In this document: piece after piece, positions 1-40,692 of the stretch
How positions within the stretch are numbered: the stretch's first letter is position 1
Layout of the letters: each line of letters opens with the position of its first letter
Assembly (NCBI GenBank): GCA_021295715.1
Contig: JAGWBV010000048.1
Coordinates: 24,099-64,790 of the forward strand
Direction: 5' to 3'
Source: Candidatus Poribacteria bacterium
Lineage (GTDB): Bacteria > Poribacteria > WGA-4E > WGA-3G
DNA length: 40,692 bases
Translations under genes and position numbers: made by a program
Notes under the pieces: generated by a model
Told to the model about the DNA's origin: nothing
Seen by the model: only the letters and a program-made list of their open reading frames with translations
Databases searched by the model: none

Positions 1-33
1 TGTGGGCAGCCACAAGGGACTGCCCCTACAGGG
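1..33. repeat. Short dispersed hairpin repeat
   Basis: GGGCAG at 4-9 pairs with CTGCCC at 20-25 around a CCACAAGGGA loop. The sequence differs in base composition from the PIN gene it interrupts and reads as a non-homologous C-terminus there. It resembles a dispersed intergenic hairpin, but no second copy was found in this window, so the repeat status is an inference. Confidence 0.35.
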
Positions 34-356
34 AAAATCCCTTCAACCCAACTTACAATACTATCAAACTCAACTTGACGCAGCACTAGTGCTCGTTCCA
101 AATCCAGAGCGTCTACAACAGTCAAATCTTCAATCGCTTGTAACCTATCTGCTGCTTGGATTCTGTCACCAATTGATATTTCAGCAATAACAATATCTGA
201 TAAGATGAATTCAAAACGGTTATCATGCCAAAATTCATGGGTAATCTTTTGCCATTCTGCGGTCTTAGGGTGCCGACTCGGTTTAGAAACCAGATAACTC
301 GGAATCGTTGCGTCAATGTAAACTCGGTAAGTCGTTTCTTGAGAATCAGTTGTCAT
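1..356 (-). CDS. PIN-domain protein (VapC-like), partial at window edge and probably disrupted
   Basis: Translation from the ATG at 356 gives a PIN-type start (YRVYIDATIPSYL, with the first metal-binding Asp at about residue 15), then RHPKTAEWQ, EFWHD and a segment around SDIVIAEISIGD. These match the layout of PIN ribonucleases that act as toxins. The normal C-terminal part (an acidic HD/DA-type motif followed by a TFN-like segment) is not seen. Instead the last 15 or so codons run into a repeat-like sequence (1-33), so the gene looks truncated by a repeat insertion. The frame stays open to the edge, so the true end is outside the window. The start is the first in-frame ATG and no antitoxin is visible upstream. 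PIN assignment is fairly firm; function and activity are inference. Confidence 0.6.
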   Translation of the reverse strand, partial: MTTDSQETTYRVYIDATIPSYLVSKPSRHPKTAEWQKITHEFWHDNRFEFILSDIVIAEISIGDRIQAADRLQAIEDLTVVDALDLERALVLRQVEFDSIVSWVEGIFPVGAVPCGCP

Positions 357-430
357 ATTCTATAGGATAACACAAACTATTTTGAAAGGCAAGAAGTTTC
401 AAAGCAATGCTCTACATATCTGGTTAAGGA

Positions 431-2347
431 TTATCGAACGGGATGGATTTTATGCCAATCCCACAGCAGAATTGTACCGTCAGCACTCCAACTGGTGAGC
501 GTTCTGCGATCAGGTGAAAATGCTAACACATTTATTGCCTCTGTATGTCCTGTGAGTGTTGCGAGGTGGAAAGTAGTGGTGGTATCCCACAACTGCAACT
601 TGCCATCAATGTTCCCGCTTGCCAACGTTTGGCCGTCTGGTGAGAATGCCAATGCCTGTATCCGAGCGTCTTCCTCTCGGAAAGTTCGTAATCTACGATC
701 CCGCCCCACATCCCACAACGTGAGGTCATCCCATCCACCACTCGCAAGTAGAGCACCGTCTGGAGAAAAGGCGATCGCCTCCACATTGAAATGACCCGAA
801 ACGAAGGTGGACACCAACTTACCATCCCTCACATTCCATAGCCGAATTGTGTTACGCAGCCCGACAGTCGCGAGGATTGTGTTATCTGGCGAAAACGTTC
901 CTATTTTGGAAATTTCTCCATCAATTTTAAGGGTTGCCTGCAACTCGCCGCTTTTTACATCCGCCCACCATATTTCATGGCGGATCCCCGCTCCGATGAG
1001 GACAGTCCCGTCCGGTGAAAATATCAAAGTCCTGGGAGCCGCCATGCTTATACGACGAATCAACGAAGGTTTTCCAGTTCCTACATCCCACAAACGGATT
1101 GTATCATCCGAGTGTCCACTGACAAGCACCTGACCCTCCGGCGAAAACGCCAAGGCTGTCGGTGCCCAAACACTTTTATAGCGAATGGGCACACCTCCCC
1201 GTGTCTGAATATCCCACAAATAGATCGTATCGTCGGCACTCCCACTGGCAAGCATCCGACTGTCTGGTGAAAACGCTAACACAGTTCCAACCCGCTTATG
1301 TGCGATGGCTGGAAACCGTTGATCGCCATTCGTGATATTCCAAAATCGGATGACTCCATTCCGACTCACAGTCGTAAGTGTTTTGCCATCCCGCGAGAAT
1401 GCGAGCGCACTTACCCACCCGGGATGCTCTATCGGAAAAATATTTTTTGGAACCATAGAAATACCAATTTCATCCGCCTCTAACCGCTCAACTGCATCTA
1501 TATCCAACCACTCCACTGCATCTGTATCTCCGCCTATAGCAAGTTTGGTCCCATCGGGTGAGAACGCCAACGCATCGACCGACCAGTTATGCGAATGGTG
1601 TGTAAGCCGCACTTTACCGGTCTTTATCTCCCATACCAGAAGCTCGGGCCACTCAATCCCGCCACTGGCAATCATTTTCCCGTCCGGCGAAAACGCCAAT
1701 TCAGTGATAAACGTGTTAACATCCTTATGTTCACGGAAGGTCTTCCAGGGTTCGTTGGTTTCTGGATCCCATAGACGCACCGTTCTGTCCGAACTTCCAC
1801 TCGCAAGGGTTCTTCCATCGGGTGAAAACGCCACGATGTTGACAGTATCCGTGTGTCCACTGAGACGGCTACGCAGCTTACCCGTCTCTGGATTCCATAA
1901 GCCAATCGTTTTATCAGAACTCCCACTGGCGAGGGTTTTACCATCGGGTGAAAACGCCACGGAAAGAATCTCCCGTGTATGCACGGAAGAAAAATGTCTA
2001 ATTTCACCTGTATCTATACGCTGTAGCCAAATCGTCCCTATACTACTGCCACCCACAAGTGTCTTGCCATCCGGTGTGAACGCGATTGCAGAAACATCAA
2101 ACGGTGTTGCAGGCTCCAAAGCGGTTTCCCGACCCGTAGCAGCCTCATAAAGCCAAACACCCATACGACTTGCGATTGCGATTCGAGTGCCATCGGGTGT
2201 GATCGCTATGTCGCTGATTGCACCTTTATCCATACCGAATCTGTCTTTGGCACCGAAAGGTAGTTGCTGCTGGCCATCGGCAATTTGATATCCTACAATG
2301 AGCATCAATAGACAGATGCATACAATGAAACGCTTTCGGTTCGGCAT
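431..2347 (-). CDS. Secreted WD40-repeat protein with 14 repeats
   Basis: A 638-residue protein beginning with a basic N-terminus and hydrophobic core (residues 6-20), ending in an Ala-Asp-Gly region that fits a Sec signal peptide. No lipobox is evident. After it come fourteen WD40 repeats, each with an AFSPDG-like turn and an LWD/LWN/FWN-like end, filling almost the whole mature chain. Fourteen repeats fit two seven-bladed propellers. No enzymatic or kinase domain is attached, so it is probably an extracytoplasmic protein-interaction scaffold; its partners are unknown. The ATG is preceded by GGAGGA with a seven-base spacer. It stands alone, between the damaged PIN gene and the divergent amidohydrolase. 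The family call is firm and the role is inference. Confidence 0.9.
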   Translation of the reverse strand: MPNRKRFIVCICLLMLIVGYQIADGQQQLPFGAKDRFGMDKGAISDIAITPDGTRIAIASRMGVWLYEAATGRETALEPATPFDVSAIAFTPDGKTLVGGSSIGTIWLQRIDTGEIRHFSSVHTREILSVAFSPDGKTLASGSSDKTIGLWNPETGKLRSRLSGHTDTVNIVAFSPDGRTLASGSSDRTVRLWDPETNEPWKTFREHKDVNTFITELAFSPDGKMIASGGIEWPELLVWEIKTGKVRLTHHSHNWSVDALAFSPDGTKLAIGGDTDAVEWLDIDAVERLEADEIGISMVPKNIFPIEHPGWVSALAFSRDGKTLTTVSRNGVIRFWNITNGDQRFPAIAHKRVGTVLAFSPDSRMLASGSADDTIYLWDIQTRGGVPIRYKSVWAPTALAFSPEGQVLVSGHSDDTIRLWDVGTGKPSLIRRISMAAPRTLIFSPDGTVLIGAGIRHEIWWADVKSGELQATLKIDGEISKIGTFSPDNTILATVGLRNTIRLWNVRDGKLVSTFVSGHFNVEAIAFSPDGALLASGGWDDLTLWDVGRDRRLRTFREEDARIQALAFSPDGQTLASGNIDGKLQLWDTTTTFHLATLTGHTEAINVLAFSPDRRTLTSWSADGTILLWDWHKIHPVR

Positions 2348-2504
2348 GTTTCTTCCTCCGCACTACGTCCGAATGCTAATTGGAAATTAGATATTACATT
2401 TACATGATAACGCAAAACGCCTTGAAGCACCAAATTTTTCCACAACAGAATATCTGAATTAGGATTCATAGTAAAGCCTATAGCAACCTATACACATTAG
2501 GGTT

Positions 2505-2526
2505 GGCGAGGTTAGGAAACCTCGCC
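2505..2526. repeat. Hairpin repeat, GGTT/AACC core family
   Basis: GGCGAGGTT (2505-2513) pairs perfectly with AACCTCGCC (2518-2526) around an AGGA loop. The same hairpin with nearly the same sequence sits at 7369-7389, and a version with compensatory changes sits at 8491-8512. In this copy no terminal inverted repeats or target duplication were found around it. Confidence 0.7.
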
Positions 2527-2621
2527 AGCGAGGAGGGAGGCCACCAAATCCTCTGTGTTCACATATTTTCAAACTTTACTACAAATGAAAAAATAACGGG
2601 ACTGTTGGCTAAAAAGAGTCC

Positions 2622-2651
2622 TTGATAAAAAAGGGTTAGATATGGCATACT
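2622..2651 (+). promoter_or_regulatory. Putative sigma70 promoter of the amidohydrolase-PhyH genes
   Basis: TTGATA at 2622-2627 is followed after 18 bases by CATACT at 2646-2651. The -35 box is good and the -10 box is imperfect. It would start a transcript about 30 nt before the ATG at 2690. Confidence 0.35.
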
Positions 2652-2689
2652 AAAAAACATAGAAAAATAAAATATCTTTGACCCAAAAA

Positions 2690-3658
2690 ATGCGAATCGA
2701 TTGTCAGAGCCACATATTTCCAAACACCTATACCGAAATCCTCGCGCAGAATCCACACCCACCGCAAGTTATCCGTCGCGGGAACGAGGCTGTCGTTACG
2801 TACGGCGATGTCCAAACATTTCGTCTACAAGACGAAGCCTACGATCCGAAACGAAAACTCAAGGATATGGATGAGGCGGGGGTCGATATGGCACTGCTCA
2901 GTACCAATATACCGCCCCCCTGTATGCTCGCGCCTGAATTAGGAAACAAGGGTGCGCAAGCGATCAACGATGCCATTGCCGAACTCGTGGATACATATCC
3001 ACATCGATTCGCAGGACTGGCATGCCTTCCATGGCAAAATATAGATGAAGCCATCACAGAAATGGATAGAGTGAAAGAACTCGGTTTTCGCGGGATCATG
3101 CTCTATTCCCATATCGGCGGAAAACCTGTTGATGCACCGCAATTTGAACCCGTCTATACGCATGCTGAAACATTACGAATGCCGATTGTGATGCATCCTA
3201 CCGTCCCAACGTGGGGTGAGGCAATCAAAGACCACTGGATGATCGGGATGATGGGGTTACAGGTGGATAACAGTTTCGCACTGTTGCGACTGATTCTGAG
3301 TGGAATTCTCGAACGGCACTCCGATCTGCAAATCGTGATGCCGCACGTTGGCGGCATTCTCCCCTATATGAGCGGTAGGATCAATCATCAGACGGAAGTA
3401 TTGGGAAGAGCCAGAGAGAACATCACACAACCACCGAGTGCGTATCTGCAACGCATTTATCTGGACACTGTGTCGCCATCGGTGCAAGCACTGCAGTACG
3501 CATATCAATATTCCGGCGCGGACCGTCTGCTCTTCGGGACAGATCATCCGTGGGTGGATATGCCACGATTCGTCGGTTTAATTGAGGAGATGTCGATCTC
3601 TGAAGCAGATAAAACTCGAATTTTCAGTGAAAACGCCATAAAATTGTTCGATTTGTAG
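2690..3658 (+). CDS. Amidohydrolase 2-family metal-dependent hydrolase or decarboxylase
   Basis: A 322-residue protein with the layout of the ACMSD-like amidohydrolase family (TIM barrel): an N-terminal D-C-Q-S-H strand, LACLPWQ and GFRGIMLYSH barrel segments, IVMHPT with a metal-ligand His, an MPHVGG segment with another His, and the terminal LLFGTDHPW with the catalytic Asp. The family usually begins with D-x-H-x-H; here Gln replaces the first His. The substrate cannot be named. I chose the ATG at 2690, which starts directly before the first barrel strand, over an upstream TTG at 2678. No clear Shine-Dalgarno sequence is present; the upstream region is A-rich. It is followed at 69 bp by a PhyH dioxygenase, so the two may share a transcript. 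Confidence 0.88.
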   Translation: MRIDCQSHIFPNTYTEILAQNPHPPQVIRRGNEAVVTYGDVQTFRLQDEAYDPKRKLKDMDEAGVDMALLSTNIPPPCMLAPELGNKGAQAINDAIAELVDTYPHRFAGLACLPWQNIDEAITEMDRVKELGFRGIMLYSHIGGKPVDAPQFEPVYTHAETLRMPIVMHPTVPTWGEAIKDHWMIGMMGLQVDNSFALLRLILSGILERHSDLQIVMPHVGGILPYMSGRINHQTEVLGRARENITQPPSAYLQRIYLDTVSPSVQALQYAYQYSGADRLLFGTDHPWVDMPRFVGLIEEMSISEADKTRIFSENAIKLFDL

Positions 3659-3727
3659 TAAAATACGAGAGACTGAGAAGCAATCTTGAAAATATGGAAA
3701 GATGTGAAAGAGAAGAGGATTGACAAC

Positions 3728-4531
3728 ATGCCACATGAACTGACTGATGCCGAAAAGTTTTTCTTTGAAAATAACGGTTACCTCGTCTTGGATAATTTCC
3801 TTGCTCCGTCACACGTTGAAACGCTCAGGAGTGCTCTCGCTGAAGTCATTGAGCAGCGACGGGAATGCGAAGAGAAAGGGTTAACCGAAACCGGTATGAC
3901 ACACATCCACGGCGAGAAAAGCACTCGTATCTTCTATATCCTCGGTGACCATCCAGCGTTTTTGGAACTCTTAGATTGGCAACCGATCCTGCCGTATGTC
4001 ACGGGGCTGCTGAATAAAATGCCACACCACCACGCTTCAGATGCCATTGTCGAGCACGCTTCGGATTTAATGGAACGTTCGATGGGTTGGCACATCGATG
4101 GGCACGATGAAGGCTATCGTAACCTACGTCCGATCCCGTTTTTGCAACTCAAAATCGGCTATTACCTGACCGATATGACAGAAGGTGGACAGGGGAATCT
4201 GTGGCTCATACCGGGGAGCCATACAGCAATGTATGATCCGAGCCACGAAGATCTACGACACCCTTACGAATATCCGGGTGCGTTGGAGATCTGTGCCCCG
4301 CCAGGGAGTGCGATTCTCTTCCATAATGCCGTTTGGCACTCCGCTGGCATCTTCACAAAATCGGAGGGTTCTCGCGAAATGCTCTATTACGCTTATGAAC
4401 ATCCGTGGATGATCGCCTCACAAGAACATTGGGGGTATCCCAAAGACTTTTACAACAAGGAACTCTCACCGGAACAGCGGAAGTTCTTCCACGGATTTGT
4501 CTTCGATCCACCAGAACAGCGATGGGGATAG
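3728..4531 (+). CDS. Phytanoyl-CoA dioxygenase (PhyH) family protein 1
   Basis: A 267-residue Fe(II)/2-oxoglutarate-dependent oxygenase of the PhyH family. The iron-binding triad is visible as H122-x-D124 in WHIDGHDEG and distal H204 in VWHSAG; R216 is the likely 2-oxoglutarate-binding Arg. The N-terminal FFFENNGYLVLDNFL segment is the usual PhyH opening, and LIPGSH lies between the metal motifs. The ATG at 3728 is chosen because AGAAGAGG precedes it at a normal distance; a TTG at 3686 would add 14 residues without homology. Members of this family hydroxylate varied small substrates and this one cannot be assigned. It lies between the amidohydrolase and a second PhyH gene. Confidence 0.9.
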   Translation: MPHELTDAEKFFFENNGYLVLDNFLAPSHVETLRSALAEVIEQRRECEEKGLTETGMTHIHGEKSTRIFYILGDHPAFLELLDWQPILPYVTGLLNKMPHHHASDAIVEHASDLMERSMGWHIDGHDEGYRNLRPIPFLQLKIGYYLTDMTEGGQGNLWLIPGSHTAMYDPSHEDLRHPYEYPGALEICAPPGSAILFHNAVWHSAGIFTKSEGSREMLYYAYEHPWMIASQEHWGYPKDFYNKELSPEQRKFFHGFVFDPPEQRWG

Positions 4532-4572
4532 TGCCATAAGGGAAACCTGCAAACCAAGCCTTACAATACAAC

Positions 4573-4615
4573 TCGGAGGTCACGCGATCACGATCATCGT
4601 GACGGCGCGCCTCCG
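4573..4615. repeat. 43-bp palindromic element, copy 1 (intergenic)
   Basis: The element opens with TCGGAGG and closes with CCTCCG. Its centre is ATCACGAT-C-ATCGTGA, an almost perfect inverted repeat. The same 43 bp with only four substitutions and no length change lies inside the dprA coding sequence at 22527-22569. Here it occupies the spacer between two PhyH genes and ends just before the ribosome binding site of the second. Confidence 0.85.
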
Positions 4616-4633
4616 TGCAAGGAGGACGCAATC

Positions 4634-5512
4634 ATGCGTTTAACCGAATCTCAAGTTTCCTTCTTTCACGACAACGGATATCTACTACTCGAAGATGCAC
4701 TTGATGAAAACGACCTGGGTCCCGTCATTGGCGAATATAAGGGGATTATCGCGGAACGTGCCGAGAAGTTGCACGCGGAAGGGAAGGTTACAGATACGCA
4801 CACCGATAAATCCTTCACGGAACGGTTGCTTCATCTCGCGAACGAGGCACCGGAGATAACGGCAGATTTGGACATCATGCGGGCACGCGGCGAAGCGACG
4901 TTCAACTTCCTCAAGAACCCGAAAATCCTTGACATCGCGGAGTCTTTCGTCGGTTCGGAAATTATCTGCAATCCGATCCAACATATTCGTGCCGTCCTGC
5001 CGAAAAAGAGTTCACAGCGGGCACCGACACCTTGGCATCAGGACGCAGGCGTATGCTGGCCCGACACCGATCCCTACTTTATGTTAACTGTTTGGGTTCC
5101 GATTGTAGACGCGACACTGGAAAACGGGTGCCTACAGGTTATGCCGGGCAGCCATAAGATGGGACTTTACAAGCACGACTGGTCGTCAGCTGGACTCGCC
5201 GTCCCACCGGAACATCAACCCGATAACCTCACACCGAAACCTCTACCGATTCGGGCGGGTGGTGTAATTCTGTTCCATAACTACACGCTCCACAGCGCGA
5301 AACCGAATGAATCGGAGAGCATCCGATGGAGTTTCGATTTGCGGTATCACGATGTCTATCAACCAACAGGAAGACCCTTCTATCCAGCATTTCTGATGCG
5401 GAGTCGTTTGCGACCGGAAGCCGGTAACACGAAATATGAAACGTGGTGTCAACGATGGGAATTTGCGTTAGAGAATTCTAAGGGAGCGCAAGCCTACCGG
5501 TGGCCCCGGTAG
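4634..5512 (+). CDS. Phytanoyl-CoA dioxygenase (PhyH) family protein 2
   Basis: A 292-residue PhyH-family Fe(II)/2-oxoglutarate oxygenase. Iron ligands are H135-x-D137 in PWHQDAG and H220 in YTLHSAKPN; R231 fits the 2-oxoglutarate-binding Arg. It begins with the typical FFHDNGYLLLEDAL segment and has LQVMPGSHK between the motifs. The start is fixed by a strong AAGGAGG at 4619-4625, eight bases before the ATG. The protein differs clearly from PhyH protein 1 and is not a recent tandem copy. The spacer between them holds the 43-bp palindrome, which could affect read-through. Substrate unknown. Confidence 0.92.
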   Translation: MRLTESQVSFFHDNGYLLLEDALDENDLGPVIGEYKGIIAERAEKLHAEGKVTDTHTDKSFTERLLHLANEAPEITADLDIMRARGEATFNFLKNPKILDIAESFVGSEIICNPIQHIRAVLPKKSSQRAPTPWHQDAGVCWPDTDPYFMLTVWVPIVDATLENGCLQVMPGSHKMGLYKHDWSSAGLAVPPEHQPDNLTPKPLPIRAGGVILFHNYTLHSAKPNESESIRWSFDLRYHDVYQPTGRPFYPAFLMRSRLRPEAGNTKYETWCQRWEFALENSKGAQAYRWPR

Positions 5513-5532
5513 ACAGAAAGAGAATAGCAACG

Positions 5533-5625
5533 AAACCGTAGCACGTAATGAAATGGAGTGCGACTCGAACATGAAGAACCTAAGAGACAGGCAACCGATA
5601 CTTATTCGCAAGGTAAAATTAAAAA
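5533..5625 (+). repeat. Structured start-codon-proximal element, copy G
   Basis: This copy starts with CCGTAGCACG and ends with CGCAAGGTAAAATTAAAAAAG, immediately before the AGGGG and GTG of the DUF420 gene. GCAC pairs with GTGC (first hairpin) and TGCGA with TCGCA (second hairpin). In the other copies these arms have different bases that still pair. It is the only plus-strand copy and keeps the same orientation relative to its gene. Confidence 0.7.
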
Positions 5626-5635
5626 AGGGGAAAAT

Positions 5636-6052
5636 GTGATTGAGATCTCAGATTTGCCGACGGTCAATGCGACGCTGAACACAATCAGCGGTATCCTACT
5701 GACGATCGGATATGTGCAAATCCGACAACGAAGAATTACGGCACACAAAAACTGTATGCTCGCGGCTTTTGGTGTGTCCGTTCTTTTTCTGGTTTGCTAT
5801 GTTATCTATCACTACCACGCTGGATCGAAGCCGTTTACAAAGCAAGGATGGATTCGTCCGGTCTACTTTACCATTCTGATCACGCACATTATTTTGGCGT
5901 TCGTCATAGTTCCCTTGGCGTTGCGGACCCTCTACTTGGCATGGCGTGAGCGGTTCGAGAATCACCGACGTATCGCAAAGATTACTTTCCCAATTTGGCT
6001 ATACGTCTCAGTAACAGGTGTGATTATCTATCTCATGCTTTATCAGTTATAG
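5636..6052 (+). CDS. DUF420 family membrane protein
   Basis: A 138-residue integral membrane protein with four hydrophobic segments (roughly residues 10-25, 40-64, 77-101 and 118-137). The conserved DUF420 (COG2322) features are visible: LPTVNATLN near the start, ITAHKN, YHYHAG and THIILA, with histidines that suggest a metal or haem site. Some relatives lie near cytochrome oxidase genes, but none are seen here. I chose the GTG at 5636: it sits five bases after AGGGG and directly at the domain start. The longer frame from the GTG at 5558 would translate the dispersed element upstream. The gene ends at a bidirectional terminator facing the next PhyH gene. Confidence 0.85.
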   Translation: MIEISDLPTVNATLNTISGILLTIGYVQIRQRRITAHKNCMLAAFGVSVLFLVCYVIYHYHAGSKPFTKQGWIRPVYFTILITHIILAFVIVPLALRTLYLAWRERFENHRRIAKITFPIWLYVSVTGVIIYLMLYQL

Positions 6053-6087
6053 GGCGGAATATGATTCGCCCTATTTGCTCCTTTTTT
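6052..6087. terminator. Bidirectional terminator between convergent genes
   Basis: GGGCG(G)AAT at 6052-6060 pairs with ATTCGCCC at 6064-6071 across an ATG loop, followed by a T tract at 6082-6087. It lies in the short gap between the DUF420 gene and the convergent PhyH gene. Confidence 0.7.
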
Positions 6088-6984
6088 CTATGAATCAAAG
6101 GGACGGAACCCGCGTAACATCAAACCTCGATCACTATTGGATTTCTTCGCTTCTTCAGCGGCGGCGGCACGTTTTTCTGCCTCTGCGCGGTTCGTCGTGG
6201 TCGTCCCACCGATAATCACGAAATCATCTGTTCGACGGTAGCGGTTGATGAAAATCGGACGGGGTTTATCCGACATATTCTGCTTGGAACCGTGCACTGT
6301 CTTGACATTAAAGAAGATCGAATCACCGGCTTTGCCAGAAACGGGGAGCGCACTCTCCCAGGGCCATTCATCCTCCTCCAAACCGAGGTGTGAGAAGGTA
6401 TCAATATGTTTGAGTTGTCCGAGTTTGTGTGAACCCGGCACAACATGTAACGCCCCATTCACCAAGTCCGTATCCACAACATAACTCAAAATACCGACGG
6501 GTCCCTGATAGCGATGTTCAAAATAGGCAGAATCCTGATGCAGGTGCTTTGGATGCCCGCCAACCGGCTCTTTATAGAGGCACTGTCCGTTCCCAAAGAT
6601 CTCCACATTCGGTCCTAAGATCGCCTCTACGATATTGACTGTCGTTTCATCGAGAGCGGATTGGAAGAACGCCGCGCTCGTCTGATAGCCTATAGACAGG
6701 ACCATCATCTGTTTGTCGCGTTCGTAGCCTTCTGGTGCTGGCAGGAATAGTGTGCCGTTGGGGGTGCGCCATCCTTCGACGATCCGTTCTGCTTTGTCAA
6801 GCAAGGATATGGATTCCGCCGCGGCAGCCTCAATGTCCTGATGGAGTGCCTCAATATAGGGTGCCATCAGACCGCGCACGACAAGACACCCGTGTTCCTC
6901 AAAGATGTCTGCGGCTTTTTGGACATCTAAGGCATCCACAGACATCTCAATATCTTCAACTGTTACCTTAGGTTCTGGGTTCAC
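6088..6984 (-). CDS. Phytanoyl-CoA dioxygenase (PhyH) family protein 3
   Basis: A 298-residue PhyH-family oxygenase transcribed toward the other two. Iron ligands are H149-x-D151 in HLHQDSAYF and H231 in KTVHGSKQN; the Arg in the KPRPIF segment is a candidate 2-oxoglutarate ligand. The N-terminal DIFEEHGCLVVRGLM is the typical opening and VVPGSHKLG lies mid-chain. The start is the GTG at 6984, preceded by AAGGAG at a good distance. The C-terminus is rich in Ala, Glu and Lys. As with the other two the substrate is unknown. Its separate promoter and orientation suggest independent regulation. Confidence 0.9.
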   Translation of the reverse strand: MNPEPKVTVEDIEMSVDALDVQKAADIFEEHGCLVVRGLMAPYIEALHQDIEAAAAESISLLDKAERIVEGWRTPNGTLFLPAPEGYERDKQMMVLSIGYQTSAAFFQSALDETTVNIVEAILGPNVEIFGNGQCLYKEPVGGHPKHLHQDSAYFEHRYQGPVGILSYVVDTDLVNGALHVVPGSHKLGQLKHIDTFSHLGLEEDEWPWESALPVSGKAGDSIFFNVKTVHGSKQNMSDKPRPIFINRYRRTDDFVIIGGTTTTNRAEAEKRAAAAEEAKKSNSDRGLMLRGFRPFDS

Positions 6985-7061
6985 GAAATATTCTCCTTAA
7001 TTTATTTTTTATTCAGTTTGGCTATAACCTTGAACATCCCACATTTACTGAGGACATATAT

Positions 7062-7607
7062 CTAAACCGTTGCTGGATCAACAGCAATAATTCCTTCGGG
7101 TGCGTAACGATTAAAGTCTGCTGTATTGAAAGTCAAGATATGTGTCAGGTCATGAACAATCATTGCCGCAACCAAGCGTGCATCGTGAACTTGAACACCT
7201 GACACATCATAATCCACAACAAGCCGTCTCCATACGCGGTACACAGCCGGCGAATCCGGCAGCATAGGAAAAAGTAGTTCCAATTCTTGCAAGAGTCGGT
7301 TTGTTTCAAGTAGCGTGCGTCCAAAACCATTTATGGTAAACTATAGAATTAATTGTACACGCTGCACCGGCGAGGTTAGAAACCTCGCCTACTCGGGGAG
7401 GGGAGAATGTCTGCTTATTTTTCTGGTTTACCATAGATTTGCAGGCCGAGTTGAAGCGTTCCAAAATTCTGCCAGATTTTGCAATGTAGTCTGTAGTTGA
7501 TGACCTGCTGCCTCTAATTTACGCACCACATTCTGAGCGATTTGATAACTTGGATCCGCATGATGTGAAAATCGCAACAAAACATTGGTATCAACCAGAT
7601 AAATCAT
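7062..7607 (-). pseudogene. PIN-domain toxin (VapC-like) split by a small inverted-repeat element
   Basis: The N-terminal part starts at the ATG at 7607 (MIYLVDTNVLLRF, first metal Asp at residue 6; NLAEFW with the second acidic residue) and runs to STRPANL. It then meets a stop inside the inserted element at 7332-7435. The second part resumes at NGFGRTLLETNRLL, has the typical LLPDSPAVYRVWRRLVV and VQVHDARLVAAM, and ends with LTFNTADFNRY. If the element and one flanking TA are removed, the two parts join in frame as TRPANLNGFG, the spacing expected for this family. Its ATG overlaps the stop of the preceding antitoxin gene by four bases (ATGA). The toxin is probably inactive unless the element excises. 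Confidence 0.85.
7332..7435. mobile_element. MITE-like element with TA ends inside the PIN gene
   Basis: TATGGTAAAC at 7332-7341 and GTTTACCATA at 7426-7435 form 10-bp perfect terminal inverted repeats. A TA at each outer end is consistent with the TA target duplication of IS630/Tc1-mariner-type elements. The element is about 100 bp, has no coding capacity and carries the hairpin GGCGAGGTT/AACCTCGCC at 7369-7389. An alternative boundary would give a 3-bp ATT duplication, but the TA model restores the family's residue spacing. Confidence 0.8.
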
Positions 7608-7834
7608 AATTTTGGATGATTTTCATATATGCTTTCGCGACTCATCGCGTAATCAGATAATGGCTGGGCGTCCGGTCCGTCAAATTTCATAGATAGATCG
7701 GCTAATCTCTGTAATGCGGCTTCAAATTCCTCATGTGATAAGTGCGAATCGTTATCTGCTAAGTCTCTATCGATATCGTCAGGGATTTCCAGAATCAAAC
7801 GATCATTCGGGTAGATATAAACTGGAACTATCAC
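7604..7834 (-). CDS. Antitoxin-like partner of the PIN toxin
   Basis: A 76-residue acidic protein with no recognised fold. It is called an antitoxin from context: it precedes the PIN gene with a four-base ATGA overlap, the usual antitoxin-toxin order, and its size is typical. The N-terminal stretch (IVPVYIYPNDRLILEIPDDI) looks like a beta-strand region and the middle is helical and charged. The start is a GTG at 7834, preceded by AAGGAG eight or so bases upstream. It is intact although its toxin gene is broken. Confidence 0.6.
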   Translation of the reverse strand: MIVPVYIYPNDRLILEIPDDIDRDLADNDSHLSHEEFEAALQRLADLSMKFDGPDAQPLSDYAMSRESIYENHPKL

Positions 7835-7850
7835 TTATTTTATCTCCTTC

Positions 7851-8711
7851 TCATGATAAATCTGCGTCCGGGTCCGTTTTCTCATCTTGCTCTTTTTTCA
7901 CAACCTCTTGCTCCCGTTTGCTGATAAAAACGTTCACTTCCTGTAAAACTTCTTGTTGAACTTCTTTTGGGAGTTGTTCTATTCGTCTTTCCAAGAAATC
8001 GGCACGCTGCCCGAGGCGATGCTTAGACAGCGGTTCTGTAAGAATTATAGGTTTATGAAAGCCAGTGATAATACGGTTTAAATCTTTTTGGATTTCTTTT
8101 GTAGCCTTGGCTATCTCGTAAAGTGGAGGGCTGCCAATTTGTGAGAAGCCTACACCTTCGCTAAAATCCAAGTGAAAAATCTGTTCACGTTTGTGGTCAG
8201 TTGTATCCTTATATGTAACAGTGATCTTAATCTGCGTTTGCTTTAATTCATCAAACTTACCTATCACACTTACCAGAAACTGCCCAATCTTCCCTCCAGA
8301 TTCAAAATAGCGAATTCCACTCTTAAGAAAACCAATCTTCTCAAATGGTATGTCAAGACTTGGGACAGAAGCGGGATCTGTTGTGAACTTCACATCATGA
8401 GCTGCTCCGGTCCCCACATTCTCTATACATAGCATTACAAGATTCAGGACTTACGCAAAATCAAAGAATTAGGCTTATCATGACGCAATCGGTGCGGTTA
8501 GGAAACCGCACCTACCCGGAAGTGCGTAAGTCCTAACAAGATTAACAGATATCTCGTGAGGACGTAAGGAGATTGCAATTTCAGGTGTATCGTTAGCTTT
8601 CAGCAGTTGCCGCGTCAGATAAGCATAATAAGCAGTAATGCCCATGAGAAAAATCGTAGCAACTCCAATGATAGCACCATCATTTGTATTTAGCCAATGT
8701 ATGACTTCCAT
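7851..8711 (-). pseudogene. TM-anchored protein of unknown function, split by a 91-bp element
   Basis: The N-terminal part (MEVIHWLNTNDGAIIG, then a hydrophobic segment AIIGVATIFLMGITAYYAYL) reaches SLRPHEISVNLV and then enters the inserted element and stops. The C-terminal part resumes at VMLCIENVGTGAAHDVKF and runs through a beta-rich region, then a charged helical tail ending in DPDADLS. Removing the 91-bp element plus one 8-bp duplicate joins the parts in frame as ISVNLVMLCIENVG, giving about 253 residues. I prefer the ATG at 8711, one base after the preceding gene's stop; a GTG at 8726 is possible. The fold is a membrane anchor with a cytoplasmic beta domain; no function is recognised. 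The ATG at 8435 could in theory make a truncated product. Confidence 0.8.
8437..8543. mobile_element. 91-bp MITE with 8-bp target-site duplication
   Basis: The element spans 8445-8535. Its ends are CAGGACTTACGCA (8445-8457) and TGCGTAAGTCCTA (8523-8535), inverted repeats that match at 12 of 13 positions. ACAAGATT at 8437-8444 is repeated exactly at 8536-8543 and is the target duplication. It contains the hairpin GGTGCGGTT/AACCGCACC and no ORF. The parent transposase is not in the window; 8-bp duplications are made by several families (for example ISAs1, IS66, ISL3, IS1595). Confidence 0.92.
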
Positions 8712-8712
8712 T

Positions 8713-9063
8713 TTACTCTTTTTCACCCCATGATGGTTTCCTGCCTGTCAATTCTTCAAGATAACGCGCTGTTCGGTTTACCTCCGTTTTGAGGTTCCTA
8801 TCCGATTTCTGTTTCGCAGCACCTTCATCTGCATACGTCACTCGGTAAATCCCTTTTTGGGTCTGCAGCAGGGTAAATTCACCTGGGATATTCCGGTTGA
8901 CATACCGAAGCATATCATGTAGTAACCAATAAACATCAGTGGACGAATATCGTAGTGGATCACGGGTGGACTTTTCGCTAACACGGTCTAACGTCTGCTT
9001 TACAAAGTCTATAACTTCCGAAAGCGTATAGGTCTTGTCCTCTGTTATCTGAATGTCATTCAT
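8713..9063 (-). CDS. Small protein of unknown function
   Basis: A 116-residue soluble, charged protein that I do not recognise. It has a helical N-terminal half (TLSEVIDFVKQTLDRV, DVYWLLHDMLRYVN) and a short basic C-terminus ending in KPSWGEKE. There is no signal peptide or TM segment. Its stop lies one base before the ATG of the split TM gene (TAA-A-ATG), so the two are translationally coupled, and it begins six bases after the XdhC-like gene ends. These contacts suggest an operon that runs from here through the split gene to the toxin-antitoxin pair. Confidence 0.65.
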   Translation of the reverse strand: MNDIQITEDKTYTLSEVIDFVKQTLDRVSEKSTRDPLRYSSTDVYWLLHDMLRYVNRNIPGEFTLLQTQKGIYRVTYADEGAAKQKSDRNLKTEVNRTARYLEELTGRKPSWGEKE

Positions 9064-9069
9064 CTTTTA

Positions 9070-10176
9070 TCACCCCACTATTTTAACGGTCGGCATTCGC
9101 GCCGGTTGGGCATCAAACGTGCCAACAGTATCAGCGACGTTACGGATCTGAATGAGCTGCGATGCGATGCTGACTGCGATCTCCGGTACTGTTTTCGAGT
9201 TAATATCGAGCCCGATGGGTGCGTACACCCGCTGAAGTCTGTCCTTGGAAATCCCTGCCTCCAGCAAATCGTCAAATATTAGTTTAATCTTGCGGCGACT
9301 GCCGATTAAACCGATGTAACCAGCATCCGATTCAACAACACTATGGAGTGCCGATTCATCGTGCTGATGCCCCCGGGTGACTATCACGACATACGTCAGT
9401 GGTGTGATCGGGTATTTTCGGAGTTCCGTTGCGATATCTCCGATGATAATTTCGTCCGCCTCTGGCAAGCGTTCAGCAGAGGCAAAGTCGGCGCGGTCGT
9501 CAACAATAGCAATGTCGAAATCCAACCAATTTCCAATATGACAGAGTGCTTGACCGACATGCCCTGCGCCTGCAATGAGCAACGTCGGTCTCGGTTGTAG
9601 TGGCTCTAAGAAGACCGAAGCCGTTTCGTTCTCCTGAAATAAGCCAGCTCTGTTCCGCGCAAGCACCTTCGCCGTCTCTTCTTCCACTGCCGTTTCTAAA
9701 GCCGGATCGCCTAACGTGCCGATGTGCTCACCTGTGTTCGCAAAAATCATCTTCATGCCAACATCAACGCCCTGCTTCTCACTCGCTACAACCGTTGCAC
9801 AGACGAGTGGGATTTTTTCGGCGTTCAACGTTTGAAGTCGCTCAAACATCTCGGCTTCGTCGGGGGTCTTCGGCAAATCGATAAAGATCTTCATATTCCC
9901 GCCGCAGATAAGCCCATCGTCCCAACCGTAATCGCTATCCAATTGAAACTCAAGCAGCCGCGGCACACCGTCTTGCATGAGTCCGATCGCCTGTCGCCGC
10001 GCTTCAGCTTCAACGCAACCTCCGCCGAGCGTCCCAATGTTCCGCAAATCTGGAAGAATCAAAAGCTTCGAGCCGGGTTTTTGTGGAGTTGAGCCTTTCG
10101 TCTCTACAACCGTGCAATACGCTCCGACTTGAGAAGATTCAATGAGTTCTGGAATTTTTTGGTATATTTCTCTCAT
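9070..10176 (-). CDS. XdhC/CoxF-family protein
   Basis: A 368-residue two-domain protein of the XdhC family, which inserts or matures the molybdenum cofactor of xanthine dehydrogenase and related hydroxylases. The N-terminal XdhC_CoxI domain shows VVETKGSTPQKPGSK and GTLGGGCVE with Cys54. The C-terminal Rossmann domain begins with LLIAGAGHVGQAL (about residues 198-210) and continues with IAIVDDRADFAS, YVVIVTRGHQHD and YIGLIGSRRK. No molybdenum hydroxylase subunit gene is beside it, so its client enzyme must be encoded elsewhere. The ATG follows an A-rich stretch (TAAAAAATG) and no Shine-Dalgarno sequence is obvious. Confidence 0.88.
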   Translation of the reverse strand: MREIYQKIPELIESSQVGAYCTVVETKGSTPQKPGSKLLILPDLRNIGTLGGGCVEAEARRQAIGLMQDGVPRLLEFQLDSDYGWDDGLICGGNMKIFIDLPKTPDEAEMFERLQTLNAEKIPLVCATVVASEKQGVDVGMKMIFANTGEHIGTLGDPALETAVEEETAKVLARNRAGLFQENETASVFLEPLQPRPTLLIAGAGHVGQALCHIGNWLDFDIAIVDDRADFASAERLPEADEIIIGDIATELRKYPITPLTYVVIVTRGHQHDESALHSVVESDAGYIGLIGSRRKIKLIFDDLLEAGISKDRLQRVYAPIGLDINSKTVPEIAVSIASQLIQIRNVADTVGTFDAQPARMPTVKIVG

Positions 10177-10259
10177 TTTTTAGTAGTCATCAGTCATCAG
10201 TTGTCAGAAGAATAGCCACCAGCAGTCAACAGAAGAAGCATCACACTGTCCACGAAAAT

Positions 10260-11171
10260 TTATAGGGCTTGGTCTTCGGCACTTTGTCCAACCAATTGTC
10301 TAAACTGTTCGCGTTGTTGCTCGGTCAACTCAAGTGGGACAATAGCCGCGATACCATCGTGTCCGATTTGTGCAGGAACATTCAGGTAAACGGATGTTGT
10401 CCCCGCTGAAACATGTGTCCCGACACTCATGACTCGCCTTTTATCAAGCGCGATCGCCGAAACGACCTGCAAAATATGACTTATCAATGTCCATTCGCCA
10501 CTCACGGTATACGGGGAACGCTGCGCAACGGCTCCACAGAGACTTTCAATACCAGTTTCGGAGATGAGTTGTGCAAGCGGAATGCCGTTCACTCGGCAGT
10601 ATTGTGGAAGCGGATACGTCTCCTGATCACTTCCGATCGCCAGAGCCATCACGTCTTTCACAGAGACATCAACACGTTTTGCGATTTCAGAGGCTAAGTG
10701 TGCTGTAGCAGCCCCGTTTCCAAGCCCGATAATCTGTCCACCGCCGAGTGTCTGATGTATCCATGAGGAGATGTAATTCGTGGGTGATATGGCTACCAGA
10801 ATTTTGGCATCCGAGGCATATTGCTGGATTCCAGTTACAAACCTTCGAGCGAGGGCGATACCTGTTGTCTTCGAGGCTTGAGGAGACCGAAAAATAGGTT
10901 GCCCCGTCGGTGGTAACAGAACAACGATGTCCGCACTCGCTAACCCCTCCAATGAATCGAAAACGGAAATCGCGGTGTCACTTGCGCTCAAAGCGTTTGC
11001 TTCCACCAGATCTCGGATGTCTGCCGGTGTGCCGTCTTTTGGATGAACAAATCTATTCTTGTTCGACGTCGCATCCGACACAAAGGCAAGTTCACGCGCC
11101 GTCTCCGATTGACACAAGCCCCAGGCAGTCGAGACGGCTAACTGACTGTTGCCTAATAAAGCTACTTTCAT
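10260..11171 (-). CDS. Lactate/malate dehydrogenase-fold protein lacking the catalytic signature
   Basis: A 303-residue protein with the overall order of the LDH/MDH superfamily: an N-terminal Rossmann strand MKVALLGNSQLA, a DIVVLLPPTGQP segment, a strand with VAISPTNYISS where the family has NPVD, GLGNGAATAHLAS where it has G-x-G-T-x-L-D-x-x-R, and IGSDQETYP where it has GEHG with the catalytic His. The nucleotide motif is also imperfect (GNSQLA instead of GxGxxG). These differences suggest an enzymatically altered or non-catalytic homologue. The C-terminal half (GVAQRSPYTVS, VPLELTEQQREQFRQLV) still follows MDH. It lies directly upstream of the XdhC gene in the same orientation. Fold call moderate; activity doubtful. 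Confidence 0.7.
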   Translation of the reverse strand: MKVALLGNSQLAVSTAWGLCQSETARELAFVSDATSNKNRFVHPKDGTPADIRDLVEANALSASDTAISVFDSLEGLASADIVVLLPPTGQPIFRSPQASKTTGIALARRFVTGIQQYASDAKILVAISPTNYISSWIHQTLGGGQIIGLGNGAATAHLASEIAKRVDVSVKDVMALAIGSDQETYPLPQYCRVNGIPLAQLISETGIESLCGAVAQRSPYTVSGEWTLISHILQVVSAIALDKRRVMSVGTHVSAGTTSVYLNVPAQIGHDGIAAIVPLELTEQQREQFRQLVGQSAEDQAL

Positions 11172-11197
11172 TTTTTAATAGTTTTCAGTTTTCAGTT

Positions 11198-14032
11198 TTA
11201 CACTAAAAGGGTTTCAACGATTGCCTGAAATTGTTCCTCAATATATTGACGGTGGTTGTCCATTTCTGAATCTGCCGATAGTTTTGTAGATACCAGTTCA
11301 TCGTAACGCTCAACGTATTCGAGCAAACTATCAACCTCTTTTTCATAACAGATCGCCGATGCAAGCACTTTTTCCTTCAGCAAAAGTGGGAGTTCGGACT
11401 CTGTAATCTGTGTCAACTCCCATCGCCACACCTTCTCGGAGATATAGGTAACAAACTGATTGAGTAGATCGCCTTTAAAATCATCGCTTTGGAGTGCTTT
11501 GACCTCCTGGATGAGTCCTAAGACGTGATTGAAGAGCTCATCTGGAAATTGCTGCCGCAATTCCATAAGCAATCTCCCGGTCGTCGATATCGGGAGTTGA
11601 TTTTGCAGGAGGAACACCCGCAAATTTGGATAATCTTCGACGCTCTTACTATCCCCGAGCCATGTTTCATCTATCGCGGGTAAATCACTTACATCGAAAC
11701 TGAGGACCTGCTGTTTGCGAATTTCTTCAAGGTTAATGGCACGCGGGTCAATACCGGCAGTCGCTAAAGTGGTGATAACTTCATCTTGGCGGTAGGGTCT
11801 GAGGAAAGTCATGAGTTCCTGAACTTTTTGCTGTTCTGCCTCAATCTCCGTAGCGTTGGCAGCACCGTTATTTCGCGATTGCCCACGCTTCCGCTTTTTC
11901 CCTTTTTGAGGGGCATTCGCGAGTCGACCTGCCCGTTTTGCCAAAGTATCATGATATCCGAGCAATTCCTCGTACAGTATTGCCAGTAGGGTATCCCCAT
12001 GGACAGCGAGCATCGCCGCCGTTGTGACATTTGCCAATTCGTGTCCGGTCTTTGAGATAATCGCCCGGTTCAGGTTACGCTCTATCGACTTTCGGTCTTT
12101 CTCAGCTTGAATAATAAGTGCGCTTTCCAACATGAGGTTGATTAACCTTTTGGTCTGGTCGGGCACACTCAGGTTAATATCACAAGTCGGTTGAATACCG
12201 ACAAGCAGCCGCTCACGGAGCCTACCATCAAGCACCAACGCCCACAAAGTTGCGTAATGCTGTTGCTCGTCAACGGATGAAGGCATATTCTGCAACCATT
12301 GCTTAATAGTCGGTAAATGCAGTTTTACATGATCAAGGATTTGCTCAACAGTTTTATCAGGAATCTCAAAACCAACGAAGTTGGTAGTCCCACTCCGATG
12401 CTGTGTCTGTTGACTCCGTCGCTGCGTTGGCTTCCCTGTTTTCGGTGCTAATAGGAGATTGACTAAGGGCTGAATAACGGTTTCAAAATCCTGCTTGTGT
12501 TGACTCGCGAAGTTCGCGAGTTCCAGCAATTCCAACCAGATAGTCGTCAAACGTTCAACTTGTGTGGGATGTAAAGTTGAACGCAGTGCAATACCCGCCA
12601 TTTTCTCACGCACCGTCCCACGCGTCCATTGTGGCAAGTAAATCTCGTCTAAAAGTTCGTTATTCTCGCAAATCGAGAGATCTATCTGCTTGACAAGTTC
12701 GGTTTCAATGAAATCCTGTTCAAACACCAGATCATGAAACAATCCAGCAGCTCGATCGAGCACTTGATTCGCCAGTTTGTAGGAGGATTGTATGAGGTGA
12801 TTCAGGGTTAACTGCTGATTATCCTGCAATTGCCAAAATTCTATCATAGGGTCAATATTCTCTTTGAGCACTTCGGTCTTCGCTGCTGTGATTGATGCTT
12901 CAAAATGCTCGGCGAGATATTCCGCATAGAATTCGACGAAAGCGAGCATAGTGTTCCTTAATTCACGGATTACCAGATCGTCCCATACCTTATTATGGAC
13001 GCGTTGCCCAGGTCCAAGGACAAGGGCTCTCAAACGGGTTTCCACGCCCTGTTGAAATTGCGCCATGAGTTGATAGGCGTTCTGATTCGCTTTCACCGTA
13101 TACGTTTCGATTTTCTTCGAGCTCTCGCTAATTGCGGTCTCAATTTCCTCATCGGGTGCGTTGAATGCAATAGGCACTAAGCGCAGCATCTCCGGTTCAA
13201 GAGGATCATAAACCGCTGCTGTGGCGAGCACTTGAATGGGATCAGACATTTCTTTAGTTGTCTCCGATGTCTCTGCATCTTGATCGTCAAATACATTAGA
13301 CAGTCGAGTATGAAGCGTTAAACCGTACCCCAAATCAATTAGGTCGGGGTATTGCTTAATATGCGTTCTGATGACCACAAGAAGTAGATTGTAATCCCGT
13401 GCGAGTATTTGGTCGAAAAGTGCATCTTCATTGAGATGAACGCGATGAATATGGGTTTGTTCTGGAATGACAGCAGTCGCTGGGGGTATCACCTCAGTAT
13501 CAGTACCATCAATATTTGCGAGTACGTATCCACCAGTTTTGACAGTACTGGGTATTGTCAAACGCGTTTTTAAAACATCTTGAGCGAGTTCGGAAAGCGT
13601 TAAGGATTTTCCCAAGTTTTGAACAGTAATATCTGAGACAATGCCATCGGCGAAATCCGTGATTTGGCGTGCATTTCGCTCCAATTCTTGTATGCTTCTG
13701 TGTACCCGGTCATAGTCGTCCTGTGTCTCGGCGGTGATCTTCGCCTCGTCAATCCAAGAAACCCATGCCCCTGGACGCGGTCGCATCTTTACAGTAAGCT
13801 TGCCATCTTCTGAGTCAAAACCGGGGAGAATGTCGCCCTCTGAGCTCTCTTTTGGTGTCCAAACGATCAGATGTTTATCTGACTTCACACCAAGTCCTAA
13901 GCCAAAGGTATCTCCCCAACTCATCCGCCCCTCAATACTGGATGTGATTTTATCAGTTAGCGCTAAAAGTGTTTCCGAACGAAAATTAAGTGATAATCCT
14001 TGCATTGGGTCGATTGATCGTATGCCTTTCAA
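11198..14032 (-). CDS. Large protein of unknown function, 944 residues
   Basis: A long uninterrupted ORF with the same codon character as its neighbours. I do not recognise the family. There is no signal peptide or TM segment. The N-terminal 150 residues look mixed alpha/beta (MQGLSLNFRSETLLALT, VSWIDEAK), and the rest is mostly helical and Leu/Glu-rich, with two polar linkers: an Arg/Gln/Thr-rich stretch near residue 535 and a very basic one (GKKRKRGQSRNNG) near residue 715. No Walker, nuclease or protease motif was found. It is upstream of the LDH-like gene by 26 bp and may head that operon. It could be lineage-specific. Confidence 0.8.
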   Translation of the reverse strand: MKGIRSIDPMQGLSLNFRSETLLALTDKITSSIEGRMSWGDTFGLGLGVKSDKHLIVWTPKESSEGDILPGFDSEDGKLTVKMRPRPGAWVSWIDEAKITAETQDDYDRVHRSIQELERNARQITDFADGIVSDITVQNLGKSLTLSELAQDVLKTRLTIPSTVKTGGYVLANIDGTDTEVIPPATAVIPEQTHIHRVHLNEDALFDQILARDYNLLLVVIRTHIKQYPDLIDLGYGLTLHTRLSNVFDDQDAETSETTKEMSDPIQVLATAAVYDPLEPEMLRLVPIAFNAPDEEIETAISESSKKIETYTVKANQNAYQLMAQFQQGVETRLRALVLGPGQRVHNKVWDDLVIRELRNTMLAFVEFYAEYLAEHFEASITAAKTEVLKENIDPMIEFWQLQDNQQLTLNHLIQSSYKLANQVLDRAAGLFHDLVFEQDFIETELVKQIDLSICENNELLDEIYLPQWTRGTVREKMAGIALRSTLHPTQVERLTTIWLELLELANFASQHKQDFETVIQPLVNLLLAPKTGKPTQRRSQQTQHRSGTTNFVGFEIPDKTVEQILDHVKLHLPTIKQWLQNMPSSVDEQQHYATLWALVLDGRLRERLLVGIQPTCDINLSVPDQTKRLINLMLESALIIQAEKDRKSIERNLNRAIISKTGHELANVTTAAMLAVHGDTLLAILYEELLGYHDTLAKRAGRLANAPQKGKKRKRGQSRNNGAANATEIEAEQQKVQELMTFLRPYRQDEVITTLATAGIDPRAINLEEIRKQQVLSFDVSDLPAIDETWLGDSKSVEDYPNLRVFLLQNQLPISTTGRLLMELRQQFPDELFNHVLGLIQEVKALQSDDFKGDLLNQFVTYISEKVWRWELTQITESELPLLLKEKVLASAICYEKEVDSLLEYVERYDELVSTKLSADSEMDNHRQYIEEQFQAIVETLLV

Positions 14033-14367
14033 ATAAATTTAGGCAGATAAATGTGTGAATGACCGGTGAAAGCACAACAGTTCAATGTTAACCAAAACCG
14101 TCATGTCCGGTCTGTTAACAAATCTATAGGTTGACAGCAAATATAATACGAGGTGCACAATATTGTTTTTATCAGAGTAACCTCTAAAGTTGGAATAATT
14201 ATAATCGTTGGCTATATTAATACAATCAGAACTTTAGACAGACGCCCCATCGTAGTTGGTATTTTTGCTTATGTCAACCGAAGTAATAACGAAAAATAAA
14301 TAAATATTTCTGCTCCCGCCGTATCGGCTCAGCGAATGTGCTAAAGGTACAACAAGCTTTGACAAGG
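14033..14367. other. Intergenic region without a recognised gene
   Basis: This 335-bp AT-rich spacer lies upstream of the 944-residue gene and downstream of the MT-A70 gene. It contains a loose inverted sequence (GACCGGTG near 14059 and TCCGGTCTG near 14106) and an ACAAATCTATAGGTTGACAG stretch that partly resembles one at 18398-18415. No ORF or RNA gene is convincing. Confidence 0.5.
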
Positions 14368-14982
14368 TTAGAGAATTTCGAGTCCCCATGCGTCCCAGCC
14401 TTCGTACCGTTTTCGTGCGAATAGTTCAATCTTACACTGCTGTGGAAACATTTTCTCAATCCGTTTACGCACTGCTTCGGGTTTTTCAGAGTGGCGTGTC
14501 CGTTTAACCTGAACGAGTTGTCTCATATTTCTTGCCCCCCGCGGTTGTGGAATGTTCCCACGTCTGAAAACGAGGCATAACTCGCATTGGCTCATTGTGT
14601 AGAAACCGGGATTCAGGCGTTGCTTATCCCAGACGAAAGCGACTGTTGCCCACCGAAATCCCCACGCCTTGCCAAGCTGAATCGCTTGATCGAGATGCGG
14701 AGAAGAACTCCACATAAAAAGCAGACAATCCTCTTCGCTAATTGAGGCAATATCCCATGTCTTCATTTCTGACACCGGCAGAGTGGGATAGTGTCGAACA
14801 GCACCGCCACTATCCTTGCCTCCACTTCCTGTGTGCTGAAGTTGTCCCTTGTAATCCCACGGCGGATCGGCGTATATGATGCTGTACTTCTTATCCGGGA
14901 AGGGAGGATTTTTAATTATACCTTGCGGAGAAACGACGTAAATTTGAATCTTTTGTGTGCGTTCCTTATATCCGCCCTCCAT
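14368..14982 (-). CDS. MT-A70-family adenine methyltransferase
   Basis: A 204-residue protein of the MT-A70 family, which transfers methyl from SAM to N6 of adenine in DNA or RNA. The catalytic DPPW is at residues 39-42 in SIIYADPPWDY. Downstream are LPVSEMKTWDIAS, LFMWSSSPHLDQAI, GFRWATVAFVWDK and the terminal IELFARKRYEGWDAWG, all typical. No restriction endonuclease gene is adjacent, so it is probably a solitary methyltransferase. The only in-frame ATG before the core is at 14982, which places the first 25 or so residues inside dispersed element copy A. The core starts at about residue 31. An ATT or other non-standard start cannot be excluded. Confidence 0.88.
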   Translation of the reverse strand: MEGGYKERTQKIQIYVVSPQGIIKNPPFPDKKYSIIYADPPWDYKGQLQHTGSGGKDSGGAVRHYPTLPVSEMKTWDIASISEEDCLLFMWSSSPHLDQAIQLGKAWGFRWATVAFVWDKQRLNPGFYTMSQCELCLVFRRGNIPQPRGARNMRQLVQVKRTRHSEKPEAVRKRIEKMFPQQCKIELFARKRYEGWDAWGLEIL

Positions 14983-14998
14983 TTCATTATGGGCTACG
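14909..14998 (-). repeat. Structured start-codon-proximal element, copy A
   Basis: Reading on the minus strand it begins CGTAGCCCAT and ends CTCCGCAAGGTATAATTAAA. GCCC pairs with GGGC, GCGGA with TCCGC and GGAACG with CGTTTC. Unlike most copies it overlaps a coding region: its last two-thirds encode the N-terminus of the MT-A70 protein, including PQGIIKN. Confidence 0.75.
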
Positions 14999-15131
14999 TT
15001 CTTTTCTCAAAAAACGTACAGACTTTCAAAATCAGTCGAGACTGCCCAACACCTGCGCGCAACACTATCCTGCGAGCCTTTATAGGAAACTTGCACAAGG
15101 AGCGCAAGGCGAAAACCTAATCGTTAAAAAA

Positions 15132-15692
15132 CTACTTCGCTTCAACACTAAGCCCATCTTGTGGAATGTCGTTGTTTGCGACGAGCATGTCCCGATCAAA
15201 GATGAAATCACTGCGGGAACTCCCAAGACTTTCTCCCTCTGTTTGACGTTCACGGAAGTATTGAGGGAGCGTTAACCCCGTCATCCGGATAGCGTCTTCA
15301 GGGCAAGCCTCAACACAATACCCACAAAATATGCAACGGAGCATATTAATCTCAAAGACATCAGGGAATTTCTCGCGCTGATAGCCTTCCTTGGTCTGCC
15401 AACCGTCTGGGGCAGGTGCAGCCTGAATTGTGATGCAATCGGCAGGACAGGCAGTTGCGCACAAGAAACATGCTACGCATTTGATTTCGTCTTTTTCTGT
15501 TACCGTCAGTTTGTGAATGCCACGGTAGCGATCGTTGCGTTCATCCACACTCCGAGGATCTTCAGGATACTGATATGTCAATTTTTTCTTCGGGATATGT
15601 TTCAGGGTCGTAAACAGTCCCTTAATCAACGCAGGGATATAGAGTCTATCCCAAAAAGACATTTCTTCGTTAAGTTTCATATTTCTAATCAT
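15132..15692 (-). CDS. NuoI-like 2[4Fe-4S] ferredoxin-type subunit
   Basis: A 186-residue protein with two cubane motifs, C72-x2-C75-x2-C78-x3-C82 (plus C86) and C120-x2-C123-x2-C126-x3-C130. Around them are RYRGIHKL, CVACFLCATACPADC and MLRCIFCGYCVEACPEDAI, the hallmark of the NADH-quinone oxidoreductase subunit NuoI, which passes electrons between the peripheral arm clusters and the membrane arm. No other nuo gene is nearby, so it is a detached subunit or a paralogue. AGGAGG precedes the first ATG closely; a second ATG four codons later is possible. Element copy B lies just upstream. Confidence 0.85.
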   Translation of the reverse strand: MIRNMKLNEEMSFWDRLYIPALIKGLFTTLKHIPKKKLTYQYPEDPRSVDERNDRYRGIHKLTVTEKDEIKCVACFLCATACPADCITIQAAPAPDGWQTKEGYQREKFPDVFEINMLRCIFCGYCVEACPEDAIRMTGLTLPQYFRERQTEGESLGSSRSDFIFDRDMLVANNDIPQDGLSVEAK

Positions 15693-15703
15693 TGCCTCCT
15701 GAT

Positions 15704-15791
15704 TTTTTAATTTTTCCTTGCGGAGAACTTACGTGCGTTTAACCTCTCAGGTGCGTTCCTTAAATCCGCACGCCACTTCGTTACGTGCTAC
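15704..15791 (-). repeat. Structured start-codon-proximal element, copy B
   Basis: On the minus strand it begins GTAGCACGTAACG and ends CTCCGCAAGGAAAAATTAAA, about 12 bases before the nuoI-like start. GCACG pairs with CGTGC, GCGGA with TCCGC and GAAC with GTTC. Here a separate AGGAGG follows the element. Confidence 0.75.
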
Positions 15792-15870
15792 TCTCATGTC
15801 CTAAATGGTACAGACTCACCAACCCGGTTCTGAAGACTTTATTTATCAAACTCACGTTAATAAAAAATAG

Positions 15871-17370
15871 TTACGGAGAAAGGTTCGCTACCGTATAGTT
15901 CGGTGCTTCCTCCGTTATATCAATATCGTGGGGATGGCTTTCCCGGTAGCCGCTACTTGACATCCGTACAAATTGGCTATCCCTACGTAATGCCTCAATG
16001 TCAGCAGCACCACAATAGCCCATCGCCGAGCGGATGCCACCGACCAATTGATAAACAAAATTGCTGAGTTTTCCTTTATGTGGAACACGTCCTTCAATCC
16101 CACGTGGAACAAGTTTGGAAATATCTTCGTTGCTATCTTCTGAAAGTTGGGCACTTCGTTTTCGCAATGCCCCTAATGACCCCATGCCGCGGTGAATTTT
16201 ATATGTTCTTCCTTGATAGATGACAGTATCGCCGGGGCTTTCGTCCGTTCCAGCCAACAAACTACCGATCATCACAGAACTCGCCCCCGCGCCAATGGCT
16301 TTCGCGATGTCCCCAGAATAACGAATACCACCATCGGCAATAATCGGCACCCCTGATTTATCGGCTTCCTTGGCACAATCGTAAATTGCTGTAATTTGCG
16401 GAATACTCACACCTGCGACGACGCGTGTCGTACAGATCGAACCAGGACCTACACCGACCTTTACAGCGTCCGCACCAGCATCAATGAGGCTTCGTGTCCC
16501 TTCAGGCGTAACGACATTTCCAGCGACAAGTTCAATATCTGAGAAATGAGACTTAATGTACTCTGTTGATCGAATTACGTTTTTAGAATGTCCATGTGCC
16601 GTATCCAATACGAGCACATCTACACCAACCGCCACTAACCGGTCAACGTTCTCCAAAGGTGTTGAAGGCAGAACCGCAGCACCAACCCTTAAACGTCCAG
16701 CACCATCCTTACAGGCATGCGGGAACATCTGGACTTTGTCAATATCTTTGATGGTAATCAGTCCACAGAGTCGAAAATCACCATCCACAATCGGCAATTT
16801 TTCTTTTCGAGACTTATGGAGTATCTCTTTGGCTTTATCGAGTGTAATTCCGGGGGATGCGGTAATCAACTCCTCACCGGGGGTCATTCGGGCGGTTACG
16901 GGGAGGTCGAGGTTATCTTCGTACTTGAGATCGCGGTTCGTGATGAGGCCGACGAGGCAGCCATCGTCTGTTACGATCGGGACACCCCCGATGCGGTAAC
17001 GGGCTGTAACATCCAAAGCATCGCGAATGGTTTTATCTTGGGTTAACGTAATCGGTGCGGTAATCATCCCGCTTTCCGATCGTTTCACTCGGTCGACTTC
17101 AGACACCTGTTCATCAATAGGGCAGTTATAGTGAATTATTCCGATGCCTCCCTCCCGCGCAATTGCAATGGCAAGGGTAGATTCTGTGACAGTATCCATA
17201 GGTGAGCTACAGATAGGAATGTTCAGCCGGAGATTCCGTGTCAGTTGTGTACCCGTATCTACGTGATCTGGTAGCACATCCGATTCAGCCGGAATCAGCA
17301 AAACATCGTCGAAAGTTAACCCTTCTTTTGCAAATATCGGGGGGAAGACATCGGAAATCTTGGTCTCCAT
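15871..17370 (-). CDS. guaB: Inosine-5'-monophosphate dehydrogenase
   Basis: A 499-residue IMP dehydrogenase, which oxidises IMP to XMP with NAD+ as the first committed step of GMP synthesis. The TIM barrel opens with [13 protein letters not shown]. Two CBS domains are inserted at about residues 95-215 ([32 protein letters not shown]). The catalytic loop is GPGSICTTR with Cys313. Then come [22 protein letters not shown], the YRGMGS-equivalent [11 protein letters not shown] and GYCGAADI near the end. Length and motif order are normal. AAGGAG lies ten bases before the ATG. It appears to be transcribed alone. Confidence 0.97.
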
Positions 17371-17842
17371 CAGAATCGTCTCCTTGATTGCGGTTGAGAT
17401 GGATAGGATCGGTTCAGAAACGATACCGAGCAGCCTCGCTTATGGGGTTCCCACATCGCACATTTACTTGAAAAAGCACTATTCTCCAATTCCCACATAT
17501 TATAGTATACGTTTTCTCTCACGTTAAAATATTTGTCGTGCCGTTGCGAAGCGGGTTCTGATCCTTTCCCAGACCAGCAGCTACCAAACGGACTTAGCAT
17601 CTAATAACGGATTTGTGAAATGAAGCCAATATTCCCTTACCATTAATTATATAGAAAAATGAAAATTATATCAATCTATTTTTTTCAGATTCATTTGACT
17701 TTCAGATTTTCCTTGGCACTGGGTCCGAAATTGTGGTATAATGCGCGTATCAGGTTGGAAACCGACAGTGTTTAGCATTACCACTTGGTGATGTGTCTGC
17801 CTCCCACTCAACAGGGGATAAATACCTGATACCTGATAGACC
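17371..17842. other. Intergenic region upstream of guaB and the tnpB remnant
   Basis: The 472-bp spacer is divergent between guaB and the tnpB remnant. Its left part has no convincing ORF despite an open frame at 17370-17600. Its right part (from about 17745) has short inverted segments that could be the left end of the IS200/IS605-type element, and it contains the promoter at 17713-17742. Confidence 0.5.
17713..17742 (+). promoter_or_regulatory. Sigma70-type promoter facing the tnpB remnant
   Basis: TTGGCA at 17713-17718 is followed after 18 bases by a perfect TATAAT at 17737-17742. It points toward the tnpB remnant. Confidence 0.55.
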
Positions 17843-18343
17843 ATGAGATTAACATTTATATATCCTATTTATCCGACCCAGGAACAAGAAACAACATTAG
17901 AAAGATGGCTTGACCACTTGTGTGAACTTCAGAATTCTGCTCGCCACGATAGACTCGTTGCGTATGAGGCCGAAGGTCGTTTTGTGTCGATCTCTGACCA
18001 GCAGACCCTTCTCACCGCAGCGCGTGAGAAATATGATGACTTCCGCGAAGTTCCCCAAGATTTTCAGAATTTACTGCCTTCGGTAAACGTTGTAAAGAAA
18101 ACGCTATAAAAAAAGGGTATCCTCGCCATAAAACGCGTGTGCGTTCTCTCACATGGAGCCTCCGAAAATATACCAAAGTCGTTCGTAAAAAGACGAAAGA
18201 CACTGACAAACAGACGATACGTGTTCGCGAGAATCCGAAACGCTGCTTTAAACATACTCTTACGGGCGGAAACCTGCGCCCGTCGTGGAGAGCGGTGGGT
18301 TACCAACCTCACTGAAACGAGAAACTTATCGGTAGACCGATAG
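17843..18343 (+). pseudogene. TnpB (OrfB_IS605) remnant
   Basis: The first frame (17843-18109) matches the start of TnpB-type proteins: FIYPIYPTQEQETTLERWLDH, then LQNSARHDRLVAYEAEGRF and SVNVVKKTL. Read further in the same frame, after a stop, are GYPRHKTRVRSLTW and related residues. A second frame (18137-18343) has NAALNILLRAE followed by a basic tail, which matches the end of TnpB. The middle of the protein, including the RuvC active-site Asp/Glu motifs and most of the zinc ribbon, is absent. It is therefore a deletion remnant with at least one frame disruption, not an active nuclease. It is followed by a typical IS200/IS605 end hairpin. Confidence 0.75.
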
Positions 18344-18371
18344 GAAACCTGTTAACACTCTTAACAAGTTT

Positions 18372-18391
18372 CCCAAGTCTTTAGGCTTGGG
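18372..18391. mobile_element. IS200/IS605-type right-end hairpin
   Basis: CCCAAGTC pairs with GGCTTGGG (one wobble) around a TTTA loop. This is the same architecture as the hairpin at the IS end near 40388-40408 (CCCACGCC/GGCGTTGGG, loop TTTA on the minus strand). It marks the right end of the decayed element. Confidence 0.65.
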
Positions 18392-18513
18392 TACATTGAC
18401 AAATCTATAACGTGATATAATACGTTTAATCACCCGTGTGCGCTTGGATTTCGCTAACATGTGCTTGAGAAGCAACACTCACCAACGCTTACGGGACACA
18501 AAGGAGCCGCAAA

Positions 18514-19557
18514 ATGGATAATTTAAACGTTGGAATTGTCGGGCTTGGTTGGGTAGCCGGTGCGCATATCGAAGCCTTCAAAGCCGTTACAGGTTCGGAT
18601 GTTACTGCCATCTGTTCGCGCCGAGAACACGATGAATCTGTATTGGCAGAGACCTACGGAACACCTCTTAAAGCTTATACCGATTTTGAAAAAATGCTCG
18701 CGGATCCGGATGTCCACATCATCGATATTTGCACGCCACATCCCTTCCATGCCGAACAAGCCATTGCTGCTGCACAAGCGGGCAAACATCTCATCATAGA
18801 AAAACCGATCTGCCTTACATACGAAGATGCGAAAGCTATCCGCGATGCTGTCAAAAACACAGGGGTCAATGTTTGTGTCTGCTTTGAGTGTCGATATAGT
18901 GCCCACTTCACGCTGATCCGCTCCGTGATTGACAACGGATTACTCGGGGAACTCCACTACGCCGAAGTCGATTATTACCACGGCATCGGACCCTGGTACG
19001 GACAATACGAATGGAACATCAAAAAAGACTTTGGCGGTAGCACCCTACTCACCGCCGGATGCCATGCCCTCGATGCCCTTCTCTTTTTCATGGATGGAAA
19101 CGTCGAAGAAGTAACGAGTTACCAGACACAATCCACAGGTGCGGATTTTCAACCCTACGAATATAAAACAACAAGCGTCAGCCTCCTTAAGTTTGAAGGT
19201 GGCGGAAAAATCGGGAAAGTCACCTCCTGTGTCGATTGTTTACAACCTTATTACTTCCATATCCATCTCGTTGGAAGCGAAGGGAGTCTTCTCGACAACC
19301 GAATCTATTCGGCGAAACTTCACGGTATGGATAAGAGTAGATGGAGTACGCTTGAGACCTCACTCATTGATTCTGGCGATGTCAGCGACCATCCGTATGA
19401 ACCACAATTCCAAGCGTTCATAGACAGCATCAGACGAAATGAACCGATGCCACTGACCGACTTTGACACGGCATTTGAAACACACCGCGTTGTCTTCGCT
19501 TCTGACATGTCGGCAGAAGCGGATGGCAGAACCGTTAAACTGTCCGAACTCGATTAA
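18514..19557 (+). CDS. Gfo/Idh/MocA-family NAD(P)-dependent oxidoreductase
   Basis: A 347-residue oxidoreductase. The N-terminal Rossmann fold begins [14 protein letters not shown]. The family's E-K-P motif is at residues 96-98 (IIEKPICL), and the C-terminal domain has the GCHALDAL segment with H184 and D187 in the positions of the catalytic H-x-x-D. Relatives act on sugars, inositols or sugar acids; the substrate cannot be told. A good AAGGAG precedes the ATG. It stands alone on the plus strand, and its stop abuts the stop of the convergent gene at 19558 with no gap. No transporter or isomerase lies next to it. Confidence 0.93.
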
Positions 19558-20142
19558 TCACCATCGCATTGCTGCCTCGCGATAGAGTTGAATTTGTTCC
19601 ATATTGCGAGGCACCGCTATATGGATAGACTTGCGTTTTCGATTGACATCCCTGAGTACAATCGGTGCGCGAAGCATGTTGGTCATTGTAACAATGCCGG
19701 AGCGATAAAAAACCCACATGCGCTGCTCGGTGTAAGGGTTCAACACGTACTCTGAAGTATGTTCTGATGGATGCCCCTCTACATCAACAAAGAGGTCGTG
19801 CTTCGGGTACTCGAGTTCAACGCTCGTATCATGTCCCTGTAAGAACAATTTTTCAGGTGGCGGTTTGGGTGAATATCCACTCAGTTTACATTTCCGAATT
19901 CGGATAGGCGCGCTTGATTTATTAATCAGGTGCAAAGAGACAACGATGGCAAGGCGATGGTTGTCGTCACGGTTGATAAACCACGTATCTTCTGGAATAA
20001 TCTCTACTGTCAACCCCGGAATCTGTTTTATCCTGTTATAGACGATTGCCAATGCTACAAAACTGACGCAGCCGAGGAGCACCGACTGTCCGGTGGGTGT
20101 GGCTAAGAATTGCACCAGTTGCTTTAACGCTTGTTGTAGCAC
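19558..20142 (-). CDS. Membrane-anchored protein of unknown function
   Basis: A 194-residue protein with one hydrophobic segment at about residues 18-36 (QSVLLGCVSFVALAIVYN). It is followed by a soluble domain that looks beta-rich (LTVEIIPEDTWFINRDDNHRLAIVVSLHLINKSSAPIRIRKCKLSGY). No family is recognised. Its start overlaps the end of tsaC by 19 bases, which implies translational coupling, and it is the last gene of the dprA-tsaD-tsaC run. A domain of this shape could resemble an Ig-like or C2-like sandwich, but that is a guess. Confidence 0.7.
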   Translation of the reverse strand: MLQQALKQLVQFLATPTGQSVLLGCVSFVALAIVYNRIKQIPGLTVEIIPEDTWFINRDDNHRLAIVVSLHLINKSSAPIRIRKCKLSGYSPKPPPEKLFLQGHDTSVELEYPKHDLFVDVEGHPSEHTSEYVLNPYTEQRMWVFYRSGIVTMTNMLRAPIVLRDVNRKRKSIHIAVPRNMEQIQLYREAAMRW

Positions 20143-20741
20143 GCGAACTCCTTGGCGAGTGTTTCTTCTGAAATAACGCCGTGTCGCCGAACCAGTGGCG
20201 GCGACACGGAAATGTCGTAAACTGTAGAAGGGATGGGACCCGGTGTCTTCCCTCCATCAACGACCATATCAATTCGTGAGGTGAGTTCTTCACCAATTTC
20301 CGCAACGGAGGTGGCAGGCGGTTCTCCAGAGAGATTCGCGCTCGTTATAGCCATCGGTCCGCCAAACGCTTGGAGGATCTTCAATAGTAATGGATGATCT
20401 GGGATTCGGACCCCAACAGTATTCCCGCCAGCAGTTAACACTGGCAGCAGCCCTTTGCTTTCAATAACGATGGTCAAACCGCCGGGCCAAAACCGATCTG
20501 TGAGGTGAAAAAAGAAATCCGGTAGGTTTCGAGAGAAACGATGGATATCGGAAACAGAACTGAGAACGAGCGGAATCGGATTTCCATCCGGTCGTCCTTT
20601 TACTGTATACAATTTCTGCACGGCACTCGGATTAAAGGGGTCGGCTCCCAACCCATAGACTGTATCGGTGGGGATAGCGATAATACCGCCTGACTTTAGG
20701 TATTGGACGGCTTTTTTAATTTTTCCTTGCGGTTCAATCAT
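20124..20741 (-). CDS. tsaC: L-threonylcarbamoyladenylate synthase (Sua5/YrdC family)
   Basis: A 205-residue YrdC-domain protein that makes threonylcarbamoyl-AMP from threonine, bicarbonate and ATP for the t6A37 modification of tRNA. Motifs include GGIIAIPTDTVYGLGAD, KLYTVKGRPDGNPIPLVL, FWPGGLTIVI, TVGVRIPDHPLL and ITSANLSGEPPAT. I choose the ATG at 20741 because a frame extension to 20825 translates only repeat sequence. Even so the first residues (EPQGKIKK) are encoded by the 3' end of dispersed element copy F. The partner gene tsaD lies just upstream. A 19-bp overlap couples it to the next gene. Confidence 0.93.
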   Translation of the reverse strand: MIEPQGKIKKAVQYLKSGGIIAIPTDTVYGLGADPFNPSAVQKLYTVKGRPDGNPIPLVLSSVSDIHRFSRNLPDFFFHLTDRFWPGGLTIVIESKGLLPVLTAGGNTVGVRIPDHPLLLKILQAFGGPMAITSANLSGEPPATSVAEIGEELTSRIDMVVDGGKTPGPIPSTVYDISVSPPLVRRHGVISEETLAKEFACYNKR

Positions 20742-20861
20742 TTGATTTGTAGGTTGATGTCTTTCCACGTAGAACTGAAGAAACACCCAAGTAAAAACCC
20801 TTCCAAATGTAAAGCAAAGACACATTATGCCATTTAAGGAAACCTAATTTCATCACGGGTT
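20712..20861 (-). repeat. Structured start-codon-proximal element, copy F (diverged)
   Basis: On the minus strand it starts near AACCCGTGATG and ends at CCGCAAGGAAAAATTAAA. AACCC pairs with GGGTT, replacing GCCC/GGGC of other copies. It contains a segment, 20803-20831, that matches 36116-36144 of copy E at 28 of 29 positions. It also contains ACTTGGGTGTTTC, seen near 29110-29130 as well. The tsaC ATG lies within it. Confidence 0.6.
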
Positions 20862-20877
20862 CAAGGCTTGTAGCGGA

Positions 20878-21966
20878 TCAGACAAGGGATCCGTTCGGAG
20901 TCGCATTCAGAGAGAGTTCATCTCGGAGTCCTTGTTGATATTTCTGGTAAGCGATTCCCGCAATCATCGCGCCGTTATCGGTACACAGGTTCATCGGTGG
21001 ATAGTAGACTTCCGCACCAATCTCTGCAGCGGCGACCTTTAGTGAAGCACGCAACTGACTATTTGCGGCAACGCCACCCGTCAAGGTTATCGCCGTGGCG
21101 TTAGTGGCTTTCGCGGCACGCATCAATTTGTAAACAAGCACATCCACGACAGCGGCTTGAAAACTGGCAGCAATATCTTCAACGGTTACCATATCAGGGT
21201 TTGTCGGCTCCACATTCTCTTGCCCATTTTCTACAAGTAGACCGGCTCGGCGTGCCTTCTCCACAAAATAGCGCACGGAGGTCTTAATACCGCTAAAACT
21301 GAATTGATAATCATCGGTATTCCGCATCGGTCTCGGAAATTTTATCGCTGAAGGGTCCCCTTTCCGCGCGAGGTCATCAATTATTTTTCCGCCGGGGAAA
21401 CCGAGCCCGAGGTACTTTGCGACCTTATCGTAGACTTCGCCAGCGGCATCGTCTTGTGTACCGCCTAATACCTTGTATTGCCACCCCTCGTGAACCTCAA
21501 CGAGCAACGTATGCCCACCAGAAACCGTGAGGCAGATATGCGGAAATGTCAGGGCATCATGCACCATACTTTTCGATAGCAAGTTTTGGCTTGCAAGCTG
21601 CGCCAAAAAGGGGGCATAGATATGTCCTTCAATGTGATTGATACCGAGCAGGGGCAGCTTGTGGCAATAGGCAAGACTTTTCGCCGCGGCAACTCCAACG
21701 AGCAATGCCCCGATTAAGCCCGGACGATTCGTTACGGCTATCGCTTCCAAGTCCTTGAATGTGACATCCGCTTCTGCCAACGACCGACTCACGATGTAGT
21801 TTATCGCTTCAATATGTTTGCGCGATGCGAGTTCCGGGACAACGCCACCGTATTCTTGGTGCACTTCAATCTGTGAAGCTACGACGTTGGAAAGCACCTC
21901 TCTACCATCAGCAACAACTGCGGCAGCGGTTTCGTCACATGAGGTATCAATACCAAGTATTCTCAT
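20878..21966 (-). CDS. tsaD: tRNA N6-adenosine threonylcarbamoyltransferase
   Basis: A 362-residue Kae1/TsaD-family protein. It transfers threonylcarbamoyl from the TsaC product to A37 of ANN-decoding tRNAs. Visible are ILGIDTSCDETAAAVV, GGVVPELASRKHIE, the metal-binding H111-x3-H115 in NHIEGHIYAP, SGGHTLLVEV, KYLGLGFPGGK, TGGVAANSQLR and NLCTDNGAMIAG near the C-terminus. Length and motif order are normal. Its start overlaps the DUF2283 gene by four bases (ATGA). With tsaC downstream, it forms a t6A pair; tsaB and tsaE are not in the window. Confidence 0.96.
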   Translation of the reverse strand: MRILGIDTSCDETAAAVVADGREVLSNVVASQIEVHQEYGGVVPELASRKHIEAINYIVSRSLAEADVTFKDLEAIAVTNRPGLIGALLVGVAAAKSLAYCHKLPLLGINHIEGHIYAPFLAQLASQNLLSKSMVHDALTFPHICLTVSGGHTLLVEVHEGWQYKVLGGTQDDAAGEVYDKVAKYLGLGFPGGKIIDDLARKGDPSAIKFPRPMRNTDDYQFSFSGIKTSVRYFVEKARRAGLLVENGQENVEPTNPDMVTVEDIAASFQAAVVDVLVYKLMRAAKATNATAITLTGGVAANSQLRASLKVAAAEIGAEVYYPPMNLCTDNGAMIAGIAYQKYQQGLRDELSLNATPNGSLV

Positions 21967-22202
21967 GATTCTTCGTTTAACTGCAAACGGGCGGAAATCG
22001 GTAAATTAAAGAGTTCATCGCGCAGCAACCGCATGGAGAAAAATAAAACTTCAAGGTTTTCAACATCCCCTGTGTCTGGGTTAAAACGCGCGACGATTTC
22101 GTCAGCAAGCTCCTCGCTTTCCTGTTCTGGATACGGAGGGCAAGTGTTTACATACAAAATATCAGCATCTCTGTCATATTGAAAAGTCAGGTTTGTTCCC
22201 AT
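21963..22202 (-). CDS. DUF2283 family protein
   Basis: A 79-residue protein with the short DUF2283 pattern: TFQYDRDADILYVNTCP near the N-terminus, then IVARFNPDTGDVENLEVLFFS. The family is small, often near toxin-antitoxin or other stress loci, and has no established function. It overlaps tsaD by four bases and follows dprA by 11 bases, so it is co-transcribed with both. There is no signal peptide. Confidence 0.8.
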   Translation of the reverse strand: MGTNLTFQYDRDADILYVNTCPPYPEQESEELADEIVARFNPDTGDVENLEVLFFSMRLLRDELFNLPISARLQLNEES

Positions 22203-22213
22203 TGTGAAATAAG

Positions 22214-23476
22214 TTATTGATTATTCTTAGTAAACTGTTTCCCCGGCAACTGTTGAATAACACCTTTAAGTTCCAACATTAAAAGCACACTTGACACCTG
22301 ACCAATCGGTAATTGTGTCGTCCGAACAATGGTATCAATATGTGATGATGGCACTTCAATAGCATCGAAAATCGTCTTCTCATCTGGCGTTAAATCGGGT
22401 GGAGGTGGTGCAGAGACGGGTTGTCGCGCTTCAGGAGTCGGTTGCGGGAGCACAGGTTTCGTATCGTTTTTCTCAACAGAGAATGCTTGTGTCGGCACTG
22501 CCTCCATATCTGGCACTGGCGATGGTTCGGAGGTCAGGCGATCACGATCATCGTGATGGGGTGCCTCCGCTGATATTTGGGGCTGAATTTGGTTTAGGAC
22601 GTGCGGCGGCAGTTCATTGAGCAGATCGTCTACAGTGTTGATGAGTTTCGCGCCTTCATTAATTAACTTATGGGTCCCAGTTGAAAGTTCAGAGAAAATC
22701 TCACCCGGCACAGCGAACACTTCTCTGTTCTGTTCAGCCGCGAGACGGGCGGTAATCAACGCGCCACTACGATTCGATGCCTCTACCACAACAGTTCCGA
22801 GCGTCAATCCACTAATGATGCGGTTACGACGTGGGAAGTTTCTCGGTTTCGGTTTGGCTGCCATTGGAAATTCGGAAACTAACGCGCCAGATGCTTCAAT
22901 TTTCTCAGCGAGGTGGCTATTGGTAGCAGGATAAACGATGCTCAATCCGTTTCCCATGACCGCAATCGTCCTACCCCCTGCTTCAAGTGCGCCACGATGT
23001 GCTGAAGTATCAATACCTCTCGCCAAACCACTAACGACAGTTACGCTCCGCTGCGCGAGTTGGTAACTCAAACGGTAACTCACCTTTCGTCCGTAATCCT
23101 TCGCGTTTCGAGAACCGACGAGGGAAATGCTAAGTGCGTCCTCTGGAGTGAGTTCCCCTTTTACATATAGCACAAATGGTGGCGTGTCAATCTCCTTCAA
23201 GTGGGAGGGATATGCGGTATCATAAAGCGTTACGACGTGACAACCATATTTGTGTATTAATTCAAGCTCACGTTCTATTGAATACAAAACAGGCTTGTGA
23301 ATTAAGAGGTCACAGACCGCTGGCGAAAGCCTATCTATTTCTCTGAGTTCGTCTGGTGCTGCCTGAATTGCTCGCGCAGTGCTACCAAAAACGTCACGTA
23401 AGACTTGAACGGTTTTGAGTCCTACACCTTGAATTAGATTTAAATGGATTAGACTGATTGTCTCGTTAGACAGCAT
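22214..23476 (-). CDS. dprA: DNA processing protein DprA/Smf
   Basis: A 420-residue DprA homologue, the RecA loader that protects incoming single-stranded DNA in natural transformation. The N-terminal HhH-like region is about residues 1-65. The Rossmann domain shows LVGSRNAKDYGR (119-130), VVSGLARGIDTSAH (147-160), AVMGNGLSIVYP and GTVVVEASNRSGALITA. The C-terminal winged-helix-like domain is at about 360-415. The protein is longer than most, and the extra length lies in the linker at about 290-360. Residues 303-317 (AEAPHHDDRDRLTSE) of that linker are encoded by the 43-bp palindromic element. Its stop lies 11 bases before the DUF2283 gene. Confidence 0.95.
   Translation of the reverse strand: MLSNETISLIHLNLIQGVGLKTVQVLRDVFGSTARAIQAAPDELREIDRLSPAVCDLLIHKPVLYSIERELELIHKYGCHVVTLYDTAYPSHLKEIDTPPFVLYVKGELTPEDALSISLVGSRNAKDYGRKVSYRLSYQLAQRSVTVVSGLARGIDTSAHRGALEAGGRTIAVMGNGLSIVYPATNSHLAEKIEASGALVSEFPMAAKPKPRNFPRRNRIISGLTLGTVVVEASNRSGALITARLAAEQNREVFAVPGEIFSELSTGTHKLINEGAKLINTVDDLLNELPPHVLNQIQPQISAEAPHHDDRDRLTSEPSPVPDMEAVPTQAFSVEKNDTKPVLPQPTPEARQPVSAPPPPDLTPDEKTIFDAIEVPSSHIDTIVRTTQLPIGQVSSVLLMLELKGVIQQLPGKQFTKNNQ
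22527..22569. repeat. 43-bp palindromic element, copy 2 (in frame inside dprA)
   Basis: It starts TCGGAGG and ends GCCTCCG, with ATCACGAT-C-ATCGTGAT in the centre. It is identical to the intergenic copy at 4573-4615 at 39 of 43 positions with no gap. It lies in the linker between the Rossmann and winged-helix domains of DprA and preserves the frame. Confidence 0.9.
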
Positions 23477-23495
23477 ATCTTCTGCCTTTTAATTG

Positions 23496-23602
23496 CAGTC
23501 GGCAGTCAGCAGTCGGCAGTCAGCAAGAGTTTTCTTGTTGCAGGCGATACGATAGTAACTGCCACATGCTCTACTGGCCGCTGACGGCTGATAGCCGATA
23601 GC
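23496..23602. repeat. Intergenic simple repeats of the CAGTC/CGGCAGTCAGC type
   Basis: Tandem short units (GCAGTCGGCAGTCAGCAGTC) and related GGCTGATAGCCG inverted motifs fill this spacer. Similar degenerate units occur at about 10180-10245, 11172-11197, 27040-27070, 30775-30805, 34148-34163 and 36490-36620, always in spacers upstream of minus-strand starts. Confidence 0.6.
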
Positions 23603-23611
23603 CATTAACTA

Positions 23612-24199
23612 CTATTCAGCTGTGCCTGCTTCCATTGGATCCGGTGGAAGCGCGTAATAGATTTCAATTTCCTGAATCTCTTTATATTCTTGCGCAGTGG
23701 GTGCCCCAGTTTCGCCACGGGTTGAGCGTTTCGCCCCACCGACGCGACGCGAATCCCAACGGCGCGGTACTTTGAGACGAAACCTTGTCGTCACAATCGG
23801 ATTATTCAAGGTGAACTTGTACACAGGACGCATATTGTCCCGAACCTCTTTCATGGTAACCCATTCTTCCTCGTCATTCATGTACTGAACGGCGAAGTAC
23901 TCCAGTTGCCCTGGCTCGGCTTTCACCACAACCTGCTGAATCGTCTGCGGTTGCCGCCATCTGAGAACAGCCTCTGTGTATTTATCCGACTCCATTTGAG
24001 ATGCCTCATCCTTCCCGTCTTCGAGAATAGGACCTGTCGTCCCTATTGAGTAGATATTGTCGTCATGGTACTTTGAATCCTCGCTTGTCGCGTCAAGTGC
24101 GATGTTCTTGCTCAAGTTAAGGGATGGATTCGATGCGAGAATACAGCCCGACATCCCAATCACCACGCAAAGGGTCAGTATCAATAATCCAAAACGCAT
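23612..24199 (-). CDS. Lipoprotein with discoidin-like domain
   Basis: A 195-residue protein with a lipoprotein signal: MRFGLLILTLCVVIGMSGC, the lipobox Cys being residue 19. The mature part contains SIGTTGPILEDGKDEASQ, RQPQTIQQVVVKAEPGQLEYFAVQY and TTRFRLKVPRRW, a pattern like the F5/8 type C (discoidin) jelly roll that binds carbohydrates or surfaces. The C-terminus is Glu/Pro-rich. AAGGAGG precedes the ATG. It follows a related lipoprotein gene (24304-24942) and may be its diverged tandem copy. Ligand unknown. Confidence 0.8.
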   Translation of the reverse strand: MRFGLLILTLCVVIGMSGCILASNPSLNLSKNIALDATSEDSKYHDDNIYSIGTTGPILEDGKDEASQMESDKYTEAVLRWRQPQTIQQVVVKAEPGQLEYFAVQYMNDEEEWVTMKEVRDNMRPVYKFTLNNPIVTTRFRLKVPRRWDSRRVGGAKRSTRGETGAPTAQEYKEIQEIEIYYALPPDPMEAGTAE

Positions 24200-24303
24200 G
24201 TATTGCCTCCTTGTTGCGTAGAACGGCGCCTATGCCGTCCACTATGGTATGAAGTTGAAGCGGCATTATAGAAATAGCCACCTTGATGTCCTATCTTATG
24301 TTA

Positions 24304-24942
24304 CTACAAATCAAGCAATTCATCAAGTTCTTTTTCACGCTTATCGGTCGCCTGCTCCTCTTCCACCTGTTCAGCGGTTTTATAACCGTAAAGTTCAATT
24401 TCTCGAATTTTTCCAACGGCACGCCGACTCCCGATATTCCAGCCTCTGCCGCCAGAACGTGCTCGTTCCTGTCGGCTCAAGAGAGCGTCATCTTTCGTGC
24501 CTAAAACGCGCAGCCGGATTCGATCTGTTGGAAACGGAATCAGCAGTGAAATTTTAATCGGATTCTGTTTGACACTCCTCACGTCCTTAATCAACTGCCA
24601 ATCCGCATCAACCGCGATGCTACCTTTATCGGCGTAAATATCAAACTCACTTAAATTGTCCGAATGTATGACAATCCGACGGATAATCTTTTTTTCCGGC
24701 ATCGTAATTACTACCTGTGAAGCGGGGTTCGCGCCAATAAATCCCTGCGAACCTGCGGGGAAAGTGGTTTCACCGATAGTGTTCAATTTGCCATCAATCA
24801 TCTGTGGACTTGTCGCCGATACCCCTTCCAGGAGGGCATAATTTTCGCTCCACTCCTGTTCCGAGAACAGGGCGGCACATCCTGCCAAAATAACGCAAAC
24901 CAAGCAGAACAGTGAAAATAACGCAATGGATCGATAAATCAT
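24304..24942 (-). CDS. Lipoprotein with discoidin-like domain (paralogue)
   Basis: About 212 residues starting at the ATG at 24942, which has AAGGAG seven bases upstream; an earlier in-frame ATG at 24972 overlaps cysS and lacks a binding site. The signal ends in CVILAGC, and the lipobox Cys is about residue 22. The mature chain follows the same plan as the preceding lipoprotein: LLEGVSATSPQMIDGKLNT, FPAGSQGFIG, QVVITMPEKKIIRRIVIHSDNLSEFDIYA and IRLRVLGTK, then a Lys/Glu-rich C-terminal tail. The DGK and strand pattern suggests a discoidin-like domain. It lies between cysS and the paralogous lipoprotein, all on the same strand. Confidence 0.8.
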   Translation of the reverse strand: MIYRSIALFSLFCLVCVILAGCAALFSEQEWSENYALLEGVSATSPQMIDGKLNTIGETTFPAGSQGFIGANPASQVVITMPEKKIIRRIVIHSDNLSEFDIYADKGSIAVDADWQLIKDVRSVKQNPIKISLLIPFPTDRIRLRVLGTKDDALLSRQERARSGGRGWNIGSRRAVGKIREIELYGYKTAEQVEEEQATDKREKELDELLDL

Positions 24943-24953
24943 GTTTTTACTCC

Positions 24954-26369
24954 TTATGAAATGATTCTCCAAGTAGCCCCCTCACGGGTGTCCTGGATTT
25001 CAATGTTGAGTTCTTTAAGTCTGTCCCGAATTTTATCAGATGTATCCCAGTCTTTGCGACTTCGAGCCTCCTGTCGAACCTCCAATAGCAGGTCAATGAG
25101 CTGGTCGCGTTGCTCCACGTTGCCGTCATCTTGGACATCCATATTGTAAATTCCGAGCACTTCACAGGTTTCAGTCAACACTTCGTAGGCTTGTGCGAAA
25201 ACGGGGGCAGCTGCTCCATCAGAAGTCGCAAGCGACCTGTTGACTTCGGCAACAAGCGTGAAAATAGCACCGAGTGCTTGTGCGGTATTGAAGTCTGTAT
25301 CCATTGCGTCTGTAAATTTCGACTTCATCGTCTGGATCGCGTCCTGAAGCGGTGAGGTCTCGGTTTCGCTCACATCAAACTGTCCGTTATACTTTTTCAA
25401 CGCGTCCAAACAGTTGTTCAAACGCCTGAGCGCGCCTTCCGATTTTGCCAAACTCTCTGGATTGTAGTCGAGTGGGTGCCGGTAATGTGCCGAAATCAGG
25501 AAATGCCGAATCACTTCAGTGGGATAATGGTCGAGAGCGTCTCGTAGCAGGATAAAATTCTGTTCGGATTTGCCCATTCGTTTGCCATCAATTTTCAAAA
25601 AAGCAACGTGCATCCAGTAACGTGCGAAGGTGCGTCCTGTTGCCAATTCGCTCTGTGCTATCTCATTTTCGTGGTGCGGGAACTGTAAATCTTCGCCACC
25701 TGCGTGAATATCAATTGTCTCACCGAGGTGTTTCATCGCCATGGCAGAACATTCTATATGCCATCCGGGTCTGCCTTTACCCCAAGGGCTCTCCCAAGAA
25801 GGCTCACCCGGCTTCGCGGCTTTCCACATATCAAAATCCCGCGGATCCTCCTTCCGCTCATCAATTTCAACACGTGCCCCCGCGAGGAGATCCTCCGGTT
25901 TCCGATGGGACAGTTTCCCATATTCAGCAAATTGATTCACGCGATAATATACACTTCCATCAATGACATAAGCCGCACCTTTATCAACTAAGGTCTGAAT
26001 TAGACTTATCATCTCCGGGATGTGTTCGGTTGCTTTCGGGTGAACATCTGCAGGATGGATACCGAGGCGTTGGGAATCCTCAAAGAATGCTTCGCCATTC
26101 TGATGTGCAAGTTGCTTGGCACTCACACCTAACTCTGCCGCACGATTGATAATCTTGTCATCAATATCCGTCAAATTTTGAACCAGTTTGACTTTGTACC
26201 CTCTATACACCAGATAGCGTCGAATAATATCTGTTATTAAAGCAGTCCGTGCGTTGCCCATATGAATATAATCGTAAACAGTCGGACCGCAACTGTAAAT
26301 AGATACCTGCTCGGGATTTAGCGGGACAAAATCCTCTAATTGTCGGCTCAGCGAGTTATAAATCTTCAT
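24954..26369 (-). CDS. cysS: Cysteinyl-tRNA synthetase
   Basis: A 471-residue class I synthetase that charges tRNA-Cys. The zinc and cysteine site begins with YSCGPTVYDYIHMGN, where C27 and the HIGH-equivalent HMGN (36-39) are seen. WHIECSAMAMKHLG and the IHAGGEDLQFPHHENEIAQSE region supply further zinc ligands. The KMSKS-equivalent is KRMGKSEQNF. The C-terminal anticodon-binding region is present and the length is normal. The ATG follows an A-rich leader (TTAAAAAATG). The gene follows ispF, matching the radA-PIN/TRAM-ispD-ispF-cysS order. Confidence 0.97.
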   Translation of the reverse strand: MKIYNSLSRQLEDFVPLNPEQVSIYSCGPTVYDYIHMGNARTALITDIIRRYLVYRGYKVKLVQNLTDIDDKIINRAAELGVSAKQLAHQNGEAFFEDSQRLGIHPADVHPKATEHIPEMISLIQTLVDKGAAYVIDGSVYYRVNQFAEYGKLSHRKPEDLLAGARVEIDERKEDPRDFDMWKAAKPGEPSWESPWGKGRPGWHIECSAMAMKHLGETIDIHAGGEDLQFPHHENEIAQSELATGRTFARYWMHVAFLKIDGKRMGKSEQNFILLRDALDHYPTEVIRHFLISAHYRHPLDYNPESLAKSEGALRRLNNCLDALKKYNGQFDVSETETSPLQDAIQTMKSKFTDAMDTDFNTAQALGAIFTLVAEVNRSLATSDGAAAPVFAQAYEVLTETCEVLGIYNMDVQDDGNVEQRDQLIDLLLEVRQEARSRKDWDTSDKIRDRLKELNIEIQDTREGATWRIIS

Positions 26370-26555
26370 TTTTTAACTATGGGTTCCTGAACTGCCCTCT
26401 GTGCGGACCCGGAATGTAATACAAGGAACGGATTTAGTGCATTCCGAGACTAAATCCAGTCCATTTCCAGACGGAATCCCGCAGCCCTACGGTTTTGGGC
26501 AGGTTTTCGGTTAATTTCATACTGAGTTCGTTATCGGCGAGAAAAACAAAAACAT

Positions 26556-27029
26556 CTACAACCGAGAAAGACAAGCGATAGCGTGAGCGACAATCGCTTT
26601 GCCCTCGCCGACAACGCCCAGTTCTTCCGCTGTGGTAGCCTTTACGTTCACCTCTTCTACGGCAATATCAAGCGTCTTGGCAAGTCTTGTGCGCATATCC
26701 AAAATGTAGGGTGCCAATTTCGGACGCTGTGCGATAACTGTACTATCTACATTTTCAATTTGGTAACCACATTTTCTGACCTTTGCCGCGGTCTCTGCGA
26801 GAAAAATAAGACTATCCATACCTTCATAACGATCATCTGTATCAGGAAAATGTGTGCCAATATCACCGAGTGCGGCTGCTCCTAAAATCGCATCTACGAT
26901 CGCGTGGGTCAGGACATCTGCATCTGAATGCCCTAACAATCCCAAATGATATGATATCTCAACGCCACCGAGAATCAATTTTCTATCAGAGACCAATCGA
27001 TGAACGTCGTAACCAATACCTATTCGCAT
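26556..27029 (-). CDS. ispF: 2-C-methyl-D-erythritol 2,4-cyclodiphosphate synthase
   Basis: A 157-residue IspF of the MEP isoprenoid pathway, which cyclises CDP-ME 2-phosphate to MEcPP. The metal site is D8-x-H10 in GYDVHRL and H42 in [11 protein letters not shown]. Also visible are [22 protein letters not shown] and [18 protein letters not shown] near the end. Length and motifs are complete. It follows ispD by about 190 bp on the same strand. The ATG follows an A-rich stretch. Confidence 0.96.
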
Positions 27030-27223
27030 TTTTTCTTATACATAGTTGTCAGTTGTCGGTTATCAGTTACCAAGTTGGGAAGTGTTCTAAAGTTAGGAAG
27101 TTGGGAAAGAGTGTTGCCAACTTTACAACTCCACAACTTCGCGACTTCAAACTGTTGCGGGGGTCCTGACGACTGACGATTTCCATTCTTCCGACATCTG
27201 ATAACCGAAGACTGAAACCCATC

Positions 27224-27925
27224 TTACCAAAGGGTAGTATCTGAGAGCAACACTTCAGCGACTTGTAAATCAATGGGTGTCGTTATCTTTAGATTCGCGT
27301 AACTTCCGTTCACCAACTTAACAGGAAAGCCGAGTTGCTCAACAAGAGAGGCATCATCAGTCGCTGTAAGTTGGCGTGCTTGCGCGGCTTGATGCGCCTC
27401 CTTTAAAAGAGATTTCCGAAAGACTTGAGGGGTTTGCACCGCCCAAAGTTGATCACGCACGGGTGTTTCAACAATGAGATTGTCTTGGTTGGCGACTTTA
27501 ATTGTATCCTTGACTGGCACCGCTGCAACAGCCGCGCCACACTCGTCTGCGGCGGTGAGACATGTGAAAATGATCTCATCTGTCACAAAAGGACGCACGC
27601 CGTCATGGACAATCACGAAATCAACATCTGCTGACAGGGCGCGTATACCGTTATAGACGGACATCTGACGAGTTTCTCCCCCCTCAACAAGTTCCTGTAC
27701 CTTTGTAAATTGGTAAGGATGTAACACGGCATCGTGACACTGACGAAAATCATCTCGGTCAACAATGACGAAAATCGCATCCACAGCACTATTTTGCTCG
27801 AACTGTTGAATGGTATGTGTCAAAATCGGCTTTTGTGCCAATTTTAAGTAAGGTTTTTTCACCGAATGCGCCATCCGGGTCCCCTTACCAGCTGCGGGGA
27901 TAAGAGCGCACACCTTTCTGTTCAT
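27224..27925 (-). CDS. ispD: 2-C-methyl-D-erythritol 4-phosphate cytidylyltransferase
   Basis: A 233-residue nucleotidyltransferase that joins MEP to CTP in the MEP pathway. The pyrophosphate-binding motif AAGKGTRM is near the start, then KPYLKLAQKPILTHTI, VIVDRDDF, VEGGETRQMSVYNGI, VHDGVRPFV and the terminal TPQVFRKSLL. Two ATGs are possible; I list 27925 as MNRKVCALIP begins the family's usual first strand, and 27940 would add five residues. Either start overlaps the end of the upstream PIN/TRAM gene by about 40-55 bases, so the two are coupled. Confidence 0.95.
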   Translation of the reverse strand: MNRKVCALIPAAGKGTRMAHSVKKPYLKLAQKPILTHTIQQFEQNSAVDAIFVIVDRDDFRQCHDAVLHPYQFTKVQELVEGGETRQMSVYNGIRALSADVDFVIVHDGVRPFVTDEIIFTCLTAADECGAAVAAVPVKDTIKVANQDNLIVETPVRDQLWAVQTPQVFRKSLLKEAHQAAQARQLTATDDASLVEQLGFPVKLVNGSYANLKITTPIDLQVAEVLLSDTTLW

Positions 27926-28913
27926 CAGTGTCCACTTCATGTTCTTTTATTCTCGTGAAAATCATCTGACCTGCACTCGTGCGTAACATTTGTGTAACTT
28001 CAACGTTAAGCGCACTTCCGATGTAAGGCTTCCCATCTTCAACAATTACCATAGTGCCATCATCAAGATAGCCAACGCCCTGATTCGGTTCCTTGCCTTC
28101 TTTGAGGAGAAGTACTTGAATCACCTCACCGGCAATGACGACAGGACGGACAGCATTTGACAGTTCATTGATATTGAGGACTTTCACACTCTGCAATTCA
28201 GCGACTTTGTTGAGGTTCAAATCGTTTGTGATAATCGTTGCCCCTTGTTGTTGTGCGAGATGAACTAATTTTGCATCAACTTCCGGCAAATGCGGCACTT
28301 CTTCCTCTGAGATCTCAACATCAATCGCTGGGTTGTTCTGAAGTGCTCTGAGAATATCGAAACCGCGCCGCCCTTTATTTCTGCGGAGCGGTTCTGTTGA
28401 ATCCGCAATATGTTGCAACTCATTGAGAACAAATCGTGGAATGACAAGCGTACCTTCGATAAATTTGGTTTGGCAAATCTCAAGAATTCTGCCATCAATA
28501 ATAACACTTGTGTCTAAAATTTTGAAGTTACTTGCAGCGTGAACCGCGCGTGAATCGCCAGGACGGGTGGACTTGTTTGATTCGAGTAACTGGCTTAAAT
28601 CCAAGGTCGTAGAGAGATAATAACCGCACATCATGCCCACGTACCCCAGACTGAGAACCATCACTATTTTTAGATTATCATCAAGTTGTGAAAGCAGAGG
28701 TAGTATGGCAATAGAAACTAACAGACCCACAGCAAGCCCCATCAGACTTGCAATGATACTACGCACACTGGGTGTACGCAGACAAATTTCTGCTCCAACA
28801 AGCAGAAGAGCAACAACAAATCCGACAATCGCTGCAATTGGGTCTCTGGAAATGATATAGCAGCTTGCCGCACTTGCAATTATGAAAAAGAGACGGATTC
28901 CCCAAATTTTCAT
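27885..28913 (-). CDS. Membrane PIN/TRAM-domain protein (YacL type)
   Basis: A 342-residue protein with four hydrophobic segments in the first 110 residues, then a PIN domain (FKILDTSVIIDGRILEI to DLNLNKVAELQSVKVLN) and a TRAM domain (VIAGEVIQVLLLKEGKEP to RTSAGQMIFTRIKE). The PIN acidic residues are in LDTSVIIDG, LNELQHIAD and TNDLNLNK. This architecture is that of Bacillus YacL, found next to radA and ispD in many bacteria; its biochemical role is unsettled but RNA binding or cleavage is expected. GGAG lies eight bases before the ATG. Its end overlaps ispD. Confidence 0.92.
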   Translation of the reverse strand: MKIWGIRLFFIIASAASCYIISRDPIAAIVGFVVALLLVGAEICLRTPSVRSIIASLMGLAVGLLVSIAILPLLSQLDDNLKIVMVLSLGYVGMMCGYYLSTTLDLSQLLESNKSTRPGDSRAVHAASNFKILDTSVIIDGRILEICQTKFIEGTLVIPRFVLNELQHIADSTEPLRRNKGRRGFDILRALQNNPAIDVEISEEEVPHLPEVDAKLVHLAQQQGATIITNDLNLNKVAELQSVKVLNINELSNAVRPVVIAGEVIQVLLLKEGKEPNQGVGYLDDGTMVIVEDGKPYIGSALNVEVTQMLRTSAGQMIFTRIKEHEVDTDEQKGVRSYPRSW

Positions 28914-29288
28914 CTTTTGTACTCCATTGTACGCAACGTATCACTCGAAAAATAGTGCTGTCACTTGTGGGCGCGGACTCTATTGAACGTGAGTTTGATA
29001 AAAGTATCACGTAGGGTTTCGCTACCATTATTGACACAGAAAGTGTCTTGAAAACGACACATCTCTCCACATTCTGCGATTTTTTCGGCGTATTTACGGC
29101 TCTACCTGGGGGAAACACCCAAGCAAAAACACCTACAGATTTATTTTCAAACTGGCGTTATTTATACTTATGAATACCTCTGTCTACCTGTATCTGCGCC
29201 CAGATAGATTCGCGACGGACTCTATAAACAAACCGACTTCACAACGCCCAAATTGAGGCTTTATAACCATCAACAACAGCGAATCGTA
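28914..29288. other. Intergenic region between radA and the PIN/TRAM gene
   Basis: A 375-bp spacer with no convincing ORF. Around 29100-29130 it has a GGTGTTTTTGCTTGGGTGTT motif (minus strand), related to one upstream of tsaC. It also has AAGTGTCTTGAAAACGACAC, a short inverted repeat (GTGTC/GACAC), near 29041-29060. No RNA gene is recognised. Confidence 0.5.
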
Positions 29289-30650
29289 TTACAGCAAAGC
29301 CCCGATACTGTCATATACGTCGCTAACACCTACAAGCTCAATCTCCTCGTCGATTTCCAAGCTTTTCCGGTTATATTCAGGGAAGATCACACGTCTGAAG
29401 CCTAACTTCGCGGCTTCTCGGATGCGTCTTTCAACATGTGTGACAGGACGAATTTCACCACCAAGCCCAACCTCCCCAATCACAACTGTCTTCCGATCCA
29501 CAGGGAGATCGCGATGGCTTGAGGATATTGCCATCATCACGCCGAGGTCTATCCCGGGTTCATCAATGCGTAACCCACCGGTAATGTTAATAAAAACGTC
29601 AGAATCCCCGACGTTAATCCCGACCCTCTTATTAAGGACGGCAATGAGCAAAGCAATTCGGTGTCTGTCCACTCCGGCTGCTGTATTACGAGGGTTTCCA
29701 TAATGTGTAGGCACGACGAGCGCCTGCACTTCCATGAGCAAAGGGCGGGTACCCTCTATACTTGAAACGACAACGGATCCTGAAACTTCTTCCTCCCTGT
29801 TGCTTAAAAAGAGTTCTGATGGGTTCATCACATCCACAAGCCCTGTGCTCTGCATCTCAAAGATACCAATCTCATTCGTGGAACCGAACCGATTTTTGAT
29901 TGCTCGAAGGATACGGTAAATGTGGTGTTGTTCACCCTCAAAATAGAGCACAGTATCTACCATGTGTTCTAAAACACGAGGCCCCGCGAGAGCCCCTTCC
30001 TTTGTCACATGTCCAACGAGAAACACTGGGATATTTCGATTCTTTGCACAAATTAGGAGATGTCCGGCACACTCACGAATCTGAGTAACGCTCCCAGGTG
30101 CAGACGGGATACTTGACAAATAAACCGTCTGTATAGAATCAACGATGACAACTTTCGGTTCTCGCTCCTCAATATACTTTTCAATCTGCTCTAAATTGTT
30201 TTCGCACAGCACATAGAGTGTATCAGATGCAACGCCGAGCCGAGTCGCACGGAGCTTCGTCTGGCTCACAGACTCCTCACCGGAAACGTAAAGCACATCC
30301 CCATAGTTCCGACTTAATGCATCACTGGCTTGTAGTAATAATGTAGATTTGCCGATCCCAGGATCTCCGCCGATAAGGACTACGGAACCCGGTACAATCC
30401 CGCCACCGAGTACTCTATCAAACTCCGACATTCCCGTGAGGTGTCGTTCTACTTCGCTTGCTGTAACCTGCGAAATGGGTTCGGGTTCGCGAGACATTTG
30501 TCCGATATCACGATGTTTCGATGGCGTCGTGAGGGTTTCCACCTCTTCGGCGAAACTCTGCCAACTTCTACAAGTCGGACACCGTCCGAGCGTCTTCGGT
30601 GTTGTATACCCACATTCTTGACAGACAAATTTGCGTCGCTCTCGTGCCAT
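29289..30650 (-). CDS. radA: DNA repair protein RadA (Sms)
   Basis: A 453-residue RadA, a RecA-like ATPase that promotes branch migration in recombinational repair and transformation. The N-terminal zinc finger is C10-x2-C13-x10-C24-x2-C27. Walker A is GDPGIGKST at 94-102, and the Rad-specific KNRFGSTNEIG motif is at about 250. The Lon-like C-terminal domain shows GVDRHRIALLIAVL, DVFINITGGLRIDEPG and VVIGEVGLGGEIRPV. Full length. Element copy C ends two or three bases before the ATG. Confidence 0.97.
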   Translation of the reverse strand: MARERRKFVCQECGYTTPKTLGRCPTCRSWQSFAEEVETLTTPSKHRDIGQMSREPEPISQVTASEVERHLTGMSEFDRVLGGGIVPGSVVLIGGDPGIGKSTLLLQASDALSRNYGDVLYVSGEESVSQTKLRATRLGVASDTLYVLCENNLEQIEKYIEEREPKVVIVDSIQTVYLSSIPSAPGSVTQIRECAGHLLICAKNRNIPVFLVGHVTKEGALAGPRVLEHMVDTVLYFEGEQHHIYRILRAIKNRFGSTNEIGIFEMQSTGLVDVMNPSELFLSNREEEVSGSVVVSSIEGTRPLLMEVQALVVPTHYGNPRNTAAGVDRHRIALLIAVLNKRVGINVGDSDVFINITGGLRIDEPGIDLGVMMAISSSHRDLPVDRKTVVIGEVGLGGEIRPVTHVERRIREAAKLGFRRVIFPEYNRKSLEIDEEIELVGVSDVYDSIGALL

Positions 30651-30654
30651 TCTT

Positions 30655-30794
30655 TAATTTTACCTTGCGGAGGAACAACGTGCGTTTTGACTTTGAAGTG
30701 CGTTCCTTATACCCGTCTGCGCCGTTGTTGCAGGCTACGGTTTTTTAGTTATACCTTGAGGAACCTTTATGAGGCGACCCTCTTTACTGACTGC
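30655..30794 (-). repeat. Structured start-codon-proximal element, copy C with upstream extension
   Basis: The core copy (30655-30740) starts CCGTAGCCTGC and ends CCGCAAGGTAAAATTAAA just before the radA ATG. CTGC pairs with GCAG and GGAAC with GTTCC. The outer GCGGA/TCCGC pairing is only partly kept here. Beyond the core, up to 30794, it shares a further segment with copy D (ATAAAGGTT-CCTCA, GAGGGT). Confidence 0.75.
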
Positions 30795-30811
30795 TGACTG
30801 CCATTTGCCAA

Positions 30812-32374
30812 CTACCACTCACCACCAAAAAAGCGAAATCCTGTTGTCCAACGTCGTTCACGGGTCAAGTTCTCTACGCCCAATAGAAATTGTCCATACT
30901 GGAAGAACCGGAACGCCACTTCGGCGTTCAACTCTGGTTCCCTGCTTGTTAACCCTACACCTTCAACGCTGACACCGAAACGTCGGGACCACAACCACAA
31001 ATCGAGTCCCGCGCCGACTCTGGAATGCATAAACCCAGCGCGCGCCCGAAGAAAATCTGTTACATCATGTGCATACTGAAACTCAAACCGAATCTTCTCG
31101 TCCCGAACACCCACCCCGAGTCTAAAGCGTGCATCAGATCCTTGAGAGAGCAAAATTGCCAACTCGTTGTAGAGTCGCTCTTCAAGGCTGAGATAACGGA
31201 GTTCATAATCCCAACCAAACTGGGGTAGATCAAAGCGCTGCAACTGCCTCTCAGTTCTTTGAGAAAGGTCCGTCACCGCACTCATGGTTTCATCGACATT
31301 TTGTAAGGTTCGGCGGACATCTTCAAGTGGTTCCGGTGTGTTCAGCAATTGGGCAACGGTCCCCTTCCCTTTGTTAAGCGTGTTCAGAAAACGATTGACG
31401 CTCGTTTCAAGTGCGGCGACCGAAGCAGTCGTTGCATTTAGATTTTCTAATATTGGTGCGATATTGGCTTCTCCTGTTTCAATAGCACGACTACTTTGCG
31501 AAACGAGGGCAGAAATCTGTGTTGCTAACGCGTCGAAATCCGATCGAAAAGCTTGTGTTATCTGCCGAAATTCTGATGTTGTTGCGCGAATATCGGTGAA
31601 AATAGTGTTGAACTTCGGTGAATTCTGATTCAGAAGCCTCAAGAGTTCACGCGTAATGTCACTTATTTGACTGCTCACCATCAGGGAATCGCCTTCCAAC
31701 TGTGTGACGAGGTTATTTACCTTTACGAGGGTTCCCTGAAACCGTCTATCGTTCTCTAAGGCGAGTTGTGTTAAAGTTTGTACCGTTTCTTCAGAGTCAA
31801 CGCTCAACTTCTCAATAGTTTTTCCAGTGAGTGCGACGACTTCTCGAATCTCTTTGATGGCGAGTTGAATCGCTTCTTGGTTGGCTTGGAGCACTTCATT
31901 CGCAGCTGTTGTGAGTTCAATAGCCTGTGTCATACCAGCACTTGTCTGCTCAAGGAGTTCCAAGGCATTTACAGGATCTTTTCCAACAATCGGCAAGTTC
32001 GCTGGCTTTAATATCGGGTTCCCAACCGGTCCATTGTCAAGAGCGATATAAATTTCACCGACAAACCCGTTCATAGAAATTCTGGCACTACAGTCCTCCC
32101 TCAACCACTCAAATGCGTTCTTGACTTTCGCTTTGATGTGTACATTATCAGTATCAGGACGAAGCTCAATAGCCGTTACTTTTCCAATTGGGACTCCATA
32201 GAGGTAAACCGCTGCCCCGACATAAAGCCCGTTAACAGAACGGAATTGAAACGTTAGTTCATCACCAGCAGTTGCCCAGGGCCAATTCTCAGCATTCGTA
32301 AGAAGGATTGTCAGAAAAACGATTGCGACCAGAACCATTACACCGACTTTTACGGAAGCTGTCCAAAAGTTCAT
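30812..32374 (-). CDS. MlaD/MCE-family lipid-transport protein with beta-rich C-terminal domain
   Basis: A 520-residue protein anchored by one N-terminal TM helix (about residues 7-27). An MCE domain follows (about 38-120), with NGLYVGAAVYLYGVPIGKV and ARISMNGFVGEIYIALDNG. Residues 140-380 form a long Ala/Glu/Gln-rich helical region, and the last 120 residues are beta-rich (LRYLSLEERLYNELAILL, GVGVRDEKIRFEFQYAH, VGAGLDLWLWSRRFGVSVEGVGL). This domain resembles the extra C-terminal domain of long MlaD proteins in delta-proteobacteria, possibly an outer-membrane contact. It starts one base after mlaF and extracts or delivers phospholipids with MlaE and MlaF. Confidence 0.9.
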   Translation of the reverse strand: MNFWTASVKVGVMVLVAIVFLTILLTNAENWPWATAGDELTFQFRSVNGLYVGAAVYLYGVPIGKVTAIELRPDTDNVHIKAKVKNAFEWLREDCSARISMNGFVGEIYIALDNGPVGNPILKPANLPIVGKDPVNALELLEQTSAGMTQAIELTTAANEVLQANQEAIQLAIKEIREVVALTGKTIEKLSVDSEETVQTLTQLALENDRRFQGTLVKVNNLVTQLEGDSLMVSSQISDITRELLRLLNQNSPKFNTIFTDIRATTSEFRQITQAFRSDFDALATQISALVSQSSRAIETGEANIAPILENLNATTASVAALETSVNRFLNTLNKGKGTVAQLLNTPEPLEDVRRTLQNVDETMSAVTDLSQRTERQLQRFDLPQFGWDYELRYLSLEERLYNELAILLSQGSDARFRLGVGVRDEKIRFEFQYAHDVTDFLRARAGFMHSRVGAGLDLWLWSRRFGVSVEGVGLTSREPELNAEVAFRFFQYGQFLLGVENLTRERRWTTGFRFFGGEW

Positions 32375-32375
32375 G

Positions 32376-33155
32376 CTACCTCCCCAAATATTTTTTCAAA
32401 ATGGGATTTTCCATGTTAAGAATCTGGTCGGGTGCTCCAAATAGGATGAACTGTTGCAAAATGGGATCGTCGATGTTGATAATTTCATCCGGTCTACCAT
32501 AAGCGACCTGCTTACCTTCATGAATCATCGCCATCCGAGTCGCGACACTGAAGGCACTGTGCATATCATGTGTAACCACAACGGAAGTAACTTGTAACCT
32601 CTTATGGAGATCTTTAATAAGTTGATTGATTTCGGTACAGGTAACCGGGTCAAGACCGGTCGTGGGTTCATCGTACAGAATAACCTCTGGATCAAATGCC
32701 AGGGCGCGTGCGAGTCCAACCCGTTTTCGCATACCGCCACTCAATTCAGCGGGTCGCAAGTCTTGGACCCCCTTTAAATCAACAAGACCGAGTTTCTCAT
32801 CAACGACCTCACGCATCTCTCGTTTGTCAAGATCTGTATGCTGATCGAGCATAAAAGCGACGTTCTCCGCCACAGTCATCGAATCAAAGAGTGCAGCAGA
32901 CTGAAATAGCATTCCAATCTTTCGGCGGAGGATATTTATCTTTTTGCCTTTTAGGTTCGATATTTCGGTTCCATCAAACCAAATTTCACCGGAATCCGCA
33001 GCCATCAGTCCAGTAATAATTTTGAGGAGTACACTCTTACCACACCCACTTTGTCCCATAATCACAAGCGTCTCACCCCGCGGAATTTCAAGACTCAATC
33101 CATTTAAAACGCTGTTGCCGCCAAAATTTTTTGTAACATTCCTAATTGAAATCAT
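32376..33155 (-). CDS. mlaF: Mla-type ABC transporter ATP-binding protein
   Basis: A 259-residue ABC ATPase of the MlaF/Mkl type, which powers phospholipid transport between the membranes. Walker A is GQSGCGKS (34-41), the Q-loop is MLFQSAALFDSMTV, the signature is LSGGMRKRVGLARAL and Walker B is VILYDEPTTGLD. The switch His is in VVTHDM. The C-terminal region has a repeated sequence (DDPILQQFILFGAPDQILNM). The start ATG follows element copy D directly, with no other ribosome binding site. Its stop is one base before the mlaD-like gene, so they are coupled. Confidence 0.95.
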   Translation of the reverse strand: MISIRNVTKNFGGNSVLNGLSLEIPRGETLVIMGQSGCGKSVLLKIITGLMAADSGEIWFDGTEISNLKGKKINILRRKIGMLFQSAALFDSMTVAENVAFMLDQHTDLDKREMREVVDEKLGLVDLKGVQDLRPAELSGGMRKRVGLARALAFDPEVILYDEPTTGLDPVTCTEINQLIKDLHKRLQVTSVVVTHDMHSAFSVATRMAMIHEGKQVAYGRPDEIINIDDPILQQFILFGAPDQILNMENPILKKYLGR

Positions 33156-33300
33156 TTTTTAATTTTACCTTGCGGAGGCACAGCGTGCGTTTGGACTTTG
33201 ACGGACGTTGCTCATATCCGCCTGCGCCGGTGTTGCAGGCTACGGTTTTTACTTATACAATTGAGGAAACCTTTATCAGGCGAAACCCTCTTTACCAACA
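33156..33300 (-). repeat. Structured start-codon-proximal element, copy D with upstream extension
   Basis: The core (33156-33245) starts CCGTAGCCTGC and ends CCGCAAGGTAAAATTAAA against the mlaF ATG. GCCTGC pairs perfectly with GCAGGC and GCGGA with TCCGC. The upstream part to 33300 matches that of copy C (GATAAAGGTT-CCTCAA). Confidence 0.8.
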
Positions 33301-33305
33301 GCTAA

Positions 33306-34130
33306 TTATACCATCCCCAAAATGTTAAAGAGTATATGATTCAAGACAAAATCTAAAACGAGAATTGCAATAAGAGAGATTACAGCAGAGCCAGTTGTCG
33401 CAATTCCAACCCCCTCTGCTCCACCCGCCGTCGAGATACTAAACCCCTTGTAGCAACCGACTGCAGCAATCGCCATTCCAAAAGAGGTTGCTTTAATCAA
33501 ACTAATGAGAACGCTTCCAACAAAAAGATTCTTCTGTACTTCTAAGAGAAAAAAGGAGCCATTTACATCGAATAGCGTAACAACAGCGACAAAACCACCA
33601 CCGATGCCTGCAAATGTCGAATAGATAGTAAGCGTCGGTAACATGATAGAACACGCGAGAAAACGCGGCACAACCAGATACTTGACAGGATTTGTGCCCA
33701 TCACCTCCAGTGCGTCAATTTGCTCCGTAACCTTCATTGTTGAAAGCTCAGCAGTAATTGATGCCCCGATACGCCCGGCAAGCACAAATGCGGTAATCAT
33801 CGGACCGAGCTCTTTCACGACTGAGACACAGACGAATCTCGCCACCGAGCCTTCCACTGCATAAGGTTTGAGCTGAATGTATCCCTGAACCCCCAAGACC
33901 ATTCCCGTGAAAAATCCAGAAACAATGACAACTGTTAAAGAATTAAAGCCGATCAACAACAACTGCTTAACTAACAGATCAAACTGAAAGGGAGGACGGA
34001 AAATTTGGATAAGGGTTTGGAAAAAGAGTGTAAAGGCTCGCCCTATCTCGGCAAGCACGTTGTGCAACCGAACCTTAACCAAATCAGGGAAACCCCCACG
34101 GGCTTCTTGTAAAGTGGACTGCTGCTCCAT
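33306..34130 (-). CDS. mlaE: Mla-type ABC transporter permease
   Basis: A 274-residue integral membrane protein of the MlaE/YrbE family, the permease of the Mla phospholipid transporter. It has about five to six hydrophobic segments and the family stretches SGFFTGMVLGVQGYIQL, KELGPMITAFVLAGRIGASITAELSTMKVTEQIDALEVMGTNPVKYLVVPR. The N-terminal 35 residues are soluble. It is the first gene of mlaE-mlaF-mlaD, with the spacer before mlaF carrying element copy D. No clear Shine-Dalgarno precedes the ATG at 34130. Confidence 0.95.
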   Translation of the reverse strand: MEQQSTLQEARGGFPDLVKVRLHNVLAEIGRAFTLFFQTLIQIFRPPFQFDLLVKQLLLIGFNSLTVVIVSGFFTGMVLGVQGYIQLKPYAVEGSVARFVCVSVVKELGPMITAFVLAGRIGASITAELSTMKVTEQIDALEVMGTNPVKYLVVPRFLACSIMLPTLTIYSTFAGIGGGFVAVVTLFDVNGSFFLLEVQKNLFVGSVLISLIKATSFGMAIAAVGCYKGFSISTAGGAEGVGIATTGSAVISLIAILVLDFVLNHILFNILGMV

Positions 34131-34212
34131 ATTCTCTATTGGAATCGTTATCAGTTATCAGTAAAAAGAGAGTTCTGATTTCGGCACAACACCCTTTACC
34201 TAAAAACTGAAA

Positions 34213-34234
34213 GGTTTTTTCGCAAGAAAAAACC
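34213..34234. terminator. Hairpin downstream of dnaB
   Basis: GGTTTTTTC (34213-34221) and GAAAAAACC (34226-34234) form a nine-base-pair stem with a four-base loop, about 30 bases past the dnaB stop. The stem is AT-rich and flanked by a repeated TTTCAGTT. The following T run is weak, so it is only a candidate terminator. Confidence 0.45.
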
Positions 34235-34264
34235 GAACTGAAAGCGTAGCATGCTGACACCCAT

Positions 34265-35596
34265 CTAACTGGGATTTTCAAAGCGCATCTCGTTTTTGGT
34301 AAAATAAAGAATCACTGTCCCAGTTGGCCCGTTACGCTGTTTCTTAACCATGATGTAGGCTTCAACCCTGTTTCCGACATCTTCATCTTCGTAATAATCA
34401 TCCCTGTGTAAAAAGGCAACGAGATCGGCATCTTGCTCGATTGCCCCGGACTCCCGCAAATCTGAAAGTTGCGGACGTTTATCAGGACGGCGTTCAATCT
34501 CACGACTCAATTGCGAACAGGCGATAATTGGAACATTAAGCTCCCATGCGAGGATTTTCAAAGCGCGTGAAATTTCAGAGATCTCCTGTTCACGTGCGTG
34601 ATATCTCCCCGTCCCTCTCAAAAGTTGCAGGTAATCAACAATAATGAGTGCGAGATTGCTGTGTTCACCTTTTAAGCGTCGTCCCTCGGCACGTAGACTT
34701 TGAACGGTAAGACCCCGATTATCGTTAATGAGGATGGGAGCTTTCCCCAATCGACTTGCCCCATCGCTCAAGGGTCTCCAGTCATCTTCACTGAAGTTCC
34801 CCGTTCGGAGCCGCGTAAAATCAATCCGAGATTCGGTGGCTAACATTCGCATCGCGATATCTTGGGAAGGCATCTCAAGACTAAAGATTGCGACTGGACG
34901 CTTTTGTTCAAGTGCAACGTTCTGTGCGATGTTCAGCACCAAGGTTGTTTTTCCCATACTCGGTCGCGCGGCAATAATAACAAGATTACCGGGCTGCAGC
35001 CCGGAGGTCATGTGGTCAAAATCCATAAAACCGGTTGGCACGCCTAAAAATCGACTTTTTTTATGATATAAACGCTCAATGGCGTCAAGACTCTGTGTGA
35101 GTAACGAATGGATAGCGACAAACCCGCGTTGGGTATCTGTCTGGCTCAGATCAAAGACGGCTTCCTGTGATTGATTCAGGACCTCAGCAATTCCGACACT
35201 TTCGTCGTACGCCATCTCGCGAATCTGAGTAGTTGCTTGAATTAACCGACGGCGCGTCGCTTTCTCATACAGGATATCTGCGTAAAACTCTGTACTCTCC
35301 GTCTCCACGATAGGCGCCTGTAGTTCGTATAAGTACTCCGTTCCGCCTGCGCGGTTCAATTGGTCACCCTTCTTGAGTTCATCAGCGACAAGAAGAGGAT
35401 CTGCGTAACTCACGCGGTCATACACCGCAAGGATCGCTGAATAGATAAGCTGATGGTCTACAGTGAGAAATACATCAGAAGTCTGACCGAGCTTGGTTAT
35501 TACTGGAGGAATAACCGATTTCTCGGTCATCATTGCGCCCAGAACCGCTTGTTCAGCTTCCTTGTCAGAGAGAGAATCAGCCAGTTGTGCCTGCAT
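34265..35596 (-). CDS. dnaB: Replicative DNA helicase DnaB
   Basis: A 443-residue hexameric helicase that unwinds DNA at the replication fork. The N-terminal domain begins DKEAEQAVLGAMM. The C-terminal RecA-like domain has Walker A ARPSMGKTT (about 210-218), VAIFSLEMPSQDIAMRML, the Walker B IIVDYLQLL and EIERRPDKRPQLSDLRESGAIEQDAD, then FHRDDYY-type residues and EMRFENPS. No intein is present. It starts two bases after the rplI stop, so it belongs to the rpsF operon. Length and motif order are usual. Confidence 0.97.
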   Translation of the reverse strand: MQAQLADSLSDKEAEQAVLGAMMTEKSVIPPVITKLGQTSDVFLTVDHQLIYSAILAVYDRVSYADPLLVADELKKGDQLNRAGGTEYLYELQAPIVETESTEFYADILYEKATRRRLIQATTQIREMAYDESVGIAEVLNQSQEAVFDLSQTDTQRGFVAIHSLLTQSLDAIERLYHKKSRFLGVPTGFMDFDHMTSGLQPGNLVIIAARPSMGKTTLVLNIAQNVALEQKRPVAIFSLEMPSQDIAMRMLATESRIDFTRLRTGNFSEDDWRPLSDGASRLGKAPILINDNRGLTVQSLRAEGRRLKGEHSNLALIIVDYLQLLRGTGRYHAREQEISEISRALKILAWELNVPIIACSQLSREIERRPDKRPQLSDLRESGAIEQDADLVAFLHRDDYYEDEDVGNRVEAYIMVKKQRNGPTGTVILYFTKNEMRFENPS

Positions 35597-35598
35597 AA

Positions 35599-36045
35599 TT
35601 ACGCTTCGCGTTCAACAACAACGCGGAGTTCGACGACAACATCTGTATACAATTTGATCGGTACCATGAACACGCCGAGTTCACGAATCGGCTCTGCGAG
35701 TTCAAAGAACCGCCGTTCCAAATCGAATCCCTGCGTTCGCAAATTTTCTGCGATATCCATAGAGGTAACGGATCCGAAGAGACGGTCGTTTTCACCGGCA
35801 CGTCTGCTGAGTGTACATGTAACACCTGTCATCTGTCCGGCAATTTCACGTGCGCGATCTTTATTCTTCGTCTCCTGATGATCGATTACCCGTTTCTGGT
35901 GATCTAAGTGTCGACGGTTTCGTTCCGTTGCATGGACGGCTAACTGCATGGGAAGCAGATAGTTACGTGCGTAGCCATCTGCGACATTCAGGACATCGCC
36001 CGGTAGACCGAGGCCTTCAACACTTTCCTTTAGAATAACTTCCAT
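35599..36045 (-). CDS. rplI: 50S ribosomal protein L9
   Basis: A 148-residue L9. It starts MEVILKESVEGLGLPGDVLNVADGYARNYLLP, the family hallmark, and has the long connecting helix and a C-terminal domain with FELAEPIRELGVFMVPIKL. The C-terminus is intact. The ATG follows element copy E directly. It is downstream of rpsR and two bases from dnaB, in the widespread rpsF-ssb-rpsR-rplI-dnaB order. Confidence 0.97.
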   Translation of the reverse strand: MEVILKESVEGLGLPGDVLNVADGYARNYLLPMQLAVHATERNRRHLDHQKRVIDHQETKNKDRAREIAGQMTGVTCTLSRRAGENDRLFGSVTSMDIAENLRTQGFDLERRFFELAEPIRELGVFMVPIKLYTDVVVELRVVVEREA

Positions 36046-36181
36046 TTTTTAATTATACCTTGCGGAGAAACGACGCAAATTTGGATATTTCACGTACATT
36101 CCTGAGATCCGCCCTCCAAATGTAAAGCAAAGACAAATTATGCCTCGTATGTCTAAAGCAGGCATAATTCCATTACGGGCT
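36046..36181 (-). repeat. Structured start-codon-proximal element, copy E with nested palindrome
   Basis: The copy ends CCGCAAGGTATAATTAAA against the rplI ATG. GCCC near 36180 pairs with GGGC near 36110, and GCGGA with TCCGC. Relative to copy A, about 45 bp are inserted in the first hairpin's loop. The insert has AATTATGCCT (36136-36145) and AGGCATAATT (36160-36169), a perfect 10-bp inverted repeat. The segment 36116-36144 matches copy F at 28 of 29 positions. Confidence 0.75.
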
Positions 36182-36266
36182 AAGGTAAAAAAGTTTTGGG
36201 TTTGGATTTCCCTGCCCAAAAAAACCATACTTCATAGGGGAACCCATTGTAAGGGTCTGCCCACTT

Positions 36267-36467
36267 CTATCGCGTAAACGGCAATAGTGCCATATTACGG
36301 GCGCGCTTGACTGCCCGCGTTACCATTCGTTGCTGCTTCGCCGATAGCCCAGTGACCCGGCGACTCACAATCTTGCCACGTTCATTAATAAATTTTCGCA
36401 GCGTATCGATATCTTTGTAATCAAAAGATTCTATCTTATGATAGCGCTGCCTACGACGGAATGCCAT
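36267..36467 (-). CDS. rpsR: 30S ribosomal protein S18
   Basis: A 66-residue S18 with the expected basic start [42 protein letters not shown] and the terminal [11 protein letters not shown]. It has no zinc ligands, as in most non-zinc forms. It sits between ssb and rplI in the rpsF operon and binds S6 in the 30S platform. Confidence 0.95.
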
Positions 36468-36631
36468 ATCGATTCTGTTCCTTTTTTTAAATAGCCGTCA
36501 GCAATCAACAGTCAGTCGTCAGCAAAGATAGCGTCGTCAACGCGGTCTTTGCTGATAGAGAACCGATGGTGTCGGATGGAAACCGATGGTTAATAGACTG
36601 ATTGCTAATAGCCGACGGCTGATAACCACAC

Positions 36632-37105
36632 TTAAAATGGAATGTCGTCCTCTGTCGAAGAAGGTGTGTCGCTCACATTGGGAGCTGGTGCGTCCTGATA
36701 GGATGCAGTCTGTTCTGATGCAGCTGCGGGTCGGGCATCGGTGTAACCACCACCCCCTGCCTCATTGTCATCACGCCGTCCAACAAACTGAAACCGCTGC
36801 AGACGGACTTTAAGACGGTTCCGCTTTGTGCCGTCTTCAGCTTCCCATGAATCATATCTGAGGGAACCTTCAAGAAAAATGGGGCTGCCTTTACTGAAAT
36901 ACTCACCCACTAACTCTGCCTGCCTATCCCATGCTTCCACATCAACAAAGCAGACATTTTCTTTCTGTTCACCGGTCTGCCGGTCAGTATACCGTTCACT
37001 CATAGCCAATCCAAAATTCGCGATGGCTGTTCCACTCGGAAGGAATTTCACTTCGGGATCCCGAGTCAGATTTCCCATCAGGATGACCTTGTTGTAACTT
37101 GCCAT
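36632..37105 (-). CDS. ssb: Single-stranded DNA-binding protein
   Basis: A 157-residue SSB. The OB fold begins MASYNKVILMGNLTRDPEVKF and continues to RYDSWEAEDGTKRNRLKVRLQRFQFVG. A Pro/Ala-rich linker follows, and the canonical acidic tail ends in DDIPF, which recruits repair and replication proteins. The start at 37105 is supported by AAAGGAG six bases upstream; an ATG at 37132 adds nine residues without homology. It lies between rpsF and rpsR. Confidence 0.96.
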   Translation of the reverse strand: MASYNKVILMGNLTRDPEVKFLPSGTAIANFGLAMSERYTDRQTGEQKENVCFVDVEAWDRQAELVGEYFSKGSPIFLEGSLRYDSWEAEDGTKRNRLKVRLQRFQFVGRRDDNEAGGGGYTDARPAAASEQTASYQDAPAPNVSDTPSSTEDDIPF

Positions 37106-37189
37106 GATTTCTCCTTTGTATCGTAGGTTCAAACTTTGCGAGGTAGCCTACAAGCCAAAAGTTCGTTTAAAATTTGGATGACGCTTGTT

Positions 37190-37642
37190 TCAGGCAGACG
37201 CTGTTGTATCTTCAGCCTCGGCGTCATCATCTGTTGTATCTTCAGCCTCTGCATTATCATCCGATGTCATTTCTTTATCCGGTGTCGATTTCTCATCTGA
37301 CGTTGATTCCTTGATCTCGGTTGCCTCAGCGGTGAGTTCGGCTTTCAACTTCTCAATATCATCCTCGTATTGAACGACCATATACCGCAAAATCGCTTCA
37401 ATAACATGCAAGGATTGGTTTAATTCGGCAACAAAACTCGGTGCGCACTCAAAAATGTAGAGCACATAATAGCCTTCACTCCGTTTCCGGATAGGATAGG
37501 CGAGTCGTTTTTTTCCCCAGGGATCAACCTTCAGGAGTGTTCCGCCACCTTCGATGATGCCCTTTACTTGATTCGTAAGAGCCTCTGCTTCGTTTTCATC
37601 GTGGTCGGGTGTAATGATAAGCAGCAGTTCGTAAGGATTCAA
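37190..37642 (-). CDS. rpsF: 30S ribosomal protein S6 with acidic C-terminal tail
   Basis: About 150 residues. The S6 fold runs from NPYELLLIITPDHDENEAEAL through GGGTLLKVDPWGKKRLAYPIRKRSEGYYVLYIFE to ELNQSLHVIEAILRYMVVQYEDD. The remaining 45 or so residues are a Thr/Glu/Asp-rich tail with two near-repeats (DDNAEAEDTT and DDDAEAEDTT), longer than in most S6. No ATG fits. I chose the TTG at 37642 because GAGAGG lies a normal distance upstream; a TTG at 37690 would add 16 residues. It is the first gene of the rpsF-ssb-rpsR-rplI-dnaB operon. Confidence 0.92.
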   Translation of the reverse strand: MNPYELLLIITPDHDENEAEALTNQVKGIIEGGGTLLKVDPWGKKRLAYPIRKRSEGYYVLYIFECAPSFVAELNQSLHVIEAILRYMVVQYEDDIEKLKAELTAEATEIKESTSDEKSTPDKEMTSDDNAEAEDTTDDDAEAEDTTASA

Positions 37643-38070
37643 ATTTTCATGCCTCTCTTCGGACTGATGGCTCCACCGCTTTTTATACAAAAGCCGGGAG
37701 CAGAGATTAATATTAATTAAGTGAACCCCATCTATCCCTGTGAATCGCCTTTGAATGAGAAGGGCAATTACAAGTTAGATGGAATTCTATTCGTTAATTT
37801 TAGTTAATATAATTATACCACATTCCAATCCATATATCAACCCAAAATGCTATTTTTAGGGACATTGAGATTTTAAAGAATGCCTTGACTGAACTTCAAA
37901 ATGTATTTGTTAATATAGGTTAAAGTCAATCACAATCACACAAGTTATATAATAGTATTAACGTCCACTTATGGTTTATAATACCATACTTTAACTTATA
38001 AACCAAAATGAAATCTGTCGAAAATTCCCAATTCACACGCGAAAACCTACTGGCAATGATAACAGAAAAT
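37643..38070. other. AT-rich intergenic region upstream of rpsF
   Basis: A 428-bp spacer between rpsF and the methyltransferases, very AT-rich and without a convincing ORF. It contains the sigma70 promoter at 37812-37840. The leader from it to rpsF is about 170 nt and has GC-poor sequence in which no S6:S18-binding motif is evident to me. Confidence 0.55.
37812..37840 (-). promoter_or_regulatory. Sigma70 promoter of the rpsF operon
   Basis: On the minus strand TTGATA (37840-37835) is followed after exactly 17 bases by a perfect TATAAT (37817-37812). It faces rpsF, about 170 bases from the chosen start. Confidence 0.75.
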
Positions 38071-38946
38071 TTAGGTTGGGAGCGTTGCATGAGCGGTTAC
38101 ATGCAACGGCAAGAAAAACGGACGTTGGGATGCGAGAACCTCTTCTCGAAGCCGTGTGGCTAATGTATCCACATCAACCTGTTCTGCCGTCGCAAGCCCG
38201 TATTTCTCCAAGAGCGGAAAGAGACTCTGAAAGATCGTTGCCATGTATCGGTACCCCGCCCAAGTTTTGGCGGCACCGATAGGCGATTCAAGATGCATCG
38301 TTGGTGGCGGCAAACCTGCGTCAACAAAAGCGCGATACAGCCCAATCCCCATGTCAAGATGTGCGCCTGAATGTTCAAACACATCCAAAATCCATCGAAT
38401 CAGTTGGTTCATGAGCGGCGTATCGTGATGTAAAAACGCAGGATAGAGCGTGTATTCGGGTTCCTGAAACGCGGCAATCCCGCCGGGTTTTAAATGCGTT
38501 ATGAGCTGCGCGAATGCATTCCTTGGATCCGCCATATACATTAACACAAACCGTCCAACAATAGCATCAAATTGAGTAGCGAAGGTAAGCAATCGTGCAT
38601 CGCCTGCAATAAATTCTACGTTCCGCATCCCCGCCTCGGTCGCTCGTTGGCGCGCGGTGTCAAGGATCGAGGCATTGACATCTACACCCACAACCTGCCC
38701 TGTCGGTCCGACGAGTTCAGCGAGGGTGAGCGCAACATCACCCGCACCACTCCCGATTTCGAGGACTCGCATCCCTTCTGTTATACCAGCTCGCTTACAG
38801 AGACGTCGCGTGGATTCCCCATAGATTCTTGATTGCTCAATGAGGCGCGTTGTTTCGTGTGAGGTACGCCCCAACGTATAGGTGGCATCGCGATCTTCTG
38901 ATGTATGTGAGTTCTCTAAATAATTTTGCGCCATGCGTGGAACCAT
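38071..38946 (-). CDS. SAM-dependent class I methyltransferase 1
   Basis: A 291-residue methyltransferase. The SAM motif VLEIGSGAGDVAL is at residues 61-73, followed by VVGVDVNASILDTAR, FIAGDARLL and VGRFVLMYMADPRNAFAQ. The C-terminal half (HLDMGIGLYRAFVDAGL to the end) matches its neighbour more than known subfamilies. The ATG at 38946 abuts the TAG of the upstream methyltransferase (TAGATG), so translation is coupled. Its substrate (small molecule or lipid) is unknown. Confidence 0.9.
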   Translation of the reverse strand: MVPRMAQNYLENSHTSEDRDATYTLGRTSHETTRLIEQSRIYGESTRRLCKRAGITEGMRVLEIGSGAGDVALTLAELVGPTGQVVGVDVNASILDTARQRATEAGMRNVEFIAGDARLLTFATQFDAIVGRFVLMYMADPRNAFAQLITHLKPGGIAAFQEPEYTLYPAFLHHDTPLMNQLIRWILDVFEHSGAHLDMGIGLYRAFVDAGLPPPTMHLESPIGAAKTWAGYRYMATIFQSLFPLLEKYGLATAEQVDVDTLATRLREEVLASQRPFFLPLHVTAHATLPT

Positions 38947-39783
38947 CTATGCTGTGAGAGATGCGGACGCTGTGATATGCGGCGGCAACATAATCGGTCG
39001 TTTCGCTGCAGCGACTTCTGCCTGTATCCGCTCCGCCAACGTATCAACATCTAACTCTTCAGCCGTCGTAATTCCATAAGCCTCCAGTAGAGGGACAAGG
39101 CTCCGAAAACTGTTCGCAAGATATTCGTAACCGGGCCAGTTCACGGGACCCCCCATCGGTGCCTCAAAATGTAGCGTTGGTTCTGGCAACCCCGCATCGA
39201 CAAAAGCCTGATAAAGTTCCATGCCCATGTCAAGATGTGCACCGGAACGCTCAAACACGGTGCGTCCCCACTTAATCAACTCGTTTGCCAAGGGTGTATC
39301 AGGATGCTCAGCCACGGTATAAGGTGCAAAATAGGCTTCCTGGAAGGCGACAATACCACATGGACCCAGGTGTGTCGCCAAATGTTTAAGTGCCTCCACT
39401 GGATCCGCCATATACATGAGGACAAGTCGCCCGACAACAGCATCAAAGTCGTTTGGAAGTTCAAGGGTTCGGGTATCACCTGCAATGAATTCAATGTTTG
39501 AAAAACCCGCTGCATCCGCTCGAGCTTGCGCTGTTTTGAGAATATCAGGGTTGAGATCTACGCCAACAACTGTGCCTTCGGGACCGACAAATTCGGCGAG
39601 CGCGAGTGCCACATCGCCGGCACCACTCCCCACATCAAGGACTTTCATCCCTTTCGCTATGCCGCTCCTGAGAAAAAAGCGCCGTGTCACATCTTCATAG
39701 AGTTGTGATTGCTCGATTAAGCGATCCGTTTCCTCTTGGCTGCGGCCCATTGTATATTCTGCGTCTCTGGATTGATTGCTCAT
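38947..39783 (-). CDS. SAM-dependent class I methyltransferase 2
   Basis: A 278-residue paralogue of the next gene. VLDVGSGAGDVALALAE begins at about residue 48, then VVGVDLNPDILKTAQARA, FIAGDTRTLE and VGRLVLMYMADPVEAL. The ATG at 39783 is chosen because AGAGAGG precedes it at a normal distance and homology to its partner starts there; a frame extension to 39834 crosses a hairpin (39808-39824). The two genes look like a tandem duplication that has since diverged. Confidence 0.92.
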   Translation of the reverse strand: MSNQSRDAEYTMGRSQEETDRLIEQSQLYEDVTRRFFLRSGIAKGMKVLDVGSGAGDVALALAEFVGPEGTVVGVDLNPDILKTAQARADAAGFSNIEFIAGDTRTLELPNDFDAVVGRLVLMYMADPVEALKHLATHLGPCGIVAFQEAYFAPYTVAEHPDTPLANELIKWGRTVFERSGAHLDMGMELYQAFVDAGLPEPTLHFEAPMGGPVNWPGYEYLANSFRSLVPLLEAYGITTAEELDVDTLAERIQAEVAAAKRPIMLPPHITASASLTA

Positions 39784-39807
39784 TTCAATTACCTCTCTAT
39801 AGACATA

Positions 39808-39824
39808 CCGCTCCGCTGGAGCGG
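39808..39824. repeat. Small GC-rich hairpin in the methyltransferase leader
   Basis: CCGCTCC pairs with GGAGCGG around a GCT loop, 36 bases past the stop of the binding-protein gene. There is no T tract, so it is not a clear terminator. Confidence 0.4.
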
Positions 39825-39859
39825 GAAGTCGCATGTGTAATATCTATAATTGCTAAGTA

Positions 39860-40383
39860 TTATGGTGAAATAAATTGATGGAACTGTATCTCTCCATCTT
39901 TGACAGTGTTGATAACAAGGCTTTTGATTGCGTGCCGATTTTCATCAAAATGTGATAACAGTGTCGCACCGCTGTAGTCGCGAGTCGCTTCAATTTGATC
40001 CCGAATTGCCGCGGGCGTTGTATCAGTTGCTCGGCGCATCGCCTCAATGACAATAGTCGTAGAATCGTATCCAAGTGCGGCGGGTCCGTCGGGTGCGATC
40101 CCAAATCGTTCGGTATAGGCATCAACAAACTGATGTGCTGCTTCAGTTAATTGACCATCGTGTGAAAAGTGATTCGCGAAGAAACTGCCTTCAACCGCCA
40201 TTCCACCGATCTCAACTAAGTCGGGTCGGTCCCAACCATCTCCGCCGAGAAAGGTAGCAGAAATACCGATATCGTCAGCCCTTGCTTGCTTAACCGCCAA
40301 TGGGAACTCGGAACCTAAGCCCGGCAAAAGACAACATCAACGGCAGGCTGAACCGCCCCAATTGCCATTAACTGCTCAGTGAT
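39860..40383 (-). pseudogene. Branched-chain amino-acid type periplasmic binding protein, broken
   Basis: The C-terminal part matches Peripla_BP_6 proteins: LPGLGSEFPLAVKQARAD, FLGGDGWDRPDLVEIGG, GSFFANHFS, ALGYDSTTIVIEAMRRA and ATRDYSGATLLSHFDENRHAIKSLVI. Upstream of about 40327 the frame continues only after a shift: the part before reads ITEQLMAIGAVQPAVDVVF. One missing base near a TTTT run at about 40327 would rejoin them. Further 5' the gene stops abruptly at the end of the IS200/IS605 element, so its N-terminal half lies on the far side, outside the window. The frameshift could be a sequencing error; the interruption by the insertion is real if the IS boundary is right. Confidence 0.8.
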
Positions 40384-40692
40384 ACCACCCAACGCCTAAA
40401 GGCGTGGGAAACCTCGGTTTCGTAGCGACTGCGGTTTTCTCAGAGAGTCCACCGTCTATTATTCCGTCTCCGCCGCACTCACGAAGGTGCGATCGAACGG
40501 ACCTGATCGCGCATTGTTACGCGGGTACCCCAGCCTGCAAAATGTTGATAGCAGCGTTGAGGTCCCTATCGTGGTGTGAACCACAGTCAGGGCATATCCA
40601 CTGCCTATCTTGGAGTGTTAGATTTTCGTTGGGATGTCCACAAGCCGAACACGGCTTTGTCGTAGGCGTCCAGCGACCTGCTTTCAACAATG
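40384..40692 (-). mobile_element. IS200/IS605-type element, right end (partial)
   Basis: The tnpB stop is at 40517-40519. The 130-bp end beyond it closes with a subterminal hairpin, ACGCC at 40392-40396 and GGCGT at 40401-40405, loop TTTA on the minus strand. The boundary with the interrupted binding-protein gene lies at about 40384. The left end is outside the window. In active elements this region encodes the guide RNA of TnpB. Confidence 0.75.
40517..40692 (-). CDS. tnpB: TnpB RNA-guided nuclease, C-terminal part (partial)
   Basis: The visible 58 codons contain the zinc ribbon CSACG...CPDCG (C-x2-C and C-x2-C) and the typical SHHDRDLNAAINIL end with the last RuvC Asp. The sequence ends with LQAGVPA and a stop. 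The remainder of the gene is beyond the window. It is better preserved than the remnant at 17843-18343, from which it differs in sequence, so the two come from different elements. Confidence 0.85.
   Translation of the reverse strand, partial: LLKAGRWTPTTKPCSACGHPNENLTLQDRQWICPDCGSHHDRDLNAAINILQAGVPA

Follow-up and report, generated by a model that had tools for sequence, protein, structure and literature searches.

A dispersed structured repeat often ending at start codons in one poribacterial genus, a candidate mobile source of ribosome-binding sites

The window, i.e., the whole 40,692-nucleotide stretch of Candidatus Poribacteria DNA analyzed here, contains rplI and radA-like, mlaF-like, and nuoI-like genes, each preceded by a copy of the same structured element (Table 1). 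An earlier note on this DNA had listed seven copies, and all of them are present in the window sequence at, or a few bases from, the places proposed; the copy given as 30655-30740 in fact spans 30651-30740. The tail pattern CGCAAGGTAAAATTAAAAA had 8 matches with at most 3 mismatches in the window versus 0.02 expected. The copies had all been described as ending at or next to start codons. Three of the seven do so with 0 nt between and two lie ~10 to 11 nt away, but two have no clear start. Copies 20712-20861 and 36046-36181 contain extra sequence in the first hairpin (hairpin 1). Unrelated ACTGATGACTGATGACT-type repeats in the window (10170-10202 and 11165-11197) also end in CTAAAAA-ATG or TTAAAAA-ATG.

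Table 1. Element copies and related leader ends in the window
Feature	Position	Strand	Relation to start codon; remarks
Element copy at rplI	36046-36185	-	Fused to ATG (0 nt, 36045) of rplI gene 35599-36045
Element copy at mlaF-like ABC ATPase gene 32376-33155	33156-33245	-	Fused to ATG, 0 nt (33155)
Element copy at radA-like gene 29289-30650	30651-30740	-	Fused to ATG, 0 nt (30650)
Older, degenerate tail CTCAAGGTATAACTAAAAAA	30742-30772	-	Directly 5' of radA copy
Element copy before nuoI-like ferredoxin gene	15704-15793	-	11 nt to ATG; native CAGGAGG between; start context CAGGAGGCAATG
Element copy	14909-14999	-	No clear start codon at tail
Element copy	5536-5625	+	~10 nt before GTG start with its own AGGGG; start context AGGGGAAAATGTG
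Divergent element copy, hairpin 1 with extra sequence	20713-20861	-	Low score, 32.8 bits; no clear start at tail
Second-family-like leader end GGGCAGTTCAGGAACCCATAGTTAAAAA	26370-26410	-	At ATG of gene 24954-26369; degenerate hairpin, tentative assignment

The element is ~90 nt long and consists of hairpin 1, a less conserved hairpin 2, and a tail resembling a ribosome-binding site (RBS), with the 3' end CCGCAAGG-TAWAATTAAAAA-ATG. Hairpin 1 has a constant internal loop, GNAAYG-N-ARUGGA, and its structure can be read directly from an alignment of 81 copies: pair 8-25 is CG in 61, UA in 15, AU in 3, and UG in 2 copies with 0 broken, pair 9-24 is UA in 38, CG in 37, and UG in 5 with 1 broken, and pair 15-19 is CG in 58 and UA in 23 with 0 broken. 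These changes on both sides of a pair bear out the compensatory arm changes reported in the earlier note. Covariation persisted once many copies were aligned, as both the covariation score and the percentage of pairing in hairpin 1 were higher than in any of 500 shuffles or any slid version. The hairpin-1 stem is 97% paired, yet a copy and its closest counterpart elsewhere in the genome typically share only ~84% identity. The compensatory changes strongly support hairpin 1 and are in line with selection on its structure. Between orthologous copies, changed stem pairs kept their pairing in 11 cases against 1, some of them not independent; among them is a C-G to U-A double change in the nuoJ copy between genomes G010 and G050. 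With few independent events, these changes are suggestive of stem pairing. Hairpin 2 was kept in part, with only 68 to 70% of cells paired. The earlier proposal that the two hairpins are alternative pairings gained little support: hairpin 2 is only weakly kept, it does not have to overlap hairpin 1, and the bases common to both are no evidence of switching.

Full length was found in 74/90 copies, and inserts in hairpin 1 account for most of the others. Many copies carry a palindrome or other insert in the hairpin-1 loop, and their arms still pair. The loop of the rplI copy holds a nested palindrome (TTATGCC...GGCATAATTTGTCTTTGCTTTACAT; window 36090-36145, L316 and L322), present in G000 and G010; the rplI copy of G008 has an empty loop, which provides a filled/empty pair for this nested repeat.

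A covariance model (R1) built from the 81 copies found at least 150 matches in the window's own genome, all with E values of ≤1e-10. Element densities were derived from contigs: the 46 matches in the window and a single 250-kb contig together correspond to ~1 per 6 kb and, by extrapolation, to roughly 800 copies per genome. The element occurred in 36/36 tested genomes of this genus of sponge-associated Poribacteria, with at least 150 matches in most and with 1, 8, and 19 in G022, G045, and G047, respectively. Outside the genus, 1/24 genomes of other genera had the element, with a single match. The lone match, in G035, is strong (E value of 3e-16) and may reflect contamination or transfer. When searched over 84,980 species, the exact tail pattern was found in at least 119 stretches, and every record among those listed was from Poribacteria. 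Viral contigs contained only tail-like partial matches (best E value, 1e-4).

Contact with start codons was evaluated in a repeat-blind sample of 478 kb comprising contig C3, the window, and 186 kb of the complete genome G010. Direct fusion to the start codon was frequent: an ATG lay within 2 nt of the tail in 32/64 copies and at exactly 0 nt in 20, whereas we estimated ~0.1 chance contact in 64 copies from one start per ~2.4 kb and strand. In a few further cases, one extra 20-nt tail copy lay between the element and the ATG. The link to start codons therefore extends genome-wide, as does the strong site preference suggested in the earlier note, and 37/46 copies have the same strand as the gene that follows; the copies are not mostly far from starts and randomly oriented. 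About half of the copies have no start-codon contact. No ATG motif followed the tail of copies away from starts in the 478 kb, which argues that ATG is not a sequence target. Hairpin 1 was almost never found as an independent repeat outside the element in this sample. It was equally intact away from starts (135/140 cells) and at starts (219/225 cells), which is compatible with a function in copying as much as with one in translation. Many copies sit inside operons. The 20 downstream genes with Pfam assignments were mixed (radA, mlaF-type ATPase, ribosomal protein L9, NADH dehydrogenase subunits, EngA/Der, sulfatase, and aminotransferase, among others); nuoD, nuoJ, nuoM, and nuoN all lie downstream of copies. 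By eye, a good sigma-70-like promoter (TTGACA-17-TATCAT) lies upstream of the nuoD copy (L269:17560-17660), and the element there would accordingly be in the 5' untranslated region.

The AAGG of the tail, noted earlier as a possible binding site, was intact in 56/56 start-adjacent copies versus 34/38 other copies (P = 0.02), as would be expected of a Shine-Dalgarno (SD) sequence, and its spacing to the ATG is long (12 to 13 nt). SD motifs were found in 100/191 genes without the element. The predicted accessibility of AAGG was 0.42, compared to 0.50 with a shuffled body. This slightly lower value gives no clear sign that the body exposes the RBS, and we rejected that function, as the test gave the opposite sign.

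Comparison with orthologous loci lacking the element revealed presence/absence differences at rplI and mlaF. In most relatives, rplI has a common leader ending like TTTAGGTTTTCAATT-ATG, i.e., TTTAGG-TTTCAATT-ATG. In G000, G008, and G010, the left flank of this leader is kept, but the element occupies the place of its last 15 nt, which are lost. The lost 15 nt are the native RBS, and rplI offers the cleanest comparison, in which the element has replaced that site. G017, G040, and G043 have no element body at rplI and carry the tail AAGGAAAATTAAAAA-ATG, or a close variant, as the apparent RBS. The mlaF copy is common to G008, G013, and G010 and absent from other relatives, the radA copy is common to G008 and G010, both are in tandem in G010, and at both genes the copy is immediately preceded on its 5' side by an older tail. 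At nuoJ, several different element bodies occupy one start codon across six genomes, with a constant tail and ATG. At nuoN in G017 and G043, a newer copy lies within an older tail and is flanked on both sides by ATTA in G017. New copies lay 3' of an old TTAAAA no more often than was seen at control positions (9 versus 10 versus 7 of 250), so nested insertion is seen at particular loci only. The best identity between copies at different loci was ~92%, which indicates no recent burst. Copies also form arrays: five or six head-to-tail units, the last of another subfamily, end at an ATG in G000 (contig C39, L275:10746-11310, with a run of N inside), and seven tandem 142-bp units with one element each, the last ending at an ATG, were found in OX638352.1 (L051:2652-3521). 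One other replacement and one other insertion were also observed. In the nuoK region of G000 (L269:12979-13390), an (ATCAGCC)n palindrome ending in ACTAAAAAA-ATG replaces the 16-nt intergenic spacer of G040, G017, G008, and G013. Upstream of nuoM in G010 (L278), a GGACTTACGCA...TGCGTAAGTCC element is inserted in an element tail, with a fresh AGGTATAATTAAAAA before the ATG.

By asking what else ends in TTAAAAA-ATG, we found a second family of the form ACC-TGCGC-GUAAUGUAAUGGA-GCGCA-GCCCAGGAGGCCAUAAUUAAAAA-AUG, which has the same hairpin type, AGGAGG, and TTAAAAA but no hairpin 2. With model R2, all 36 genomes of the genus had copies (2 to 94 each), and the 24 genomes outside it had none. A start codon followed within a few nucleotides in 27 of the 29 best copies that were located. 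In 59 copies found with a sequence-only profile, stem positions were 93 to 100% paired with up to four pair types each, a value biased toward pairing, since the seed copies were picked for arms that pair and some of the 59 came from loci selected by the structure model. At the MR_MLE gene, the families differ between sister species: seven genomes have the first family at the ATG, and four others have the second there. TTAAAAA-ATG is also the end of further leaders whose bodies are unrelated.

On this evidence, the element is probably a copied, structured 5' mRNA leader that supplies an RBS; this reading draws on the retention of AAGG, the replacement at rplI, the tails without a body, and the second family with its consensus SD. 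A leader of ~90 nt would have been copied to positions before several hundred genes in this genus, much like a fragment of mRNA leader dispersing through the genome. Its 3' end would act as the RBS, with AAGG as the SD sequence used by ribosomes, followed by an A/U-rich spacer and the start codon, and an arriving copy would assume the RBS role for its gene, with the native site displaced or replaced. Hairpin 1 may act in RNA, through stability, as a standby site, or in protein binding, and in spreading, new copies may have been placed within or beside existing RBS regions via recombination or some enzyme. More tentatively, we propose a portable RBS, i.e., a selfish or host-tolerated leader family of at least two sequence classes that would have overwritten the translation-initiation regions of hundreds of unrelated genes in one genus and then been kept through gene dependence. 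The earlier note had opposed a functional structure to a mobile repeat; each idea stands in part, and the evidence favors both together, a repeat that moved between genes and brought an RBS with it.

We regard as rather unlikely that the element is a non-autonomous DNA transposon or REP-like repeat, whose hairpin would serve transposition as single-stranded DNA, whose location at starts would reflect an A-rich target or purifying selection, and whose RBS activity would be incidental. This account fits the many copies, the CCGTAG foot before the palindrome, a hairpin kept irrespective of position, the tandem arrays, and the new copy in the old nuoN tail of G017 with its ATTA flanks, and hairpin 1 is a conserved subterminal hairpin, a trait of the IS200/IS605 type. 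However, neither element ends nor tail were present at 16 Y1_Tnp loci of four genomes, so we rejected a Y1 transposase partner, and the window's own genome has one PF01797 gene whereas G022, with its single element copy, has five. Furthermore, GTAG is not invariant (the foot varies as TAG, AAG, CAG, and GAG, with only AG constant), and the account is also opposed by the lack of an ATG motif after non-start copies and of a recent burst. REP/RAYT repeats (TnpA_REP, IS200/IS605-related) resemble the element as short intergenic palindromic repeats with hundreds of copies and a (GT)AG foot by the stem. In form they come closest, but the element lacks two of their defining features: it has no partner Y1 transposase with such ends among the loci examined, and its foot is variable. 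Unlike them, it carries an RBS and is fused to start codons in one orientation. A non-LTR-like target-primed retroelement was rejected, as frequent 5' truncation with an intact 3' end was not seen.

A conventional cis-regulatory RNA, a riboswitch or protein-binding leader controlling one regulon, is highly improbable. The covarying hairpin just upstream of start codons, in the 5' leader position, is shared with Rfam leader motifs, but the element is genus restricted, has hundreds of copies, and is gained and lost between sister species. Its downstream genes, often in operons, lack a coherent function; being mixed and housekeeping, they point to no single regulon. The window had no Rfam match at the gathering threshold, and nothing fell on the element at a relaxed E value. 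Least likely of all is a mobile promoter giving leaderless transcripts, which would use the tail GGTATAATTAAAAA-ATG as a -10 box at -12 to -7: TAWAAT is suitably placed relative to the A of ATG, but we rejected this reading because inspection revealed no -35-like hexamer at the right distance, CAAGG is conserved as much as TAWAAT, many copies lie within operons, the second family combines AGGAGG with a weak -10, and genes lacking the element often have SD motifs.

Like Correia/NEMIS, BOX, and RUP, the element is a dispersed structured repeat near genes that could join transcripts. Those families supply promoters or RNase III sites or are just located upstream, and none is known to terminate precisely at a start codon or to take the place of an RBS. 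The element appears to belong among dispersed structured intergenic repeats and would be a new kind if its RBS function is proven; no such repeat in Poribacteria was described in the literature searched, which was mostly open access. If the element is indeed a copied leader supplying an RBS, a large fraction of genes, ribosomal-protein and respiratory-complex genes among them, would owe their start regions to a repeat family. Start regions would then have been reset within a genus, a route of translation rewiring undescribed in the literature searched, and selection on RNA structure would be separable from repeat spread by comparing sister species. The genus would offer natural experiments in which the same gene carries a native, first-family, second-family, or tail-only leader.
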